From: an uncultured Paracoccaceae bacterium
GTDB taxonomy: Bacteria > Pseudomonadota > Alphaproteobacteria > Rhodobacterales > Rhodobacteraceae
Assembly: GCA_947502145.1 (NCBI GenBank)
Contig: CANMYO010000004.1
Span: 124,001-188,000 of the forward strand
Length of the DNA: 64,000 bases
Reading direction: 5' to 3'
Position numbers and translations under genes: made by a program. Position 1 is the stretch's first letter, and every line of letters starts with the position of its first letter. The notes below the pieces were generated by a model. It searched no databases and had not been told where the DNA came from. It saw nothing but the letters and a program-made list of their open reading frames with translations. Below are positions 1 through 64,000 of this stretch, piece by piece.

Positions 1-240
1 GGTGAAATAGAGCAGATCCTGCCCTTCGTAATTGCGCACCGCAACCCAGTTCGGTTTTGTTGCGGTCAGGATCATCTTGATCTCACCCGCGGTGGTAAAC
101 TGGCCAGTTGCTGTCTGATCCTCGGGTTCACGCATCTCCACGTCTGTTGTGCCACTGGACGAGGAAACCGCACCGCCGCTGTCAGACGGTGAGATGCCGA
201 GGGCCAATCCGATCAGATAGGGTAAAAATATGTCAAACAT
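1..240 (-). CDS. Conserved hypothetical protein, 3' end missing
   Basis: An 80-codon N-terminal fragment runs off the left edge of the window. It opens with a short hydrophobic stretch ([15 protein letters not shown]), then a Ser/Gly-rich linker, an acidic segment ([10 protein letters not shown]), and a region containing [17 protein letters not shown] recognise it as a small protein that recurs in Rhodobacteraceae genomes, but no function is known to me. The hydrophobic start may be a signal anchor. The start ATG is the complement of 238-240. It is divergent from the glycosyltransferase-like gene at 310, and the roughly 70 bases between them must hold both promoters. Confidence 0.6.
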
Positions 241-309
241 CTTTGGTCTCTCAATCCCGGCTAGCAGCGTTAACTTATTCGTCCTATAGTCCTGAAAAAA
301 CAGGGCAGT

Positions 310-1320
310 GTGGACACAATGGCGCGGAACGGCACGACACGCCAGTCATTCAATATCATGATCGTTGGCCAGGGCGGGCGGCTGCAGTACGAAGCGGTGC
401 TGTTTCTGGCATCGTTGCGAACGATATCGCCCGGCTTTCAGGGCAATGTATTTGTCGTTGAACCCCAGCCGGGACCGAACTGGACCAAAGACCCCAGGAT
501 GTCTGACGACATCAAAGAGGTCATCTCCGATCTGGGTGGTACAATTGTCCCATTTGAAAGCGTTCATTTTGGCCAGACTTACCCCTATGGCAACAAGATC
601 GAAGGGCTTGCAGCGCTTCCCGCAGGACAACCCTTTGTTTTCTTCGACACCGATACGTTGGTAACGGGGGAACTTGCGACGATTCCCTTCAATTTTGACC
701 GGCCTGCTGCCTCGATGAAACGTGAGGGGACCTGGCCCGTCGAAGAGTTGTACTGGCCCGGTTATACGGCGATCTGGAAATCGCTTTACGACAAGTTTGG
801 GTTGGAGTTTGAAACCTCGTTGGATCTATCGCAGCCTGACGAGTACTGGCAACGGTATCTTTACTTCAATGCCGGTTGGTTCATGGGAAACTGTCCGGTC
901 AAGTTCGGACAAAGATTTCTCGAATACGCCCTTGCCGTACGGGACGATCGCCCGGACGAACTTGTCATCCAACCACTTGACCCCTGGCTGGATCAAATTG
1001 TTCTGCCACTCGTCATCCATAGCTTTGGTGGTGGCCGTCCGGGGCCTGAACTGGCTGGACTTGATGGGGACATTACTTGTCATTATCGGTTGCTACCGCT
1101 GTTTTATGCCCGCGAAAGCGAACATGCGGTGGGTGTAATGGATGCTGTAGCTTCGCCCAATAAGATCAAGAAATGGCTAAAGAATTACGATCCATTCAAG
1201 AGGATGATTTATCAGGGGCGTGGTCATAAAGTGCGGGCAATGTTCGACCAAAACGACCTGCCTGTTCCTGAAAAGAAGCTTCGGAACAAAATCAAATCCG
1301 CAGGGTTCTGGATGCGTTAG
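310..1320 (+). CDS. GT-A-fold glycosyltransferase-like protein
   Basis: A soluble protein of about 336 residues with no signal peptide. The N-terminal part resembles a nucleotide-sugar binding fold ([22 protein letters not shown]). A DxD-type motif in FFDTDTLV near residue 115 is typical of metal-dependent GT-A glycosyltransferases, and NAGWFMG near residue 195 resembles the substrate-site loop of family 8-like enzymes. Together these suggest transfer of a sugar to a surface glycan, but acceptor and donor are unknown. The start is uncertain: GTG at 310 or ATG at 319, neither with a strong ribosome-binding site. No other glycan genes lie nearby. Confidence 0.6.
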
Positions 1321-1324
1321 GCCT

Positions 1325-1463
1325 GCGCCAGCCATCAAGGTAGAAATCCTTTGTAACACATCTGATTTCTGTTCACTGGCTGGCGCTTCATTCAGATTAT
1401 TGGTCGGGACATTGAGACCGCGGCGCTTTCCGCCTAAACATCGTTGGGACAATTCAAGGGAGA
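1325..1463 (+). promoter_or_regulatory. Structured leader upstream of metY, possible riboswitch
   Basis: The metY leader holds nested inverted repeats. An outer 10-bp perfect stem pairs GCGCCAGCCA (1325-1334) with 1377-1386, and an inner 7-bp stem pairs AGAAATC (1342-1348) with 1364-1370. Further down, GGTC (1402-1405) can pair with 1416-1419 and GGCG (1422-1425) with 1431-1434. TTGA at 1412-1415 could pair with TCAA at 1454-1457, beside the AAGGGAG ribosome-binding site. Alphaproteobacterial methionine genes often carry SAM-II, SAM-V or SAM/SAH riboswitches, but I cannot match any of these consensuses with confidence. The outer stem could equally be a terminator of the gene before. Confidence 0.35.
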
Positions 1464-1468
1464 AAGAC

Positions 1469-2761
1469 ATGACAGACGGCCCATCATACGGCTTTGACAC
1501 ACTTCAGGTTCACGCCGGCGCACGACCTGATCCAGCGACCGGTGCACGGCAGGTGCCGATTTACCAGACGACCGCATATGTCTTTCGTGACGCGGATCAC
1601 GCTGCAGCTCTCTTCAATCTGCAAGAGGTCGGCTACATCTACTCTCGCCTGACCAACCCCACTGTCGGTGCATTGCAGGAACGCATTGCAACACTAGAGG
1701 GCGGTGCCGGTGCTGTTTGTTGTTCCTCCGGGCATGCCGCGCAAATCATGGCGCTTTTTCCCCTGATGGCACCCGGCCGCAATATTGTCGCCTCGACCCG
1801 TCTGTATGGCGGGTCCGTCACCCAGTTGTCCCAAACGATCAAGCGGTTCGGATGGACAGCCAAGTTTGTTGATTTCGACGATCTGGAGGCTGTAAAGGCG
1901 GCAATTGACGATGATACCCGTGCAGTATTTGGTGAGGCGATTGCCAATCCCGGCGGTCACATCATGGACGTGCGGGCGATTGCTGACATTGCAGACGCCG
2001 CTGGCATCCCGCTGATTATCGACAATACGTCGGCCACGCCCTACCTCTGCCGCCCTATTGAACTAGGGGCGACATTGGTTGTGCATTCCACCACCAAATA
2101 TCTCACAGGGAACGGTACTGTCACCGGTGGCTGCGTAGTGGATTCTGGCAAGTTCGACTGGACCGCAAACGACAAGTTCCCCTCCATGTCAGAACCGGAG
2201 CCCGCTTATCATGGTCTGAAATTTGCCGAAACCTTTGGCCCCCTTGCATTTACCTTCCACGGTATCGCGATTGGTCTGCGCGATCTTGGGATGACCATGA
2301 ATCCGCAAGCTGCGCACTACACGCTGATGGGGATCGAAACTCTGTCACTGCGCATGGAACGACATGTCGAGAACGCAGTGAAAGTCGCCAAATGGCTAGA
2401 GGCCGATGACAGGGTTGATTACGTCACCTATGCCGGGCTCGAAAGCTCGCCCTATTTTGACAGGATTGCAAAGGTCTGCCCCAAAGGCGCGGGTGCGCTA
2501 TTCACGGTTGGCGTAAAGGGCGGCTATGACGCTTGCGTCAAGATGATTGATAGCCTCGAAATCTTTAGCCACGTTGCCAACCTGGGCGATACCCGGTCGT
2601 TGATTATCCATTCCGCCAGCACCACACACCGGCAACTGACCGAAGATCAACAACGCGCAGCGGGTGCCGCACCCGAAGTCGTGCGGATCAGCATTGGCAT
2701 CGAAGACGCGGATGATCTGATCGCTGATCTGGATCAAGCATTGGCAAAGGCAACGGCCTAA
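1469..2761 (+). CDS. metY: O-acetylhomoserine aminocarboxypropyltransferase
   Basis: A cytosolic PLP enzyme of 430 residues that makes homocysteine from O-acetylhomoserine and sulfide (direct sulfhydrylation), or methionine from methanethiol. The Cys/Met-metabolism fold is clear: YSRLTNPT near residue 55 and the Schiff-base lysine K210 in HSTTKYLTGNG. The length fits MetY rather than the roughly 390-residue cystathionine enzymes. The reading frame is open upstream, but ATG at 1469 follows AAGGGAG with good spacing and begins at the conserved N-terminus. It is a single gene, preceded by a structured leader and followed by a strong hairpin. Confidence 0.93.
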   Translation: MTDGPSYGFDTLQVHAGARPDPATGARQVPIYQTTAYVFRDADHAAALFNLQEVGYIYSRLTNPTVGALQERIATLEGGAGAVCCSSGHAAQIMALFPLMAPGRNIVASTRLYGGSVTQLSQTIKRFGWTAKFVDFDDLEAVKAAIDDDTRAVFGEAIANPGGHIMDVRAIADIADAAGIPLIIDNTSATPYLCRPIELGATLVVHSTTKYLTGNGTVTGGCVVDSGKFDWTANDKFPSMSEPEPAYHGLKFAETFGPLAFTFHGIAIGLRDLGMTMNPQAAHYTLMGIETLSLRMERHVENAVKVAKWLEADDRVDYVTYAGLESSPYFDRIAKVCPKGAGALFTVGVKGGYDACVKMIDSLEIFSHVANLGDTRSLIIHSASTTHRQLTEDQQRAAGAAPEVVRISIGIEDADDLIADLDQALAKATA

Positions 2762-2768
2762 TCCATTC

Positions 2769-2800
2769 GGCGCGGGCGACACGTAACTGTCGCCCGCGCC
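2769..2800 (+). terminator. Stem-loop after metY
   Basis: A perfect 13-bp stem (2769-2781 with 2788-2800) encloses a CGTAAC loop and starts 8 bases after the metY stop. No clear T-run follows, so it may act as a 3' stabiliser or a weak terminator. Confidence 0.6.
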
Positions 2801-3281
2801 ACACTTCGCGCTTAGTGCTATAACCTCGCCCAAAGCGTTGAAATCATTACTTTTGTTGCTGATCAAGAACACGCGCTTCCCTTTATTCGGGGGCATTCGA
2901 TGACCGAGACCGCCGGGCTTAGTTGGGATTCCGGTCCCATCGCGAACCATGCCGCTTCTGCGTGTCGCATCCGCTTGCTACCAGCCAAACCGGTTGCCGA
3001 ACATCTTCGCATGGCAGGCACATTCCGTTCCCGTCGCGCCAGATACGCGGTTTTGTCTGCCGGGACGTCGTAGGAAAGCGCAATAAATATGCAGGGCAAG
3101 TGGGCTTGCGGGATCATTCCCTGATGGGTTCATAGCCGCGCGCGTCCTGTCCTGGCGCATGGTGCGGGGAATAAAGTGAGACCAGAGCGCTAATCCTTGG
3201 ATTTGGCGAAAACTTGCTTTAGGTATTCGGCAACGCGCAATCTAACTTTTGCGCCCGACGCCAGGATGCTAAGGCCATCAG
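2801..3281. other. Long intergenic stretch, mostly unassigned
   Basis: About 480 bases between the metY hairpin and the 995-residue envelope protein. I see no known RNA, repeat or transposon end. A possible 57-codon gene lies at 2900-3073 and is listed separately. The last 100 bases should contain the promoter of the gene at 3282; TTGCTT near 3213 is a possible -35, but no convincing -10 follows at normal spacing. Confidence 0.5.
2900..3073 (+). CDS. Possible small ORF (57 aa) or decayed gene
   Basis: ATG at 2900 follows a G-rich stretch (CGGGGGCATTCG) and opens a 57-codon frame ending in TAG. The product is basic in its second half (RIRLLPAKPVAEHLRMAGTF then RSRRARYAVLSAG) and has no signal peptide or transmembrane helix. 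It is not recognised. The mix of residues looks protein-like, and it is the only candidate I see in an otherwise empty 500-base gap. It could be a small cytosolic protein, the remnant of a longer gene, or chance. Confidence 0.25.
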   Translation: MTETAGLSWDSGPIANHAASACRIRLLPAKPVAEHLRMAGTFRSRRARYAVLSAGTS

Positions 3282-6269
3282 ATGACGCCGAATTTTACGC
3301 TATCGCTTTCGTTTGAAGGCATCCGCCTATTGCATCGGGTGCCCGGCGGCTGGCATCTGGTCGGGGAAGTTGCGCTTGATGCGGCTGACCTGTCTGGCGA
3401 ACTGGCGGCGCTACGCACAGCGGCGCTTGATCTTGCGGGTGGCAAAATGCACACAAAGCTGCTGATCCCGGCAGCGCAAATCAAGTTCACAACAATCGAA
3501 ACCGCACAGACATCGCTTGCGGATGTTCATGCTGCCCTTGATGGCGCCACCCCTTACGCAATTGAAGACCTCGTCATTGATTTTGATCGCAATGGCGGGC
3601 GTACACACATCGCGGCCGTCGCGCGCGAGACCCTCGCGGAAGCTGAGAGTTTCGCAAAGGATCATGGCTATAATCCTGTTGCATTTGTGGCCATCGCAGA
3701 GCCGCTGACATTTCAGCACGAAGTATTTTTTGGCCCCGCGCAAGGGTACGAAGGCACCCCGGCCATGCGGGATGATAATCCGGTCAAGGTGATTGGGCGA
3801 AGTCCGCTTGTCCAATCAGACGCTACAGAACAGCCGGAGCCCGTGGATATGCCTGAACCGGAGGCTGCGACCAGTGTGGAGGCAGATGCCGCGCCACAGG
3901 TGGTTGACGCCGCAGATGCTCCGCCGACAGCTCCGGTTGATCTGCCCGATTTTTCTGCGCCGGAAACTGTGCCCGTAATGCCATCTGAAACAGAGCCACA
4001 GGGTGCGCCGGATGTAGTTTTCGCATCCCGCGGACGTGCAAAAAGCATGGCACCGCCAACGTTTTCCAAGATGGAAAAGTCGATTCCGCCCCCACCAAGC
4101 GAACCGGAAGACGATCCTGAACCCGAGATCGAACCGTTGTTCACGCGGCGGAAAGAACCGCCAGCGCTGGCTGTACCGGTCGGTGCGAGCCATGGACCCG
4201 CCGTAATCGCGCCCACAATTGATATCCCCGATGTGCCGATCCGACCCATTGTCGCAGATGCGCCGCCGCCTGCTGATGCGCCTTCGCTCACCGGCAAACC
4301 AGCGGCAGCGGCCAAGACTGACGTCCCGCTGAGCCCGGTTCATGTCGTTGCACCGCATCAGCCAGTCAAAGAGCCGCAAAGCAAGACCGTCTTCGATCAA
4401 CGAAAACCGGTGCGGCGCAAGCCAAGGTTTCTGGCGCTGAAGTTGACAGCGGCACTGGTCCTTTTTCTGTTCCTGATTGCGCTATGGGCCAATACCTGGT
4501 CCGACGAAGGGATCGCAGGATGGTTTGCAGCTGATCCTGACACGCGTGCCGCAGAAAGCGAACCGGCAGCCGCGCAAGAAACGGAAATTGTCGCAGCACC
4601 TGTCGCCCCTGCCCCGGAATTTGCTGAAACCACTGCGCCTTCCGCGCTTGTGCCAGACACAGATATTACCCCGGATGAAGCTGTGGCCGCACCATTGCCA
4701 GTCGTGCGCGCACCCACAGGCCGTGTGTTGAGCCCCGCAGAGGCGGATCGGATCTACGCGGCGACGGGTGTCTATCAACGGGCACCGCGATTGCCACTCA
4801 TCCCGCGCGAAAATTCGCTCGATGGGTTCCGGGAAAGCAAGATTGTTGTCGCAGCTGACGTACCTGACCGGCTCAACATGCCCACTCAAGAGGCAATGTT
4901 TCCCGATCTTTCGCTTGAGAGCCCCAGAAATCCACCGCCAGCGGGCACACGGTATCAACGCGACCTGCGTGGCTTTATTCTGGCGACGGCGGATGGCGTC
5001 CTGACACCAGATGGCGCGCTTGTCTTTGCCGGTGAACCGCTGGTGCGGCCACCACTTCGCCCCGGAACTGAAATTGTTGCGGCACCAGACCCATCACCCG
5101 TCGCTGCAAATGGCGAGGGCTTGATCCTTGTCGCCGGCCCACCGCCAATCGTTCCCCCGTTGCGCCCAGAAGATCTGGTCCCGGCAGAGCCCGAGGCGAC
5201 CACTACGGAGGTGACCGATGCACCATCCCCAACCGCAGAGGCACCCGCCGTAGACGATGTTATCGTAGTGTCAGGCATTGCCATTCGTGTGCCGCAGATT
5301 GTACCAGATGCACCAGCAGAACAGGTTGAGCTTGACAGCGATGTCTCCACCACCGGGGCTGAGGATACTCAGACCACTGCCCTTCCCGAAGCGCTGAATC
5401 TTATCGCTGGTCGTCCAACGCTGACACCACCGCTGCGCCCTGAGAATGTTTCAACTGCCGTGATCGAGGCCGCTTTGAACGAAGCCATCGTAGCACCCGA
5501 CAGCGGCGAAGTTGTTGTGTTAAGCGGCGCGCCTGACATCCGGCCACCGCTGCGGCCTGCGGCGTTTGCGGCGCTGATCGAGGCGACCAACGCGGTTGTT
5601 GTTGTCAATCCCGACATCGTCACCGCAAATGGTGTTCAACTGGCAAGTCTGCGTCCGAACCTGCGTCGGTCTAAGAATGCGCCGGCGGCGGAGCCGGACG
5701 TCTTCAGCGACCCTGCTCTGGCCGGGCTTCGCCCAAGCCTGCGCCCTGATGGCTTGGCTCCTGCGACGGAGGTTGCCGCAGCACCGGCAGCGGATATCAG
5801 CTCTGTCGTGGCAGCCATTGCCGGGGCAGCACCGCCAAGCGCATTTGTCAATGTGACCCCGCGCGCAGTCCGCGTTTCTGAACGGCCCGATCTACGGCCG
5901 CGCAACTTTGCGCGCGTTGTTGCGGCAGCCCAGGCGCGATCACAAACCCGGGCAGCCAGCACCGTGGCCGCTGCACAACCCGCCGCCGCCGTCCGCAGTG
6001 CGCCGGTGCAGCCGACAGGCCCAATCCCCGGCGGCGTTGCCCGCGCTGCAACTGTCGACAACGCGATCCGGCTGCGCGACATCAATTTGATCGGAGTTTA
6101 TGGTCGCCCCGGTGATCGGCGCGCGCTGGTCCGCATGGGAAATGGCAGATACGTCAAGGTTGAGGTCGGCAGTTCACTGGACGGCGGTCGAGTCTCGGCG
6201 ATCGGAGACTCTGCCCTTAACTACGTAAAGCGGGGAAAGACTTACGCCCTGCAGCTGCCAAACAGTTAG
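3282..6269 (+). CDS. Large envelope protein: PilM/GspL-like N-terminus, TM helix, PPLRP repeats, PilP/GspC-like C-terminus
   Basis: A 995-residue protein. Residues 1-150 (FEGIRLLHR, IPAAQIKFTTI, DGATPYAIEDLVIDF) resemble the actin-like cytoplasmic domain of PilM/GspL. A Pro/Glu-rich linker follows, with one transmembrane helix at about 384-406 preceded by Arg/Lys. The presumed periplasmic part carries degenerate x-R-P-P-L-R-P motifs near residues 587, 625, 715 and 753, and LRP variants near 788, 814 and 867. The last 65 residues (LIGVYGRPGDRRALVRMGNG and VEVGSSLDGGRVSAIG) look like a PilP/GspC beta domain. It may be a trans-envelope scaffold. No pilus or secretion genes are adjacent, so the role is inference. 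Confidence 0.7.
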   Translation: MTPNFTLSLSFEGIRLLHRVPGGWHLVGEVALDAADLSGELAALRTAALDLAGGKMHTKLLIPAAQIKFTTIETAQTSLADVHAALDGATPYAIEDLVIDFDRNGGRTHIAAVARETLAEAESFAKDHGYNPVAFVAIAEPLTFQHEVFFGPAQGYEGTPAMRDDNPVKVIGRSPLVQSDATEQPEPVDMPEPEAATSVEADAAPQVVDAADAPPTAPVDLPDFSAPETVPVMPSETEPQGAPDVVFASRGRAKSMAPPTFSKMEKSIPPPPSEPEDDPEPEIEPLFTRRKEPPALAVPVGASHGPAVIAPTIDIPDVPIRPIVADAPPPADAPSLTGKPAAAAKTDVPLSPVHVVAPHQPVKEPQSKTVFDQRKPVRRKPRFLALKLTAALVLFLFLIALWANTWSDEGIAGWFAADPDTRAAESEPAAAQETEIVAAPVAPAPEFAETTAPSALVPDTDITPDEAVAAPLPVVRAPTGRVLSPAEADRIYAATGVYQRAPRLPLIPRENSLDGFRESKIVVAADVPDRLNMPTQEAMFPDLSLESPRNPPPAGTRYQRDLRGFILATADGVLTPDGALVFAGEPLVRPPLRPGTEIVAAPDPSPVAANGEGLILVAGPPPIVPPLRPEDLVPAEPEATTTEVTDAPSPTAEAPAVDDVIVVSGIAIRVPQIVPDAPAEQVELDSDVSTTGAEDTQTTALPEALNLIAGRPTLTPPLRPENVSTAVIEAALNEAIVAPDSGEVVVLSGAPDIRPPLRPAAFAALIEATNAVVVVNPDIVTANGVQLASLRPNLRRSKNAPAAEPDVFSDPALAGLRPSLRPDGLAPATEVAAAPAADISSVVAAIAGAAPPSAFVNVTPRAVRVSERPDLRPRNFARVVAAAQARSQTRAASTVAAAQPAAAVRSAPVQPTGPIPGGVARAATVDNAIRLRDINLIGVYGRPGDRRALVRMGNGRYVKVEVGSSLDGGRVSAIGDSALNYVKRGKTYALQLPNS

Positions 6270-6277
6270 GATGCGCC

Positions 6278-7363
6278 TTACAGGACGCCGCGCGCGACCT
6301 GGTCGGCTTCGATACTTTCAAACAATGCTTTGAAATTACCCTCGCCAAAGCCGTCATCGCCCTTGCGCTCAATAAATTCAAAGAAGATCGGTCCGATACA
6401 GGTCTTTGAGAATATCTGCAGCAGGATACGGGTTTCGCCGCCGTCCACGACACCTTCACCATCAATCAGAATGCCGTGCTTAGCCATCCGGTCCAACGGT
6501 TCACTATGGCCCTGCACCCGATCGTGCGAGAGGTCATAATAGGACTGTGGCGGCTTGGGCATAAATTTAATGCCATTTTCGGCAATCGTATCTGTCGCCT
6601 CGTAAATATCCTGTGCGCCAACCGCGATATGCTGGATGCCTTCGCCATTGTAGCGCTTGAGGTACTCGACAATCTGACCAGTTTCGCCGCGGTCTTCGTT
6701 GATCGGAATACGGATACGACCACAGGGAGACGTCAGGGCCCGGCTTAGCAGACCCGTAAATTTGCCTTCGATGTCAAAGAAGCGGATTTCCTTGAAATTG
6801 AACAGGTCGCCATAGAAGGCAAACCATTTGTCCATATTCCCCTTGTGAACATTGTGCGTCAGGTGATCGAGGTAGTGGAAGCCAACACCTTCCGGGTGTG
6901 CGTTGCTGACCCATTCAAATTCCGCGTTATAGGGGTTCGCGTCGTAATATTGATCAATGAAATAGATCAGGCTCCCGCCGATTCCACGGATGGCGGGGAC
7001 ATCCATGGTCTTGCCAGTCCCTTCAAATGGCTCTGCACCTTTTGAAACGGCATAGTCAAAGGCATGTTGGGCATCTACAACGCGCCAGCCCATTGCCGGC
7101 GCACAAGGACCGTGCTCCGCAACGAAATTCATGCCGTGGCTGCCGAGTTCGTTGTTGATGATGTATGTGATATCACCCTGCTGCCACAGCTCGATGGCCT
7201 TGGACTTGTGGTTGGCCGTGTGGACATAGCCCATCTTTGTGAAAAGATCGCGCAGGCTGTCAGGGTCAGGTGACGCAAATTCCACAAACTCGAAACCATC
7301 TGTCCCTGCCGGGTTGGCCTTGTTAATTTCTGCCTTCGGTGCATCGTGCGGAAACGGACCCAT
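6278..7363 (-). CDS. hpd: 4-hydroxyphenylpyruvate dioxygenase
   Basis: A non-heme Fe(II) enzyme of 361 residues that converts 4-hydroxyphenylpyruvate to homogentisate in tyrosine breakdown. The expected metal-binding segments are present in order: the first His in YLDHLTHNV, the second in GIQHIAVGAQDI, and the Glu in the C-terminal GPIFFEFIERKG. The upstream frame stays open, but the ATG at 7363 follows AAGGTAAG and matches the family start (MGPFPHDAPKAEI). It converges on the 995-residue gene with only 8 bases between the stops. It is divergent from an Lrp-type regulator, its likely controller. No other homogentisate-pathway gene is adjacent. Confidence 0.95.
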   Translation of the reverse strand: MGPFPHDAPKAEINKANPAGTDGFEFVEFASPDPDSLRDLFTKMGYVHTANHKSKAIELWQQGDITYIINNELGSHGMNFVAEHGPCAPAMGWRVVDAQHAFDYAVSKGAEPFEGTGKTMDVPAIRGIGGSLIYFIDQYYDANPYNAEFEWVSNAHPEGVGFHYLDHLTHNVHKGNMDKWFAFYGDLFNFKEIRFFDIEGKFTGLLSRALTSPCGRIRIPINEDRGETGQIVEYLKRYNGEGIQHIAVGAQDIYEATDTIAENGIKFMPKPPQSYYDLSHDRVQGHSEPLDRMAKHGILIDGEGVVDGGETRILLQIFSKTCIGPIFFEFIERKGDDGFGEGNFKALFESIEADQVARGVL

Positions 7364-7499
7364 GATCTTACCTTCATTTTTTGAGAGTTGATCGCAGAGT
7401 AACGCAGGAACTATTGAATTTTTGCGCATTCTTTCGTAATTTGCGGCCATAGCGCGCTATTTTCTCGCGCCGTTGGCCCCAATATCGGAAAACTTGCGC

Positions 7500-7958
7500 A
7501 TGACGCTTGATGACACTGACCTGAAGCTGCTCGCCGCGCTTCAACGTGATGCAAATCTGACTGCACAGATTCTCAGCGACCGATTGAACCTTTCTGCAAG
7601 TCAGGCAGGGCGGCGCAAGCAAAGGTTGGAGGCGGCAGGGTACATCCGCGGCTACCATGCCGATGTTGTCCCCGAGATGATCGGGCTGACAGTGCAGGCC
7701 TTCATTCAGATTGTGATGGCGACCCATACAGAAAAGAATGCCCGGGATTTTGTACGCCTGACCAGGTCTCAGCCCGAGATCGTCGGGGCCTGGACGCTGA
7801 CTGGTGATGCCGACTACCTGCTACGGGTCTATTGCGCCGATCTCACAGCGCTGAACACCATGGTGCAACAAGTGCTGTTGCCGCACCCGGCTGTCAGTCG
7901 TGTGCAAAGTCAAATTGTGATGGAACGGGTCAAGCCGGATGCACCTCTGCCAGTCTGA
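7500..7958 (+). CDS. Lrp/AsnC family transcriptional regulator
   Basis: A 152-residue regulator with an N-terminal helix-turn-helix (LLAALQRDANLTAQILSDRL) and a C-terminal RAM/AsnC effector domain (VGAWTLTGDADYLLRV). Members of this family bind amino acids or related ligands as dimers or octamers. It is transcribed divergently from hpd across about 136 bases, so control of tyrosine catabolism is the natural inference. The ATG at 7500 was chosen because it opens the HTH directly; a TTG 27 bases upstream would add nine residues. No strong ribosome-binding site precedes either. Confidence 0.88.
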   Translation: MTLDDTDLKLLAALQRDANLTAQILSDRLNLSASQAGRRKQRLEAAGYIRGYHADVVPEMIGLTVQAFIQIVMATHTEKNARDFVRLTRSQPEIVGAWTLTGDADYLLRVYCADLTALNTMVQQVLLPHPAVSRVQSQIVMERVKPDAPLPV

Positions 7959-8023
7959 GGGATTATTGCGCGTCCTCGCAATCATGCATTGCGCCAACAA
8001 GCCCAAGTTGCGATAGCAGACGC

Positions 8024-9940
8024 ATGGAAACATTCCTTATTCAGGCGGCGATCTACCTTGGTGCAGCTGTGATAGCTGTGCCCTTTGCAGCGCGATTGGG
8101 GCTTGGTTCCGTTCTTGGCTATATACTTGCTGGCATTGTCATCGGCCCTCTGATGGGGCTTGTCGGCACAGAAGCAAAAGACATCCAGCATTTTGCCGAA
8201 TTTGGCGTCGTCGTCATGTTGTTCCTGATCGGGCTTGAGCTTGAACCACGGGCGCTATGGAACATGCGAGATCGCCTGATCGGACTGGGCGGATTGCAGG
8301 TCACCCTGACCACCGCCGCCATTGCGGGCGCTGCGCTCTTGCTGGGCTATGACAGTTTCACAGCAACGGCAATCGGCCTTATCATGGCCCTGTCATCAAC
8401 AGCGATTGTTCTGCAGACATTGTCTGAAAAGGGATTGATGCAAACCAATGGCGGGCGGTCTTCGTTTTCCGTGCTGCTGACGCAGGATATTGCGGTGATC
8501 CCGATCCTGGCCCTGCTGCCCCTACTGGCCACCTCGTCACCAATGGCCATCGCCCCGGATGGATCGCTGGAACGGGTGGGAGATCACGCAGACGAGCACG
8601 CGATCAGCCTTGTGCAGGGCCTGCCGGGCTGGGGCGTCACACTTGTCACCATTGGCGCGGTCGCAGCCATCATTCTGACGGGGATCTACCTGACGCGTCC
8701 TGTATTCCGCTATATCCACCACGCGCGCTTGCGGGAAATGTACACCGCGTTGGCGTTGCTCATGGTGGTCTCTATCGCTGTCTTGATGGAACTTGTCGGC
8801 CTCTCGCCCGCGCTTGGTACTTTCCTGGCCGGTGTTGTCTTGGCCAACAGCGAATTTCGCCACGAACTTGAAAGCGACCTTGAACCCTTCAAAGGGCTGC
8901 TGCTGGGGTTGTTTTTCATTACCGTCGGCGCAGGCATCAACTTTACCCTTTTGTTCAACGAACCGGGGCAGATCCTGTTGCTGACAGCCGGCATGATGCT
9001 CATCAAAGGGACAATTCTTTATGCCCTTTCGCTGATCTTCAAAATCAAGGGGCACCACCGCTGGCTGTTTACGCTCAGCCTGGCACAGGCTGGCGAATTT
9101 GGATTTGTACTGGCGTCCTTTTCACTCCAGCAGGGTGTCATCAGCCCTGCGCTTTCGCAGACTCTGCTGCTTGTCATCGCACTTTCGATGTTGGTCACGC
9201 CTCTCTTGTTCATTCTCTATGGGTTTATCTCGCATCGGATGGAGGATCACACGCGCGAGGAAGAAGACGAAGTTGACGAACAGGGCACCGTCATCATTGC
9301 CGGGATTGGCCGCTTTGGGCAGATTGTGAACCGGCTCTTGCGGTCATCGGGTTTTTCAACGGTTGTGATCGACAATGACTTGCCTACCGTTCAGGCAATG
9401 CGGAAATTCGGCGTGCGCGGTTACTTTGGTGATCCCTCACGCCCGGACCTTTTGAACGCTGCCGGATTGGCCGATGCAAAAGTTCTGGTCGTTGCTTTGG
9501 ACGGCAAGGATCATACCAATCGCGTGGTGGCCTACGCGCGGAAACAGCGCCCTGACCTTCATATCATCGCCCGGGCCCGCGACCGGGTCCATGTTTATGA
9601 ACTTTATGCACATGGCGCCAATGACATTGTGCGCGAGATGTTTGACAGCTCATTGCGGGCAGGCCGCTATGCGCTTGAAAACCTGGGTCTTTCCGAATTT
9701 GAGGCCGCCGAGGCAGAGACGGTCTTTTACCATCATGACCGAGAGACCGTGCGCAAACTTGCCGACGTCTGGAAGGCTGGCGTCGCCGTCTCAGAGAACA
9801 CCGAATATGTCGCGCTGGCCAAAGCGCTCAATAGCGAACTTGAAACACTTCTGGCCGCGAAGGTTCAGAATGCCGATGCAGAGGCAGCGCGTTCAAAGGC
9901 GCGCCGCCCCGGCGATCGGTCAACTGGTACCGGGTCTTAA
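8024..9940 (+). CDS. CPA2 cation:proton antiporter, KefB/KefC type
   Basis: A 638-residue membrane protein. About 12 transmembrane helices span residues 1-400 (Na+/H+ exchanger domain), followed by an RCK/TrkA-N domain with the Rossmann motif GIGRFGQ. The segment [19 protein letters not shown] closely matches the regulatory loop and helix of KefC, which points to K+/H+ exchange or glutathione-gated K+ efflux. The upstream frame is open, but ATG at 8024 begins the first helix ([13 protein letters not shown]). No KefF/KefG-type ancillary flavoprotein lies next to it. Its stop overlaps the convergent cobT stop by four bases. Confidence 0.88.
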
Positions 9941-10950
9941 CCTTCGGCAACACCCGCCTCAGCAAATGTCGCCATGCCCGAATGACAGGCGATTGCGCCC
10001 TTGAGTACGCCAATTGCCAGCGCAGCGCCCGATCCCTCGCCAAGCCTGAGGCCAAGCGACAGCAGGGGAGCTTTGTTGATGCCGTCCAACAGGCGCTGGT
10101 GGGCCCCTTCCGCCGAAAGATGACCGGCAACCGCATGGTCAAGCGCGCCGGGCTGCGCGACTTCAAGCACGGCAGCGGCTGAAGAACAGATAAAGCCGTC
10201 AAGAATAACCGGAATCCGGTGAACCCTTGCGGCGGCGATCGCACCTGCCATCGCGGCAAGTTCGCGTCCGCCAAGGCAACGCAAGGCTTCAAGCGGATCT
10301 GCGACATCGTGCAGGTCAAGACCTTGCGCGACCACCTCTGTCTTGCGGCGCAGTCCGGCGTCATCAACACCAGTACCCCGCCCCGTCCAGTCTTTTGGCG
10401 TCCCGCCCAGCACGGCACAGGCAAGCGCGGCGGCAGAGGTGGTATTGCCGATCCCCATTTCGCCAACGACCAGCAGGTCTGCGGCCTGATCAACGGCATT
10501 CCAGCCGCATGTAAGGGCCGCGACAACCTCGTCCTCTGACATTGCTGGTGCGCTGGTGAAATCGGCTGTTGGGCGATCAAGTTCAAGGGCATGCACATCC
10601 ATCTTTGCGCCAAACGCCTTTGACAATTGGTTTATCGCCGCCCCGCCGTGTTCAAAATTGGCAACCATCTGCACTGTCACTTCCGGCGGGAAGGCAGAAA
10701 TGCCCTGTGCGCAGATTCCGTGATTTCCAGCAAAAACGATCACTTGTGGGGTTTTGAGCTCGGGTCTGCCGGTCCCGCGCCAACCTGCGTACCAGATCGC
10801 CAAATCCTCCAACCGGCCCAACGCCCCGGGGGGTTTGGTCAGCTGCCCATTGCGCGCCTGCGCGTCAGCAACCGCGGCCGCATCCGTGTCAGGTAATTCG
10901 GCAAGCCGTTCGCGGAATTCGGTAAGTGTTTTGAATGGCGCGGTCATCAT
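9937..10950 (-). CDS. cobT: Nicotinate-nucleotide--dimethylbenzimidazole phosphoribosyltransferase
   Basis: This enzyme makes alpha-ribazole phosphate, the lower-ligand precursor of cobalamin. Family motifs are visible: [12 protein letters not shown] near the start, VFAGNHGI, and [13 protein letters not shown], which contains the conserved glutamate. Three in-frame ATGs are possible, complements of 10965, 10950 and 10947. GAGG lies just before the last two and homologs usually start MTAPF, so 10947 or 10950 is favoured. It is divergent from cobS, 73 bases away; that gap is too short for a cobalamin riboswitch plus promoter. Confidence 0.93.
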
Positions 10951-11023
10951 GTCCTCGTTGATCATTTGCTGGCACCTGTCTAACGATCAGTGACAGGATG
11001 AAAAGCAGGATCAAGGCACCCCG

Positions 11024-11800
11024 ATGGGCAATTCCGACACGCAAAGATATCAGGCCGCAGACATCACTATTGCGCTTGGACTGCTGACCCGGTTGCCAAT
11101 TACGGTGGACGCCGCGCGCGCCAAGTCGCGGGGTGCAAAATCTGCATGGGCCTACCCCCTTGCCGGGCTGCTCATCGGTGGGATTGCAGCGGTGATTGCG
11201 TCTCTTTGCGATTGGGTTGGGCTGGCACCGGCGCTGGTCGCGCTCATCGCGCTTGCGACAACGATCGTCCTCACTGGCGCCATGCATGAAGATGGATTTG
11301 CAGATTGTGCAGACGGGTTCTGGGGCGGGTGGTCACGCGAACAGCGATTGGACATCATGAAAGACAGCCATATCGGCGTCTACGGTGTGCTGGCGTTGGG
11401 CCTGTCCCTGCTGCTTCGCTGGTCAGCCTTGGTGATCTGGATCGAGGCAGATGCGATTTGGGCCGCACTGCTGCTGCCTGCCGTGTCCAGTCGCGCCGCA
11501 ATGGTCTGGATCATGCACAGCCTGCCCCCTGCCCGCGCGACCGGCTTAAGTCGCAGTGTTGGCGTCCCGTCTCGGGACACGGCCCTGGCGGCTGGTGCTT
11601 TAGCGGCCATGTCTTGCGCGATGATTTGGCCTGCTGCGATCCTAGTCATGGCCCTTGTTTCCGGAATTGTCATTCTTGGTGTTTCCCGACTGGCACGGGC
11701 CAAAATTGGCGGCCAGACCGGGGACGTTCTGGGCGGGACGCAACAGCTGACGGAAATTGCGGTTCTCGTGGTTCTCAGCGGCTGGCTCAACGGCAGTTAA
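11024..11800 (+). CDS. cobS: Adenosylcobinamide-GDP ribazoletransferase (cobalamin synthase)
   Basis: A 258-residue integral membrane enzyme that joins alpha-ribazole to adenosylcobinamide-GDP, the step after CobT in nucleotide-loop assembly. The hallmark cytoplasmic motif GAMHEDGFADCADGFWGG (residues 85-102) and KDSHIGVYGV are intact, with about six hydrophobic helices around them. GGQTGDVLGGTQQ near the C-terminus is also typical. It is divergent from cobT. Its last 14 bases overlap the convergent secreted-protein gene that ends at 11787. Confidence 0.94.
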   Translation: MGNSDTQRYQAADITIALGLLTRLPITVDAARAKSRGAKSAWAYPLAGLLIGGIAAVIASLCDWVGLAPALVALIALATTIVLTGAMHEDGFADCADGFWGGWSREQRLDIMKDSHIGVYGVLALGLSLLLRWSALVIWIEADAIWAALLLPAVSSRAAMVWIMHSLPPARATGLSRSVGVPSRDTALAAGALAAMSCAMIWPAAILVMALVSGIVILGVSRLARAKIGGQTGDVLGGTQQLTEIAVLVVLSGWLNGS

Positions 11801-12529
11801 GCGCAGCTGAGATACTGTCGGGTCCGCGGTAATCGGCAATCGCTACGGATTGAAACTGCCCGTCGCGCAGCCGTGTGGCCATCACTGACGTCCAATTCGC
11901 ATTTGCAGTTATGAACTCCGGCCCCTCGCCACAATTTCGCTGTCCGCCTTGGATGAAATCCTGCCCGATCTTGTGATTTGTAAGTCCGGCGATCGTGCCA
12001 ATTTCAAAGAACCTATCGTCTTCAAACCGCCATATCCGCATCGTCTTTGCCAGATGTGGCCGGTCAATATAGGCGATTTCGATCGTGCCATCGCCGTCAA
12101 GGTCTGCCGCCGCAACAGGGGCAAGCCAACGGTGACTTTGACCGATGTGCGGAGTTGCAGCAATCTGAACGGGTCGCCCGTCCTGCAATCCCATGATGAC
12201 AAGGCTCGCGCCCAGATCAATGCGGCTCAGGACAACAACAACCTCTGGCGCACCGTTGCCAGTGACATCCCAAAGACGCGGTTCCAAATCTTCGAACACA
12301 CGATCGTCGGGCAGCGAGATTTCCCAGGTCAAGGATTTGAAGGCGTTGAAAAACCCGTCCGTCTTGCCAAACGTAGTGCCCGTCACAATGTGCAACCCAC
12401 CCCATTCGACGTTGTCACCAAGAACCGCGTGGTCATATCGTGTTGTTGGGTCAACATATTCGGCCGACTGAATGGTGTCGGCAGCGACGGGCCCTGCTAG
12501 GGCTGCACAGACCGCCGCGATAACCCGCA

Positions 12530-12530
<1 letters not shown>
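11787..12530 (-). CDS. Secreted FG-GAP/VCBS-like hypothetical protein
   Basis: A 247-residue protein with a short Sec signal peptide (MRVIAAVCAALAGPVAA), then mature sequence. The central part has FG-GAP-type Ca-loop signatures: DVTGNGAPEVVVV and DLDGDGTIEIAYI, about 55 residues apart. The repeat pattern suggests a small beta-propeller-like periplasmic protein. The start ATG overlaps the ferredoxin stop (TGATG), so the two are translationally coupled, although a functional link between an exported propeller and a cytosolic ferredoxin is not obvious. Function unknown. Confidence 0.75.
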
Positions 12531-12868
<338 letters not shown>

Positions 12869-12963
12869 TTAAAAACGCATTTGCAACTGTTTAGGCAAGG
12901 ATTGGCCGCCCCGCCAGCCAGAATTGCTTTGTCCTCACGTATGTTTGCAGTATCGGTTGTCAC

Positions 12964-13485
12964 ATGAGCAGTTGTCATTGGTATATGGGTTTTGTGACCT
13001 GCGGCGTATTGGCGCTGTCGGGGTGCGCACAACCTCCTCCGACCAGCAATCAGGCGCCCGCCGTCGCCCTGTCGCTGGGCGAGTTTGAAACCGACGCCGC
13101 TGGCCGGTGCTTTGCAACCGGTGACGCGCCAACACGGACCGAAATCGTATCTGAATTGGTCGAGGTGACCCCCGTTGTCAAAGACCGCAACGGCGTTGTG
13201 CAAAGCCCGGCCGTATTCCGCACCGTAACACGCCCGGTGAGCATGCCAACCGGGCAAGGCGACAGGTTTGAGGCGGTCTGCCCGCATTTCTTGACGTCAA
13301 GTTTTGTCGCTTCCCTGCAACGGGCCTTGATCGTGCGCCGTGCCTATGGCGGACCCGTCAGCGGCAGTTACGACCTGGCGACACGCGATGCAATCCGGAC
13401 GTTTCAGGCCAGGATGGGAATCGCAAGTGATCTGTTGTCTGTGGCGGTCGCGCGGGATTTGGGGCTCGTGTCAGCGTTTCGCTAA
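12964..13485 (+). CDS. Lipoprotein with peptidoglycan-binding-like C-terminus
   Basis: A 173-residue predicted lipoprotein: a hydrophobic N-terminus ends in the lipobox LSGC near residue 21, followed by a Pro-rich mature start. The C-terminal 60 residues (FVASLQRALIVRRAYGGPVSG and the DLATRDAIRTFQARMGI helix) look like a PG_binding_1 fold, so it probably links the outer membrane to murein. The start is ATG at 12964 or 12985; both give a workable signal peptide and neither has a clear ribosome-binding site. It is divergent from the ferredoxin and its stop overlaps the dioxygenase stop by four bases. Confidence 0.75.
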   Translation: MSSCHWYMGFVTCGVLALSGCAQPPPTSNQAPAVALSLGEFETDAAGRCFATGDAPTRTEIVSELVEVTPVVKDRNGVVQSPAVFRTVTRPVSMPTGQGDRFEAVCPHFLTSSFVASLQRALIVRRAYGGPVSGSYDLATRDAIRTFQARMGIASDLLSVAVARDLGLVSAFR

Positions 13486-14156
13486 AGCGCCCAGCGCAAT
13501 GGTGCTGGCAGTTGATCGGGGCTGAAATCAATGCGTAGCGTCCGGCGCGGCTGATCTGACTTGGACGGCAGCGAACGGTGCAAGGTCAGCATGGATACGA
13601 CCAGAATATCCCCGGCAGCAGCGAATGAACTGTCGATGGGATATTCTGTGGCAATCTCATCCGCATCTTTTGCGGAAATGACGCCACGCACGTGTGATCC
13701 CATCGCAATCTGCATCGGACCGTTGTCGGGCGTCGTTGGATCAAGGTGAACTCTTGCAAATGTCATCCGCTCAAGGATGGATTTCGGCGGTTCGCAATGC
13801 CAGGTACCGTCCTTTTGGGACCAGTTGTCATACCCCTTTGCCTGCGCTTTTTCACGCACTGCGATGGTGCGGTCCTGATGCCAAGGGAGCGACCAGTTCG
13901 TGCCGGCTTTCTTATCGAAAGAGACCACCCGCACGGGTTCAACCTCTGGCCAGACCGATCTTATTGCGCTGTTGACGGCGCCTGTGCGAACCTCGCGGGC
14001 CAGGGGGCGGTCACTTGCATGGCGCGTGCCGGGTTTGCCGTCTGGTTGCGACAGCCAGCAAAGCTGCGCGAGCGCATCCGCGGATACCGCCTGACGCAGC
14101 CAAACCCGCCCGTCGCGTTCAAATATCGCCCGCAGTTTTTCGGCTTTGGTCAACAA
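13482..14156 (-). CDS. Phytanoyl-CoA dioxygenase (PhyH) family protein
   Basis: A 224-residue Fe(II)/2-oxoglutarate-dependent oxygenase. The iron site is visible as HxD in LPWHQDRT with a distal His in MLTLHRSLP, followed by an Arg-containing strand (RRTLRIDF) suited to 2-oxoglutarate. Substrates in this family range from fatty acyl-CoAs to ectoine and halogenation targets, and nothing here narrows that. It is separated from degP by a strong terminator, so it is probably a single-gene transcript, convergent with the lipoprotein gene. Confidence 0.8.
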   Translation of the reverse strand: MLTKAEKLRAIFERDGRVWLRQAVSADALAQLCWLSQPDGKPGTRHASDRPLAREVRTGAVNSAIRSVWPEVEPVRVVSFDKKAGTNWSLPWHQDRTIAVREKAQAKGYDNWSQKDGTWHCEPPKSILERMTFARVHLDPTTPDNGPMQIAMGSHVRGVISAKDADEIATEYPIDSSFAAAGDILVVSMLTLHRSLPSKSDQPRRTLRIDFSPDQLPAPLRWAL

Positions 14157-14180
14157 GGGATTGCCGTCTCGCTAGGTCCC

Positions 14181-14214
14181 AAAACAATGGGGCGGACTCA
14201 CGCCCGCCCCCATT
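14181..14214 (-). terminator. Rho-independent terminator after degP
   Basis: Read on the minus strand: a GC-rich stem with arms at about 14204-14214 and 14186-14195, one bulged base, capped by AATG/CATT pairs and followed by GTTTT. It lies 20 bases past the degP stop. Confidence 0.75.
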
Positions 14215-14234
14215 TCTTTTGCCGATTCCGTCAC

Positions 14235-15731
14235 CTACTCGTCTGTCTCAAGCGACAGAGCGACAAAACGCGGATCACCACCGCGACGCACAAGCAACAA
14301 CAGCGACTTGCGCCCCGCTTCGGTCGCCTCTGCGATGCGGGCTTCGAAATCTTCGACGCTGCCGATTGACTGCTGTCCGGCTTCGGTGATCACATCCCCT
14401 TCCAGCAGCCCCTTGGATGCCGCCTCGCTTTCAGGATCGATCGCGGTAATGACCAATCCATCATCCGAACCCAGACCGAACTGTTCGGTCAGTTCTTCGG
14501 TCACAACGCTAAGCGTCAATCCCAGCAGGCTGGTTTCCTGCGGCTCTTCTGGGGCTTCTTCGGACGCAGGAAATGCGACCGCCTCGTCAGTTTCACGGCG
14601 ACCGAGGGTCACCACCAAATCGGCAATGGAGCCATCGCGCAGTACCTGCACAGGTACTTCCTTTCCAACCGGTGAGTTTCCGACCATGCGAACGAGGTCA
14701 CGGGTGTCCGGCACCTCATTGCCATCAAATACAAGAATGACGTCGCCAGAAAGCATGCCCGCATCCTCTGCAGGACCCGGCGGCACATCAGTGATAAGCG
14801 CCCCACGGGCCATATCCAGCCCGTCAATTGCATCCACCATGTCTGGCGTGACGTCCTGAATGCGCACACCAAGCCAGCCGCGGCGCGTCTCGCCGAATTC
14901 CTTCAGTTGATCAATCACGTTGGTCACAACCGCCGATGACATGGCAAACCCGATCCCGATCGACCCGCCATTTGGTGACAGGATGGCGGTATTTACGCCA
15001 ATCACTTCGCCGTCCATGTTGAATAATGGCCCGCCAGAGTTGCCACGGTTAATGGCAGCGTCGGTTTGGATGTAGTCGTCATAGGTACCCGACAGCGCGC
15101 GATTGCGGGCGGACACGATACCGGCAGAGACAGAAAAACCCTGCCCAAGCGGGTTGCCCATAGCCATGACCCAATCCCCCACGCGGGCGCCAGTTGCGTT
15201 GCTGTCGCCAAACTCAACAAATTGCAGCGGGCTGTCATATTCGACCTTCAACAAGGCAATATCGGTATTGGGATCAGTGCCAACCAATTCGGCGGGCAGC
15301 AACTCAGATGGCTGTCCATCGCCGGGAAAGAACTCGATCTCAATTTCGTCCGCGCCCTCGATCACGTGGTTGTTCGTGACGATAAACCCATCAGATGAGA
15401 TTACAAAACCCGACCCCAGTGCGCTTGAGCGGCGTGGCGCACCGCGCGGCCCCTCTTCAAGATCATTGAAGAAATCCTCAAACGGGGACCCTTCTGGCAC
15501 GATTCCCTGCGGCCCCGTTCGTCCTGCAATCGTCGTCGAAGTTGTGATGTTCACGACCGACGGGCTGACCCGTTCTGCCAGATCGGCAAACGTCGCCGGA
15601 CGCTCTTGCGCATAGGCAGGCATGACTTGGGCAAGGGCAATCCCTGTCGCAATCGCGATGGCGGTAAACCACATGCGCGCGCGGCTCTCCGCCTGCGGCT
15701 CTGATTTGAGTGTGATAGCCTTTGTTGTCAC
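14235..15731 (-). CDS. degP: Do/DegP-family periplasmic serine protease
   Basis: A periplasmic protease and chaperone for misfolded envelope proteins. It has a Sec signal (AIAIATGIALAQVMPAYA), a trypsin-like domain and two PDZ domains. The catalytic triad is H127 (TNNHV), D162 (NTDIALL) and S237 (GNSGGP), counted from the ATG at 15746. GAGGA inside that longer start lies 8 bases before GTG at 15731, so the GTG is preferred; this shortens the protein by five residues to 498. Family length fits. It is followed by a strong terminator, and the upstream intergenic region of about 140 bases holds the promoter. Confidence 0.93.
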   Translation of the reverse strand: MTTKAITLKSEPQAESRARMWFTAIAIATGIALAQVMPAYAQERPATFADLAERVSPSVVNITTSTTIAGRTGPQGIVPEGSPFEDFFNDLEEGPRGAPRRSSALGSGFVISSDGFIVTNNHVIEGADEIEIEFFPGDGQPSELLPAELVGTDPNTDIALLKVEYDSPLQFVEFGDSNATGARVGDWVMAMGNPLGQGFSVSAGIVSARNRALSGTYDDYIQTDAAINRGNSGGPLFNMDGEVIGVNTAILSPNGGSIGIGFAMSSAVVTNVIDQLKEFGETRRGWLGVRIQDVTPDMVDAIDGLDMARGALITDVPPGPAEDAGMLSGDVILVFDGNEVPDTRDLVRMVGNSPVGKEVPVQVLRDGSIADLVVTLGRRETDEAVAFPASEEAPEEPQETSLLGLTLSVVTEELTEQFGLGSDDGLVITAIDPESEAASKGLLEGDVITEAGQQSIGSVEDFEARIAEATEAGRKSLLLLVRRGGDPRFVALSLETDE

Positions 15732-15884
15732 AGCAATTATCCTCATTTGAATGCGCGAACCGGGCGATGGCCGCAGTTCGCTATAACACCATTAGGTATG
15801 TAGAGCGTGAAAAGCGCAACGCAAATGGCAATCGCGCCCGGTCAAAGGCGCGTGAAAAGACTGTGTTCTGGGTTGTGGCCTGAT

Positions 15885-16577
15885 TCAGGCTACGGAAGTA
15901 GTCGCTTTGCGGCGGCGGATCATGCCCAATCCTGCCAGCGCGCCGCCCAATAGCATCAGGCCGGCAGGCAAGGGCACTGCCGCAACAACGGTGACCAGGT
16001 TAAGCTTTGCGTCAACCCTGCGAAAGCCGGCCAATTGCCCGTTTTGGCGGTCTTGAATCCAGAACACGACTTTGCGCACGCGAAAATCATTCAGGTTAAG
16101 CGAGCCGGGCAGGACATCCTGTGAACCCAGCGCGGATCCAGTTGGGTCGCGCAGCGAAATGTAGCCCATTTCGCGCAATCCATCCCGCTGGAACGGTGAG
16201 GTGGCCCGAATCTCGAAACGGTCGCCAATATTGGCTGTATCGTTGTTCATCAGGATCCGTTGCCTGTGCGCATCGCCGCCAAGATTTTCATGGCCGGTCG
16301 GCAGCTTGATGGTGAAATAGTCCAATGCGTCAAGGAATTGCGTCCCGGCCAACAGCGCAGAGGGTGACGCGCTATCGCTATAGCGAAAAAAACCGCTCAA
16401 TTCGGTTGATCCGACATTTGTTCCCGCCGTGATGTCACGGATGTTGGCCACATCCCCGACATTGGCGACATTGGCTACTGTTGCCTTGAAAAAGAACGAC
16501 ACGGCAGCCGCAGACACGTTTGTCGGCAACAGCATTATCGCCGCAACAGCAAGTGGTTTGACAAATGACTTTAGCAT
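15885..16577 (-). CDS. Exported VPLPA-CTERM sorting-domain protein
   Basis: A 230-residue protein with an N-terminal signal peptide (FVKPLAVAAIMLLPTNVSAAA) and a C-terminal sorting tail: VPLPAGLMLLGGALAGLG followed by the basic end IRRRK. This tripartite tail is the VPLPA-CTERM signal, which is cleaved and anchored by an exosortase (XrtD type) during export to the surface or matrix. The mature part is beta-rich with Asn/Asp. The start ATG at 16577 follows AGGTTGG and starts the signal peptide exactly. No exosortase gene is in the window, so it must be encoded elsewhere. Confidence 0.82.
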   Translation of the reverse strand: MLKSFVKPLAVAAIMLLPTNVSAAAVSFFFKATVANVANVGDVANIRDITAGTNVGSTELSGFFRYSDSASPSALLAGTQFLDALDYFTIKLPTGHENLGGDAHRQRILMNNDTANIGDRFEIRATSPFQRDGLREMGYISLRDPTGSALGSQDVLPGSLNLNDFRVRKVVFWIQDRQNGQLAGFRRVDAKLNLVTVVAAVPLPAGLMLLGGALAGLGMIRRRKATTSVA

Positions 16578-16666
16578 CCAACCTGGACCTTTGTTAACGT
16601 TTGGCACCCAGCCAAAGCGAGGTCTAGCAGGCAACCATGTCCAAAAATTGGCAATGGTTAAGAAAA

Positions 16667-16867
16667 TCACAATTGCCCTGAGAGAAGACCCGCAATCCAA
16701 AGAAATCCAACGCCGCTGAGCATCGCGATGAACCCCATGATCCGGCGCTGCTGCAGGGATAAATCCCGCATTGCAGCCAGAAGTGTTTCAATAAGCGAAG
16801 GGGCCAGTGCGTACACCAGCCCCTCGATCAGCAGAACAAGGCCAAGCCCTGTCAGCAGATAGATCAT
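16667..16867 (-). CDS. DUF2065 (YjeT-like) small membrane protein
   Basis: A 66-residue protein with two transmembrane helices (LLTGLGLVLLIEGLVYALA and GFIAMLSGVGFLWIAGLL) around a short loop, the pattern of DUF2065. This family is often encoded beside hflKC, as here. Its ATG at 16867 overlaps the hflC stop (TGATG); a GTG one codon upstream is an alternative. It is the third gene of the hflK-hflC operon. A role in membrane-protease complex function is plausible but unproven. Confidence 0.82.
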   Translation of the reverse strand: MIYLLTGLGLVLLIEGLVYALAPSLIETLLAAMRDLSLQQRRIMGFIAMLSGVGFLWIAGLLSGQL

Positions 16868-17754
16868 CACTCGCCCTCAGAGCTCCGCGATCCCTGATCG
16901 GACCGAAGATAATTGAAGAACTCGGAATCCGGCGACAAGACCATCGAGGAATTGCCCGGCGTCAGTGATCGCGTATAGGCGGTCATTGAGCGATAGAATT
17001 CAAAGAACTCCGGGTCAGCGCCAAAGGCATCCGCAAAGATCGCATTTCGTTCAGCGTCAGCCTCACCGCGGGTGATTTCAGCCTGCCGTCTTGCATCTGA
17101 CGTCAGTTCAACCACGGTCCGGTCGGCCTGCGCCCGGACCCGCTGCGCGGCTTCGTTACCACGCGCGATTTCGTCTTTCGCTTCCCGATCACGCTCCGCC
17201 TTCATCCGCTCATAGGTCGCTTCAAGGTTAGCTGGCGGAAGGTCCGTGCGCTTAAGTCGCACGTCAATAACCTGCAGACCCAGCGCGCGCGCCTCGGCAA
17301 TCGCGCCATTACGAATGCGCAACATCAATGCGGCACGGTCTGTCGACAGGATATCATTGGACGACACAGAGCCGAGAACTTCGCGGGTCTCAGCACGCAA
17401 GATGCTGTCCAATCGCCGCGCAGCTGTGTCCTCGCCGCCGTCACCAACCGCCTCTCGGAAGGTGCGCACATCGGCGATGCGATAGCGCGCAAAGGCGTCA
17501 ACGACCAGACGACGATCATCCGACGGGGTAACCTCCAAAGGATCCAGATCGCGGCTCAGAATTCTGTCGTCATAAGTGACCACATTCTGGAAAAGCGGGA
17601 TTTTGAATCCAAGTCCCGGTTCTTCCTGCACGCGCACGATTTGCCCGAATTGCAGAACAAGCGCCTTCTTGCGTTCATCAACGATGAAAACTGACGATAG
17701 CAACACAAGGACAGCGACGACGAGGATGGGCAGAAGAAAGAACGATTTCCGCAT
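16867..17754 (-). CDS. hflC: FtsH protease modulator HflC
   Basis: A 295-residue SPFH/band-7 protein. An N-terminal transmembrane segment (FFLLPILVVAVLVLLSSVFIV) anchors a periplasmic band-7 domain with coiled-coil segments rich in Ala/Glu/Arg (ERMKAERDREAKDEIARG). With HflK it forms the large cage that surrounds and restrains the FtsH protease. Its ATG overlaps the hflK stop (TAATG) and its stop overlaps the DUF2065 start, so all three are translationally coupled. Length and the conserved AEITRGEADAE segment fit HflC. Confidence 0.95.
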   Translation of the reverse strand: MRKSFFLLPILVVAVLVLLSSVFIVDERKKALVLQFGQIVRVQEEPGLGFKIPLFQNVVTYDDRILSRDLDPLEVTPSDDRRLVVDAFARYRIADVRTFREAVGDGGEDTAARRLDSILRAETREVLGSVSSNDILSTDRAALMLRIRNGAIAEARALGLQVIDVRLKRTDLPPANLEATYERMKAERDREAKDEIARGNEAAQRVRAQADRTVVELTSDARRQAEITRGEADAERNAIFADAFGADPEFFEFYRSMTAYTRSLTPGNSSMVLSPDSEFFNYLRSDQGSRSSEGE

Positions 17755-18908
17755 TAGTTTGACCCTCCTGCAGTCGTATTCCGCGTGTTTCCGCGCAGCT
17801 CATTCAGCGGCAGATAGGGCACAACGCCTTGTCCACCACCTGCGTTGTCATCCAGCAGGATGATATCTACGCCACCAAGGACCTGTTCCATGGTTTCCAG
17901 ATAAATCCGTTTGCGCGTGACTGCCGGTGCCTTGGAATACTCGTCCAAGACAGCAGTGAAACGTGACGCCTCACCCGCCGCTTCGTTCACAACCTGCGCA
18001 CGATAGGCTTCGGCCTCTTCCAGCAATTGCGCCGCTTCACCGCGGGCCCCGGCAAGAACCTGATTGGCATAAGCATCTGCAACATTCTGCAAACGGTCGC
18101 GTTCCTGTTCCGCATCCTGCACCTGCCGGAATGCGGCGATGACCTCTTCGGGTGGGTCAGCCTTGTTAAAGTTGACACGCACGATGTTAACGCCGCTGTT
18201 ATAGCTATCCAGCGTGTTCTGGATGTCATCACGCAAACGATCCGCAATCGCCCCCCGATCCCTGTTCAAGATCGGCGCCAAATCAGATTGCGCGATAATT
18301 TCACGCATCGCGGATTCAGATACGGCTTCGATCGTTTGCGGCGGATCAGCGAGGTTGAAAAGATACGCCCGTGGATCCGTGATGTTCCAAACCACCTGAA
18401 AATCGATATCTACGATGTTTTCATCGCCCGTCAGCATCAACCCGGCCTCTGAAACTGCGGTGCTTGTGCCGATGTCGATATTGCGTTCCGTCGTCACGGC
18501 AAAGACTTCACGTGTGACAACCGGCCAGGGCGCAAAATTCAAACCCGGGCCATTTGTTTCGAGATACTTGCCGAGGACGAGTTCAACCGACTGTTCATCC
18601 GGTTTTACGGTATAGAAAGATGCAAAGCACCATGCGACAACAGCAGCCACAGCCGCCAGCCCGACAGTACCCCGCGTGATGCCCGGTCCGCCAGAGCCAC
18701 CGCCCTGCCCGTTCACTCCGTTGCCTCCACCGCGACCGCCCATCAGGACCCGCAATTGCTCGCGGCCTTTGTTTACCAGATCGTCGATCTCGGGGATGTT
18801 TGGTCCGTCATTGCGGGGCGGTCGTGGTGGACGTGGCGGATCGTCACCGTTACCGCCTGACCCTTTGTTGCCACCGCCGCCCCAGGGGCCACCGTTATTG
18901 CCTGCCAT
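17754..18908 (-). CDS. hflK: FtsH protease modulator HflK
   Basis: A 384-residue SPFH protein and first gene of the hflK-hflC-DUF2065 operon. The first 90 residues are a Gly/Pro-rich cytoplasmic tail (GGPWGGGGNKGSGG, then DDPPRPPRPPRNDG), typical of HflK. A transmembrane helix near residues 78-97 leads to the band-7 domain (VELVLGKYLETNGPGLNF) and an Ala/Glu-rich coiled coil. The C-terminus ends in a PYLPLNEL segment common in the family. It acts with HflC on FtsH at the inner membrane. Start ATG at 18908. Confidence 0.95.
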   Translation of the reverse strand: MAGNNGGPWGGGGNKGSGGNGDDPPRPPRPPRNDGPNIPEIDDLVNKGREQLRVLMGGRGGGNGVNGQGGGSGGPGITRGTVGLAAVAAVVAWCFASFYTVKPDEQSVELVLGKYLETNGPGLNFAPWPVVTREVFAVTTERNIDIGTSTAVSEAGLMLTGDENIVDIDFQVVWNITDPRAYLFNLADPPQTIEAVSESAMREIIAQSDLAPILNRDRGAIADRLRDDIQNTLDSYNSGVNIVRVNFNKADPPEEVIAAFRQVQDAEQERDRLQNVADAYANQVLAGARGEAAQLLEEAEAYRAQVVNEAAGEASRFTAVLDEYSKAPAVTRKRIYLETMEQVLGGVDIILLDDNAGGGQGVVPYLPLNELRGNTRNTTAGGSN

Positions 18909-18980
18909 TGTGCGTTGATCTTCCCTATTTCCGCCCCAGAAGGGCCATTCCTGTTCAAAATGTGCCCTTGGCGGGCAAAT

Positions 18981-20411
18981 TCAAGCCGAGCGCATCGGCG
19001 CTTTCATAGTGACGAGCTCTTCCGACATGGTCGGGTGAACGGCACATGTCGCATCAAACTGTGCCTTGGTTAAGCCATTCTTGACCGCAATACCAACCAT
19101 CTGGATCAATTCGCCAGCATGATCTGCGACGATATGACAGCCCAGCACCTTATCGGTCGCCTGGCTTACAATCAATTTCATCAACACACGCTCTGACCCA
19201 CCAGCAAAAGCCTGCTGCATTGGCTTGAACGAGGTGCAATAGACATCAATCGGTTCGATGTCTCTGGCTTGCTCCTCAGTCAATCCAATCGTGCCAAGCT
19301 CCGGCTGTGTGAATACCGCAGATGGGATCAACTCATGATCAACCTTGGTTGGGTTGCCCTTAAACACCGTCTCAACAAACGCCATCCCTTCACGGATTGC
19401 AACCGGGGTCAGTTCAACACGCCCTGTCACATCTCCGATGGCAAAAATTGATGGAATATTGGTCTGACTATAGTCATCAACGACAATTTCGCCGCGCCGG
19501 CCAAGCGTCACGCCAGCGTCTTCCAGTCCGATATCCGTTGTGTTGGCTACACGCCCCGTTGCAAAGATAACGCGATCAAAGACCTTCTCTGACCCATTTG
19601 TCGACTTCACCCAAATCGGGCCATCATAATCCTCGATTTCGCGGACTTGCCCGCCACCGGCGGCGTCAGAGGCAGTTGGATGTGGCCCGGTGTGATCTTC
19701 GTTGGCCGGGCCCATCTCAACAATATTGGTGCCAAGATGCAGATCAATGCCGCGCTGGGTCATGCTTTCCGCCAACAGGCCGCGCGCCTCATCGTCGAAC
19801 CCCCGCAAGATCTGCGCCCCACGATAGTATTGCGTCACGGCCACGCCCAACCCATGCAGAATGCAGGCAAATTCACAGGCAATATATCCTCCACCGATGA
19901 TCAGCACCGACTTGGGCAGTTTCTCAGACAGGAATATATCGTTGCTATCCCATCCCAGATGGGCGTTGGGAAGGTCGGGTTTCACTGGATGCCCCCCGGT
20001 CGCGACAAGAATATGTTTGGCACTGAAGGTCTTGCCGTTCACGGAAACGGTATGAGGGTCTATCAGCTTTGCACGGCCGTCATGAATTTCAACGTCCGAA
20101 CCGTTCAAAAGCTTGCGGTAAACCCCCTCGAGGCGGTCCAGTTCTTCGCGCAACTTGCCATGAAAGGCACCCCAGTTCAGATCGCCGATCTTTGCGTCCC
20201 ACCCATAGGCCTGGGCTTCTTCCACCTGGCCCGGATAGCCACTGGCGAAAACCATCAGTTTCTTGGGAACACAGCCCCGGATCACACAGGTGCCACCCAT
20301 GCGGTATTCTTCGGCCAAAGCGACGGTTGCGCCAGTTGCAGACGCCACGCGGGCAGCCCGGACCCCGCCAGACCCCCCGCCAATTACAAAAAGGTCGTAG
20401 TCAAATGCCAT
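18981..20411 (-). CDS. gor: Glutathione-disulfide reductase
   Basis: A 476-residue FAD/NADPH enzyme that keeps glutathione reduced. FAD motif GGGSGGVRAAR at 11-21; redox-active pair C42/C47 in GGTCVIRGCVPKK; second dinucleotide motif IIGGGYIACEFA; C-terminal catalytic His in AVHPTMSEEL. The VIRG spacing is the version shared by alphaproteobacteria and plants. Compared with the usual length of about 450 residues there is an extra polar segment near residue 235 (NEDHTGPHPTASDAAGGG), most likely a surface loop. It stands alone, downstream of the RTX gene. Confidence 0.93.
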   Translation of the reverse strand: MAFDYDLFVIGGGSGGVRAARVASATGATVALAEEYRMGGTCVIRGCVPKKLMVFASGYPGQVEEAQAYGWDAKIGDLNWGAFHGKLREELDRLEGVYRKLLNGSDVEIHDGRAKLIDPHTVSVNGKTFSAKHILVATGGHPVKPDLPNAHLGWDSNDIFLSEKLPKSVLIIGGGYIACEFACILHGLGVAVTQYYRGAQILRGFDDEARGLLAESMTQRGIDLHLGTNIVEMGPANEDHTGPHPTASDAAGGGQVREIEDYDGPIWVKSTNGSEKVFDRVIFATGRVANTTDIGLEDAGVTLGRRGEIVVDDYSQTNIPSIFAIGDVTGRVELTPVAIREGMAFVETVFKGNPTKVDHELIPSAVFTQPELGTIGLTEEQARDIEPIDVYCTSFKPMQQAFAGGSERVLMKLIVSQATDKVLGCHIVADHAGELIQMVGIAVKNGLTKAQFDATCAVHPTMSEELVTMKAPMRSA

Positions 20412-20510
20412 TGTCGTTTGTCCGTGAAAGCTGCGCTGTTACAGCGCAACCTATATTTCACTGACAACAACCACAACGCCCGGTCACCAAGTTGTTTACT
20501 GGGCAATATC

Positions 20511-22103
20511 TCAGAGAATGAAGTCAGATTTCGACATGTGATCGACGTAGGCCATTTCAATTGCGGAATCGATCTGCCCGTCGCCGTTTTCATCAATGAC
20601 GACAAGCCGGCCCAGAAAGCTGACCTCTCCGCGACCGCTGGCCCTGAAATCCCCATTGCCAACCCAATGCAGGTCGTCAAAGCCGGTCAGGTCGATTTTG
20701 TCCACCCCATGCTGGAAACCTTCGATCGTGTCGCGCTGCGACAAACGCACACCGGTATCACCGGATTCAAAGATGAAGGTATCGCGCACCTGTTTCTTTT
20801 CCCAAGATGACATGACATCGGCGCCGCCATCGGAATAGAACCGGTCCTCACCCTCACCGCCATACATGCGGTCATTTCCGTTGCCGCCATATAGCCGGTC
20901 ATTGCCGTCATGTCCGTGCAGCTCGTCATCGTCGTCACCGCCCATCAGGCTATCATAGCCGTCGCCGCCAAACAGACGGTCCTTGTGCCCGTTGCCATAA
21001 AGACGATCCCCCCTGTCGCCGCCGTGAATTTCGTCAGCCGCGTTGCCGCCCGAGATCACATCGTTGCCGCCTCCGCCGTACATCCGGTCACGTCCATTGC
21101 CGCCATACATCTCATCATGGCCGCGGTCGCCGCTCAGGACGTCATCATCGTCGTTGCCCTGCATGCGGTCGTCACCATCGCCGCCGTAAATCTTGTCGTT
21201 GCCGTCGCCCCCCCGCAGCCGGTCGTGGCGGTCGCCGCCACCCAATTTGTCATTGCCCCAGCCGCCTTCGATCAGGTCGTTGCCGCCTTCGCCGTACAGG
21301 ATGTCATTGTTTTGCCCGCCATAGATTTCGTCACCGTGGCGGCCCCCGCTGACCACGTCTTGACCAATCCCACCATAGATCTTGTCAAATCCGGCATCGC
21401 CCATCAGGCGGTCATCGCCGGAACTGCCCTTGATGTCGTCATCACCACTGCCGCCACCGGCCGTGTCATCACCTTCGCCAGCCAGGATCAGATCATCGCC
21501 GTCACCGGCCCAGATACGATCATCACCATTGCCAGCCTCAAATATTTCGTCTGCCGCATCGCTGACAAGACCGCTATACTTTCCGCTATAAAGCGTATCC
21601 GCTTTCCAGGTTCCGTAGACCCGATTTTCGCCGTTGATGAAGTAATTCATCCAGCCCGCAATATCGTCGACCCGCTCGTTCGCGTTGCCATCCTCGTTGC
21701 GGAACCGACCGTCGTTGTAGGTAAAGCCGACGTGGAAAATCGCATCGGCAATGGTGTCGACAAAATCGCGGCCCTGAAACTGCATCCGGCCACCGTCACT
21801 TTGAACGAGGTGAAAACCCGTTTCGATATTTCCTTCGTCATCACCGTGGCCGATGACAAATGCACCATAAAGGGCAGGCGTTGCGCGGATGTAGTCGCTG
21901 ACCTTACGCAAATCCTCAGCCGTGATCTTGCCATCGCTGTTGACGTTTGTTGCGTCAATTGCAGTACCGATGGCCTCGCTCATCATATATCCGCCCTGCA
22001 CCCCTGCGGCGATATCCTGCTTTGAGACGTTGGCAATAATTCCGGAATCCTTTTCAACCAGATCCAGAATCGACTTCAGTTTATTGGTTGCATTTACGGG
22101 CAT
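20511..22103 (-). CDS. RTX (hemolysin-type) calcium-binding secreted protein
   Basis: A 530-residue protein with no Sec signal, as expected for type I secretion. Residues 1-160 form a non-repeat domain with an EF-hand-like loop (NVNSDGKITAED, 53-64). Residues 189-428 are about 26 nonapeptide RTX repeats (GGxGxDxLY type) that fold into a Ca2+ beta-roll. The tail carries a peptidase-M10-type C-terminal pattern (DTIEGFQHGVDKIDLTGF) and a second DxDxDG-like loop (DENGDGQID). No catalytic motif is apparent, so it may be a surface or matrix protein. No HlyB/HlyD/TolC genes are adjacent. Confidence 0.88.
   Translation of the reverse strand: MPVNATNKLKSILDLVEKDSGIIANVSKQDIAAGVQGGYMMSEAIGTAIDATNVNSDGKITAEDLRKVSDYIRATPALYGAFVIGHGDDEGNIETGFHLVQSDGGRMQFQGRDFVDTIADAIFHVGFTYNDGRFRNEDGNANERVDDIAGWMNYFINGENRVYGTWKADTLYSGKYSGLVSDAADEIFEAGNGDDRIWAGDGDDLILAGEGDDTAGGGSGDDDIKGSSGDDRLMGDAGFDKIYGGIGQDVVSGGRHGDEIYGGQNNDILYGEGGNDLIEGGWGNDKLGGGDRHDRLRGGDGNDKIYGGDGDDRMQGNDDDDVLSGDRGHDEMYGGNGRDRMYGGGGNDVISGGNAADEIHGGDRGDRLYGNGHKDRLFGGDGYDSLMGGDDDDELHGHDGNDRLYGGNGNDRMYGGEGEDRFYSDGGADVMSSWEKKQVRDTFIFESGDTGVRLSQRDTIEGFQHGVDKIDLTGFDDLHWVGNGDFRASGRGEVSFLGRLVVIDENGDGQIDSAIEMAYVDHMSKSDFIL
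20820..21539 (-). repeat. RTX nonapeptide repeat array in coding DNA
   Basis: About 26 degenerate 27-base units encode GG-x-G-x-D-x-(L/M)-Y/x nonapeptides, residues 189-428 of the calcium-binding protein. Units differ at the base level, so this is an old array rather than a recent tandem expansion. It produces long antisense open frames that are not genes. Confidence 0.88.
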
Positions 22104-22389
22104 CGGATTTCCCTTTCAGAGACGTTTTTGCGTTCAGCCTTGGCCTAGCTAGCAAATATGACCGCCATCTGGCGAGTTCACGACACTTCAGGAAATGGCG
22201 GAAAGCCATTGATAATAAGCGGATTCTTGCACAACCATGCGCCGTTGACCCATCAATATGGTTAACCAATTCGCAATAGTGCCTTGAGAACAGGGCGATT
22301 GATCGCGCGGCATCTACAGGCGGCTATTTGCCCAAACGCGCGATCGCACCTTCAGCAGGTTTCCGCACAGATGCGGATTGTGGCGCAAA

Positions 22390-23178
22390 TTAGTCGGTCA
22401 GGTCCGCAAAGAGGTTCGCGGACTCCAGAAAATCATAGCGGGATTCTTCCGTTGTGCCCTTGTTGATGTCCTGCACTTCAACGCGACCGTCGCCATATCC
22501 GATTACAACCGCATCGCAAATGTCGATGAACAACCCGTTTTCAACAACACCGGGGATTTGGTTCATCACCAGGGACAATTGCCGCGCATTCCCAATCCGA
22601 TTGAGGTGCAAGTCCAGGATATGGTTGCCTTCATCTGTCACATAGGGAACATCACCGTTCATCCGCAGCGCGGAGGTCGCGCCCAGAACATCCATCCCAA
22701 CCAGCAGTTCCTCGATCAGGGTCTGCGTGGTTTTCCAGCCAAACGGGATCACTTCGACCGGCAAGGGGAAGGCGCCAAGCGTTTCCACTCTCTTTGAAAT
22801 GTCGGCAATTACCACCATCTGATCGCTGGCCGTCGCCACGATCTTCTCTTGCAACAACGCGCCGCCACCGCCCTTGATCAGGTTCAGATCGGCGTCATAC
22901 TCATCCGCCCCGTCAATTGTGACATCAAGCCATTTCGCCTCATCAAGCGAGATGACCTCGATCCCCACATCCCTGGCCAATTGTGCTGTCCGTGTCGAGG
23001 TCGGGACCCCCTTGATGCGCAAACCGTCTTCTCGCACCAGTTCACCAAGACAACGCACAAGCCAGGCCGCGGTTGAGCCTGTACCCAGACCGACCTTCAT
23101 CCCTGTTTCCACAAACTTTGTCGCACGACGCGCGGCCACGAATTTGGCTTTGTCGATGGGGGAAAGTTCGGACGGCAT
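22390..23178 (-). CDS. rpiA: Ribose-5-phosphate isomerase A
   Basis: A 262-residue cytosolic enzyme that interconverts ribose-5-phosphate and ribulose-5-phosphate in the pentose phosphate and Calvin pathways. The family motifs are clear: GLGTGSTAAW near residue 30, DGADEYDADLNLIKGGGGAL (substrate site Asp and Lys) and EKIVATAS. The frame is open far upstream, but ATG at 23178 follows AAGGAG at ideal spacing. The 286 bases between this gene and the RTX gene hold no gene that I can support. Confidence 0.95.
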   Translation of the reverse strand: MPSELSPIDKAKFVAARRATKFVETGMKVGLGTGSTAAWLVRCLGELVREDGLRIKGVPTSTRTAQLARDVGIEVISLDEAKWLDVTIDGADEYDADLNLIKGGGGALLQEKIVATASDQMVVIADISKRVETLGAFPLPVEVIPFGWKTTQTLIEELLVGMDVLGATSALRMNGDVPYVTDEGNHILDLHLNRIGNARQLSLVMNQIPGVVENGLFIDICDAVVIGYGDGRVEVQDINKGTTEESRYDFLESANLFADLTD

Positions 23179-23352
23179 GGGGCAACTCCTTGCTGGTTTA
23201 GAGCGCTTATAGGGGCATTTCCAATCGCGCGCGAGGGGCCATTTGCCCCTGTTTAAGGTGAAAATCATACCGATTGATGAAGCCTCACGCGAAGGTGTGT
23301 TGGAATAATTGCGCGGACCGGCAAGATAATCTTGATTTGGAAAGGTACATTC

Positions 23353-23898
23353 ATGCTGCGTTCTATTTTCTGTTGCGTCCTCATGGCGTCCGGCGCAGCC
23401 GCGCAGGACAGATCTGGGGCAGATACCGCCGGTGAATGGGTCGTGACCCATCAGACCCGTATCGGGGGATGGGACAGTATGTGTGATGAACGAACGACTG
23501 GCGACACGTTAGAGCAGCGCTGTTATGTGCGGTATGTTGACGTTTATGCGCCAAGGCCCAATTTCGGTGCGTTGTTCCTGTTTGTCACAGCGGATGGCGT
23601 GGAATTTGGCATGGAACGGGGTATCCGATTTGGTGTGACCGGGCCGCGGATCACGCGAGGCAGTAAAGATGTCTGGCAAGAAAACAGGTTTGGCTGCCGC
23701 CGGGGCTGGACCTGTAAGCTGGGTCCTGCGGATGCGCAGGCATTTCTGGACATTGCGGCAGACAGCGATGCGTTGGCCTTCACCTTTACCGATCGCGATG
23801 ATCGCCCGCAGGATCTAAACTGGGACCTTTCGGAGCTTGCCCGCGTGCTCAGTGACTGGCGCGCGCAATCGCAAGCGCGGGATCTGCCCCATCTTTAG
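23353..23898 (+). CDS. Secreted hypothetical protein, IalB-like pattern
   Basis: A 181-residue exported protein with a clear Sec signal ending in SGAAAQD. The mature part has four cysteines (MCDER, QRCYV, RFGCRR, WTCKL) arranged as likely disulfides, and a W/G-rich opening (GEWVVTHQTRIGGWDSMC) loosely like the invasion-associated locus B family. I cannot assign it firmly. ATG at 23353 follows AAAGG. It is divergent from rpiA and its stop overlaps the convergent MFS gene by four bases. Confidence 0.7.
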   Translation: MLRSIFCCVLMASGAAAQDRSGADTAGEWVVTHQTRIGGWDSMCDERTTGDTLEQRCYVRYVDVYAPRPNFGALFLFVTADGVEFGMERGIRFGVTGPRITRGSKDVWQENRFGCRRGWTCKLGPADAQAFLDIAADSDALAFTFTDRDDRPQDLNWDLSELARVLSDWRAQSQARDLPHL

Positions 23899-25097
23899 CG
23901 ATATGACCGGTGATAAAACGCCAGTGCCGCAACACAAAGCATGACCGCGCCGCCCAACAGGAATGCCATACCGATTGAACTTGCCGCCGCAACTGAAGCA
24001 CCAACAAACGGTGCAATCAGCAGGGCGACAGTATTCAGCGCCTCGCTCAGTGCAGTTATCCGGCCAATCTTTTCGCCCGCGACATTGTTCTGGATGATGG
24101 TGCGGAACGGCACAAGTGTTACGGCAGACATGACTCCCAGGATCGCGAATGTAGCAAAGTATGCGGCAACCGGCAGCGGATACCCCGTCACCTCAACGGC
24201 GCCCAATCCGGCAATGGCCAAGGCAGACAGCAGCGAACCAATTGCGATAAACAGGAAAGGCTGGCGCAGATCGTCAATGAAACTCAACGCAAGCGACGCG
24301 ACGACGCCCCCCGCCCCCACTGCCGCAAGCGAAAAACCCAGGTCAGTTTGTGAATAGCCAAGGTCGCGGGTCATCGGGGCGATCAGCGTGTCATAAATGA
24401 ACATCGCAAAGAATCCGGCAGCCATCATGATCAGGGACAGGCGCAGGACAGGTGCGCCCCTCACATCCTGAAAACCGTCCACAACGTCGGTAAACAGGCC
24501 GGCATCGTCCTGATGTTTGGCCGCCGGTTTCGCAAATGGATCCAGCCGCAACACCAACAGCGCTGCCAACACCGACACACCCGCGTTCATTAGAAAAACA
24601 CCAGGTGGCGCAACCCAGATCAGCAGCGCACCCCCAATCGCCGGGGCCACGATTTTAGACGACTGGTTGATAGCATGGCTTAGCCCGTTGGCGCTGGTCC
24701 TGATTGACGGTTCCGTCAATGCTTGAATTGCTGCCTGTTTGGCGGGTGTAAAAAACGTGTCAATTACGCTACGCAGTGCAATCAGGATCATTAGAATTGG
24801 CCAGTTGGGCGAAAGAAACATCAGGGCCGTGACCAGCCCCCGCCCAAGGTTGCTCAGCATCATGACCCTGCGAATGTCCATCCGGTCGACCAAAGCGCCG
24901 GAAAACGGTCCTATCACCAGGTAAGGCAACCCCATTGCCACGGCCAACACAGCAAAAACCATCGGTTCAGATTGCCAGGAAAATGCCAGCAGGGCACCAA
25001 TTGCAACAAAGTCGAGCCAGTCCGCGAAGTCGGCCGGAATTTGCGCCACTAGCAACCTGCGCAATGCCGTATGAGTCAAGGCGGGCGGGTATTTCAT
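23895..25097 (-). CDS. MFS transporter, EntS/permease-type exporter
   Basis: A 400-residue protein with about 12 transmembrane helices. The loop after helix 2 carries the MFS signature in the form GALVDRMDIRRVMMLSNLGRG. The length and the N-terminal ADFADWLDFVAIGALLAF pattern fit the MFS_3 (EntS-like) drug and siderophore exporters. The substrate is unknown, and no siderophore genes are nearby. The ATG at 25097 places the first helix about 15 residues in. It is divergent from the GST-sdaA pair. Confidence 0.82.
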   Translation of the reverse strand: MKYPPALTHTALRRLLVAQIPADFADWLDFVAIGALLAFSWQSEPMVFAVLAVAMGLPYLVIGPFSGALVDRMDIRRVMMLSNLGRGLVTALMFLSPNWPILMILIALRSVIDTFFTPAKQAAIQALTEPSIRTSANGLSHAINQSSKIVAPAIGGALLIWVAPPGVFLMNAGVSVLAALLVLRLDPFAKPAAKHQDDAGLFTDVVDGFQDVRGAPVLRLSLIMMAAGFFAMFIYDTLIAPMTRDLGYSQTDLGFSLAAVGAGGVVASLALSFIDDLRQPFLFIAIGSLLSALAIAGLGAVEVTGYPLPVAAYFATFAILGVMSAVTLVPFRTIIQNNVAGEKIGRITALSEALNTVALLIAPFVGASVAAASSIGMAFLLGGAVMLCVAALAFYHRSYR

Positions 25098-25218
25098 ACC
25101 TTATCGGTAGCGAACGGATCGCATCCATACCACCCCGGCCGCATGTTAGCGCACAAACTTTCCACGTTTGGTCGCATTTCCACTCTGGACTGGGATTGAA
25201 TCGGGCTATGTGCATCTC

Positions 25219-25905
25219 ATGACAGCAAATTTGCGCCTCCATTATGCCCCTGACAACGCCTCGCTTTGCGTGCGGCTATTGCTTGAGGAATTGTCAGTCC
25301 CGTTTGAAACCATCCTGGTTGATCGCAGCCGAAACGCGCAGAAATCTCCCGCATTTCTGAAACGAAATCCGAATGGGCAGATACCGGTGCTGGAAACCGA
25401 GAATGGCGCGGTTTTTGAGACGGCTGCCATCATGTTGTGGCTGGCAGACCGGTATCGCCGTTGCATTGCCGCACCGTCGGCGCCTGACCGCGCGCATGAT
25501 CTGCAATGGCTGTTTTGGCTATCCAATACCCTGCACGCTGCATTGCGCCTGGCATTCTACCCAGAGCAACACATCGCCGTGGAACCCGATGCCCTGCGCC
25601 AGAATGCGCGCGATCGCATTGCCAGGATGATGAATCTGCTGGAACATGCCGACAACGCGCATTGGCTTGATCGCGCGGAACCGACCGTCCACAGCTTCTA
25701 TCTGGCCCCAATGTTGCGATGGGCTGCGATTTATACCGGACAAACGGGTGCGCTTGAGCTGACACATTTTCCGCGCCTTCACAACTTCGCCCGGCGCGTC
25801 GAAAGTCGGGTTGCGGTCCAGACTGTAGCGACTGCCGAAGGACTTGGCGCGCTGCCGTTCTCCGCCCCCCGTTTGCCCCATCCACCTGAAGGAAGTGCAA
25901 CCTGA
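25219..25905 (+). CDS. Glutathione S-transferase family protein
   Basis: A 228-residue cytosolic protein with an N-terminal thioredoxin-like domain. The GSH-site pattern is present: NASLCVRLLLEEL near residue 12, NPNGQIPVLE with the cis-Pro, and ETAAIMLWLADRY carrying the Glu/Thr pair. A helical C-terminal domain follows. The reaction is unknown; members of this group include maleylacetoacetate isomerase-like and detoxifying enzymes. ATG at 25219 was chosen over an upstream TTG because it opens the first beta strand directly. Its TGA overlaps the sdaA ATG (TGATG), so the two are coupled. Confidence 0.83.
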   Translation: MTANLRLHYAPDNASLCVRLLLEELSVPFETILVDRSRNAQKSPAFLKRNPNGQIPVLETENGAVFETAAIMLWLADRYRRCIAAPSAPDRAHDLQWLFWLSNTLHAALRLAFYPEQHIAVEPDALRQNARDRIARMMNLLEHADNAHWLDRAEPTVHSFYLAPMLRWAAIYTGQTGALELTHFPRLHNFARRVESRVAVQTVATAEGLGALPFSAPRLPHPPEGSAT

Positions 25906-27278
25906 TGTTTCTAAGCGTTTTTGATATGTTCAAGGTCGGCGTTGGCCCGTCGTCCTCGCATACCATTGGTCCAATGGTTGCCGCCGCGCGGTTCCTTGAT
26001 CATCTGCGTGCACAACCGTTTGACGTGGCAGGATTGCGCGCGTCACTGCACGGTTCTCTTGCCTTTACCGGTGTGGGTCATGCCACCGACCGTGCTGTCA
26101 TTCTTGGCCTCGCCGGATTTACCGCAGAAGATTATGATGCCGAAAAGGCAGAGGCGGAATTGACCCGGATCGCTGCCGAATCCAGTGTCTCGCCTGAAGG
26201 GCTGCCAACGCTGCAGTTCAACGCAAAAGACGATGTGGTATTTGATTATGGACCTGCCCTGCCGGGACATGCCAATGGGCTGATATTGCGTGGGCTTGAC
26301 CGGCAGGGCGACGTCGTTACGCAGATCACCTATTATTCGATTGGTGGTGGCTTCGTTCTGACCGAGAGTGAATTGAACGCGGGCAAAGACACTGATGAAG
26401 GGCCGGCCGTCCCCTTCCCGTTCAAAACCGCGGTTGAGATGCTCAACATGGCCGCGGAAAGCGGCCTGTCCATCGCCGAGATGAAGCGCACCAATGAATT
26501 GAGCCGTCGAAATGTCGCTGATCTTGACAAAGGGCTTACCCGGATCTGGGAGGTCATGAACACCTGCATTGATCGTGGCTTGAACACAGATGGTATTTTG
26601 CCCGGTGGGCTGAAAGTGAAACGGCGCGCAAAAGGGATTCATGACGCTTTGCTGGCAGAACGCGGCATGAACCAACCGGCCCCGCATACAATCAACGACT
26701 GGATGTCGACCTATGCCATGGCCGTGAACGAAGAGAATGCCGCCGGCGGTCAGGTTGTGACCGCCCCAACCAATGGAGCAGCCGGCGTTGTGCCCGCCAC
26801 GATCCGCTATTGGTTGGATCATGTGCCCGGCGCCGGCATTTCCAAAGTGCCCGATTTTCTTCTGACCGCTGCGGCGATTGGCGGATTGATCAAGTTTAAC
26901 GCTTCAATTTCAGGTGCCGAATGCGGTTGCCAGGCGGAAGTGGGCAGTGCCTCGGCCATGGCGGCAGCCGGCCTTTGCGCTGTCATGGGTGGATCCCCCG
27001 AGCAGATTGAAAATGCGGCTGAAATCGCACTCGAACACCACCTTGGTATGACCTGTGACCCTGTACGTGGCCTTGTTCAAGTGCCATGCATCGAACGCAA
27101 TGGTCTGGGATGCATCAAGGCAGTCTCTGCGGCCTCCCTCGCCTTGCGCGGCGATGGACAGCATTTTGTGCCGCTCGATTCCGCCATTGAAACCATGCGT
27201 CAGACCGGCGAGGACATGAGCGAGAAATACAAGGAAACCGCGCTTGGCGGTTTGGCGGTCAATGTGCCCAATTGCTGA
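25905..27278 (+). CDS. sdaA: L-serine ammonia-lyase, single-chain Fe-S type
   Basis: A 457-residue enzyme that deaminates L-serine to pyruvate. It has an N-terminal beta domain (FDMFKVGVGPSSSHTIGP, the family hallmark) and a C-terminal alpha domain with the cysteines for a [4Fe-4S] cluster: SGAECGCQAEVG, HHLGMTCDPVRG and VQVPCIERNG. NGAAGVVPA is also conserved. It follows the GST gene with a TGATG overlap and a GAAGGAAG ribosome-binding site. Cellular role: serine catabolism and pyruvate supply. Confidence 0.95.
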   Translation: MFLSVFDMFKVGVGPSSSHTIGPMVAAARFLDHLRAQPFDVAGLRASLHGSLAFTGVGHATDRAVILGLAGFTAEDYDAEKAEAELTRIAAESSVSPEGLPTLQFNAKDDVVFDYGPALPGHANGLILRGLDRQGDVVTQITYYSIGGGFVLTESELNAGKDTDEGPAVPFPFKTAVEMLNMAAESGLSIAEMKRTNELSRRNVADLDKGLTRIWEVMNTCIDRGLNTDGILPGGLKVKRRAKGIHDALLAERGMNQPAPHTINDWMSTYAMAVNEENAAGGQVVTAPTNGAAGVVPATIRYWLDHVPGAGISKVPDFLLTAAAIGGLIKFNASISGAECGCQAEVGSASAMAAAGLCAVMGGSPEQIENAAEIALEHHLGMTCDPVRGLVQVPCIERNGLGCIKAVSAASLALRGDGQHFVPLDSAIETMRQTGEDMSEKYKETALGGLAVNVPNC

Positions 27279-27432
27279 AATCGCCCTTGTCGACCGCTGC
27301 AGAGCATCCCGTCCGGCGCACCTGATCGCCTGTTACCCCAAGTAGGTCAAATGCGGCTCCGTCCAGGCAGGGCGCGGGCTGGTCAGCCCCTATCGGATTG
27401 CTCATTTGAATAGCTGCTCTTAGGGTCGCAGC

Positions 27433-28341
27433 ATGCAAAGTGATCGACCTTTCCTTGGCGTCTTGCTGATGCTCGGATTTTGTGTGCTGGCCCCTCTTGG
27501 GGACAGCATCGCAAAGCTGCTTGGCGGTCTGATCCCGCTAACCGTGCTGTTGCTGGTGCGGTTCTTCATACAGGTCACAATCCTGTTTCCAATCGTTTTG
27601 GCAACAGGCCAGTCTCTGCGGCCTCCACCCGGTACCATCTGGCTCATGTGGGGGCGAAGCGCGCTGCATATTATCGGAATCGGGCTGATGTTTTCGGCCC
27701 TTCGCTATCTGCCCTTGGCTGACGCGCTTGCGATTGCATTTGTGATGCCCTTCATCATGCTCCTGCTTGGTCATTTTGTGCTGGCAGAAGAGGTTGGACC
27801 GCAGCGCATGATCGCATGCGCTGTTGGCTTTGTCGGGACGCTGTTGGTCATTCAACCCAACTTTGTCGAGGTCGGCTGGCCCGCGCTGCTCCCCCTTGGT
27901 GTCGCCATTGTCTTTGCACTCTTCATGTTGGTCACGCGCCAGATCGCAAAGAAAGTGGACGCCATCGCCTTGCAAACCATCAGTGGGCTACAGGCTGTTA
28001 TCATATTGGTCCCCGTCCTGGTCTATCTTGGCACAATGCCGCTGATCGACGTCCCGCTGCCTCAGGGCCGGGTCCTTTGGCTGCTGCTGGGTCTGGGTGT
28101 AATGGGAACCGTAGCCCATCTGATGATGACATGGTCACTGCGCTTTGCGCCAACGTCCACACTGGCTCCAATGCAATATCTTGAGATTCCGTTTGGAACG
28201 ATCATTGGTTGGATGATCTTCTCCGATTTGCCAAACGGGCTCGCAGCCGTCGGCATCTGCATCACCGTTGGCGCGGGCCTATACATCATCATGCGCGAAC
28301 AGCGGTTATCGCGGCGTCCAGACCAGCAAGCGGAAGCGTAA
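27433..28341 (+). CDS. EamA/DMT-family transporter
   Basis: A 302-residue inner-membrane protein with ten hydrophobic helices in two EamA repeats (1-140 and 150-290). Typical members export amino acids, nucleobases or other metabolites; the substrate here is unknown. ATG at 27433 opens the first helix. The last 53 bases overlap the convergent thiN gene on the other strand, so the Ala/Gln-rich C-terminal tail is encoded within antisense coding DNA. Confidence 0.83.
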   Translation: MQSDRPFLGVLLMLGFCVLAPLGDSIAKLLGGLIPLTVLLLVRFFIQVTILFPIVLATGQSLRPPPGTIWLMWGRSALHIIGIGLMFSALRYLPLADALAIAFVMPFIMLLLGHFVLAEEVGPQRMIACAVGFVGTLLVIQPNFVEVGWPALLPLGVAIVFALFMLVTRQIAKKVDAIALQTISGLQAVIILVPVLVYLGTMPLIDVPLPQGRVLWLLLGLGVMGTVAHLMMTWSLRFAPTSTLAPMQYLEIPFGTIIGWMIFSDLPNGLAAVGICITVGAGLYIIMREQRLSRRPDQQAEA

Positions 28342-28945
28342 CAAAAACCGGGCCCGAGGCTTCGATATCGACCTCTGGCTCTGCCACCTCATTTGAAGAA
28401 CTGACCAATCCCGTTGGATGCAAACGCGATCGGTTCATGTCCCAGACCAATCCGCGGGTTGTGACCTCAACACTTGCGAGCGGCAGGATCGCCAGCCGCT
28501 GACCGGGATTCAATCTGAGTTTCGTTCGTTCTGATACCAAGAACACAACGTCTTCCTCGCTCAGACAGATGACCGCTTTGTCGGCAAAACGGTAGAGCAC
28601 ATTCAGCACGGCAAGTGTGTGATCCAGCCGGCCACCCAGAAATCCCGCAGCAAGGATAAGGGGTGCATCAATCCTGCATATCGCTTTCTCAAAATCCGTT
28701 GTGTCCTGCTCGGTGACGGAATGCAGCACATCGGCAAACGCAATGCGGCTTTCCTGCGACAGGCTGTCAAGGTCGCCAATGACCGCCTTGGGCCGATTTT
28801 CCAACGCCCATACATGGTTGGCACCACCATCTGCCGCAACAATTGTTGGTGCCAGCTTTAGGCAGATGTTAAGAACAGTCTGGGAAACAACGGCTCCACC
28901 CACCAATGTGAGGGGTTCTGAATCGTGAACAATCAAATTGGACAT
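28289..28945 (-). CDS. thiN: Thiamine diphosphokinase
   Basis: A 218-residue cytosolic enzyme that makes thiamine diphosphate from thiamine and ATP. The three family motifs are present in order: AADGGANHVW then VIGDLDSL, EQDTTDFEKA, and GGRLDHTLAVLN. The C-terminal beta domain that binds thiamine follows. It is a lone gene with no thiamine biosynthesis genes next to it, consistent with salvage. No THI-box element is apparent in the 139 bases upstream. It overlaps the end of the EamA gene by 53 bases. Confidence 0.92.
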   Translation of the reverse strand: MSNLIVHDSEPLTLVGGAVVSQTVLNICLKLAPTIVAADGGANHVWALENRPKAVIGDLDSLSQESRIAFADVLHSVTEQDTTDFEKAICRIDAPLILAAGFLGGRLDHTLAVLNVLYRFADKAVICLSEEDVVFLVSERTKLRLNPGQRLAILPLASVEVTTRGLVWDMNRSRLHPTGLVSSSNEVAEPEVDIEASGPVFVTLPLAGLDAAITAVRA

Positions 28946-29084
28946 GCGTTATTGTGCACCCTGCGTGAACATTCCTCAAAGTGGTCACGAAATGGACCGG
29001 TCCGCAACGTGTTCCTGTTCCCGTTTCAGAACCAATTGCCAGTCAAGAAGCTGTCATTGAGTTTGGCAGAAAGCGAGCACAAAC

Positions 29085-31766
29085 ATGGTTGAGTCGAGCA
29101 AAATTCTCACCGTTTCCTACGGAACCTTTTCGTGCACCCTGGAAGGGTTCGACGATTCATTTTCCACGATGAAGGCAATCGCGGAATATTTCCGCGATCT
29201 CGCGGCGGGCGATCGCTACTTTGGTGCAGAACCCCCCGCCCCTGACGTTGAGATGCTCAGCCGCATCGCAGAACGTGAGATCGAGCGTCGCGTTGATGCC
29301 CGCGCAGATGAAAACGGTATTGTTCTGCGCGCAAGCACAGCGGCCATCGCCGAAACTGAAACTGCCGAAACACCTGCAATGCCACCAGAGGCGAAGCGGC
29401 CTGAAGATGCACCCGAAATTTCCATGTTCGAGAACCCCGCCGATGAGGCTGAGGTTGCAGCGGAGCCGACCCCGCTGCATGTCGTGGATACGTTCGAAGT
29501 TGATGAAGATATCGCGCAAGAAGACAGTGCAGCGCAGGATGATGCGTTCGCTGATTTCGCCCCTTCCGAAGAAGCGCCAGTACACCCTGATCCATCAAGC
29601 GTCGCCGCAAAACTGCAGCGCATCCGCGCTGTCGTCAGCGAAGACGACGATCTTGTCGATGATAGCTACTCCGAAGATCTGGCCGAGGCAGTTCTGCCGA
29701 CGGTAGCAGATGAAAACGATTCATCAGAAGATGACTCTGCAACCACCGCGACCGACGAGGCCATTGAAGTCGCTGAAGAAGATTTCGAAGACGCGACATC
29801 AGAAATGGCCGAAACGCCCCTGGTTGCGGAAGATGAGGACATGTCTTCCGCCGATGCGCCTGCCGCAGAGGTTGTGGTTGAAACTGACGTCGTCGTGGAA
29901 ACCCAAATCGAGGTTGAGATTGAAGAAATCGCACGCGATGAATTCGCCGACGATATTGCTCTTAAAGAGGACGAAAACGCAGAGGACATCCCAGCCTTGG
30001 CAGATGAGATGGAAACCGCTGCTGATTATGCGTCGTCTACCTCAGCCGAACCAGTTCATGCGGTTGCTGACATCGAAGAGACCAAAGCCGACGATGTTGT
30101 GGCATTCTTTGAAGGTTCCGCGACCGAAGACTCCTTTGAGGATGCAGAAGATGACGTCGCATTCGAAGAAGACGCAGGTTCAGCAGAGCCCGACCATACA
30201 GATGCGCAGATCTCTGCCGTGCTACGCAATCTTGAACGCGCCGGCGCAACCATCCCAGACGACGTTACAATCACGGCCCTAGCTGATGATGAGCCCGCTG
30301 CGGATACCGAAGCGGAAGCGGAAGCGGAAGCGGAAGCCGAAGTGGAAGCGGAGGCCGAAGCCGAAGCCGAAGCCGAAGCCGAAGAGGCTCTCGTTATTGG
30401 GGATCAGGCGCAAGACGACATTGAAGCGCTGACGCTGGAAGAGGCCGAAGACGTCAACGACGACATCGAAGATGTGGCCCAGCGCCTTGAGGAGGAAGCT
30501 GCGGAAATCTTGAACGGCCATTCTCCAGCAGTTGCCGCGGCCATCTCCGAGACAGACGTCGAGGAAGACGCCGAAATCGAAGACGAAGAAAAACCAACCC
30601 TGCGCGCCCGCATCCTGCGCGTCGCCAAAAAGGTCGTCCCCGCCCACGCCAGCGCTGGCAAATCGGCAACCGACGAAGAGGCGCAGACAAAGGAACTGCC
30701 CGCGACTGCTCCCGCGGCGGATACGTCACAGAACGACGACGAAACCCTTGCCTCGATCGCCGCCGCCGCTGCTGCCAAAGCCAGCGAGCAGCCAGCTGAA
30801 GAGCTGCGTGCAGACCTTGCAGATGACGCGCCTGAGGCCACCGAAGTTGTTGCAACGGAAGTCTCTGAAATCGAGCAGCCCGAAGCGGATGATCTAGCCG
30901 ACGACGATGCATTTGAAAGTGCAACTGAGACTGCATTGAACATTGCGGCCCTTGATGGTGCCGACGATCTGACTGATTTTGACGATGTTGAAGTCTCCGC
31001 CCTGGCGCCAGAGGAAGAGGCTGATCTTCAGGCCGAACTCGAAGACGTCGCCCGCGACCAGATCGAGGAAACGCCAGAAACACGTCATGGGCGCGCGATC
31101 CTGCCAGACAATGATGATGACGCCATGTCACGCATTATGGATCAGGCCGACGAAGAACTGTCCGATCCAGAAAGCAGCCGTCGTCGCAACGCGATCGCGC
31201 AGCTCAAGGCCGCTGTGGCCGCGACCGAAGCGGCACGTCAACTTGGCGAAAACAATGACGGTGAGAAAGCGACAGAAGACGCATTCCGCGAAGATCTTAA
31301 CGAGGTCGTGCGTCCGCGCCGGGCCCGCCCGGCAAGCAGCCAAAGCCGCGTTGAACGTCCCCGCCCAGCACCGTTGAAACTGGTTGCGAGTCAGCGCGTC
31401 GACGCGCCGGAGACACCCACAAACGAACAGCCGGTGATGCCGCGCCGGATCGCTATGGCGGATGCGGTGTCTCAAAGCGACGCGTCAAGCTTTGCTGAAT
31501 TTGCCGAGGAAATGGGCGCTTCAGAATTGCCTGACCTGCTCGAGGCGGCAGCGGCCTATACGGCCTACGTTGAAGGCAACACCGACTTTTCGCGCCCGCA
31601 GATCATGAAGAAGGTACAGGCCAGCAGCGAACATTCCTTCAGCCGCGAAGACGGGTTGCGTTCATTTGGAACCCTGTTGCGCCAGGGACGGATCAGCAAG
31701 GTCAGCAACGGTCGTTTCCAGGTGTCAGAACAGACCCGGTTCAAACCGGAACAGCGGGCCGGTTAA
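29085..31766 (+). CDS. Large acidic conserved protein with Glu-Ala repeat tract
   Basis: An 893-residue, strongly acidic protein without a signal peptide or transmembrane helix. Residues 1-75 form a conserved head (ILTVSYGTFSCTLEGFDDSF, then MKAIAEYFRDLAAGDRYFG). Residues 90-780 are a low-complexity Glu/Asp/Ala linker with a 24-residue EA run at 409-432. The last 90 residues are folded and basic (LPDLLEAAAAYTAYVEG, FSREDGLRSFGTLLRQGRI) and may bind DNA or a partner. It is widespread in the Roseobacter group as a hypothetical protein. The layout suggests a flexible tether between two folded ends. A 10-bp terminator follows. Confidence 0.75.
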   Translation: MVESSKILTVSYGTFSCTLEGFDDSFSTMKAIAEYFRDLAAGDRYFGAEPPAPDVEMLSRIAEREIERRVDARADENGIVLRASTAAIAETETAETPAMPPEAKRPEDAPEISMFENPADEAEVAAEPTPLHVVDTFEVDEDIAQEDSAAQDDAFADFAPSEEAPVHPDPSSVAAKLQRIRAVVSEDDDLVDDSYSEDLAEAVLPTVADENDSSEDDSATTATDEAIEVAEEDFEDATSEMAETPLVAEDEDMSSADAPAAEVVVETDVVVETQIEVEIEEIARDEFADDIALKEDENAEDIPALADEMETAADYASSTSAEPVHAVADIEETKADDVVAFFEGSATEDSFEDAEDDVAFEEDAGSAEPDHTDAQISAVLRNLERAGATIPDDVTITALADDEPAADTEAEAEAEAEAEVEAEAEAEAEAEAEEALVIGDQAQDDIEALTLEEAEDVNDDIEDVAQRLEEEAAEILNGHSPAVAAAISETDVEEDAEIEDEEKPTLRARILRVAKKVVPAHASAGKSATDEEAQTKELPATAPAADTSQNDDETLASIAAAAAAKASEQPAEELRADLADDAPEATEVVATEVSEIEQPEADDLADDDAFESATETALNIAALDGADDLTDFDDVEVSALAPEEEADLQAELEDVARDQIEETPETRHGRAILPDNDDDAMSRIMDQADEELSDPESSRRRNAIAQLKAAVAATEAARQLGENNDGEKATEDAFREDLNEVVRPRRARPASSQSRVERPRPAPLKLVASQRVDAPETPTNEQPVMPRRIAMADAVSQSDASSFAEFAEEMGASELPDLLEAAAAYTAYVEGNTDFSRPQIMKKVQASSEHSFSREDGLRSFGTLLRQGRISKVSNGRFQVSEQTRFKPEQRAG
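30309..30380 (+). repeat. 12-unit GAAGCG-type hexanucleotide tandem repeat
   Basis: Twelve in-frame 6-base units: four GAAGCG, then GAAGCC, GAAGTG, GAAGCG and GAGGCC, and four GAAGCC. They encode an almost perfect (Glu-Ala)12 run at residues 409-432 of the acidic protein. Two homogeneous blocks suggest slippage-driven expansion. Copy-number change would keep the frame. Confidence 0.9.
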
Positions 31767-31790
31767 ACTTGACGCATTGATCGCGAAGAT

Positions 31791-31820
31791 GGGGCAAAGG
31801 GCAACCTTTGCCCCTATTTC
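31791..31820 (+). terminator. Terminator after the acidic-protein gene
   Basis: A perfect 10-bp stem (31791-31800 with 31805-31814) closed by a GCAA (GNRA-type) tetraloop and followed by TATTTC. It lies 24 bases after the stop and may also serve the convergent DUF2842 gene. Confidence 0.8.
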
Positions 31821-31896
31821 ATGTTACGCGGCAATTCGCCAACCTCTCGTCAGAGACCAAAATGTCGTGCGGGCCCCCGGGGCCCGCTCAATTTGG

Positions 31897-32127
31897 TCAG
31901 ACATCGTCTTTCTGGTCGGGATCAGCTTGCCCGATGCCACGAAAGATCGGGCGTAACGGGATCGCCCACAGGATCCCCAGCCCAACGTAGACCAAGAGCT
32001 CCAGCCAGATCGGCGGGCGGTCCATTGTCGAGGTCACCGTGACCGCAACAATGATGTATGCTGGCAATCCGACAACAAGTGCCAAGAGCGCCAAACGCTT
32101 GCGCGCCTTATAGGACAGTTTCCCCAT
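31897..32127 (-). CDS. DUF2842 small membrane protein
   Basis: A 76-residue protein with two transmembrane helices (LALLALVVGLPAYIIVAVTV and LELLVYVGLGILWAIPL) and the short conserved end PLRPIFRGI, the pattern of the alphaproteobacterial DUF2842 family. Function unknown. The ATG at 32127 overlaps the purA stop (TGATG), so it is translated together with purA. The stop lies about 80 bases from the hairpin at 31791-31814. Confidence 0.82.
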   Translation of the reverse strand: MGKLSYKARKRLALLALVVGLPAYIIVAVTVTSTMDRPPIWLELLVYVGLGILWAIPLRPIFRGIGQADPDQKDDV

Positions 32128-33419
32128 CAATCTGAAAAAGGATCCGTCACGAGGATCGTATCCTCACGCTCTGGCGATGTGGACACAAGTGCAACCGGAC
32201 ATTGGATCAGCTCTTCTATCCGCCGCACATATTTGATCGCCTGTGCCGGCAGATCCGCCCAGGACCTGGCCCCTTCTGTCGATTCCGACCAGCCTGCGAT
32301 CTCTTCGTAGACCGGGACACAACGGGCCTGCTGATCAGCAGCCGTCGGCAAATAGTCGAGCGCCTCACCATCAAGGGTGTAACCTGTGCATATCTTGAGC
32401 GTGTCGAACCCATCAAGCACATCCAGTTTGGTCAGCGAAATGCCGTTAACGCCAGAGGTTGCGCATGTCTGGCGCACCAGGGCCGCATCAAACCATCCGC
32501 AGCGTCGCTTGCGCCCGGTTGTGGTGCCAAATTCATGGCCCCGCTCGCCAAGGCGTTGCCCATCTTCGTCATCCAGTTCGGTCGGGAACGGTCCCTCGCC
32601 GACCCGGGTGGTGTAGGCTTTGACAATCCCCAGAACAAAGTCGATTGACCCCGGCCCGATACCGGTGCCGGTTGCAGCCTGCCCCGCGATCACATTGGAC
32701 GACGTCACAAAGGGATAGGTGCCAAAGTCGATATCCAGCAGCGCGCCTTGCGCGCCTTCAAACAAAATCCGTTTTCCGGCTTTGCGCTTTTCGTTCAGCA
32801 CCTTCCAGACAGGGGCCGCATATGCCAGGATTTTTGGTGCAATCTCGGTGAGCGCGGCCAGCAGGGCGGCGCGATCGACGGCGGGCAAACCCAACCCCCG
32901 GCGCAATGCGTCGTGATGAATCAAAGCGCGGTCAACCCGTGCCTCAAGCGTTGCAGGGTCGGCAAGATCCGCGACGCGCACCGAACGACGTCCGACCTTA
33001 TCTTCGTAAGCTGGCCCAATCCCGCGCCCTGTCGTGCCAATTTTTGCAACCGAGTTCTGGCTTTCGCGCGCGCGATCCAGCTCACCGTGAATCGGCAGTA
33101 TCAGTGGCGTGTTTTCAGCGATCATCAACGTCTCGGCAGAGATATCAACGCCCTGTTCGCGCAGGCCTGAAATTTCGTTCAGCAGGTGCCAGGGGTCCAG
33201 CACGACACCATTACCAATCACGGAAAGCTTGCCACCACGCACGACGCCGGATGGCAGCGCGTGCAGTTTGTAGACTTCCCCATCGATGACGAGCGTATGA
33301 CCAGCGTTGTGACCGCCCTGGAATCGCGCAATCACATCTGCACGTTCTGACAACCAATCTACGATCTTGCCCTTGCCTTCGTCGCCCCACTGCGCGCCGA
33401 CAACCACTACGTTCGCCAT
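32127..33419 (-). CDS. purA: Adenylosuccinate synthetase
   Basis: A 430-residue cytosolic enzyme that converts IMP and aspartate to adenylosuccinate using GTP, the first committed step to AMP. The N-terminal [16 protein letters not shown] carries the catalytic Asp and GTP-binding Lys, and GHNAGHT holds the catalytic His. [11 protein letters not shown] and [10 protein letters not shown] are also intact. It is followed by a coupled DUF2842 gene and is divergent from the small membrane gene at 33553, with 133 bases for both promoters. Confidence 0.97.
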
Positions 33420-33552
33420 GATGAACCCTTTGTTTCGGAAATCCCGGGGGCCTCTATAGTCGTAAGGTCAAGGGCGCGAAACCGCAAAAAGCAAGGCTGG
33501 ACAGCCAGAGCGGCGGCGGTTCAAATGCGCAAAATTCTGAACGAGGCACGAG

Positions 33553-33948
33553 ATGGGATTTGTGATCCGCTGGGCTTGCGCGTTTGCGCTTTTGGCCGCG
33601 AGCTATAACCCAACCGATTGGAACTTCTATCGATGGGCGGTGCAGAACTGGCAGGACCAGCTACCGCTTACGGCATTTGGCGGGCTGCTGCTGATGATCG
33701 GCTACATCATTTACCTGCGCGCGACATTACGGTCCATTGGGTTATTTGGCGTGCTTTTGATCCTTGCGGTCGTGGGCACCGCTCTTTGGGTGATGTGGGA
33801 TCAGAACTGGATTTCGCTGGCAAATCGGACTCTTAATGTCTGGTTGGGGATATTCGCCTTATCCTTGGTTCTGGCTGTTGGACTGTCGTGGTCAATTGTG
33901 CGGCGGCGGCTCACGGGGCAGGCAGATGTCGATGATATCGATGTGTGA
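33553..33948 (+). CDS. Small four-helix membrane protein (DUF6524-like)
   Basis: A 131-residue integral membrane protein with four hydrophobic segments: residues 4-18, 38-57, 65-84 and 94-115. A conserved Asn-Pro-Thr-Asp-Trp element follows the first, and a short basic tail with an acidic end (RRRLTGQADVDDIDV) closes the protein. I believe it belongs to DUF6524, seen mostly in proteobacteria; function unknown. GAGG lies before the ATG. It is upstream of secG, with which it may share a transcript (73-base gap). Confidence 0.68.
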   Translation: MGFVIRWACAFALLAASYNPTDWNFYRWAVQNWQDQLPLTAFGGLLLMIGYIIYLRATLRSIGLFGVLLILAVVGTALWVMWDQNWISLANRTLNVWLGIFALSLVLAVGLSWSIVRRRLTGQADVDDIDV

Positions 33949-34021
33949 CATTCAGGGGGTTGCAGCGTGGCCTTCCCCCCTCTAGATACCACCCGTTACC
34001 GCACGCCCTGAAAGGCCCGAC

Positions 34022-34372
34022 ATGGAAAACGTCGTTCTTGTCATACATCTGATCCTCGCGCTGAGCCTGATTGGCGCAGTTCTTTTGCAGCGTTCAGAGG
34101 GTGGCGGGCTTGGCATTGGTGGCGGTGGCGGTGCAACTGGTAGCCGTCCGGCAGCGACGGCCATGGGTAAGTTCACCTGGTTGTTGGCCATCGGCTTTGT
34201 CTGCACCTCGATTGCACTGACAATAATTGCAGCTGACAATTCGGCTGGTGCCTCTGTTATTGACCGTTTGGGTGACGCGCCTGCAGCGGAACAACAAGAC
34301 ACGCCGGGTCTTGGGGATGACCTACTTCCCCCGGGCGTGACGGATGCGCCTTTGGCACCGACGGGCAATTAA
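34022..34372 (+). CDS. secG: Preprotein translocase subunit SecG
   Basis: A 116-residue inner-membrane subunit of the SecYEG channel. It has the typical two-helix layout: helix 1 (VVLVIHLILALSLIGAVLL), the family motif LLQRSEGGGLGIGGG, then helix 2 (FTWLLAIGFVCTSIALTII). The cytoplasmic tail is Asp/Pro-rich, as in other Rhodobacterales. AGG precedes the ATG. pyrG follows after 166 bases, the usual order secG-pyrG in alphaproteobacteria. Confidence 0.93.
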   Translation: MENVVLVIHLILALSLIGAVLLQRSEGGGLGIGGGGGATGSRPAATAMGKFTWLLAIGFVCTSIALTIIAADNSAGASVIDRLGDAPAAEQQDTPGLGDDLLPPGVTDAPLAPTGN

Positions 34373-34538
34373 GCCCTTCCGACGACACAAGTGATGGCCG
34401 CGTTAACGAATTCGGCCACAGGATGTTGCGTTCTCGGGTTGCGCACATCGGCCGAATCCGGCTATCCTCAAATCCCGTGGTAGTGCGAACATTTGCGTTC
34501 GGCAAAGCAACAAACACGACTCGGGAGCCCTAGCGCAA

Positions 34539-36182
34539 ATGGCACGTTTTATCTTTATCACCGGCGGTGTGGTGTCTTCGCTTGGCAAGGGGCTCGCCTC
34601 CGCAGCCTTGGGGGCCTTGTTGCAGGCGCGCGGCTATTCAGTGCGATTGCGCAAGCTTGATCCCTATCTCAACGTTGATCCGGGAACGATGTCACCGTTT
34701 GAGCATGGCGAAGTATTTGTCACAGACGATGGGGCCGAGACCGATCTGGATCTGGGCCATTACGAGCGCTTCACAGGCGTGCCAGCGACGAAAACGGATT
34801 CGGTCAGTTCGGGTCGCATCTATTCCAATGTTCTCGAAAAGGAACGCCGTGGCGATTACCTGGGCAAGACCATTCAGGTTGTTCCCCATGTCACGAACGA
34901 GATCAAAGAGTTTATCAGCATCGGCGAAAATGACGTCGATTTCATGCTTTGCGAAATCGGCGGCACCGTGGGAGACATCGAGGGTCTGCCATTTTTTGAA
35001 GCGATCCGGCAGTTTACTCATGACAAACCGCGTGGGCAGTGCATCTTTATGCATTTGACACTGCTGCCTTATTTGGCGGCCTCCGGAGAATTGAAGACAA
35101 AACCGACGCAGCATTCTGTCAAAGAGTTGCAATCCATCGGGATCGCTCCGGACATTCTTGTCTGCCGCTCAGAGCAGCCGATCCCCGAAAAAGAGCGCGA
35201 AAAAATCGCGCTGTTCTGCAACGTGCGCAAGAACTCTGTGGTCGCCGCATACGATCTGAAATCCATCTACGAAGCGCCGCTGGCTTACCATGAACAAGGG
35301 CTGGATCAGGCGGTTCTGGATGCCTTTGAGATCTCGCCTGCGCCCTCTCCGAAACTGGAGGTCTGGCACGATGTCTATGACCGGATTCACAATCCCGAAG
35401 GGCAGGTAAAGGTCGCTATTGTTGGAAAATATACCCAGCTTGAAGATGCCTATAAGTCAATTGCCGAAGCGTTGACACATGGCGGGATGGCCAACCGGGT
35501 CAAGGTCAAGGTTGAGTGGGTCGATGCGGAGATTTTCGACAACGAAGACGCAGCACCACACCTGTCTGGCTTCCATGCAATTCTGGTGCCCGGCGGATTC
35601 GGAGAGCGCGGGACAGAGGGCAAGATCAAGGCTGCGCGATTTGCCCGCGAAAAGGGCGTGCCCTATCTTGGGATCTGTCTTGGGATGCAGATGGCGGTGA
35701 TCGAAGCGGCGCGGAATGTTGCGGGGCTCAAAACCGCCGGGTCAGAGGAATTTGACCACGAAGCCGGAAAAAAGCGTTTCGAACCAGTTGTTTACCACCT
35801 CAAGGAGTGGGTGCAGGGCAATCATACCGTGGCGCGCAAGGCGGATGACGACAAAGGCGGCACCATGCGGCTTGGGTCCTATAATGCGACACTGACCGAA
35901 GGGTCCAAAGTGGCCGAGGTCTATGGCACAACCGCAATCGAGGAACGCCACCGTCACCGCTATGAGGTGGACACCAAGTACCGGGAAAAGCTGGAGAAAT
36001 GCGGCCTGACCTTTTCGGGAATGTCACCGGACGGCAAGCTGCCCGAGATCGTGGAATGGAAGGATCATCCGTGGTTTATCGGGGTGCAATTCCATCCCGA
36101 ACTGAAGTCGAAGCCCTTTGCACCACATCCGCTGTTTGAAGGGTTCGTCAAAGCCGCGGTGGACAATTCACGGCTGGTCTGA
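34539..36182 (+). CDS. pyrG: CTP synthase
   Basis: A 547-residue enzyme that aminates UTP to CTP using glutamine. The N-terminal synthase domain has the P-loop [14 protein letters not shown] and the Mg2+ segment [16 protein letters not shown]. The C-terminal class I glutamine amidotransferase domain has the nucleophile at C380 (YLGICLGMQ) and a His-Glu dyad in [11 protein letters not shown]. Full family length, all key residues present. A 12-base palindrome (GGCAAATTTGCC, 36184-36195) follows directly after the stop but has no T-run. Confidence 0.97.
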
Positions 36183-36342
36183 TCGGCAAATTTGCCACAG
36201 GCATTTTTGCGAAAATGTCACATGCACAACCGATGCACATCCTGGCAACAATCCATGCGGCTCAGAATCTTGCGCGGCGGATATGTCACAGGTGCAGGCT
36301 GCGCAGCATTCAGGCCCGTCACCCTGCCGATACGCTCAGAGA

Positions 36343-37083
36343 TCAGAACCCGAACGAAAAGTCCCGCGTCACCACAAGCCCGACGCTGAGTTGATCGGTG
36401 GATTGCACGATCGGGCTGCGCGCGGCATCGCCCAGCAATTCATCATAGCGCAATGTCCCGGTCAGCCCCCAGTCATCGGTGATCGCATAATCGGCGCTGA
36501 TCTCGACCCCGCGCGAGACGATTCCGCCCTCGGGCGCGAAGGCGGCAAACCGAGAGGCGGCCGCCTCATCCGGGGTCACGCCAAAATAGGTGCTGGTGTA
36601 GGTGTCATCCGCCGCCAGCAACCGGGGACCGATGCGCAGGGTTGTTGCGGTGTTGGGATAGAAAATCAGGTCACCGCCAATTTCGCCAACCGTGCCTTCG
36701 TGCCCGCCAATGCCACGGCGCGCGACGGCGTAAACTTCGAAATTGTCACCGGTGTAGCTGAAACCGCCGCCAAGTTCCAAAGCCGGGTCAATGTCGTCAA
36801 GCCCGGTCAGTTCACTGTAATCATCCGCTGACCGGCCACCGATATAATTCACCGAACCGGTAAAGCCAAAGCCACGGTCATCACCCCCGCCAAGTCCAAT
36901 CGAGCCAAATGTCAGGCGATCAAGTGAAAAGCTGCCTGTCGCGCCGACACTGCTGGTGTCTGCGCCGAAGTAATCAGGGCTCGACTCGACGCCAAGCCCG
37001 GCGTTGAACGAAATGCCCGCCGGACCGTCCTGCGCGACGGCGGCACTGGCGGTCAGGGCAAAAGCGAGAATCATCAAGCGCAT
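36343..37083 (-). CDS. MipA/OmpV-family outer-membrane protein
   Basis: A 246-residue exported protein with a Sec signal (MRLMILAFALTASAAVAQ). The mature part is a run of amphipathic beta strands ending in an aromatic residue (SVGLVVTRDFSFGF), typical of an outer-membrane barrel, and GLGVESSPDYFGADTSS near the start is the MipA/OmpV signature region. Family members have been linked to murein-synthesis scaffolding and to antibiotic-associated porin function; the role here is open. ATG at 37083 follows AAGGAT. It is divergent from rlmJ. Confidence 0.8.
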   Translation of the reverse strand: MRLMILAFALTASAAVAQDGPAGISFNAGLGVESSPDYFGADTSSVGATGSFSLDRLTFGSIGLGGGDDRGFGFTGSVNYIGGRSADDYSELTGLDDIDPALELGGGFSYTGDNFEVYAVARRGIGGHEGTVGEIGGDLIFYPNTATTLRIGPRLLAADDTYTSTYFGVTPDEAAASRFAAFAPEGGIVSRGVEISADYAITDDWGLTGTLRYDELLGDAARSPIVQSTDQLSVGLVVTRDFSFGF

Positions 37084-37173
37084 GGGCAAATCCTTATATC
37101 GCAACTCAAACTAGCTGATTGCACAGTAACAACAAGGGTTGGCGCTGGTGGTCTTTCCCCCTATCACGGCGCA

Positions 37174-37962
37174 ATGCTGTCTTATCAACATGGGTATCAC
37201 GCCGGCAATCTGGCGGACGTTCACAAGCATGCGATGCTGGCGTGGATGTTGGATTATCTGACCCGCAAGCCCAAGCCGCTGTCCTATCTGGAAACCCACG
37301 CCGGGCGGGCGTTGTATGATCTGACTGATGCGGCGGCGCAAAAGACCGGCGAGGCGGCTGCCGGCATTTCAAGAGTGGCGGGTTGGTTTGCAGCCGATCA
37401 CCCCTATGCCCGTGCTCTGGCCAAGGTGCGGGCTGCGCATGGGGGCGATGCTTATCCCGGCTCTCCGCTTTTGGCGGCGGAGCTGCTGCGGTTTGAAGAT
37501 CACCTGACGCTGGCGGAACTGCATCCGCAGGAACATGCCGCGCTGGCGGCGGCAATGGTGCCCTACCCCAGCACATGTGTTGCGCGGGACGGCTTTGAAA
37601 CGGCGCTGTCGCGCACCCCGCCCGATCCCCGCCGGGGCCTGCTGCTGTGTGATCCGTCATTTGAAGTGAAGTCAGATTATGACACGATCCCGGATTTTCT
37701 GGCCAAGCTGCATCGGCGCTGGCCGGTGGGGGTGCTGGTTCTGTGGTATCCGATCCTGACCAACGGTGTGCATCAGGCGATGACCCGGTCGCTGGCCGCG
37801 CGGTTCCCGGATGGGATCTGCCACGAGGTCAGCTTTCCCCCGGCCCGGCCCGGTCACGGGATGATCGGATCGGGGTTGTTTGTGATCAACGCCCCCTACG
37901 GTTTTGCGCAGCAGGCGTCATGGTTGTCTGGCAAGTTTGCGTCCTTGACAAAAAACCGGTGA
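37174..37962 (+). CDS. rlmJ: 23S rRNA (adenine(2030)-N6)-methyltransferase
   Basis: A 262-residue SAM-dependent enzyme that methylates A2030 of 23S rRNA. The N-terminal MLSYQHGYHAGNLADVHKH is diagnostic of RlmJ, and THAGRALYDL is the SAM-binding motif I region. Motif IV, usually DPPY in N6-methyltransferases, reads DPSFEVK here; Ser in the third position occurs in this family, but Phe for Tyr is a small deviation. Start ATG at 37174. A secreted hypothetical gene follows after 29 bases. Confidence 0.9.
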   Translation: MLSYQHGYHAGNLADVHKHAMLAWMLDYLTRKPKPLSYLETHAGRALYDLTDAAAQKTGEAAAGISRVAGWFAADHPYARALAKVRAAHGGDAYPGSPLLAAELLRFEDHLTLAELHPQEHAALAAAMVPYPSTCVARDGFETALSRTPPDPRRGLLLCDPSFEVKSDYDTIPDFLAKLHRRWPVGVLVLWYPILTNGVHQAMTRSLAARFPDGICHEVSFPPARPGHGMIGSGLFVINAPYGFAQQASWLSGKFASLTKNR

Positions 37963-37991
37963 TCGCGACGCTTTTGTGCTAGTCTTGTGCC

Positions 37992-38633
37992 ATGTGGCGT
38001 CTTGCATTGTTGTTCCTGCCCCTGCCCGCGATGGCCTGTGATCGTCCGATCTGTCTGGTTGATCAGGACCTGATTTTCTTTGCCGAAGAAGTCACCTTTG
38101 ATGATCAACCAAGCGGTTTTGGCGTTGGGCGCACGGTCTCAGGCCTGTTGACGCTGGACGGGCTGACAATTGGCGAACGGTTTGCCGGGCAGATCCTGCT
38201 GGATGCGGCCGGGTTTGACCGGATTGATGGCGCTGCGGTTGGGCCTTTGCGGCTATTGCCGGGGATTGAAACGCAGAACATGACCGTGATCCGTTTGGCG
38301 GATAGCAATGTGCTGTCGGGCGATGGCTCTGCCGGGTTTCCAAATCGCGCGGCAACCGGCGAAGGGGCGTTGGCCGTGTTGTTTGACCGGGATCAGACCG
38401 CGCTGCGGTTTGATCTGCGCGGGGGCGAGGGTGGCGTGGCCACAGTGTTGTTCCTGCGCCGGGACGGGACATTGATTGATACCGCGGTGCTGGAACCGTT
38501 GTCAGAGGCAACCTATGCCTTTATGCGCAATGACGGCGCGCGCGATATAGCCGGTCTTGTGCTGACAAATGCCGACCCGGACGGCATTGCACTGGACACG
38601 CTGCTGTTCAACGGTGTCGATCTGACCAGTTGA
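37992..38633 (+). CDS. Secreted hypothetical protein
   Basis: A 213-residue protein with a short signal peptide (MWRLALLFLPLPAMA) and two cysteines right after cleavage (CDRPIC), which may form a disulfide or hint at lipidation. The rest is beta-rich with a pattern like secreted PEP-type surface proteins (GFDRIDGAAVGPLRLLPG), but there is no sorting tail. Function not recognised. It lies between rlmJ and the TerB-like gene in one direction with short gaps (29 and 31 bases), so co-transcription is likely. Confidence 0.6.
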   Translation: MWRLALLFLPLPAMACDRPICLVDQDLIFFAEEVTFDDQPSGFGVGRTVSGLLTLDGLTIGERFAGQILLDAAGFDRIDGAAVGPLRLLPGIETQNMTVIRLADSNVLSGDGSAGFPNRAATGEGALAVLFDRDQTALRFDLRGGEGGVATVLFLRRDGTLIDTAVLEPLSEATYAFMRNDGARDIAGLVLTNADPDGIALDTLLFNGVDLTS

Positions 38634-38664
38634 GGTCAGCGCGGGGGCATCTTATATCGGGGTC

Positions 38665-39099
38665 ATGTTTGCTGATTTTCTACGCCGCCTGACGGCTGAA
38701 GAACCCGAAATTCTGGAAGATGCCGATGCGCGGCTTGCGCTGGGGGCGTTGCTGGTGCGCCTTGGACGGGCGGACGGGCATTTTGATGCCGCTGAACGTG
38801 AGCAGGTCAAGGCGATCCTGAGTAAGCGCTACGGATTGGCGGATGCCAGCGCGCTTTTGGCGGACTGCGAGACGCTGGAATCAGAGGCACCAGACACGGT
38901 GCGGTTTACCCGCGCGATCAAGGAGGCCGTCGCCTATGAGGACCGGCTGAACGTGATAGTCGCGATGTGGCAGGTGGTGCTGGCGGATGGTGTGCGGGAT
39001 GCGCAGGAAAACAGCCTGATGCGGATGGTTGCCCCGATGCTGGGTGTCGCGGATCAGGACAGCAACGCCGTCCGGCGCAGGATTGAATCGCAGGAATGA
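38665..39099 (+). CDS. TerB-like (DjlA N-terminal type) protein
   Basis: A 144-residue all-alpha protein of the TerB/DUF533-like superfamily. The acidic metal-binding signature appears twice as matching half-repeats: GRADGHFDAAEREQV near residue 36 and VLADGVRDAQENSLM near 106. Such proteins often sit at the membrane in stress responses or near ABC proteins. No tellurite-resistance genes are nearby, so the name refers only to the fold. ATGA overlap (39096-39099) couples it to the PhnD-like gene. Confidence 0.8.
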   Translation: MFADFLRRLTAEEPEILEDADARLALGALLVRLGRADGHFDAAEREQVKAILSKRYGLADASALLADCETLESEAPDTVRFTRAIKEAVAYEDRLNVIVAMWQVVLADGVRDAQENSLMRMVAPMLGVADQDSNAVRRRIESQE

Positions 39100-39839
39100 T
39101 CGCAAGTCTGCCGATGTATGATCGCCCCGCAAATCGCGCGGCGCATGATCGGCTGTGGGCGCTGATCCGTGACGGGTTGCGCGGGCGAGGTCTTGCCGCG
39201 CCGCACTCGCTGAGCCGCGATCTGCCATACCGGCAGACCTGGGCGCGGCCCGATCTTGTGCTGGGCCAGATTTGCAACCTGCCCTATCGGCTTGAGTATC
39301 GCGACAGTCTGACGCTGATTGGTGCCGCGGATTACGGGCTGGGCGGGTGCAGGCCAGGCTATTACCGCAGCGTGATTGTTGCCCGCCGGGATGATCCGCG
39401 CGACTTGCCCGCCTTGCTGCGGGCGCGGTTTGCGGCCAATGCGCTGGATTCACATTCCGGCTTTGCGGCGATCCTGACCCATGTGATGTCGCGGCGGTTG
39501 CCCTTGCCGGCACCGATGATCACCGGATCGCATGATGCCTCGGTGCTGGCGATCGCAAATGGCAGCGCGGATTTGGCGGCGATTGATCAGCAGACCTGGG
39601 TGATGCAACAGGCTGATATGCCCGCCGCGCAGGCGCTGCGGATCCTTGAGGCGACCACCGCGTCACCGGGTCAGAGCTTTGTCACGACGGCCGGACAGGA
39701 CCCGGCCCCCTATTTCGCCGCCATCAGTGCGGCGATCCGCGCCCTGCGCCCAGAGGATCGCGCGGTCCTGGGGCTGCGCGGGCTGGTTGCCTTGCCTGAC
39801 ACCGCATATGACCTGCCCGCGCCGGTGGTCTATGCGTGA
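39096..39839 (+). CDS. PhnD-like binding protein without signal peptide
   Basis: A 247-residue protein of the PhnD/COG3221 periplasmic-binding fold. MIASLPMYDRPANRAAHDRLW at the start and DLVLGQICNLPYRLEY match the ligand cleft region, and GSHDASVLAIANGSADLAAI resembles the hinge. Unlike true transporter subunits it begins directly with the fold and has no export signal, so it is probably cytosolic and may act as a sensor or enzyme. It is translationally coupled to the TerB-like gene. An ABC ATPase follows after 60 bases, but that belongs to an amino-acid type system. Confidence 0.72.
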   Translation: MIASLPMYDRPANRAAHDRLWALIRDGLRGRGLAAPHSLSRDLPYRQTWARPDLVLGQICNLPYRLEYRDSLTLIGAADYGLGGCRPGYYRSVIVARRDDPRDLPALLRARFAANALDSHSGFAAILTHVMSRRLPLPAPMITGSHDASVLAIANGSADLAAIDQQTWVMQQADMPAAQALRILEATTASPGQSFVTTAGQDPAPYFAAISAAIRALRPEDRAVLGLRGLVALPDTAYDLPAPVVYA

Positions 39840-39899
39840 AACGTTGCAATTGCCGCGAAAATGCGCCCTAGTCGCCTGCAGAACCAGAAGGACTGCACC

Positions 39900-40670
39900 T
39901 TGACCGACCCTGTCATCGAAATTCGCGATCTGCACAAATCATATGGATCGCTTGAGGTGCTCAAAGGTGTCGATATCACCGCGCCCGCCGGGCATGTGGT
40001 GTCGCTGATCGGATCTTCGGGATCGGGCAAATCGACGTTGCTGCGCTGCGCCAATCTGCTGGAGGACAGCCAGCAGGGCGAGGTCATTTTCTGCGGCGAA
40101 CCGGTGTTGTGGACGGGTTCGGGTCTGGCCCGGCGCCCCGCCGACAGGGCGCAGATGATCCGCATTCGCACCAACCTGTCGATGGTCTTTCAGCAGTTCA
40201 ATCTATGGTCCCACATGACAATCCTGCAGAACGTGATGGAGGCACCGGTCACGGTCCTGAAACGCGACAAGGCAGAGGTAGAGAACAAGGCCCGGGCCTA
40301 CCTTGCCAAAGTGGGCATCGGCGACAAATGTGATGTCTATCCCGCGCAGCTTTCGGGCGGGCAGCAACAGCGCGCGGCCATCGCCCGCGCCCTTTGCATG
40401 GAGCCCAAGGCGCTGTTGTTTGACGAACCAACCTCGGCCCTGGACCCGGAGTTGGAACAAGAGGTGGTCAAGGTCATCAAAGCCCTTGCCGAAGAGGGCC
40501 GCACGATGCTGATCGTGACCCATGACATGCGCATGGCGCAGGATGTGTCGGACCATGTCGTCTTTCTGCATCAGGGCAAAATCGAAGAACAGGGCGCCCC
40601 GGCAGAGCTGTTTGGCAATCCCAAGACCGACCGTCTGCGCGGGTTCCTGTCAGCCAGCGTTCCGGCCTAA
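39900..40670 (+). CDS. Polar amino-acid-type ABC transporter ATPase
   Basis: A 256-residue HisP/GlnQ-type ATPase: Walker A GSSGSGKST (38-46), Q-loop FQQFNLW, signature LSGGQQQR, Walker B LLFDEP, switch His in VTHD. The TTG at 39900 is the best start: GAAGGA lies seven bases upstream and MTDPVIEIRDLHKSYG is the family N-terminus; an ATG at 39861 would add 13 unconserved residues. It should energise the permeases at 42793 and 43614, although a methyltransferase gene lies between them. Confidence 0.9.
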   Translation: MTDPVIEIRDLHKSYGSLEVLKGVDITAPAGHVVSLIGSSGSGKSTLLRCANLLEDSQQGEVIFCGEPVLWTGSGLARRPADRAQMIRIRTNLSMVFQQFNLWSHMTILQNVMEAPVTVLKRDKAEVENKARAYLAKVGIGDKCDVYPAQLSGGQQQRAAIARALCMEPKALLFDEPTSALDPELEQEVVKVIKALAEEGRTMLIVTHDMRMAQDVSDHVVFLHQGKIEEQGAPAELFGNPKTDRLRGFLSASVPA

Positions 40671-40693
40671 AATTCACCGTGCAACACGCTGAT

Positions 40694-41794
40694 ATGTTTG
40701 AAATATTCCTGACCGGCACACCGGGTCTGGAAGCCCCCTTGCTGGAGGAGGTGCAGGCCGCCGGATTCAACGATGTGCAGGCCGTACCGGGGGGCGTGAC
40801 CCTGCAAGGGCGCTGGCCCGACGTCTGGCGCGCAAATCTGCAATTGCGCGGCCCGACACGGGTTCTGGCCCGGATCGGCAGCTTCATGGCGTTCCATCTG
40901 GCGCAACTGGACAAACGCGCGACCAAGTTTCCATGGGGCGATGTGCTGCGCCGGGATGTCCCGATCAGGGTGGAAGTCAGCACCCGGAAATCGAAGATAT
41001 ACCATGCCGGCGCGGCCGGTCAGCGTATCGAAAAGGCATTGCAAAGCAATGGGTTCACGCTTGACCCTGATGCAGAGCTGGTGCTGAAGACTCGCATTGA
41101 CGACAACCGCGTCACGCTCAGTCTGGATACCAGTGGCGAGAGCCTGCACAAGCGCGGCCACAAGGAGGCGGTGGGCAAGGCGCCAATCCGTGAAACCCTT
41201 GCTGCGCTGATGCTGCGACAATGCGGGTTTGACGGGTCAGAGCCTGTCCTGGACCCGATGTGCGGGTCAGGCACTTTTGTAATTGAGGCGGCTGAGATCG
41301 CCAGCGGGCTGTGGCCGGGGCGGTCACGCGATTTTGCTTTCATGCGGCTTGCGAGCTTTGATGCCGCCGCTTGGGAGGCGCTGCGCACCGCGGCCCCAAA
41401 AACGCCACGCAATGATCTGGTGTTCACCGGGTCTGACCGGGATGCGGGCGCGGTGCGCATGGCCACGGCCAATGCCGCGCGCGCCGGGGTTGCGGGCATC
41501 ACCCGCTTTGACATGCACCCCTTTGGGGAGGCCACGCCCCCCGCCGGCCCACCGGGTTTGGTGATGATCAACCCGCCTTATGGCGGACGGATCGGCAACA
41601 AGAACATGCTTTACGGGCTATACGCCGCATTGGGCGACAGGCTGCGCGCCGAATTTCGCGGCTGGCGTGTCGGGCTTGTCACCAGCGAGGCAGGGCTGGC
41701 ACGGGCAACAAAACTGCCATTTGGCCAACAGGGTCCGGCCATTCCGCATGGCGGGCTGAAAGTCTGGCTGTTCCAGACCGGCCCGATAAAGTGA
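40694..41794 (+). CDS. THUMP-domain RlmL-type N2-guanine methyltransferase
   Basis: A 366-residue enzyme: THUMP domain at about 1-155 (GLEAPLLEEVQAAGF, KSKIYHAGAAGQRIEKAL), then a Rossmann methyltransferase domain with motif I DPMCGSGTFVIEAAEIA and motif IV NPPYGGR. This is the architecture of the N-terminal half of RlmL, which makes m2G2445 in 23S rRNA. The alphaproteobacterial form is single-domain, so the target could also be another guanosine. ATG at 40694 is preferred; a GTG at 40679 would add five residues. It sits inside an ABC transporter cluster. Confidence 0.85.
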   Translation: MFEIFLTGTPGLEAPLLEEVQAAGFNDVQAVPGGVTLQGRWPDVWRANLQLRGPTRVLARIGSFMAFHLAQLDKRATKFPWGDVLRRDVPIRVEVSTRKSKIYHAGAAGQRIEKALQSNGFTLDPDAELVLKTRIDDNRVTLSLDTSGESLHKRGHKEAVGKAPIRETLAALMLRQCGFDGSEPVLDPMCGSGTFVIEAAEIASGLWPGRSRDFAFMRLASFDAAAWEALRTAAPKTPRNDLVFTGSDRDAGAVRMATANAARAGVAGITRFDMHPFGEATPPAGPPGLVMINPPYGGRIGNKNMLYGLYAALGDRLRAEFRGWRVGLVTSEAGLARATKLPFGQQGPAIPHGGLKVWLFQTGPIK

Positions 41795-41911
41795 CGTTAG
41801 GGCAATGGTTTGACGGCACGGACCCCCTTGTAAACTTGGAATTTTCGCATAACCCTGCCGCCACCAATTGCGCAGCATCAACAAAACTGCGCCACCAACG
41901 GGAGACTAGAA

Positions 41912-42637
41912 ATGAAAAAACTGATTTTGGCTTCTGCCGCACTGGCGATGACGGCCGGTATGGCCATGGCGGAAAGCCATGGCGTTGTGCGTCTGGGCAC
42001 CGAAGGGGCCTACCCTCCGTATAACTTTCTGAACGACGCGGGCGAAGTTGACGGGTTTGAGCGCGAAGTCGGCGATGAGCTGTGCGCGCGGGCCGAACTG
42101 ACCTGCGAATGGGTCACAAACGAATGGGACAGCATCATCCCCAACCTCGTTTCCGGCAACTATGACGTCATCATCGCGGGCATGTCGATCACCGATGAGC
42201 GCGACGAAGTTATCGACTTTTCAGAGCCTTACACGCAGCCCGATCCGTCGATCTTTATTGCCGCCTCTGACAGTGTTGACACCATGGGCGGCGTGATCGC
42301 GGCACAGTCGGGCACCATTCAGGCGTCGTATGTCGCCTCTTCCGGTGCGACATTGCTGGAGTTTGCGACCCCAGAGGAAACCGTCGCGGCGGTGCGCAAT
42401 GGCGAAGCTGATGCGGTTCTGGCCGACAAAGCGTTTCTGTTGTCGGTTGCCGAAGCTGATCCGGAGCTGATGGTTGTCGGCGAAGACGTGCTTTTGGGTG
42501 GCGGCGTTGGTCTTGGCATTCGCGAAAGCGATGGTGAGCTGAAGGCAAAGTTCGACGCGGCGATCCAGTCCATGAAGGACGACGGGACGCTGAATGCGCT
42601 GATCACCAAATGGTTGCCTGACGCGGTGACATTCTAA
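41912..42637 (+). CDS. Amino-acid ABC transporter substrate-binding protein
   Basis: A 241-residue periplasmic protein with a signal peptide cleaved after MAMA. The family 3 solute-binding signature is clear: GTEGAYPPYNFLNDAGEVDG, then GFEREVGDELC and the ligand-site segment NYDVIIAGMSIT. Two cysteines (DELCARAELTCEW) probably form the disulfide seen in HisJ/ArgT proteins. Ligands of this group are basic amino acids and opines; the downstream gamma-glutamylation genes suggest a polyamine or related amine instead. GGGAG precedes the ATG. A strong hairpin follows the stop. Confidence 0.88.
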   Translation: MKKLILASAALAMTAGMAMAESHGVVRLGTEGAYPPYNFLNDAGEVDGFEREVGDELCARAELTCEWVTNEWDSIIPNLVSGNYDVIIAGMSITDERDEVIDFSEPYTQPDPSIFIAASDSVDTMGGVIAAQSGTIQASYVASSGATLLEFATPEETVAAVRNGEADAVLADKAFLLSVAEADPELMVVGEDVLLGGGVGLGIRESDGELKAKFDAAIQSMKDDGTLNALITKWLPDAVTF

Positions 42638-42646
42638 ACCCAGACG

Positions 42647-42675
42647 CAGCGCCCCGGCCCGGTGCCGGGGCGCTG
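42647..42675 (+). terminator. Hairpin between binding protein and permease genes
   Basis: A perfect 12-bp GC-rich stem (42647-42658 with 42664-42675) with a CCGGT loop and no T-run, ten bases after the binding-protein stop. In such operons a hairpin here protects the abundant upstream message and lowers permease expression, so it is better seen as a processing or attenuation element than as a full terminator. Confidence 0.65.
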
Positions 42676-42792
42676 TGACCGGCACATCCGTGCCAGTGCA
42701 TCCAACATTCATGTGTCGCCAAAGGCTCCAACATCTTTAACTATTGCTCTGATCCTGCTGCGCTTGAAGGCTTTTCCTGGCTGAGCTGCTAT

Positions 42793-43617
42793 ATGACGAC
42801 CGGGAAGCACATGTCGCTTTACTGGTCCCTGGGCACGGTGCTGTTGCTGCTGGCGATTACCGCGCCCACGGCGTTGGCCTTTGGGTTCGGGGGCGCCACT
42901 GCCGCGCGCAGCCAGATCCCGCCGCTGCGCTGGTTTGGCAAGACCTACATGGCGATCGTGCGCGGCGTTCCTGATATCGCGTTTTTCCTGTTTTTCGTCA
43001 TCGCGCTGGATCAGGGGTTTGAATATTTGCGCCACAAGGTGCTGTGCCCCGACTGGGATCAGCCGATCCGGCAGGGCAATGATTTTATCGTGTGCACTAT
43101 CGCCAAGCTGCCGCTAGGCAATGCGCCGCAGTGGGTGCACGAGGTTTACGGCTTTGCGCTGGCGGTGCTGACCTTTGCGATTGTGTTTGGGGCCTTTGCG
43201 GCCAATGTGCTGTTTGGCGCGATGCGGGCGGTGCCCAAGGCGCAGCTGGAAACAGCAGAGGCCTATGGCATGACACAACGCCAGATCAACCGCAGGGTGC
43301 TGATCCCGCAGATGTGGGTCTATGCCCTGCCCGGCCTGTCGAACCTGTGGATGGTGCTGATCAAGGCAACGCCGTTGCTGTTCCTTCTGGGGGTTGAGGA
43401 CATCGTCTACTGGAGCCGCGAGCTGGGCGGGACCAAGACACCGCAGTTCACCGAATACCCCCATGGCGATTGGCGCATGTGGTATTTCGCCGGGCTGCTG
43501 GTCTTCTATCTTTGCTTTACCAAGGTGTCCGAGGTGGTGCTGGCCCGGATCATGGCGCGGCTGACCCGCGGACAGGCCACGGCGGCGGGCGAAGCGCAAC
43601 GAAAGGCCATCGCATGA
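42793..43617 (+). CDS. ABC transporter permease, HisQ type; start codon unclear
   Basis: An inner-membrane permease of at least 274 residues with about five helices and the EAA loop near LETAEAYGMTQRQINRRVL. The first standard start is ATG at 42793, but protein-like sequence continues upstream in frame (YCSDPAALEGFSWLSCY) as far as an ATC at 42733. That ATC is preceded by AAAGG at seven bases, exactly where a start codon would be expected. Either AUC is used, the start codon has mutated, or translation begins internally. It should pair with the next permease and the ATPase at 39900. Confidence 0.86.
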   Translation: MTTGKHMSLYWSLGTVLLLLAITAPTALAFGFGGATAARSQIPPLRWFGKTYMAIVRGVPDIAFFLFFVIALDQGFEYLRHKVLCPDWDQPIRQGNDFIVCTIAKLPLGNAPQWVHEVYGFALAVLTFAIVFGAFAANVLFGAMRAVPKAQLETAEAYGMTQRQINRRVLIPQMWVYALPGLSNLWMVLIKATPLLFLLGVEDIVYWSRELGGTKTPQFTEYPHGDWRMWYFAGLLVFYLCFTKVSEVVLARIMARLTRGQATAAGEAQRKAIA

Positions 43618-44420
43618 GCTGTGCCGCGACAATTGCCGATTATGCCTTCCGTTCGATCGGATATGGTGAGCGGTTGCTGCCGCGCAGCGATTTCACGCTT
43701 TGCCAGCAGTTTACGCTGATCGGGTCAGGGATGATCTGGAACGTCTATTTTGGTCTGCTGGCGCTGGTGATCGGCTTTGCCATCGCCACGGCGGTGGCCA
43801 TGGGCAAGGCGGCGCAGAACCCGTTGCTGCGCAAGGCGTCGGAATGGTTCATCTTTGTGTTTCGCGGCTCACCGCTGTTCATCCAGTTCTTCTTTGCCTA
43901 TTTCCTGTTCCTGTCGCTCAAGGGCCTGTCACCGTTTTTCAGCCCGCTGACCTCTGCGACGCTGGGCGCGCTTTGCGTGCTGATCCTGAACACGGCGGCC
44001 TATTCCGCCGAGATCTTTTTTGGCGCGTTGCAGTCGATCCCCAAGGGCGACACGGAGGCGGCAGATGCCTATGGGTTGTCGGGCTGGTCCCGGTTCCGGC
44101 GGGTGATCTGGCCGACGATGCTGCGGTTGGCCTGGCCGGCCTATACCAATGAGGCGATCTTTCTGTTTCAGTCGACGACATTGGTCTTTTTTGCTGGGTT
44201 TCCCGCGGTGCAGCAGAAGGGGGATGCGTTGTATTACGCCAGCTACTTTGCCGACAAGACGTTCAACCCCTTTGTCCCCTACCCGATCCTGGCCGGGTAT
44301 TTCATCATTCTGACGCTGATCGTGATTGGCATATTCGGGTTGATCAACAGCCGGTTGAACCGTCATCTGCCCAGTGATCGGCGGCCGCGCATCCGGTTGC
44401 GACCAAACCTGATCCGATAA
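43614..44420 (+). CDS. ABC transporter permease, HisM type
   Basis: A 268-residue inner-membrane permease with five to six helices and a canonical EAA loop (DTEAADAYGLSGWSRFRRVI). The N-terminus RSIGYGERLLPRSDFTLCQQ resembles octopine/nopaline and lysine/arginine transport permeases. ATG at 43614 overlaps the stop of the preceding permease (ATGA), so the two are translated as a pair, as expected for a heterodimeric channel. The catabolic genes start 150 bases downstream. Confidence 0.9.
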   Translation: MSCAATIADYAFRSIGYGERLLPRSDFTLCQQFTLIGSGMIWNVYFGLLALVIGFAIATAVAMGKAAQNPLLRKASEWFIFVFRGSPLFIQFFFAYFLFLSLKGLSPFFSPLTSATLGALCVLILNTAAYSAEIFFGALQSIPKGDTEAADAYGLSGWSRFRRVIWPTMLRLAWPAYTNEAIFLFQSTTLVFFAGFPAVQQKGDALYYASYFADKTFNPFVPYPILAGYFIILTLIVIGIFGLINSRLNRHLPSDRRPRIRLRPNLIR

Positions 44421-44569
44421 AGTTCGCCCGCCGAGCGCTCCTTTGCCTGCGCAGGCGCCAGGGGGCGGAAAGTTCACGGTTTTGTTCAGATCGCGGGGTG
44501 CGACGGCAATGCTTGCCTCGGGTTTGGCGCGGGCCTAGATTGCGCATACGTCTTACCATCAGGTGCCCC

Positions 44570-45253
44570 ATGAGAATCGGAATTTTGCAGACCGGCCACG
44601 CCCCGGACGCCTTTCGTGCGCAAACCGGCGATGTCGCAGCGCTGTTCCAGACGCTGCTGGCCGATCACGGCTTTGACTTTGCCGTCTATGACGTGGTGGA
44701 CATGGCGTTTCCCGCCAGTCACACCGCCGCAGATGGCTGGCTGATCACCGGATCAAAACATGGTGCTTACGATGATCTGCCGTTTATCCCGCCGCTCGAA
44801 GAGCTGATCCGCGCTGCATATGACGCGGATATTCCCGTTGTGGGCATCTGCTTTGGCCACCAGATCATCGCGCAGGCGCTTGGCGGTCGGGTCGAGAAAT
44901 TTGCGGGCGGCTGGTCGCTTGGTCTTGAGACTTACGACTGGCAAGGCAAAGAGGTCAGAATGAACGCCTGGCATCAGGATCAGGTAACCCGGCGCCCGCA
45001 GGATGCGCGGGTGCTGGCCAAAAGTGATTTTTGCGAAAACGCAGCACTGGTCTATGGGCAGAAGGCGTTTTCGGTGCAGGCCCATCCCGAATTTGAGCGG
45101 GACTATTTTGAGCGGCTGGTCAATCTGCGCGGCCCCGGGATTACCACGGCGGCGCGACTGGCCGATGTGCAACGCCGGTTTGACCTGCCCAACAACAACG
45201 CATGGGTGGCGGATCAGATCGCCCGATTTTTCAAAGAGCGGGTGGTGGCATGA
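44570..45253 (+). CDS. Class I glutamine amidotransferase-like protein
   Basis: A 227-residue protein with the class I amidotransferase triad: C94 in GICFGHQ, H172 and E174 in QAHPEFE. It resembles stand-alone GATases near glutamine synthetase-like genes, which in the gamma-glutamyl-polyamine pathway hydrolyse the gamma-glutamyl product (PuuD role), although PuuD itself is a somewhat different subgroup. The frame is open upstream, but ATG at 44570 opens the first strand (MRIGILQTGHAPD). ATGA overlap couples it to the GS-like ligase. Confidence 0.85.
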   Translation: MRIGILQTGHAPDAFRAQTGDVAALFQTLLADHGFDFAVYDVVDMAFPASHTAADGWLITGSKHGAYDDLPFIPPLEELIRAAYDADIPVVGICFGHQIIAQALGGRVEKFAGGWSLGLETYDWQGKEVRMNAWHQDQVTRRPQDARVLAKSDFCENAALVYGQKAFSVQAHPEFERDYFERLVNLRGPGITTAARLADVQRRFDLPNNNAWVADQIARFFKERVVA

Positions 45254-46602
45254 GCTGGACAAAACAGATTCCAAAGGCCGCGTTGACCTATCTGGAACAG
45301 AACCGGCTGGATGAGGTCGAATGCCTGATCCCCGATCTGCCCGGCATTGCAAGGGGCAAGGCAGTGCCCGCAGCCAAATGGGAAAAACAGACGCATTTCC
45401 ATCTGCCCAATTCGATCTTTTTCCAGACGATCACCGGAGATTGGGGCGAAGCGGCCGCGCCTGACGGGTTTCTGGAACCAGACATGATCTTGCGGCCCGA
45501 TCTGGCCACCACAACGGCAGCACCCTGGGCCAGCGATGGTACATTGCAGGTTATTCACGACGCCTTTGATCAGAAGGGAGATCCGATCGCTGCCAGCCCG
45601 CGCAATGTGCTCAAGCGGGTCTGCGCCCTTTATGCGGACGAAGGCTGGACCCCTGTAGTCGCGCCGGAGATGGAGTTCTATCTGGTGGCCCGCAACGTTG
45701 ACCCAGCCAAGGAGATCGTGCCGATGGTGGGGCGCACCGGGCGGCCCGCTGCCGGGCGGCAGGCCTATTCGATGACGGCGGTGGATGATTACGGCCCGGT
45801 GATCGACGACATCTATGAATTTGCCGAGATTCAAGGCTTTGAGATTGATGGCATCACCCAGGAGGGCGGCGCGGGTCAGCTTGAGATCAACCTGCTGCAT
45901 GGTGATCCGGTCGCGCTGGCCGATCAGGTATTCTATTTCAAACGTCTGCTGCGCGAGGCGGCGCTGCGGCACAATTGTTTTGCCACCTTCATGGCCAAGC
46001 CGATCGAGGGCGAACCCGGCAGCGCGATGCATGTGCACCATTCGGTTCTGGACGCCAAGGGGCGCAATATCTTCACCGGCCCACAAGGGGGTGAGACCGA
46101 CGCCTTTTTTCACTTCATCGGCGGCTTGCAGGAACATATGCCCAGTGTGATTGCGATGATCGCGCCCTATGTGAACAGTTTCCGCCGCTATGTGCGCGAT
46201 CATGCGGCCCCGATCAATCTCGAATGGGGGCGCGACAATCGCACGACGGGCATTCGTGTCCCGCTGTCTGACCCTGCTGCGCGGCGGGTGGAAAACCGGC
46301 TGGCCGGGATGGATTGCAATCCCTATCTCTGCATCGCCGCCTCATTGGCGTGCGGCTATCTGGGCATGAAGAATGAAATCCGCCCCGACAAGCGCTGGCG
46401 CGGCGATGCTTACGAATCCGAGGATGAAATCCCGCAAGGGCTTTATGCCGCGCTGGAGCTGTTTGACGCCGCCAAAGAGATGCACAGTGTGTTGGGACCG
46501 GAATTTGCGCGGGTCTATTCCATTGTGAAGCGAGCCGAGTACAATGAGTTCCTACAAGTTATTAGCCCTTGGGAGCGAGAGCATCTCTTGCTGAATGTGT
46601 GA
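45250..46602 (+). CDS. Glutamine synthetase-family ligase, PuuA-like
   Basis: A 450-residue ATP-dependent ligase of the GS fold. The N-terminal beta-grasp (DEVECLIPDLPGIARGKAVP) leads to the catalytic domain with metal-binding APEMEFYLV, GGAGQLEINLLHGDP and the His-containing AMHVHHSVLD. The truncated substrate region and the neighbours fit gamma-glutamylpolyamine synthetases rather than a true GlnA. It would conjugate glutamate to an amine taken up by the adjacent ABC system. The start ATG overlaps the upstream stop (ATGA), and its own stop overlaps the next small gene (TGATG). Confidence 0.88.
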   Translation: MSWTKQIPKAALTYLEQNRLDEVECLIPDLPGIARGKAVPAAKWEKQTHFHLPNSIFFQTITGDWGEAAAPDGFLEPDMILRPDLATTTAAPWASDGTLQVIHDAFDQKGDPIAASPRNVLKRVCALYADEGWTPVVAPEMEFYLVARNVDPAKEIVPMVGRTGRPAAGRQAYSMTAVDDYGPVIDDIYEFAEIQGFEIDGITQEGGAGQLEINLLHGDPVALADQVFYFKRLLREAALRHNCFATFMAKPIEGEPGSAMHVHHSVLDAKGRNIFTGPQGGETDAFFHFIGGLQEHMPSVIAMIAPYVNSFRRYVRDHAAPINLEWGRDNRTTGIRVPLSDPAARRVENRLAGMDCNPYLCIAASLACGYLGMKNEIRPDKRWRGDAYESEDEIPQGLYAALELFDAAKEMHSVLGPEFARVYSIVKRAEYNEFLQVISPWEREHLLLNV

Positions 46603-46751
46603 TGAACAAGACAGTGACCTTCTGGATAGCGATGATCCTTGCCGCCGTGGTGGCCTGGTTTGGTCTGCGGATGTTTGTGCAATCCGTGAGCGAGGGCGTG
46701 ACCGGTGAGACATCGCAGATCGCAGCGCCACAGCATGATGCCGCGGCCTAG
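46602..46751 (+). CDS. 49-residue single-helix membrane protein
   Basis: A tiny gene whose ATG overlaps the stop of the GS-like ligase (TGATG). The product starts MNKTVTFW, has one transmembrane helix (WIAMILAAVVAWFGLRMFV) and a short polar tail with Thr/Gln/His. I do not recognise the family. Tight coupling and position between ligase and oxidase genes argue that it is real and expressed with the pathway; it may tether an enzyme to the membrane. It is easily missed by automatic annotation. Confidence 0.6.
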   Translation: MNKTVTFWIAMILAAVVAWFGLRMFVQSVSEGVTGETSQIAAPQHDAAA

Positions 46752-46771
46752 CGGGTGACGGGCCCCTGCCC

Positions 46772-48076
46772 ATGAACCCACTTTATCGCAATGATGACCG
46801 TGGTCGGTTTCCCGACAGCTGGTATGCCGCAACAACGGATATTCCGCAGCAGCGCCCGGCGTTGCGCGGCGCGGTGCGGGCAGATGTCTGCATTGTTGGT
46901 GCTGGATATACCGGGCTGACGGCGGCGCGGGTGCTGTCCGAGCGGGGCTTTCGCGTTGTCGTGCTAGAGGCGCATCGCGCCGGGTTCGGGGCCTCTGGCC
47001 GGAACGGCGGGCAAGTCGGCAGCGGCACCAACTGGGGACAAGAGGCGCTGGCAGAGAAGATCGGCGACGGCCCTGCCCGCGCGATCTGGGAGCTTTGCGA
47101 GACCGCCAAGGGTGACCTGCGCAGCTTTGTTGACAAATATGCGCCGGAGGCCCGCTATCGTCCCGGTGTGGCATTTGGAGTCTATCGCCCGGCCGAGGTC
47201 TCCAAGCTGCTGAAAGAGATCGACTATCTGGACCGGTCTTATGGCTATCACACGATAACGCCGCTGGATCGTGTCGCATTTGCCGATATTGTGCGCAGCC
47301 CGGTCTATGCCGGCGGGCAGCTTGACATGGGGGCCGGGCATTTGCATCCGCTGCGCTATGTGATGGCGCTGGCCAAGGCGGCGGAACAGGCCGGGGTGGT
47401 GATCCACGAGGGGTCAGAGGTGCACCGGATTGACACAAGTGCCCCAGCCAAGGTGCAGACCGGGCGCGGTCATGTACTGGCGGATCACGTGATCCTGGCG
47501 GGGAACGGCTATTTGCCGGGCCTTGCGCGCAAGGTGGCGGCGCGGGTGATGCCGATCAATTCGTTCATCTGCGCGACAGAGCCGCTTGGCCCGCGCGCAG
47601 CGGAGGTTCTGAGCCGGGATATTGCCGTGGCGGACAGCCGGTTCGTGGTCAACTATTTCCGCCTGAGCGAGGACAAGCGGCTGCTGTTTGGCGGGCGCGA
47701 AAGCTATGCGCTGGCCTATCCGCGCAATATCGCGCCCCCGCTGATCAAGCGGATGCAGACCGTGTTTCCGCAACTGGCGGGCGTTGGCGTCAGCCATGTC
47801 TGGGGCGGCACCCTGGGGATCACGATGTCACGCCTGCCCGCATTGCAGCGGGTGGCACCCCACATTCTGTCAGGGGCCGGATTTTCGGGTCATGGGCTGG
47901 CCCTGTCGGGGTTTGCCGGGCGAATCATGGCTGAAGCGATTGCCGGCCAGGCGGAACGCTTTGATCTGATGGCCAACTTGCCTGTGCCCCGGTTTCCCGG
48001 TGGTGGTGCCCTGCGGGCGCCGCTGCTGGCCACGGCGATGACCTGGTATGCCCTGCGCGACCGGTTGGGGATCTGA
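46772..48076 (+). CDS. FAD-dependent amine oxidoreductase, PuuB-like
   Basis: A 434-residue DAO-fold flavoenzyme. The FAD motif VGAGYTGLTAARVL is near residue 35, followed by EAHRAGFGASGRNGGQVGSG, a segment shared by gamma-glutamylputrescine oxidases. The C-terminal FAD contacts (SGAGFSGHGLALSGFAG) are intact. In the Puu pathway it oxidises the gamma-glutamylated amine to an aldehyde. It lies 20 bases after the small membrane gene and ends the operon. A PuuC-type aldehyde dehydrogenase is not present here and would have to come from elsewhere. Confidence 0.88.
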   Translation: MNPLYRNDDRGRFPDSWYAATTDIPQQRPALRGAVRADVCIVGAGYTGLTAARVLSERGFRVVVLEAHRAGFGASGRNGGQVGSGTNWGQEALAEKIGDGPARAIWELCETAKGDLRSFVDKYAPEARYRPGVAFGVYRPAEVSKLLKEIDYLDRSYGYHTITPLDRVAFADIVRSPVYAGGQLDMGAGHLHPLRYVMALAKAAEQAGVVIHEGSEVHRIDTSAPAKVQTGRGHVLADHVILAGNGYLPGLARKVAARVMPINSFICATEPLGPRAAEVLSRDIAVADSRFVVNYFRLSEDKRLLFGGRESYALAYPRNIAPPLIKRMQTVFPQLAGVGVSHVWGGTLGITMSRLPALQRVAPHILSGAGFSGHGLALSGFAGRIMAEAIAGQAERFDLMANLPVPRFPGGGALRAPLLATAMTWYALRDRLGI

Positions 48077-48157
48077 CCCCGGATTTCCCCGCCTGCGCCG
48101 CATTCCGACCACAAAATCCTGCTTATTGTTTCGCAAACCGATCCAAAGAGGCGCGAC

Positions 48158-49108
48158 ATGCACACACCTGCCAATCTGGCCCGCCCAGCCCTGCTGCCCG
48201 GCGAATTAATCCTGCTGGCGCTGACTGCCTGCGTGGCGATTGCCGCCATTCTGTCGAGCGTGCTTGGCGGGCAGGCCGTTGACTGGCAAGCCTTTGCGCC
48301 GCCGATGCTGGGGGGTATGGCGCTGATCCTGGTTGGGGCATACGTGCGGCAACGGCGCGGCATGGAGCGGTTGGCGCTGCTGCTGATCGGCGTATCGATC
48401 TACCTGACATTTGGGGCCTTTATCGCCATCTTTGTCTTTATGTTCTTTCCGATCACCGGCACGCCGGTGGACGCGGCATTGATGCGGGTGGACGCGCTGA
48501 TTGGCTATTCCTGGCCCGATGCGGTGCGCGCTGTCGCGGCGGTCCCCTATCTTGGGGCCGCGCTTGCCTTTGTCTACAACAGCTCACTCTGGCAGCTTTT
48601 GGGGGTCATTGCGGTGCTGGCGATGTTGCGACGCGAGGTCGCGTTGCACCGGTTCCTGCTGACCGGAGCGCTGGCTCTGGTGGCGACGCTTTCGGTCTGG
48701 ACCATTGCGCCAAGCTTTGGGCCCGCCGCCTATCACGATTTGGGCCCCGAGATCGAAGCGGCTGTCGGCCTTGTCGTCGATGCGCAATATGGTGCGCTAT
48801 TGATGGAACTGGCTGCCAATGGCGTTGCGATCATCACGCCGGAAACGATCGTCGGTTCAATCGCCTTTCCGTCCTATCATACGGTGATGATGTGCCTTGT
48901 GGTCTGGTTCTGCCGCCGCACGCCGCTGTTCTGGCCGGTCCTGTTGTTCAACCTGCCCATGGTGCCGGCAATCCTGATCCATGGCGGGCATCACGCCTTT
49001 GACATGATCGGTGGATTTGCGATCTTCGTGATCTGTCTATCGCTGACCCAAAAGGTCGTGAACCCCTTGCATCATCAGCCGACATTCCGACACCGGTCGC
49101 CTGTCTGA
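48158..49108 (+). CDS. PAP2-superfamily membrane phosphatase-like protein
   Basis: A 316-residue membrane protein with about seven helices. PAP2_3 signatures appear late: FPSYHTVMM (motif 2 His) and HGGHHAFDMIGG (motif 3 His and Asp), as in inositol-phosphorylceramide-synthase-like proteins. It may exchange or remove lipid head groups on the periplasmic side of the membrane. Motif 1, normally KxxxxxxRP, is not evident, so activity is uncertain. It is separate from the puuB-like gene (81 bases) and convergent with phaR. Confidence 0.75.
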   Translation: MHTPANLARPALLPGELILLALTACVAIAAILSSVLGGQAVDWQAFAPPMLGGMALILVGAYVRQRRGMERLALLLIGVSIYLTFGAFIAIFVFMFFPITGTPVDAALMRVDALIGYSWPDAVRAVAAVPYLGAALAFVYNSSLWQLLGVIAVLAMLRREVALHRFLLTGALALVATLSVWTIAPSFGPAAYHDLGPEIEAAVGLVVDAQYGALLMELAANGVAIITPETIVGSIAFPSYHTVMMCLVVWFCRRTPLFWPVLLFNLPMVPAILIHGGHHAFDMIGGFAIFVICLSLTQKVVNPLHHQPTFRHRSPV

Positions 49109-49162
49109 GCCACCGGCTGCGCCGCCCGTGAGAGGCAAAAGTCTGGACGGATTCGCCGGGGT

Positions 49163-49720
49163 CTATTTGCCCATCTTGGACAATTTGTCCTGCATCGCCT
49201 TGAGCTGGGCCTTGATGTCATCAAGATCGCCGGTGTCTTGCTCGGCCGGTTCCTGGCCGGGCATGGTGGTGCCACCTGCGCCCATCATGCCGCCGGTCAT
49301 CGCCTGAAAGAACGCCTCTTGCTGCGCGCGCATTGCCTCAAAACCCGGCATGGCTGACATCGGATTGGCCTTTGTCATGTTTTCCATCGCCTTGGACTGG
49401 CCTTCGCGCAGCATCTCAAAGCTGGCTTGCAGGAATTGCGGCACAACGCTGGCGGCCTGGGTGGTGTAGCTGCGTACAAGGTCGGTCAGAATATCGGTGC
49501 CCAACACGCTTTCCCCGCGGCTTTCGTGTTCTGCAATGATCTGAAGCAGATACTGCCGCGTCAGGTCGTCCCCTGATTTGAGGTCAACGATCTGCACTTC
49601 GCGCCCATCGCGAATGAAAGCTGCGATATCTTCCAGCGTCACGTAGTCACTGGTCTCAGTATTATAAAGCCGCCGGCTGGCGTATCGCTTAATCAAAAGC
49701 GGTGTGTCGGTCTTTGCCAC
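49163..49720 (-). CDS. phaR: Polyhydroxyalkanoate synthesis repressor
   Basis: A 185-residue DNA- and PHA-binding repressor. The N-terminal PHB_acc_N domain is unmistakable (LIKRYASRRLYNTETSDYV, TLEDIAAFI), followed by the PHB_acc domain and a Met/Gln-rich tail. PhaR represses phasin and depolymerase genes until it binds nascent polymer. GTG at 49720 is preferred because GGAGGGA lies six bases upstream; an ATG at 49741 would place that ribosome-binding site inside the gene. It is last in the phaC-phaP-phaR series, after a terminator, so it may have its own promoter. Confidence 0.94.
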   Translation of the reverse strand: MAKTDTPLLIKRYASRRLYNTETSDYVTLEDIAAFIRDGREVQIVDLKSGDDLTRQYLLQIIAEHESRGESVLGTDILTDLVRSYTTQAASVVPQFLQASFEMLREGQSKAMENMTKANPMSAMPGFEAMRAQQEAFFQAMTGGMMGAGGTTMPGQEPAEQDTGDLDDIKAQLKAMQDKLSKMGK

Positions 49721-49833
49721 GGCCCGTCCCTCCCAAGACATGTTGCGGTGCAGAGAAGCCTAAGCGGCGTTGCAGCAAAAAGAAAGCCATTGATGCGTCG
49801 GATAGCACCGGTAACCGAGAATACTGCGTTGCA

Positions 49834-49869
49834 GAAACAGAAAAGGGCGCACCATTGACGGTACGCCCT
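49834..49869 (-). terminator. Rho-independent terminator after the phasin gene
   Basis: On the minus strand, AGGGCGTACC pairs with 49844-49853 across a six-base loop (one internal mismatch) and is followed by TTTCTGTTTC. It lies about 40 bases after the phasin stop and limits read-through into phaR. Confidence 0.78.
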
Positions 49870-49909
49870 GTCTGTGTGAACCGACCCGGAGAGGCGGGTC
49901 AGCCCAAAA

Positions 49910-50353
49910 TTACTTTGCAGTTGCCTTCTTGGCAGCAGCAGTCATTTCGTCAGTCGCTTTTTTCGCAGCTTTGGTCAGATCCTCGGATGCGTCCTTGCCA
50001 GCGGCCATCATCAGTTCCAGTGTCTGGGACTGGACAGCTTTTGCGATTTCAGCAAATGCGGCCATGTGCTCAGCAGCAGCTTCTGCAGATGTCGATGCGA
50101 AGTCGGTCATGGACTTTGCATAATCAGCAGGCTCTGCCTTTGCTTTGGACAGTTCTTCGATTTTCTTCAGCGTGTCAGCGGCCCACTTTGCGGAGAGTTC
50201 AGTGGATTTCTGTGCTGCATCGATAGAAACGCCGGACAGTTTTTCCGCCAGAGTTGTCTGAGACTTGAACGCCTCTTCAACTGCTTTGGTGTCAACAGGG
50301 AACGCGCCGAGCATGTCTTTGAACACAGCGGTGAAGTCTTGAGTCTTAGCCAT
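49910..50353 (-). CDS. phaP: Phasin
   Basis: A 147-residue amphipathic alpha-helical protein that coats PHA granules. It is rich in Ala, Lys and Glu and ends in a lysine/alanine tail (KKATDEMTAAAKKATAK), matching phasin-2 family members. There is no signal peptide. It lies between phaC and phaR. A strong promoter (TTGAAA-17-TATATC) with candidate PhaR sites is directly upstream, and a rho-independent terminator follows, so it can be highly expressed on its own when polymer titrates PhaR. Confidence 0.92.
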   Translation of the reverse strand: MAKTQDFTAVFKDMLGAFPVDTKAVEEAFKSQTTLAEKLSGVSIDAAQKSTELSAKWAADTLKKIEELSKAKAEPADYAKSMTDFASTSAEAAAEHMAAFAEIAKAVQSQTLELMMAAGKDASEDLTKAAKKATDEMTAAAKKATAK

Positions 50354-50420
50354 TGTCGTAGCCTTTCAGGTTCTGTTTCGGGTGCGGCGTGCCTGCCGCG
50401 TTTTCAAATTCTGTGACAGA

Positions 50421-50489
50421 GATATACATGCCGCGCCGCAGCATTTCAAGGTTTTTCTGCATTGCAGCACGAATTTTTTTGCACGTGCA
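50421..50489 (-). promoter_or_regulatory. phaP promoter with candidate PhaR operators
   Basis: On the minus strand: -35 TTGAAA (complement of 50444-50449), a 17-base spacer and -10 TATATC (complement of 50421-50426). The spacer contains TGCCGC-GCC-GCAGCA (50429-50443). Two more palindromes lie just upstream: CTGC-ATT-GCAG (50457-50467) and TGCACGTGCA (50480-50489). PhaR of related bacteria binds TGC-rich dyads of the CTGC-N3-GCAG type, so these are likely operators. Confidence 0.65.
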
Positions 50490-50561
50490 TAAAGTGCTGA
50501 AAAACCTGTATTTAATGGGATATGTTAATCAATTATTAACACTTTTGCGGGCCGATATTCG

Positions 50562-50584
50562 AAAAAATGCTGCACTGCAGCATT
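50562..50584 (-). terminator. Terminator after phaC, itself a TGC/GCA palindrome
   Basis: AATGCTGCA-G-TGCAGCATT on the minus strand, a perfect inverted repeat at 50566-50584 followed by TTTT, 23 bases past the phaC stop. It fits an intrinsic terminator, and its core TGCTGCA-N-TGCAGCA also resembles the PhaR dyads closer to phaP. Confidence 0.65.
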
Positions 50585-50606
50585 ACAGATTCGCCGCTGT
50601 GAGGCC

Positions 50607-52403
50607 CTATTGCGATTTCACGTAACGGCCCGGTGCAGGCTCCAGGACGGGGTGTTTCGGACCGCCGGGCGCGCGCGCGGGCACCTGTTTGCCGGATTTC
50701 TTGGACAGCCATTTTTCCCACAGCGGCCACCAGGAGCCTTCGTGCTGGTCGGCGTCCGACAGCCAGTCGTCCGGTGTCAGGCCCAGATCCGGGTTGGTCC
50801 AATGGCCGTATTTATTCTTGCTGGGCGGATTGACGATTCCGGCGATATGGCCAGAGCCGGCCAGAATGAAGGTCTTGTCCTTTGATCCCATCTTCTGCAC
50901 GCCGCGGTAACTGCTTTTCCAAGCGGCGATATGGTCGGTTTCGCAGGCGATGGCACAGATTGGTACGTCAACGTCCGAGATGTGCACCGTGGTCCCCGCA
51001 ACCTTGAAGCCGACGGTGGCAAATTCATCGTTCTGGCACAGCCCGCGCAGGTATTCGATTGCCATGGTCGCGGGCAGATTGGTGCCGTCGCCGTTCCAGT
51101 AAAGCAGATCAAACGCGGGCGGAGCCTGCCCCATCATGTAGCTTTTGATCGCCGGGCCGTAGATCAGGTCGTTGGAGCGCAGGAAGCTGAAGGTGCGCGA
51201 CATGTAGAATTTATCCAGCACGCCTGCTTCCGTGGCTTCGGCCTCGATCCCGTCGACAAAGTCATCATCAAGAAAGACGCCCACCTCGCCCCGGTCCGAG
51301 AAGTCGGTGAGCGTGGTAAAGAATGTGGTCGAATTGACGGATTTGTCGCCGCGCTGCTTCATCAGCGCCAGCGTCAGGGACATCGTGGTTCCGGCAATAC
51401 AATAGCCGATGGTGTTGATTTTCCGAACGCCGCAGATGTCTTTGACCTGCGCGATTGCGGTCAGGTAGCCGTCTTCGATGTAGTCGGTCATCCCGGTGTC
51501 GCGATAGCTGGCATCCGGGTTCACCCAGGACACGACAAACAGGGTATATCCCTGATCGACGATCCATTTGATCAGGCTGTTCTGCGGTTTGAGGTCAAGA
51601 ATATAGAATCGATTGATCCAGGGCGGAAAGATCAGCAGCGGCGTAGTATGCACCGTTTCGGTGCTGGGCGCGTATTGGATCAATTCGAACAGGTGATTGC
51701 GGTAGACCACGCTGCCTTCGGTCGTGGCAAGGTTTTCGCCCACGTCAAAAGCATCCTTGTCGGCCAGTGTCACCACCAGATCGCCGTTGTTCGCCTCAAG
51801 ATCGCGGACCAGGTTTTCAAGCCCTTTGACCAGGCTTTCGCCATCGGTTTCCGCCGCCAGGGCGAGTGCCTCTGGATTTGTGGCAAGGAAATTCGTCGGG
51901 CTGAACAGGTCAACAATCTGCTGGCTGAAGTATTCCAACCGCCTCTTGTCGTCCGGTTCAAGAGTTTCGACCTCGCTGACGGCCTGTTTCACCGCTGCGG
52001 CATTGATCATGTATTGCTGCTTGATAAAGTTGAAATAGGGGTTGGTTTCCCACATTTCATTGGCAAAGCGGCGGTCGGTCGGGGTGGGATCAGCGGGGGC
52101 TTTCAGCTGACCCTGGGCCAAAAGATGCTGTGCCTCGACAAAATGTTTCACCGATTTTGACCAATAGCCCATCTGATGTTCAATCAGCTTGGCGGGGTTG
52201 TTCATCATATCGGTCCAATAGGCCCCGGCGGCCTTGGCATAAAGTTCCTGGCTGGGCCCCTGCAAGGATGACGGCACGTTTCGCCCCTGCGACATGGCCC
52301 CCAACAATCGTTGCGTCAGCACCTCGACCCGCGCTAGATTTGCTTCGAGAACGGCCAGATTTTTACCAGATGTTGCGTCATCTTTGACATCATTGCTTGT
52401 CAT
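50607..52403 (-). CDS. phaC: Class I polyhydroxyalkanoate synthase
   Basis: A 598-residue enzyme that polymerises 3-hydroxyacyl-CoA into PHA granules. The lipase-like box holds the nucleophile C335 in GYCIAGTTM. The catalytic Asp is in ACETDHIAAW and the His in LAGSGHIAG. The N-terminal PhaC_N domain (KLIEHQMGYWSKSVKHFVEA) and length fit class I synthases. AGGA lies before the ATG. It is divergent from phaZ with only 69 bases between, and followed by a terminator before phaP. Confidence 0.96.
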   Translation of the reverse strand: MTSNDVKDDATSGKNLAVLEANLARVEVLTQRLLGAMSQGRNVPSSLQGPSQELYAKAAGAYWTDMMNNPAKLIEHQMGYWSKSVKHFVEAQHLLAQGQLKAPADPTPTDRRFANEMWETNPYFNFIKQQYMINAAAVKQAVSEVETLEPDDKRRLEYFSQQIVDLFSPTNFLATNPEALALAAETDGESLVKGLENLVRDLEANNGDLVVTLADKDAFDVGENLATTEGSVVYRNHLFELIQYAPSTETVHTTPLLIFPPWINRFYILDLKPQNSLIKWIVDQGYTLFVVSWVNPDASYRDTGMTDYIEDGYLTAIAQVKDICGVRKINTIGYCIAGTTMSLTLALMKQRGDKSVNSTTFFTTLTDFSDRGEVGVFLDDDFVDGIEAEATEAGVLDKFYMSRTFSFLRSNDLIYGPAIKSYMMGQAPPAFDLLYWNGDGTNLPATMAIEYLRGLCQNDEFATVGFKVAGTTVHISDVDVPICAIACETDHIAAWKSSYRGVQKMGSKDKTFILAGSGHIAGIVNPPSKNKYGHWTNPDLGLTPDDWLSDADQHEGSWWPLWEKWLSKKSGKQVPARAPGGPKHPVLEPAPGRYVKSQ

Positions 52404-52454
52404 ACCAAAATCCTATGCCTATTTTGCATGTGCAGCATTGCTTTTGCAGTGCAA
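52397..52454 (+). promoter_or_regulatory. phaZ promoter overlapped by TGC/GCA palindromes
   Basis: TTGTCA (52397-52402), a 17-base spacer and TATTTT (52420-52425) form a good sigma-70 promoter directed at phaZ. The expected start point falls within TGCATGTGCA (52425-52434), and a second dyad TTGCA-G-TGCAA (52444-52454) lies just downstream. This position would let PhaR block phaZ and perhaps the divergent phaC. The -35 lies inside the phaC coding start. Confidence 0.55.
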
Positions 52455-52472
52455 CATCAGGAGCGTTCTTTC

Positions 52473-53765
52473 ATGAAGTATATGTTGACCTATGACTTGA
52501 TGGAAGGTGCACGCAATACCAATCAGTGGCTGGGTGCTACCGCACGGGCGTTTGCAAGCGCCCCGGCGATGTCCTACATGGCCAATCCGGCGATGGACTG
52601 GCTGCGGGCCTGGGGCGAAGTGACCGAACGGACCTTTGCCCGTATGGTGGTAAAACCGGATTGGAACATTCCGACGATTTCGATGGCGGACGGGCAGGAC
52701 CATTTGGTGCAGGTCGAGACCGTTGTCACCGGCGCGTTTGGTGATCTGATACATTTCAACGTGGTTGGGCGCGAACCGCAGGCGCGTCGCATCATGATGG
52801 TTGCGCCGATGTCGGGGCATTATGCCACGCTTTTGCGCAAAACCGTGATCAGCCTGCTGCCGGATGCGGATGTTTATGTGACCGACTGGCACAACGCGCG
52901 GGATATCCCGGTCAGCGAAGGCAAGTTCGACGTTGAGGATTATACCCTCTACCTCGTGGATTTCATGAAGGCGCTGGGGTCGGATATTCACGTCATCGCC
53001 ATTTGCCAGCCGGCCCCGCTGGCGCTGGCCGCGACGGCCTATCTTGCAGAGGAAGACCCAAAGGCACAGCCGCGCAGTCTGACCCTGATCGGCGGGCCGA
53101 TCGACCCCGAGGCGAATCACACCGAGGTGACCGACTTTGGCCGGTCTGTCACCATGGGGCAGCTGGAACAGACAATGCTGCAGCGGGTCGGGTTCAAGTA
53201 TCGGGGCGTCGGGCGGATGGTCTACCCCGGCCTTTTGCAGCTGGCTTCGTTCATTTCGATGAATGGCGAAATGCACGCCAGTTCGTTCCGTGATGAAATC
53301 ATCCGTGTCGCCAAGGGCGAAGCCTCTGAGCATGATCGTCACAATGTCTTTTACGACGAATACCTTGCGGTCATGGATATGACGGCAGAATTCTATCTGT
53401 CCACGGTAGAGCGGGTCTTTAAGAACCGCGAAATTGCCCGGAACGAATTTGTCGTGGCCGGTCGCAAGGTGGACTTTGGCAAGATCACCACGGTGGCCGT
53501 GAAAACGGTTGAGGGTGAAAACGATGACATTTCCGCGCCCGGTCAGTGCAAGGCCGCCCTGCCCCTGCTGACGGGTCTGCCGGACAGCAAGAAGGCCTTT
53601 CACGTCGAACCCGGCGCAGGCCATTACGGCATTTTTGCCGGGGGCAAGTGGCGCCGCAACATCCGGCCATTGGTGCTTGATTTCATTGACGACAACGCTG
53701 GTCGCAGTGAAACGCCGAAGCGGGGCGCACCGAAACGCAGCGCAAAGGTCGTCGCGCTGAAATAG
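52473..53765 (+). CDS. phaZ: Intracellular PHA depolymerase
   Basis: A 430-residue enzyme that mobilises stored polyhydroxybutyrate. It matches the intracellular depolymerase family whose nucleophile is cysteine rather than serine (HVIAICQPAPLALA). The C-terminal GAGHYGIFAGGKWRRN carries the catalytic His, and VTDWHNARDIP is conserved. There is no signal peptide. The frame is open upstream, but ATG at 52473 follows CAGGAG and gives the family start (MKYMLTYDLMEGARN). Divergent from phaC. The Lys/Arg-rich tail may aid granule binding. Confidence 0.95.
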   Translation: MKYMLTYDLMEGARNTNQWLGATARAFASAPAMSYMANPAMDWLRAWGEVTERTFARMVVKPDWNIPTISMADGQDHLVQVETVVTGAFGDLIHFNVVGREPQARRIMMVAPMSGHYATLLRKTVISLLPDADVYVTDWHNARDIPVSEGKFDVEDYTLYLVDFMKALGSDIHVIAICQPAPLALAATAYLAEEDPKAQPRSLTLIGGPIDPEANHTEVTDFGRSVTMGQLEQTMLQRVGFKYRGVGRMVYPGLLQLASFISMNGEMHASSFRDEIIRVAKGEASEHDRHNVFYDEYLAVMDMTAEFYLSTVERVFKNREIARNEFVVAGRKVDFGKITTVAVKTVEGENDDISAPGQCKAALPLLTGLPDSKKAFHVEPGAGHYGIFAGGKWRRNIRPLVLDFIDDNAGRSETPKRGAPKRSAKVVALK

Positions 53766-53857
53766 CGCGCGGCCGGGGTTAATTTCTCTGCCCTGACTTC
53801 ACATTTCGTGTTAACGTTTTGCCACTTCGCCAGCTTGGCGCAGCATGTGAGGAGTCG

Positions 53858-54442
53858 ATGGGTCAAGACGTAGCATTCGCCTGTGAATGCGGCCAAATTC
53901 ACGGGTTGCTGACGGACATTTCCGAAAAGACCGGAACCGGGCTGGTCTGTCATTGTTCGCAATGCCGGGCAGCGGAGGTCTATCTGGATCAGGAAGACCC
54001 AAAAGAGGACGGTGTGGCGATTTTTCAGACCACGCTGGACCATGTGAATTTCATCGCCGGTGCGGACAAGATGTATGCCTTCAGCTTTGACAAGGACCGG
54101 CTGGTGCATTGGTACGCCAGCTGCTGCAAGTCACCGCTGTTCAATACCATGTCCGAACCCAAGACCGGTTTTGTCAGCGTCATGGTTGACCGGTTGAGCG
54201 ATACCAGCGCATTGGGCCGAATCCGCGCCATGCTGTATGTTGATGACGGCACCGGGAAGCAGAAACACGAAGGTCTGCGGCATGTCATTGCGGCAGGCAT
54301 GAAGCGGTCCGCAAAAATGCGACTGACCAAAAAGTGGAAGCGCAACGATTTCTTTGGCAAATCGGGCAAGCCGATCACCCGCGTTCATGTGCTGTCGGAG
54401 ATCGAAAAGCGGCATTTGCCGCTGGAACGCAAGCTGGATTAG
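53858..54442 (+). CDS. DUF6151 / GFA-like zinc protein
   Basis: A 194-residue cytosolic protein. Cysteine motifs resemble the glutathione-dependent formaldehyde-activating (GFA) zinc fold: ACECG near residue 9, CHCSQC near 32-37 and ASCCKSP near 88. The rest, including a basic C-terminal half (KRSAKMRLTKKWKRNDFFG), fits DUF6151. The reaction is unknown. GAGG precedes the ATG at 53858; the frame is open 39 bases further upstream. The stop overlaps the convergent hydrolase by four bases. Confidence 0.72.
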   Translation: MGQDVAFACECGQIHGLLTDISEKTGTGLVCHCSQCRAAEVYLDQEDPKEDGVAIFQTTLDHVNFIAGADKMYAFSFDKDRLVHWYASCCKSPLFNTMSEPKTGFVSVMVDRLSDTSALGRIRAMLYVDDGTGKQKHEGLRHVIAAGMKRSAKMRLTKKWKRNDFFGKSGKPITRVHVLSEIEKRHLPLERKLD

Positions 54443-55152
54443 CGCAGCATCAATGGCTGGCGCATCCAGTCATGCAGCACAATTGTTGTGGCGACCGGGT
54501 CTTCCAATGTGGGCAGATGCCCGGCCCCGGCGATCACCTCCAGTTTGGCATAGGGGATCATTTCAGCCATGAATTCATGCCGTTTGACGGGCAGAAATGT
54601 ATCTTCCTGTCCGCAGACGACAACGGCAGGACAGGTCACTTTGCGCAGGGTGCTTTGCTGATCACGACGGCGCTGGGTGGCGCGCGCCTGACGCACATAT
54701 GCCTCTGACCCGTTGGCATAGGCCATATCGGTCACAAGCGTGGTGATTGGCGCGCGGCTTGGTCCCGGGGCCAGCCAGTCGGGGTTCATTTCCTGCGCGA
54801 TCACGTCATTGAACCGCCCAGAGCGGGCCGCGACAATCAGCGGTTCCCGGGCCGAGGCCTGTTCGGGCGTATCAGAAAGCGCAGAGGCGCTGATCAGCGC
54901 GATGCGGGTCACACGTTCAGGGGCGCGGCGCAGAATTTCCAGCGCAACCGCCCCGCCCATCGACATGCCGGCAAGGGCAAATTTGGCCGGCGCCCATCCC
55001 AGGATCTGGCTGGCGACCTCTTCCATGCGTTCGCCCTGCGTCGTTGGCGCGAACATGACCGGAAATTCGGGAGAGAGCGCCTCGATCTGGGGTCCGAAAG
55101 CGCGCGCATCACAAAGCATCGGCGGCACAAGAACCAGGGGTTCAATGGTCAT
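54439..55152 (-). CDS. Alpha/beta hydrolase
   Basis: A 237-residue cytosolic hydrolase. Nucleophile elbow GMSMGG, acid in GQEDTFLP and His in AGAGHLPTLE, in the order of the alpha/beta-hydrolase fold. Homologs include esterases and 3-oxoadipate enol-lactonase-like proteins; the substrate is open. ATG at 55152 was preferred because it begins the first strand (MTIEPLVLVPPMLCD); the frame remains open 18 bases upstream. No operon partner. Confidence 0.8.
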   Translation of the reverse strand: MTIEPLVLVPPMLCDARAFGPQIEALSPEFPVMFAPTTQGERMEEVASQILGWAPAKFALAGMSMGGAVALEILRRAPERVTRIALISASALSDTPEQASAREPLIVAARSGRFNDVIAQEMNPDWLAPGPSRAPITTLVTDMAYANGSEAYVRQARATQRRRDQQSTLRKVTCPAVVVCGQEDTFLPVKRHEFMAEMIPYAKLEVIAGAGHLPTLEDPVATTIVLHDWMRQPLMLR

Positions 55153-55335
55153 AATATCATATTGGCCCAATAGGTGTTTCCGGCCACTTTGACGTGGCGC
55201 GCACCGACCCGCAAGGGTGCGCGATCCGCCGTGTGACGCTAATTGCCACTAACCGGTCAGGGGGCGGTGATCAAGCCGCGGATCACCGTGCCAAGGCGGC
55301 GGCCACAGCCCGCCCCTGTCCCGATTGAGATGTGG

Positions 55336-56103
55336 CTAGGGGCCGGTCCGGGCGGCGTCCAGAACATCCTCGATCGCGGTTTCGATCAGTTTGAGGCAAC
55401 GATCATCGGAGAACCGGTGATCGGCCCCGTCTACAAGCGTGAGGCGCATATCGGGGCTTTCGCCATGGTCCAGCAACCGCAGCGCCACAGACATGTCAAC
55501 GTCGGCATCTGCCGTGCCTTGCAGGCTGCGCACCGGGAATGGCAGCGCCAGCGGATCACGCAGGACCAGCCGATCGCGACCTTCGGAAATCATCCGCTGC
55601 GTGATGATGTAAGGCTCGCCGTAGTCAGAGGGCAGCGCCACCTGCCCGTCTTGCGCCAAAGTGCGGCGCTGATCGGCGTCAAAGCCCGCCCACATGCTGT
55701 CTTCGGTGAAATCGGGGGCGGCCGCAATGGTCACAAGGCCCGCCACGCGGGCTGGCATGGCGCGGGCCACCAGCAGGGAAATCCAGCCGCCCATGCTGGA
55801 CCCGACCAGCACCACCGGCCCGGCCAAAAGGCCCAATGCGGCACAGGCGTCTTCGAACCAGTCGCCAATTGCGCCATCGGTAAAGGCCCCGTCGCTTTCG
55901 CCGTGGCCGGAATAATCAAACCGCAGAAAGGCGCGCCCAGACTTGCGGGCCCAGTCTTCGAGATAGACTGCCTTGGTGCCGCCCATGTCGGATTTGAGCC
56001 CGCCAAGGAAGACCACCGCCGGGCCGGTGCCGTCGGTGAGGTGATAAGCGATACGGCGCCCCTGGGGCGTCACGAGGGTCGGGGTGTCGTCTGATAGCGT
56101 CAT
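55336..56103 (-). CDS. Alpha/beta hydrolase, ABHD10-like
   Basis: A 255-residue hydrolase with nucleophile elbow VGSSMGGWISLL, a catalytic Asp near GTADADVDM and a terminal His in VDGADHRFSDDR. The opening (GRRIAYHLTDGTGPAVVFLG) and LRFDYSGHGESDG resemble the ABHD10/palmitoyl-protein thioesterase-like group. The substrate is unknown. It stands 183 bases upstream of the other hydrolase in the same direction. The gap holds an 8-bp stem (55198-55205 with 55216-55223) but no T-run. Confidence 0.8.
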   Translation of the reverse strand: MTLSDDTPTLVTPQGRRIAYHLTDGTGPAVVFLGGLKSDMGGTKAVYLEDWARKSGRAFLRFDYSGHGESDGAFTDGAIGDWFEDACAALGLLAGPVVLVGSSMGGWISLLVARAMPARVAGLVTIAAAPDFTEDSMWAGFDADQRRTLAQDGQVALPSDYGEPYIITQRMISEGRDRLVLRDPLALPFPVRSLQGTADADVDMSVALRLLDHGESPDMRLTLVDGADHRFSDDRCLKLIETAIEDVLDAARTGP

Positions 56104-56153
56104 GCGCGCAGGGCATCACAGCGCGGGCGCAATCGCAAGTGGTCGCGGGCAGA

Positions 56154-56399
56154 TCAACCGCCGATGTAGACGCTTTTCCGGGGGCGATAGAAAACCTTCT
56201 GGTTATGCAGGCGGCCCAGCAAGTCTTCGGTTGCGGATTGGTCGGCCTCGATCACCTTGATGGATTCCAGATGCGCCGGATTTTCATCCGACAAGGCCCG
56301 CCGCATCGCGCAAAGCTCGCGTCCGTGGGCCCGCAGAGATTCCTCGATCAGCTCAACGTCGCTGATCGACAGTTCAAAATTCCGGTTATAATTGGCCAT
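56154..56399 (-). CDS. Small conserved hypothetical protein
   Basis: An 81-residue soluble protein, mainly helical and acidic in the middle (FELSISDVELIEESLRAH), with a short basic end (FYRPRKSVYIGG). A single Cys lies in RELCAMRR. It is familiar as a small Rhodobacteraceae hypothetical; function unknown. ATG at 56399 follows AAAGGA at good spacing, although the frame is open further upstream. It lies 50 bases from the start of the ABHD10-like gene and could be co-transcribed with it. Confidence 0.65.
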   Translation of the reverse strand: MANYNRNFELSISDVELIEESLRAHGRELCAMRRALSDENPAHLESIKVIEADQSATEDLLGRLHNQKVFYRPRKSVYIGG

Positions 56400-56503
56400 G
56401 GACGGTCCTTTCAGGGCGAGGCAGCATGTTTCCCATAGGAAACATGTCGTATTTAGCCCCTCAGCCGTCGCGGTCAATGTATAATTGAGATTGCGCTGGC
56501 CTG

Positions 56504-57085
56504 TTATTGCCGTTCTGCGACCCAGACCCCGGCCACATCATCGGTCTGGCCGCCGCCACGGGCGGTTCCTTCGATCACGCCAATGCTGAACTGTGCGCGA
56601 TTGCCGCCAAATGCGCCAACGGCCTCTGCATTCACGGTGCGATTGCCGGCGCCGAAATTGACCTGCCCATCAACGTCAGCGGTGACCTGAATGTCATTGT
56701 TGCGCCGGACCCGCCCGTTGCTGATGGTCAGACGGCCAGAGGTCCGGTTTTCGTCCAATGTATAGAAGTTGCCCGCGCTGCCGCTGAACCGGTTGCTGGC
56801 GAAGTTGGTGTTCAGCTGCATGGTGCCGATCACGCCTTCGATCTCGCGGGAGTCGGTGGCCAGAATGAGCAACCCGTCATAGCGGGCATTGCCGCTGGTG
56901 GGCAGATTACGCGCGGCGGTCTGATCCACTCTATCGGCGCGGCTTTCCAGCGCGCTCAGCTTTTGTTCGGCCTGCGCGAAGTTGGAAAAGGCAAAGGCAT
57001 TGGCCGAACCGTTGCCGCCGCCGCTGCCACCGCAGGCAGTTGTCAACACAAGGGCAGCAATGGTCAGGGGGATGGAAAATTTCAT
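56504..57085 (-). CDS. TbpB-like beta-barrel lipoprotein
   Basis: A 193-residue predicted lipoprotein: signal sequence with lipobox LTTAC near residue 19, then a Gly/Ser linker. The C-terminal half (GRLTISNGRVRRNN, GQVNFG and VGAFGGNRAQFSIGVIEG) follows the pattern of the eight-stranded barrel of transferrin-binding protein B and related surface lipoproteins. Here it is a single short barrel, unlike the two-lobed TbpB, so iron piracy should not be assumed. It is divergent from thrS. Confidence 0.72.
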   Translation of the reverse strand: MKFSIPLTIAALVLTTACGGSGGGNGSANAFAFSNFAQAEQKLSALESRADRVDQTAARNLPTSGNARYDGLLILATDSREIEGVIGTMQLNTNFASNRFSGSAGNFYTLDENRTSGRLTISNGRVRRNNDIQVTADVDGQVNFGAGNRTVNAEAVGAFGGNRAQFSIGVIEGTARGGGQTDDVAGVWVAERQ

Positions 57086-57262
57086 GACGTACAAAGTCCT
57101 TAACTCTTACGATTCTGTTGTGATCTTGGAACACGAACAACCACTGATTGCAATGCGGCGGCGGAGCCATTGACAGCACCAGCGCAGGCCGCGAAAAGGG
57201 CCATTCACATAACCCGCAACCGGGCGTTCCGTGGGCGCCAAACTGACGAGGAGCATCGGCCA

Positions 57263-59257
57263 ATGCGCCAGATTTCCCTTACCTTCCCCGATGGCAATGT
57301 GCGCGAATTTGCAGCAGGTATCACCGCTGCCGAAGTCGCTGCCGACATCTCATCATCGCTGAAAAAGAAAGCCATCTCTGCGACGGTCAATGGCCAGCAT
57401 TGGGATTTGCAGTGGCCAATTGACGCGGATGCACAGATTGCCATCAACACGATGAAGGACGAGGAACCGGCGCTGGAACTTGTCCGTCATGACCTGGCGC
57501 ATATCATGGCGCGCGCCGTGCAGGAGATCTGGCCGGACGTGCAGGTGACAATCGGGCCGGTGATCAAGGATGGCTGGTATTATGACTTTGACCGGGCTGA
57601 ACCCTTTGTGCCCGAAGACCTCGCGCTGATCGAAAAGAAGATGAAGGAGATCATCAACAAGCGCGATCCCGTCCGCACCGAAATCTGGGCGCGCGAAAAG
57701 GCGATTGCCTATTATCAAGAGCGCAACGAGCCCTACAAGGTTGAGCTGATCGAGAGCATCCCCGGTGATGAGCCGCTGCGCATGTATTGGCATGGCGATT
57801 GGCAGGACCTGTGCCGCGGACCGCATTTGCAGCATACCGGTCAGGTGCCGGGTGATTGTTTCAAGCTGATGTCGATTGCCGGTGCCTACTGGCGTGGCGA
57901 CAGCAACCGCGCGATGCTGCAGCGGATCTATGGTGCCGCCTTTACCAACAAGGAAGGCCTGAAGGCCCACATGCACCGGCTGGAAGAGGCCGCCAAACGC
58001 GACCATCGCAAGCTGGGCCGCGAGATGGGCCTTTTCCATATGCAGGAGGAGGCGCCCGGTCAGGTGTTCTGGCACCCCAATGGCTGGACGATCTACACGA
58101 CCTTGCAGGATTTCATCCGGCGCAAGCAGCGCGCGGGCGGCTATGTTGAGGTCAACACGCCGCAGGTGGTGGATCGCAAGCTGTGGGAGGCCTCGGGCCA
58201 TTGGGAAAAGTTTCAGGAAAGCATGTTCATCGTTGAGGTCGACGAAAGCCGGACCGAGGACGGGGACAATGCGCAGGACTTTGACGAGCGGATCAACGAT
58301 CCCAAGCATACCCGGGTCAATGCGCTGAAACCGATGAACTGCCCCTGCCACGTGCAGATTTTCAATCAAGGTCTGAAGTCCTATCGCGACCTGCCGCTGC
58401 GCATGGCCGAATTCGGGTCCTGCGCGCGATACGAACCGTCAGGCGCGCTGCATGGGATCATGCGGGTGCGTGGCTTTACCCAGGATGATGGACATATCTT
58501 TTGCCGCGAAGACCAGATTGAAAGCGAAACGGCGGTCTATATCGACTTTCTGTCGTCGATCTATCGCGACCTGGGCTTTGATGCCTTCAAGGTGAAGTTC
58601 TCGGACCGGCCGGCCAAGCGCGCGGGGACAGATGAAACCTGGGACAAGGCCGAAAAAGCGCTGCTGGCGGCAACCCGCGCGGCGGGGATCGAACCGGAGC
58701 TGAACCCCGGCGAAGGGGCGTTTTACGGCCCCAAGCTGGAATTCGTGCTGACCGATGCGATTGGCCGCGACTGGCAATGCGGCACGCATCAGGTGGACTT
58801 TGTCCTGCCGGAACGTCTGGGTGCGGATTACATCGGCGAGGATGGCAACAAGCACCGCCCCGTCATGCTGCACCGGGCGACACTGGGGTCGTTTGAACGG
58901 TTTATTGGTATTCTGATCGAGGAACACGCCGGCAAGCTGCCGTTCTGGCTGGCCCCGCGTCAGGTGGTTGTTGCCTCGATCGTGTCGGATGCGGACGATT
59001 ACGTGCATGAGGTCGTCGCGGCGCTGCAGGCCAAGGGCGTGCGGGCAGAGGCCGACACCCGCAATGAGAAGATCAACTACAAGGTGCGCGAGCACAGCCT
59101 GGGCAAGGTGCCGGTGATCCTGGCAATCGGTGCGCGCGAGGTCGAGGAACGCAGTGTGAGCGTGCGGCGGCTTGGCGAAAACCGAACGTCTGTAACATCG
59201 TTAGATGAAATTGTTGCAAACCTTGCCGTCGAAGCGACACCGCCAGACCTTTTGTAA
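57263..59257 (+). CDS. thrS: Threonyl-tRNA synthetase
   Basis: A 664-residue class II synthetase. Domains in order: TGS (1-62, [16 protein letters not shown]), editing/SAD domain ([18 protein letters not shown] and GPHLQHTG), catalytic core ([15 protein letters not shown] with a zinc Cys, [20 protein letters not shown] motif 2) and the HGTP anticodon-binding domain ([18 protein letters not shown]). The frame is open 31 codons upstream, but ATG at 57263 gives the TGS start and follows GAGGAG. A strong terminator lies just after the stop. Confidence 0.97.
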
Positions 59258-59281
59258 CAATTATCACCCTGCGATTGAAAC

Positions 59282-59316
59282 AAACCCGCCGTTATTCCGG
59301 CGGGTTTGTTTGTTTC
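59282..59316 (+). terminator. Rho-independent terminator after thrS
   Basis: A perfect 10-bp stem (AAACCCGCCG at 59282-59291 with 59298-59307), a six-base loop and GTTTGTTTC. It starts 24 bases past the thrS stop and isolates the downstream RiPP operon. Confidence 0.88.
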
Positions 59317-59495
59317 GGCCCGAAATTGCCTGTGACAGGCGGTCGCAGGCGGGGATCGGCTCAAAACCTGCTCACGGAAACGCGACCCACGGGTCTGTGA
59401 ATGGATTGTTAGTCATGGCCCGGCCTAAGGTCTGCTCATCGCCGATCTGCGGTGAGACTGAAACAACTGTTAACTCGACCCAAAAGGAAAATCAC

Positions 59496-59798
59496 ATGTC
59501 CAAGATGACCAACACTCTGATCGTTGCTTCTGCTGTTGCTACTGCCATTGCCGGCGTTGCAACTTCGGCTGCTGCTGAAGGTGACGAAAAGTGCTACGGC
59601 GTTTCGCTGGCTGGCGAAAATGACTGTGCCGCTGGCCCAGGCACAACCTGCGCCGGTACATCTTCTGTTGATTACCAAGGCAACGCATGGACACTGGTCC
59701 CTGCCGGTACATGCGCAACCATGGAACTGCCAGCACAGGCTGACGGCTCTGCCCGCATGGGTTCGCTGGAAGCCCTGGAGCGTGACCTGCCAGCATAA
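59496..59798 (+). CDS. bufA1: DUF2282 RiPP precursor (bufferin, BufA1 type)
   Basis: A 100-residue precursor peptide. Residues 1-27 form a Sec signal ([22 protein letters not shown]). The core has four cysteines, C33, C44, C52 and C73, in EKCYGV, NDCAAG, TTCAGT and GTCATM, and the block [16 protein letters not shown] is the DUF2282 hallmark. A charged C-terminal tail ([15 protein letters not shown]) may be the recognition element for the maturation enzymes. In known bufferins some core cysteines become thiooxazoles and the peptide binds copper in the periplasm; here that is inference. AAGGAAA gives a strong ribosome-binding site at ATG 59496. Confidence 0.9.
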
Positions 59799-59826
59799 GC
59801 GACATTCGCTTAACGAAAATTGTGTT

Positions 59827-59850
59827 AGGGTGGGCTATGGCTCACCCTTT
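59827..59850 (+). terminator. Stem-loop between bufA1 and the modification genes
   Basis: A 9-bp stem with one G-U pair (59827-59835 with 59840-59848) and a TATG loop, ending in TTT. It lies 28 bases after the precursor stop. The T-run is short, so partial termination or 3'-end protection is likely, giving more precursor than enzyme. Confidence 0.55.
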
Positions 59851-59879
59851 CGCACCCATCCCAGACCCAGGGTCCTCCC

Positions 59880-60731
59880 ATGTTTGACGCAACGCTTCAT
59901 ACGCTGCCGCACAAACCCGGCGTCGGCTACAAACCCCAACATTACAGTGACATAACCGCGCGCCCCGGCCCGCTTGGCTGGCTTGAAATCCACGCGGAGA
60001 ACTACATGGGGGACGGTGGGCGCCCGCTGGCACAACTGCGCCATCTGTCTGAACACTTCCCGATCTCGGTCCATGGCGTTGGCCTGTCCATTGGTGGCGA
60101 AGGCCGCCTGGACCCCGATCATCTGACCCGGTTGAAGCATCTTGTCGGCTGGCTGAACCCGGCCAGCTTTTCCGAACATCTGGCCTGGTCGACCCATGAC
60201 AGCCATTTCCTGAACGATTTGCTGCCCCTGCCCTATAACGCGGCGACCGTGACCCGTGTTGCGGACCATATCGACGAGGTGCAGACGGCATTGGGCCGCA
60301 AGATGCTGCTTGAAAACCCGTCGTCCTATCTGGCCTTTGCCGAAAGCGACATGAGCGAGACGGATTTCCTGAAAGAGGTGGTTGCCCGCACCGGATGTGG
60401 CCTGCTGCTGGATGTGAACAATGTCTTTGTCAGTGCCACGAACCTGGGCTTTACGCCGCAGGGATATATTGACGCCTTTCCGCTGGAACAGGTCGGCGAA
60501 ATTCATCTGGGGGGCCATGATGAAGACCAGGATGACGACGGTGCCCCGCTGCTGATCGACAGCCATGGGCGCGAAGTCGCGGATCCGGTCTGGGCGTTGC
60601 TTGAGTATACGCTGGACCGCTCTGGCGCGAAGCCGCTGCTGATCGAGTGGGATACCGACGTGCCCGAATGGCCGGTGCTTGCCGCCGAGATCGCACGCGC
60701 CGCCGGAGCGCTGAACGCGGTGCCGGCATGA
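59880..60731 (+). CDS. bufB: DUF692 multinuclear non-heme iron oxidase (MNIO), BufB type
   Basis: A 283-residue TIM-barrel enzyme that, with its DUF2063 partner, oxidises cysteines of the precursor. Likely iron ligands are visible: E37-I-H39 and E40 in EIHAENYM, H65 in SVHGVGL, E99-H100 in SEHLAW, E145 in LENPSSYL, D178/N181 in [12 protein letters not shown]209 in IHLGGH, D227/H229 in LIDSHG and E256/D258 in EWDTD. The family also contains MbnB (methanobactin) and TglH. Its position after a DUF2282 gene and before DUF2063 defines it as BufB. ATGA overlap couples it to bufC. Confidence 0.93.
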
Positions 60732-61465
60732 CCGTCAGCCAAAAGGACTTTACCGCCGGGATCCTTGATCCAACGCGGCCCGCACCCGAGGGGCTTCTGG
60801 ATGGCAAGGGCGCGCAGACCAGCAAGCGGTTTGATGTCTACCGCAACAACGTCGCCGTCAGCCTGACGGATGCGTTGGTCGCGGCCTTTCCGGTGATCTA
60901 CAAGCTGGTCGGGGATGAATTTTTCCGTGCGATGGCCGGTGTTTACCTGCGCACGCATCTGCCCGACACTGCGCTGATGATGTATTACGGCGATAAGATG
61001 CCGCAGTTCCTCAAGCGGTTTCCGCCAGCGCAATCCCTGGCCTACTTGCCCGATGTGGCGCGGCTGGAAATCGCCCTGCGCGAAAGCTATCACGCGGGCG
61101 ATGCGACGCCGGTTTCCGCGGACGTGCTGGGAACATTGGCCCCGGAGGCGCTGATGGCGGCCCGGATCAGCCTGTCGCCAGCACTGCGCATCGTGCGGTC
61201 ATCGCATCCGATCTTTGGCATCTGGCAAAGCAACATGATCGCGGACGCCCCGGCGCTGGTCAAACGCGCCGAAAACGTCCTTGTCACACGGCCGCAATTT
61301 GACCCGACACCGCATTTGATTTCGGATGCGGATGCGGACTTTATCACAGCGCTCCAACGTGGTCATGCGCTTGGCGTTGCCATGTCCAAGGCCGGACAAG
61401 GCTTTGATCTTGGTGCGCTTCTTGGTCTCCTGCTGCGGCAGGGGGCGATGACCCATATCTCTTGA
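60728..61465 (+). CDS. bufC: DUF2063 RiPP partner protein, BufC type
   Basis: A 245-residue protein whose N-terminal half is the DUF2063 domain: [17 protein letters not shown] (residues 34-50) and [18 protein letters not shown] are the family signature. In MNIO systems this partner presents the precursor to the DUF692 enzyme. The C-terminal half ([17 protein letters not shown]) is also typical. ATG at 60728 overlaps the bufB stop (ATGA); the frame is open further upstream but lies inside bufB. It is followed by the DoxX gene after 13 bases. Confidence 0.92.
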
Positions 61466-61478
61466 AAGGCCCCTCTCC

Positions 61479-62021
61479 ATGATTGCAATCTATGATCGCG
61501 CCGCCGCTGGCTTGTCCCGCACTGGCGACAACATTCTGCCCCTTGCGGCGCGTCTGGTTTTTGCAGGGGTGCTGTTCGTCTATTACTGGAATTCCGGCCT
61601 GACCAAGTTGGACGGCTTTGGTCTTTCCTCTGGCGCATATGTGCAGATCTTCCCGAAAGCGATGGAGGCGGTCGGCTATGACACTTCGCAGTTGTCACTG
61701 TTTCACACGCTGGTTGTGCTGGCCGGCACATTGGCAGAGTTCATCCTGCCGGTGCTGATCGTGATCGGGTTCCTGACCCGGTTTGCAGCACTTGGCATGA
61801 TCGGCTTTGTGGTGGTGCAATCCCTGACCGACCTTTTTGGCCATGGCGGCATTGCCCATGAGGGAACCTTGGGCGCGTGGTTTGACCGCATGCCCGATGC
61901 ACTGATCCTGGATCAGCGGGCGTTCTGGATCCTGGCGTTGCTGGTGCTGGTCTTTAAAGGCGCGGGATGGCTTTCGGTTGATCGCCTGCTTAATGCGCGC
62001 GTGGCTGATCGGGCTGCCTAG
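61479..62021 (+). CDS. bufD: DoxX-family membrane protein, BufD type
   Basis: A 180-residue inner-membrane protein with four helices. The DoxX signature is clear: ARLVFAGVLFVYYWNSGLTKL near residue 24 and the second pair AEFILPVLIVIGFLTRFAALG. DoxX proteins are common last members of bufferin operons; a redox or quinone-linked role is suspected but unproven. It lies 13 bases after bufC, so it is co-transcribed. The last 32 bases overlap the convergent membrane gene at 61990. Confidence 0.87.
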   Translation: MIAIYDRAAAGLSRTGDNILPLAARLVFAGVLFVYYWNSGLTKLDGFGLSSGAYVQIFPKAMEAVGYDTSQLSLFHTLVVLAGTLAEFILPVLIVIGFLTRFAALGMIGFVVVQSLTDLFGHGGIAHEGTLGAWFDRMPDALILDQRAFWILALLVLVFKGAGWLSVDRLLNARVADRAA

Positions 62022-62355
62022 AGGCGATCGCAAGGACGCCACCCAGCCCGACAAAGCCAATCGGGAACATGGTCCCCACGTTAAAGCCAAAGGCGGCGTA
62101 AAACGCCGCCGCTGACAGCAGCATGGCAATGCCACCCCAAAGCGCGCGATCCTTGGCCATGGCCCCACCGGCAATCGCCAGCAGCGGCGCTATGAAGCTC
62201 GCAAAGCGGATAAATGCCGGATTTTCAAAAAGATCGAAGGCATCGGCCAGTTCGGGCGCGCGGGCGGCAAGCTCTGTCGCGCCATAGCCGAACAGGCCAA
62301 CAATAATCCCAATCAGGCCGCCGATCAGGCCCAGAACAGAAGCTGCATTTCTCAT
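61990..62355 (-). CDS. Small membrane protein, hypothetical
   Basis: A 121-residue protein with four hydrophobic helices: residues 6-22 (Gly/Ile-rich), 52-66, 73-90 and 94-110. The loop between helices 1 and 2 is polar and Glu/Asp-rich (ATELAARAPELADAFDLFEN). The pattern resembles DUF4064-like proteins, which is only a loose resemblance. Convergent with bufD with a 32-base overlap. It is followed upstream on the same strand by nothing obvious in its operon. Function unknown. Confidence 0.6.
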   Translation of the reverse strand: MRNAASVLGLIGGLIGIIVGLFGYGATELAARAPELADAFDLFENPAFIRFASFIAPLLAIAGGAMAKDRALWGGIAMLLSAAAFYAAFGFNVGTMFPIGFVGLGGVLAIASRQPDQPRAH

Positions 62356-62379
62356 GATGTCGATATAGGGGTGGCGCGG

Positions 62380-62706
62380 TCAGGTTCCAAGGAACTTTGA
62401 CTGAACGTCAGCTTTCCAGCCCTGCGTCAGCCCCTCTGCATCAATCACCGGGCGCTTGAGAAGTGTCGGGTGGGCCTGCAGCAAGTCTTTGACAGGCATG
62501 GCTTTTTCCGCATCCGACAGGGACCGCCAGGTTGCTGAGGCGCGGTTGACCGCCGCCGCCCCGAAGGCGGCGATGATGCGGTTGAGATCTGCCGTCGGCA
62601 GGCCGTCATCGCGCACATCGATGACCTCTGGGTCATGGCCCGCTGCGCGCAGGGATTTCAGCGCCTTGCGACAGGTATCGCAGGATTTCAGCCCAAAAAA
62701 TCTCAT
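62380..62706 (-). CDS. ArsC/Spx-family thioredoxin-fold protein (first copy)
   Basis: A 108-residue protein of the ArsC/Spx/MgsR superfamily with CxxC at residues 9-12 (GLKSCDTCRKAL). The conserved C-terminal RPVIDAEG carries the Arg of the family. A CxxC active site fits Spx-like or uncharacterised reductases better than classical arsenate reductase, which has a single active Cys. AGAGG lies before the ATG at 62706. No arsenic genes are nearby. A related gene lies 0.8 kb away at 63496. Confidence 0.82.
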   Translation of the reverse strand: MRFFGLKSCDTCRKALKSLRAAGHDPEVIDVRDDGLPTADLNRIIAAFGAAAVNRASATWRSLSDAEKAMPVKDLLQAHPTLLKRPVIDAEGLTQGWKADVQSKFLGT

Positions 62707-62858
62707 TCTGCCTCTTCTTTCAGCACATGCGGCAATGTGTCGCGAATCAACGAAGGTGTCATTTGCCTTTTGCAAAAATGTCCTAAACTTTAGATCAGAA
62801 GGCCAGTACTCGTCCGTTTTGACGGCGCTGAAGACCTGGCGCAATGGAGGAAAAGGAC

Positions 62859-63068
62859 ATGCCTACGGGTACAGTAAAGTGGTTCAATACGACAAAGGGG
62901 TTCGGATTTATCGCCCCTGACGAAGGCGGCAACGACGTATTTGTACATATTTCGGCCGTTGAACAGGCGGGGATGACGGGTCTCGCTGATGATCAGAAGA
63001 TCGGTTACGAGCTGGTCGAAGGGCGGGATGGGCGCAAGATGGCCGGTGAGTTGAGCCGGATCGACTGA
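62859..63068 (+). CDS. Cold-shock protein (CspA family)
   Basis: A 69-residue single-stranded nucleic-acid-binding protein. It has the OB-fold with RNP1 KGFGFIAPD and RNP2 DVFVHIS, and the usual start TGTVKWFNTTKG. GGAGGAAAAGG precedes ATG at 62859, which is preferred over the in-frame ATG at 62844 because the ribosome-binding site lies inside the longer form. The 150 bases upstream form a leader that could be a cold-responsive 5' UTR. Confidence 0.95.
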   Translation: MPTGTVKWFNTTKGFGFIAPDEGGNDVFVHISAVEQAGMTGLADDQKIGYELVEGRDGRKMAGELSRID

Positions 63069-63172
63069 ACAACCCACCTGGGTCGTGGCTGCAACAATGC
63101 CGGCAGGTTTGGCGTGTCCGTGGTCTAGTGAAACAGATTGGACCCCGCACTGCCGCGTGACACCGCCCGGCC

Positions 63173-63499
63173 CTATCGGTCGTCCATACACGCCGTACAG
63201 AGGGCAATCGCCGGATCAGCCTGCAGGCGTGCCGCTGCGATGTCCTCACCACATCGGGCGCAATAGCCGTATTCCCCGGAGGCAATCCGATCAAGCGCGG
63301 CGATGATGCGCTGGCGCGAAACGCCACGCCGTCGCGCCTGCGCCTGTGCCATCGCCTGATTTTGCAATGCGTCCATCCGACTGAGCCGCCCGACGGCCTG
63401 CTGGTCAAGCGTCACGGTTTTCTGCCCCGCCTGCCCGGCGGCGTCCTCTGCATCAAGCTCCGCAAGGCGAAGGGTCAGGATGGTTTTGGCATCGCTCAT
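63173..63499 (-). CDS. TraR/DksA-type zinc-finger protein
   Basis: A 108-residue protein. The C4 zinc finger is intact: YCARCGEDI and, 14 residues on, LCTACMDD. The short N-terminal coiled coil lacks the long acidic-tip domain of true DksA, so it resembles the short TraR-like group that binds RNA polymerase through its secondary channel. ATG at 63499 overlaps the stop of the ArsC-like gene (ATGA), coupling the two. A role in transcription tuning under stress is plausible. Confidence 0.85.
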   Translation of the reverse strand: MSDAKTILTLRLAELDAEDAAGQAGQKTVTLDQQAVGRLSRMDALQNQAMAQAQARRRGVSRQRIIAALDRIASGEYGYCARCGEDIAAARLQADPAIALCTACMDDR

Positions 63500-63855
63500 C
63501 CCAGCCAGACCGCTTGCGCGGCATCATCCCAGCCAAGGGTGTATTTGGCACCGTCGGTGATCACCGGTCGCGCCATCAGGGCGGGTTGGTCGCGCAGCTG
63601 TGCATCGGTTTCGGATTCACGCATCCATGCGGTGAGGTTGCGGTAGGTCTGGCTTTTGCGGTCCACGAGGGTAGAGCCGAATTCAGCAAGCAGCGGGGCC
63701 CATTCGTCATCCGTCAGCCGGTCGGCGCGGACGTCGCGGAAGGTGACGTTGAGTCCGGCGGCTTCGAGCGCCTTGAGCGCGGATTTGCAGTCGGAACAGG
63801 TGGGCAGGCCGTAAAGGATCATTGCGGGGGCTTTCGGTTGGGATTCAGGTTTCAT
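63496..63855 (-). CDS. ArsC/Spx-family thioredoxin-fold protein (second copy)
   Basis: A protein of 108-119 residues with CxxC in LPTCSDCKSAL and the family Arg in LMARPVITDGA. It is a diverged relative of the copy at 62380. The start is uncertain: ATG at 63855 follows a G-rich stretch (CGGGGTTA), while ATG at 63822 (MILYGLPTCSDC) gives the standard family N-terminus without a ribosome-binding site. It is translationally coupled to the DksA-type gene, so a redox-linked transcription role is an attractive but unproven idea. Confidence 0.78.
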   Translation of the reverse strand: MKPESQPKAPAMILYGLPTCSDCKSALKALEAAGLNVTFRDVRADRLTDDEWAPLLAEFGSTLVDRKSQTYRNLTAWMRESETDAQLRDQPALMARPVITDGAKYTLGWDDAAQAVWLG

Positions 63856-63881
63856 TAACCCCGATTTGGAAGGGTTTGGCC

Positions 63882-64000
63882 ATGTCAAATTACATCAGGC
63901 CAAAGGTTAATGGGGCCACGATTTTCGTGACCGCGACGTTGGCGCATCGAGAGCGCTCCACGTTGGTTGATCACGTGAACCATTTGCGTTCGGCGGTGCG
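63882..64000 (+). CDS. REP-associated tyrosine transposase (N-terminal fragment)
   Basis: A 119-base fragment runs off the right edge. ATG at 63882 follows GAAGGG. The translation opens MSNYIRPKVNGATIFVTATL and continues to VDHVNHLRSAV, the N-terminal pattern of REP-associated tyrosine transposases (RAYT, IS200/IS605-like Y1 fold). The catalytic HxH and Tyr lie beyond the window. If complete, it would be a domesticated enzyme that handles REP sequences. Confidence 0.7.
   Translation, partial: MSNYIRPKVNGATIFVTATLAHRERSTLVDHVNHLRSAV

Follow-up and report, generated by a model that had tools for sequence, protein, structure and literature searches.

The window, by which is meant the whole 64,000-nucleotide stretch of DNA that was analysed, carries between positions 59496 and 62021 what is, judged from the predicted proteins, a four-gene Buf1 bufferin operon with the gene order bufA-bufB-bufC-doxX. 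Bufferins are modified peptides with which bacteria sequester surplus copper beyond the cell membrane; to our knowledge the switching-on of bufferin operons outside Caulobacter is poorly known. As the initial annotation had it, the four genes follow one another in one direction; all are on the forward strand, closely packed, and with open frames. Profile searches of the whole genome returned one DUF692 match and one DUF2282 match, that is, a single copy of the operon. The gene set appears to be that of an ordinary Buf1 operon, and the unusual part of the locus appears to be the control region upstream of bufA. The features of the locus are collected in Table 1.

Table 1. Features of the bufferin locus and of the genes downstream of it (positions refer to the window).
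Feature	Position	Strand	Description
Putative operator	59370-59404	+	Tandem imperfect palindromes tcacg-N4-cgcga and ccacg-N4-tgtga, then atgg
-10-like box	59426-59431	+	TAAGGT, 29 nt past the last GTGA of the operator; putative
Leader stem-loop	59435-59456	+	Predicted in the 5' leader; 8 pairs, loop of 6
bufA	59496-59798	+	100 aa, Buf1 bufferin precursor, Cys33/44/52/73
bufB	59880-60731	+	283 aa, MNIO enzyme, DUF692
bufC	60728-61465	+	245 aa, DUF2063 partner protein
doxX (bufD)	61479-62021	+	180 aa, DoxX-family membrane protein
Convergent gene	61990-62355	-	121-aa protein
ArsC/Spx-like gene	62380-62844	-	Matches Pfam ArsC
Short protein gene	63173-63499	-	Ends in CxxC...CxxC; DksA/TraR zinc-finger-like (by eye)
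ArsC/Spx-like gene	63496-63888	-	Assigned by eye

The domains named in the initial annotation, DUF2282, DUF692 and DUF2063, were searched for with profiles as it had proposed, and all three matched above the Pfam cut-offs where these are given. Every defining sequence feature of a Buf1 operon that was examined by program was found, namely the four-cysteine DUF2282 precursor, the BufB enzyme, the DUF2063 partner with its fold, and DoxX, which supports the bufferin-type architecture. The BufA protein scores 85.9 bits against Pfam DUF2282 (cut-off 22.4), and the four-cysteine peptide with the DUF2282 hallmark is thus confirmed; the cysteine spacing of 10/7/20 is that of 113 of the 117 collected BufA sequences, the window BufA included. 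By eye, the N-terminus has a basic start, a hydrophobic stretch and the sequence AAA-E, with cleavage placed near A27. The C-terminal tail, GSLxxLxRDLPA, lies outside the DUF2282 match. Of 108 proteins classed as Rhodobacteraceae, 97 contain the strict form of this pattern, and several of the other 11 depart from it by a single letter. In the available text of PMC12452194, Buf1 bufferins are described as having Sec signal peptides, central cysteines that are converted to thiooxazoles and first and last cysteines that form a disulphide, and as chelating copper in the periplasm. By analogy with the family, the window BufA would likewise bind copper, carry thiooxazoles and be exported to the periplasm, an expectation that the sequence does not contradict. 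Elsewhere in the collection, locus L121 of genome G012 has a pair of DUF2282 precursor genes in tandem before its single bufB.

The BufB protein matches Pfam PF05114 with 343.1 bits and the NCBIfam equivalog model NF050167 (MNIO_BufB) with 370.8 bits (cut-off 310), and falls below the cut-offs of the models for HvfB (232.7 bits versus 360), ApyH, MbnB and ChrH. Residues H100, E145, D178, H209, H229 and E256 match residues of the solved relatives 3bww, TglH and MbnB, which are the three of eight structure hits with printed alignments, and they are invariant in 24 of 24 BufB sequences. Residues of this kind bind iron, and the description of BufB as a DUF692 MNIO with likely ligand residues agrees with these matches. 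Asp249 of FonB is described as the catalytic base (PMC13097082, available in part), and in our reading of the alignment D258 of BufB would be its counterpart. The bufC gene overlaps bufB by the ATGA at 60728-60731, as had been noted, and residues 5-95 of its product match Pfam DUF2063 (81.5 bits, cut-off 27.2). A structural model of BufC built from 44 sequences has a pLDDT of 92.4, and the only PDB chains that it retrieved at E<=0.001 were NGO1945 (3dee) and, from two TglHI entries, chain A. These are the folds known for MNIO partners; their TM-scores, normalised by query length, are 0.56-0.61 and their rmsd values 5.4-8.1. Since 3dee carries an RRE-type domain according to the available part of PMC12452194, the modelled BufC fits a PME-type 1 partner, with DUF2063 and an RRE-type domain. 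The DoxX protein matches Pfam DoxX with 37.3 bits (cut-off 23.6), in keeping with its earlier assignment, and also matches the HvfX family model, below the cut-off of that model. Modification of the peptide is invisible at the sequence level, which would leave room for an operon that had decayed or been repurposed, its peptide left unmodified. However, the four reading frames are all open, the cysteine spacing of BufA is intact, and 23 other aligned BufB rows are 76-90% identical to the window BufB, so that such a history is considered extremely unlikely.

The locus had been described as isolated, and this did not hold up: 78 of the 80 named loci have thrS upstream of bufA, in a biased sample in that these are the best BufB matches. 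Of the two exceptions, L044 begins at bufA and L072 is without thrS within about 4.3 kb. Clustering of ORFs placed the convergent 121-aa gene in 52 of 117 loci and an ArsC-like gene in 54 of 117. Because thrS and the neighbouring ORF clusters recur, the operon occupies a conserved chromosomal position as opposed to an isolated island. The 121-aa protein, whose gene is convergent to doxX, is 93-95% identical within the genus and matches neither a Pfam nor an NCBIfam model at E<=0.001. The two ArsC/Spx-like genes downstream lie near each other, and the one that matches Pfam ArsC is frequent at the equivalent place in relatives.

Upstream of bufA lies a tandem palindrome with the consensus TNACG-N4-YGTGA-N2-CACG-N4-YGTGARTGG, from which the window site differs at 2 of the 18 specified positions. 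At up to 4 mismatches over these positions, the palindrome is present in 93 of 116 upstream regions (set against a single-base shuffle null), a count that is partly circular because the consensus was read from the sequences in which it was then counted. With only distinct regions included, the count is 91 of 114, and the corresponding dinucleotide shuffles gave 4 matches in 3420. The draw of 248 genomes and the re-scan described below are less circular, though their genera overlap the training set. Across 85 distinct regions the GTGA and the T two bases later are invariant, and most of the spacer that follows is near random. A short hairpin can be drawn for each half of the element, and the region comes after thrS, features which would also suit an RNA feature, either paired hairpins or the end of the thrS message, in place of a DNA site. 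Such an RNA feature is nonetheless very unlikely. A G present in 77 of the 78 distinct sites would have to pair with a column that reads G or A in 48 of them; in genome G092 the element sits between bufA and bufB, before bufB; and a -10-like box follows at near-fixed spacing. Indeed, RNA pairing as the cause of the palindromes was rejected on the column composition, pairing not being kept.

With the element taken as a DNA site, its position relative to the putative promoter bears on how it might act. In 75 of the 85 distinct regions, the sequence most similar to TANNNTTTG begins 28 or 29 nt past the GTGA, with ties settled towards 28. No -35-like hexamer was found at normal spacing from the -10-like box, and a scan of positions 59200-62500 for the sigma-70 consensus found no site before bufA and a single one, on the opposite strand, inside bufC. 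The operator is predicted to lie at about -68 to -34 from the transcription start. Tandem palindromes that overlap the -35 region would suit a repressor too, one that blocks RNA polymerase at -68 to -34 and is released by metal, and the computed data do not separate repression from activation. A repressor is considered rather unlikely, however, since a promoter with a -10-like box that lacks a recognisable -35 favours activation, and an activator is the most likely kind of regulator for this reason.

Between the putative promoter and bufA, the predicted leader hairpin of the window has a folding energy of -12.0 kcal/mol (z -3.0 against dinucleotide shuffles). In relatives, 30-nt windows of the leader have a mean z of -1.71 (n=80) at the offset of the hairpin, versus -0.42 to 0.24 at five other offsets. 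The stem sequences vary between genomes, which suggests that it is the pairing that matters; in Ruegeria the hairpin is weak and the stem short. A search of positions 59200-62500 against Rfam families gave five hits, all below the gathering score, which were taken as chance.

The corresponding Caulobacter operon is described as sigmaF-driven from the sequence GTAACC-N16-CGAA, with sigF and the gene for its negative regulator at neighbouring gene numbers (PMC3511200, available in part). The word 'promoter' is absent from the main text of PMC12452194, and in its available sections regulation is mentioned solely through genes for sigma factors and NrsF. For the window operon, control by sigmaF was considered and rejected: no NrsF was found in the window genome (G000), and no promoter of the sigmaF type, GTAACN-N15..17-CG[AT][AT], within 500 nt upstream of bufA. 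Among 178 genomes with a DUF2282 match, the site occurs in 3 of the 28 with NrsF versus 89 of the 150 without (totals counted by hand from the genome rows), giving a Fisher p of 1.8e-6 that overstates the case because the genomes are related and kinship was ignored. In two of these three NrsF-bearing genomes, G147 and G262, the site match is on a contig other than that of bufA. When 116 loci were searched by tblastn with the proteins of locus L120, sigF homologues were detected in eight, six of which also have nrsF; none of the eight carries the site at up to 4 mismatches. In three thrS-linked loci (L089, L111 and L124), the nrsF and sigF genes separate thrS from bufA, the site is absent, and a GTAACN-N16-CGAA sequence precedes bufA.

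The distribution of the site was also traced on a tree of BufB, for which similar site-bearing rows were thinned from 117 to 103 and the site was scored at up to 5 mismatches. By the well-supported branches, with the bootstrap unsettled, the site label needs at least 7 changes, versus a mean of 20.2 for shuffled labels. The site thus appears clustered on the BufB tree, with several switches; an unsure root and a number of long branches blur their direction. In this marine group the operon seems to be switched on through a DNA site in place of the sigma factor of Caulobacter and, as far as searches of the open-licence literature in PubMed Central show, the control region is an undescribed variant.

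The specificity of the site was assessed with a sequence-only model, R1, built from 73 of the 78 distinct sites, five similar Ruegeria sites being left out. In the window genome the model finds one strong site, at 28.5 bits, with the next best at 14.5, and neither this genome nor five relatives of the same genus has a second strong site. A search of the window genome with a short pattern at up to 3 mismatches gave 26 matches versus 16 for the reversed control, and the buf site was the only perfect one. The site at buf scores 24.3-31.9 bits in ten genomes, and all other matches in 41 genomes score at most 18.8; two known buf sites were weak in the 41-genome scan (G018, 17.0 bits; G016, 15.6 bits). 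Of 248 genomes of the family, 94 have the site at E<=0.02, namely 92 of the 178 with DUF2282 and 2 (G141 and G228) of the 70 without. The site is 153-191 nt upstream of the listed DUF2282 domain in 74 of these 94 genomes, and for most of the remaining 20 the place of DUF2282 is not listed. In G147, G246 and G262 the only site match is away from the listed bufA, and a second site was found in G078 (20.5 bits), G158 (17.5 bits) and G226 (23.7 bits). There is therefore good support for a dedicated site in the window genome and in its genus; elsewhere it is only the usual case. Since the site occurs at full strength only at buf in the window genome, the regulator would act mainly or solely on the operon there.

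DUF2282 could be placed in 148 of the 178 genomes with a match. Among these, 73 have the site only, 22 have NrsF only, one (G184) has both and 52 have neither. When 51 of the 52 last-named genomes were re-scanned with a weight matrix, a divergent site scoring at least 14 was found in 28, the highest maximum among single-base shuffles being 9.0, and 23 genomes were left with no recognised element. Twenty-seven of the 28 sites are at the usual place and one, in G092, is between bufA and bufB. The divergent copies widen the half-site to TNAC/GTNA. In G092 (L266, 1001-1035) the palindromic site stands directly before bufB, i.e. before the maturation genes, and a terminator-like hairpin and a run of T follow bufA (by eye).

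Sites of strong to middling score that lie away from buf genes include those at 2773-2807 of L282 (G226), 2813-2847 of L285 (G141) and 2763-2797 of L286 (G228). They could be chance matches, remnants or sites for some other target, and those of G141 and G228 are in genomes without a DUF2282 match. Near the stray site of G226, at a distance of about 0.6 kb, is a gene that looks TetR-like by eye. Across seven stretches around stray or second sites, no buf gene, thrS, sigF or nrsF was found, nor any shared target.

As to the regulator itself, ORF clustering of the 117 loci revealed no regulator gene that is conserved beside the operon, which would be odd for a regulator with one target; an ArsR-like gene (by eye) lies about 4 kb upstream in 26 loci and is absent from the window. 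The upstream element could instead be the site of a known global response regulator of the CopR/CusR type, which would reach other copper genes through divergent sites. The half-site TNAC-N6-GTNA fits the AgrR box, ATKACA-N4-TGTMAT, of a heavy-metal response regulator, and some AgrR boxes likewise have imperfect repeats of the half-site at their sides (PMC7380067, available in part); the window genome has three OmpR-type regulators that match TIGR01387 at E<=1e-45, the best with 241.8 bits, and a few genomes have a second site. The window genome, however, lacks a second strong site, and none of 61 genomes has a protein above the TIGR01387 cut-off of 279.2 bits. Furthermore, G011, which is of the sigmaF type and has no site, scores 256.2 bits, as opposed to 175.1 and 168.7 for the site-bearing G007 and G010. 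With scores that do not follow the site across the 61 genomes, the CopR/CusR family is not supported as the source of the regulator, and control by such a global regulator is judged unlikely. For a related operon in another genus, gold and copper induction has been described, with a unique regulator suggested and RpoS possibly involved (PMC5413113, available in part).

Taken together, it seems likely that the locus is a Buf1 operon that is off the sigmaF-NrsF system and run by a regulator at the tandem palindrome, most probably an activator. The regulator would sit on the tandem palindrome at about -68 to -34, probably in response to copper or envelope stress, and the message would begin with a stem-loop that probably stabilises the transcript. 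By family precedent, BufC would present the precursor in the cytoplasm to BufB, which would convert the central C44 and C52 to 5-thiooxazoles, a C33-C73 disulphide would be formed, and the modified peptide would leave by Sec and bind excess copper in the periplasm. On balance we lean slightly towards a wider reading, in which most Rhodobacteraceae with a bufferin operon have left sigmaF for a dedicated regulator that acts at a usually sole strong site, the two modules interchange at the thrS-linked position, and the tail GSLxxLxRDLPA may be a recognition handle for BufBC. The operator, being strong and nearly unique, offers a direct bait for the regulator in marine bacteria and a route to its metal signal, and the exchange of sigF-nrsF and operator at one syntenic position would represent a clean regulatory replacement around a conserved gene set.

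The likeness to Caulobacter that had been proposed stands for the gene set and fails for the control region. The Caulobacter Buf1 operon CC3254-CC3257 has identical domains in the same order, DUF2282-DUF692-DUF2063-DoxX, but is driven from a sigmaF promoter, whereas the window operon, which is without NrsF and a sigmaF-type promoter, has another conserved element upstream (PMC3511200, available in part). With the Buf1 family as described in the available text of PMC12452194, the locus shares the four-cysteine DUF2282 precursor, whose start resembles a Sec signal by eye, the MNIO, the DUF2063 partner and the DoxX core, DoxX being frequent, not universal, in such clusters. The captophorins fontiphorin and oxazolin (PMC13097082, available in part) are similar in their MNIO and DUF2063 partner, and their 5-thiooxazoles and copper binding would be shared; however, they have EGKCG-type repeats, whereas the window precursor belongs to the DUF2282 group. 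Finally, the operator resembles the AgrR box of Cupriavidus metallidurans (PMC7380067, in the part available), which is likewise a 6-4-6 inverted repeat with a TNAC...GTNA core and sometimes half-site repeats. The inner bases of the AgrR box are A/T, whereas those of the window element are mostly G/C, and the window element differs further in consisting of two palindromes fused at a 15-bp spacing.
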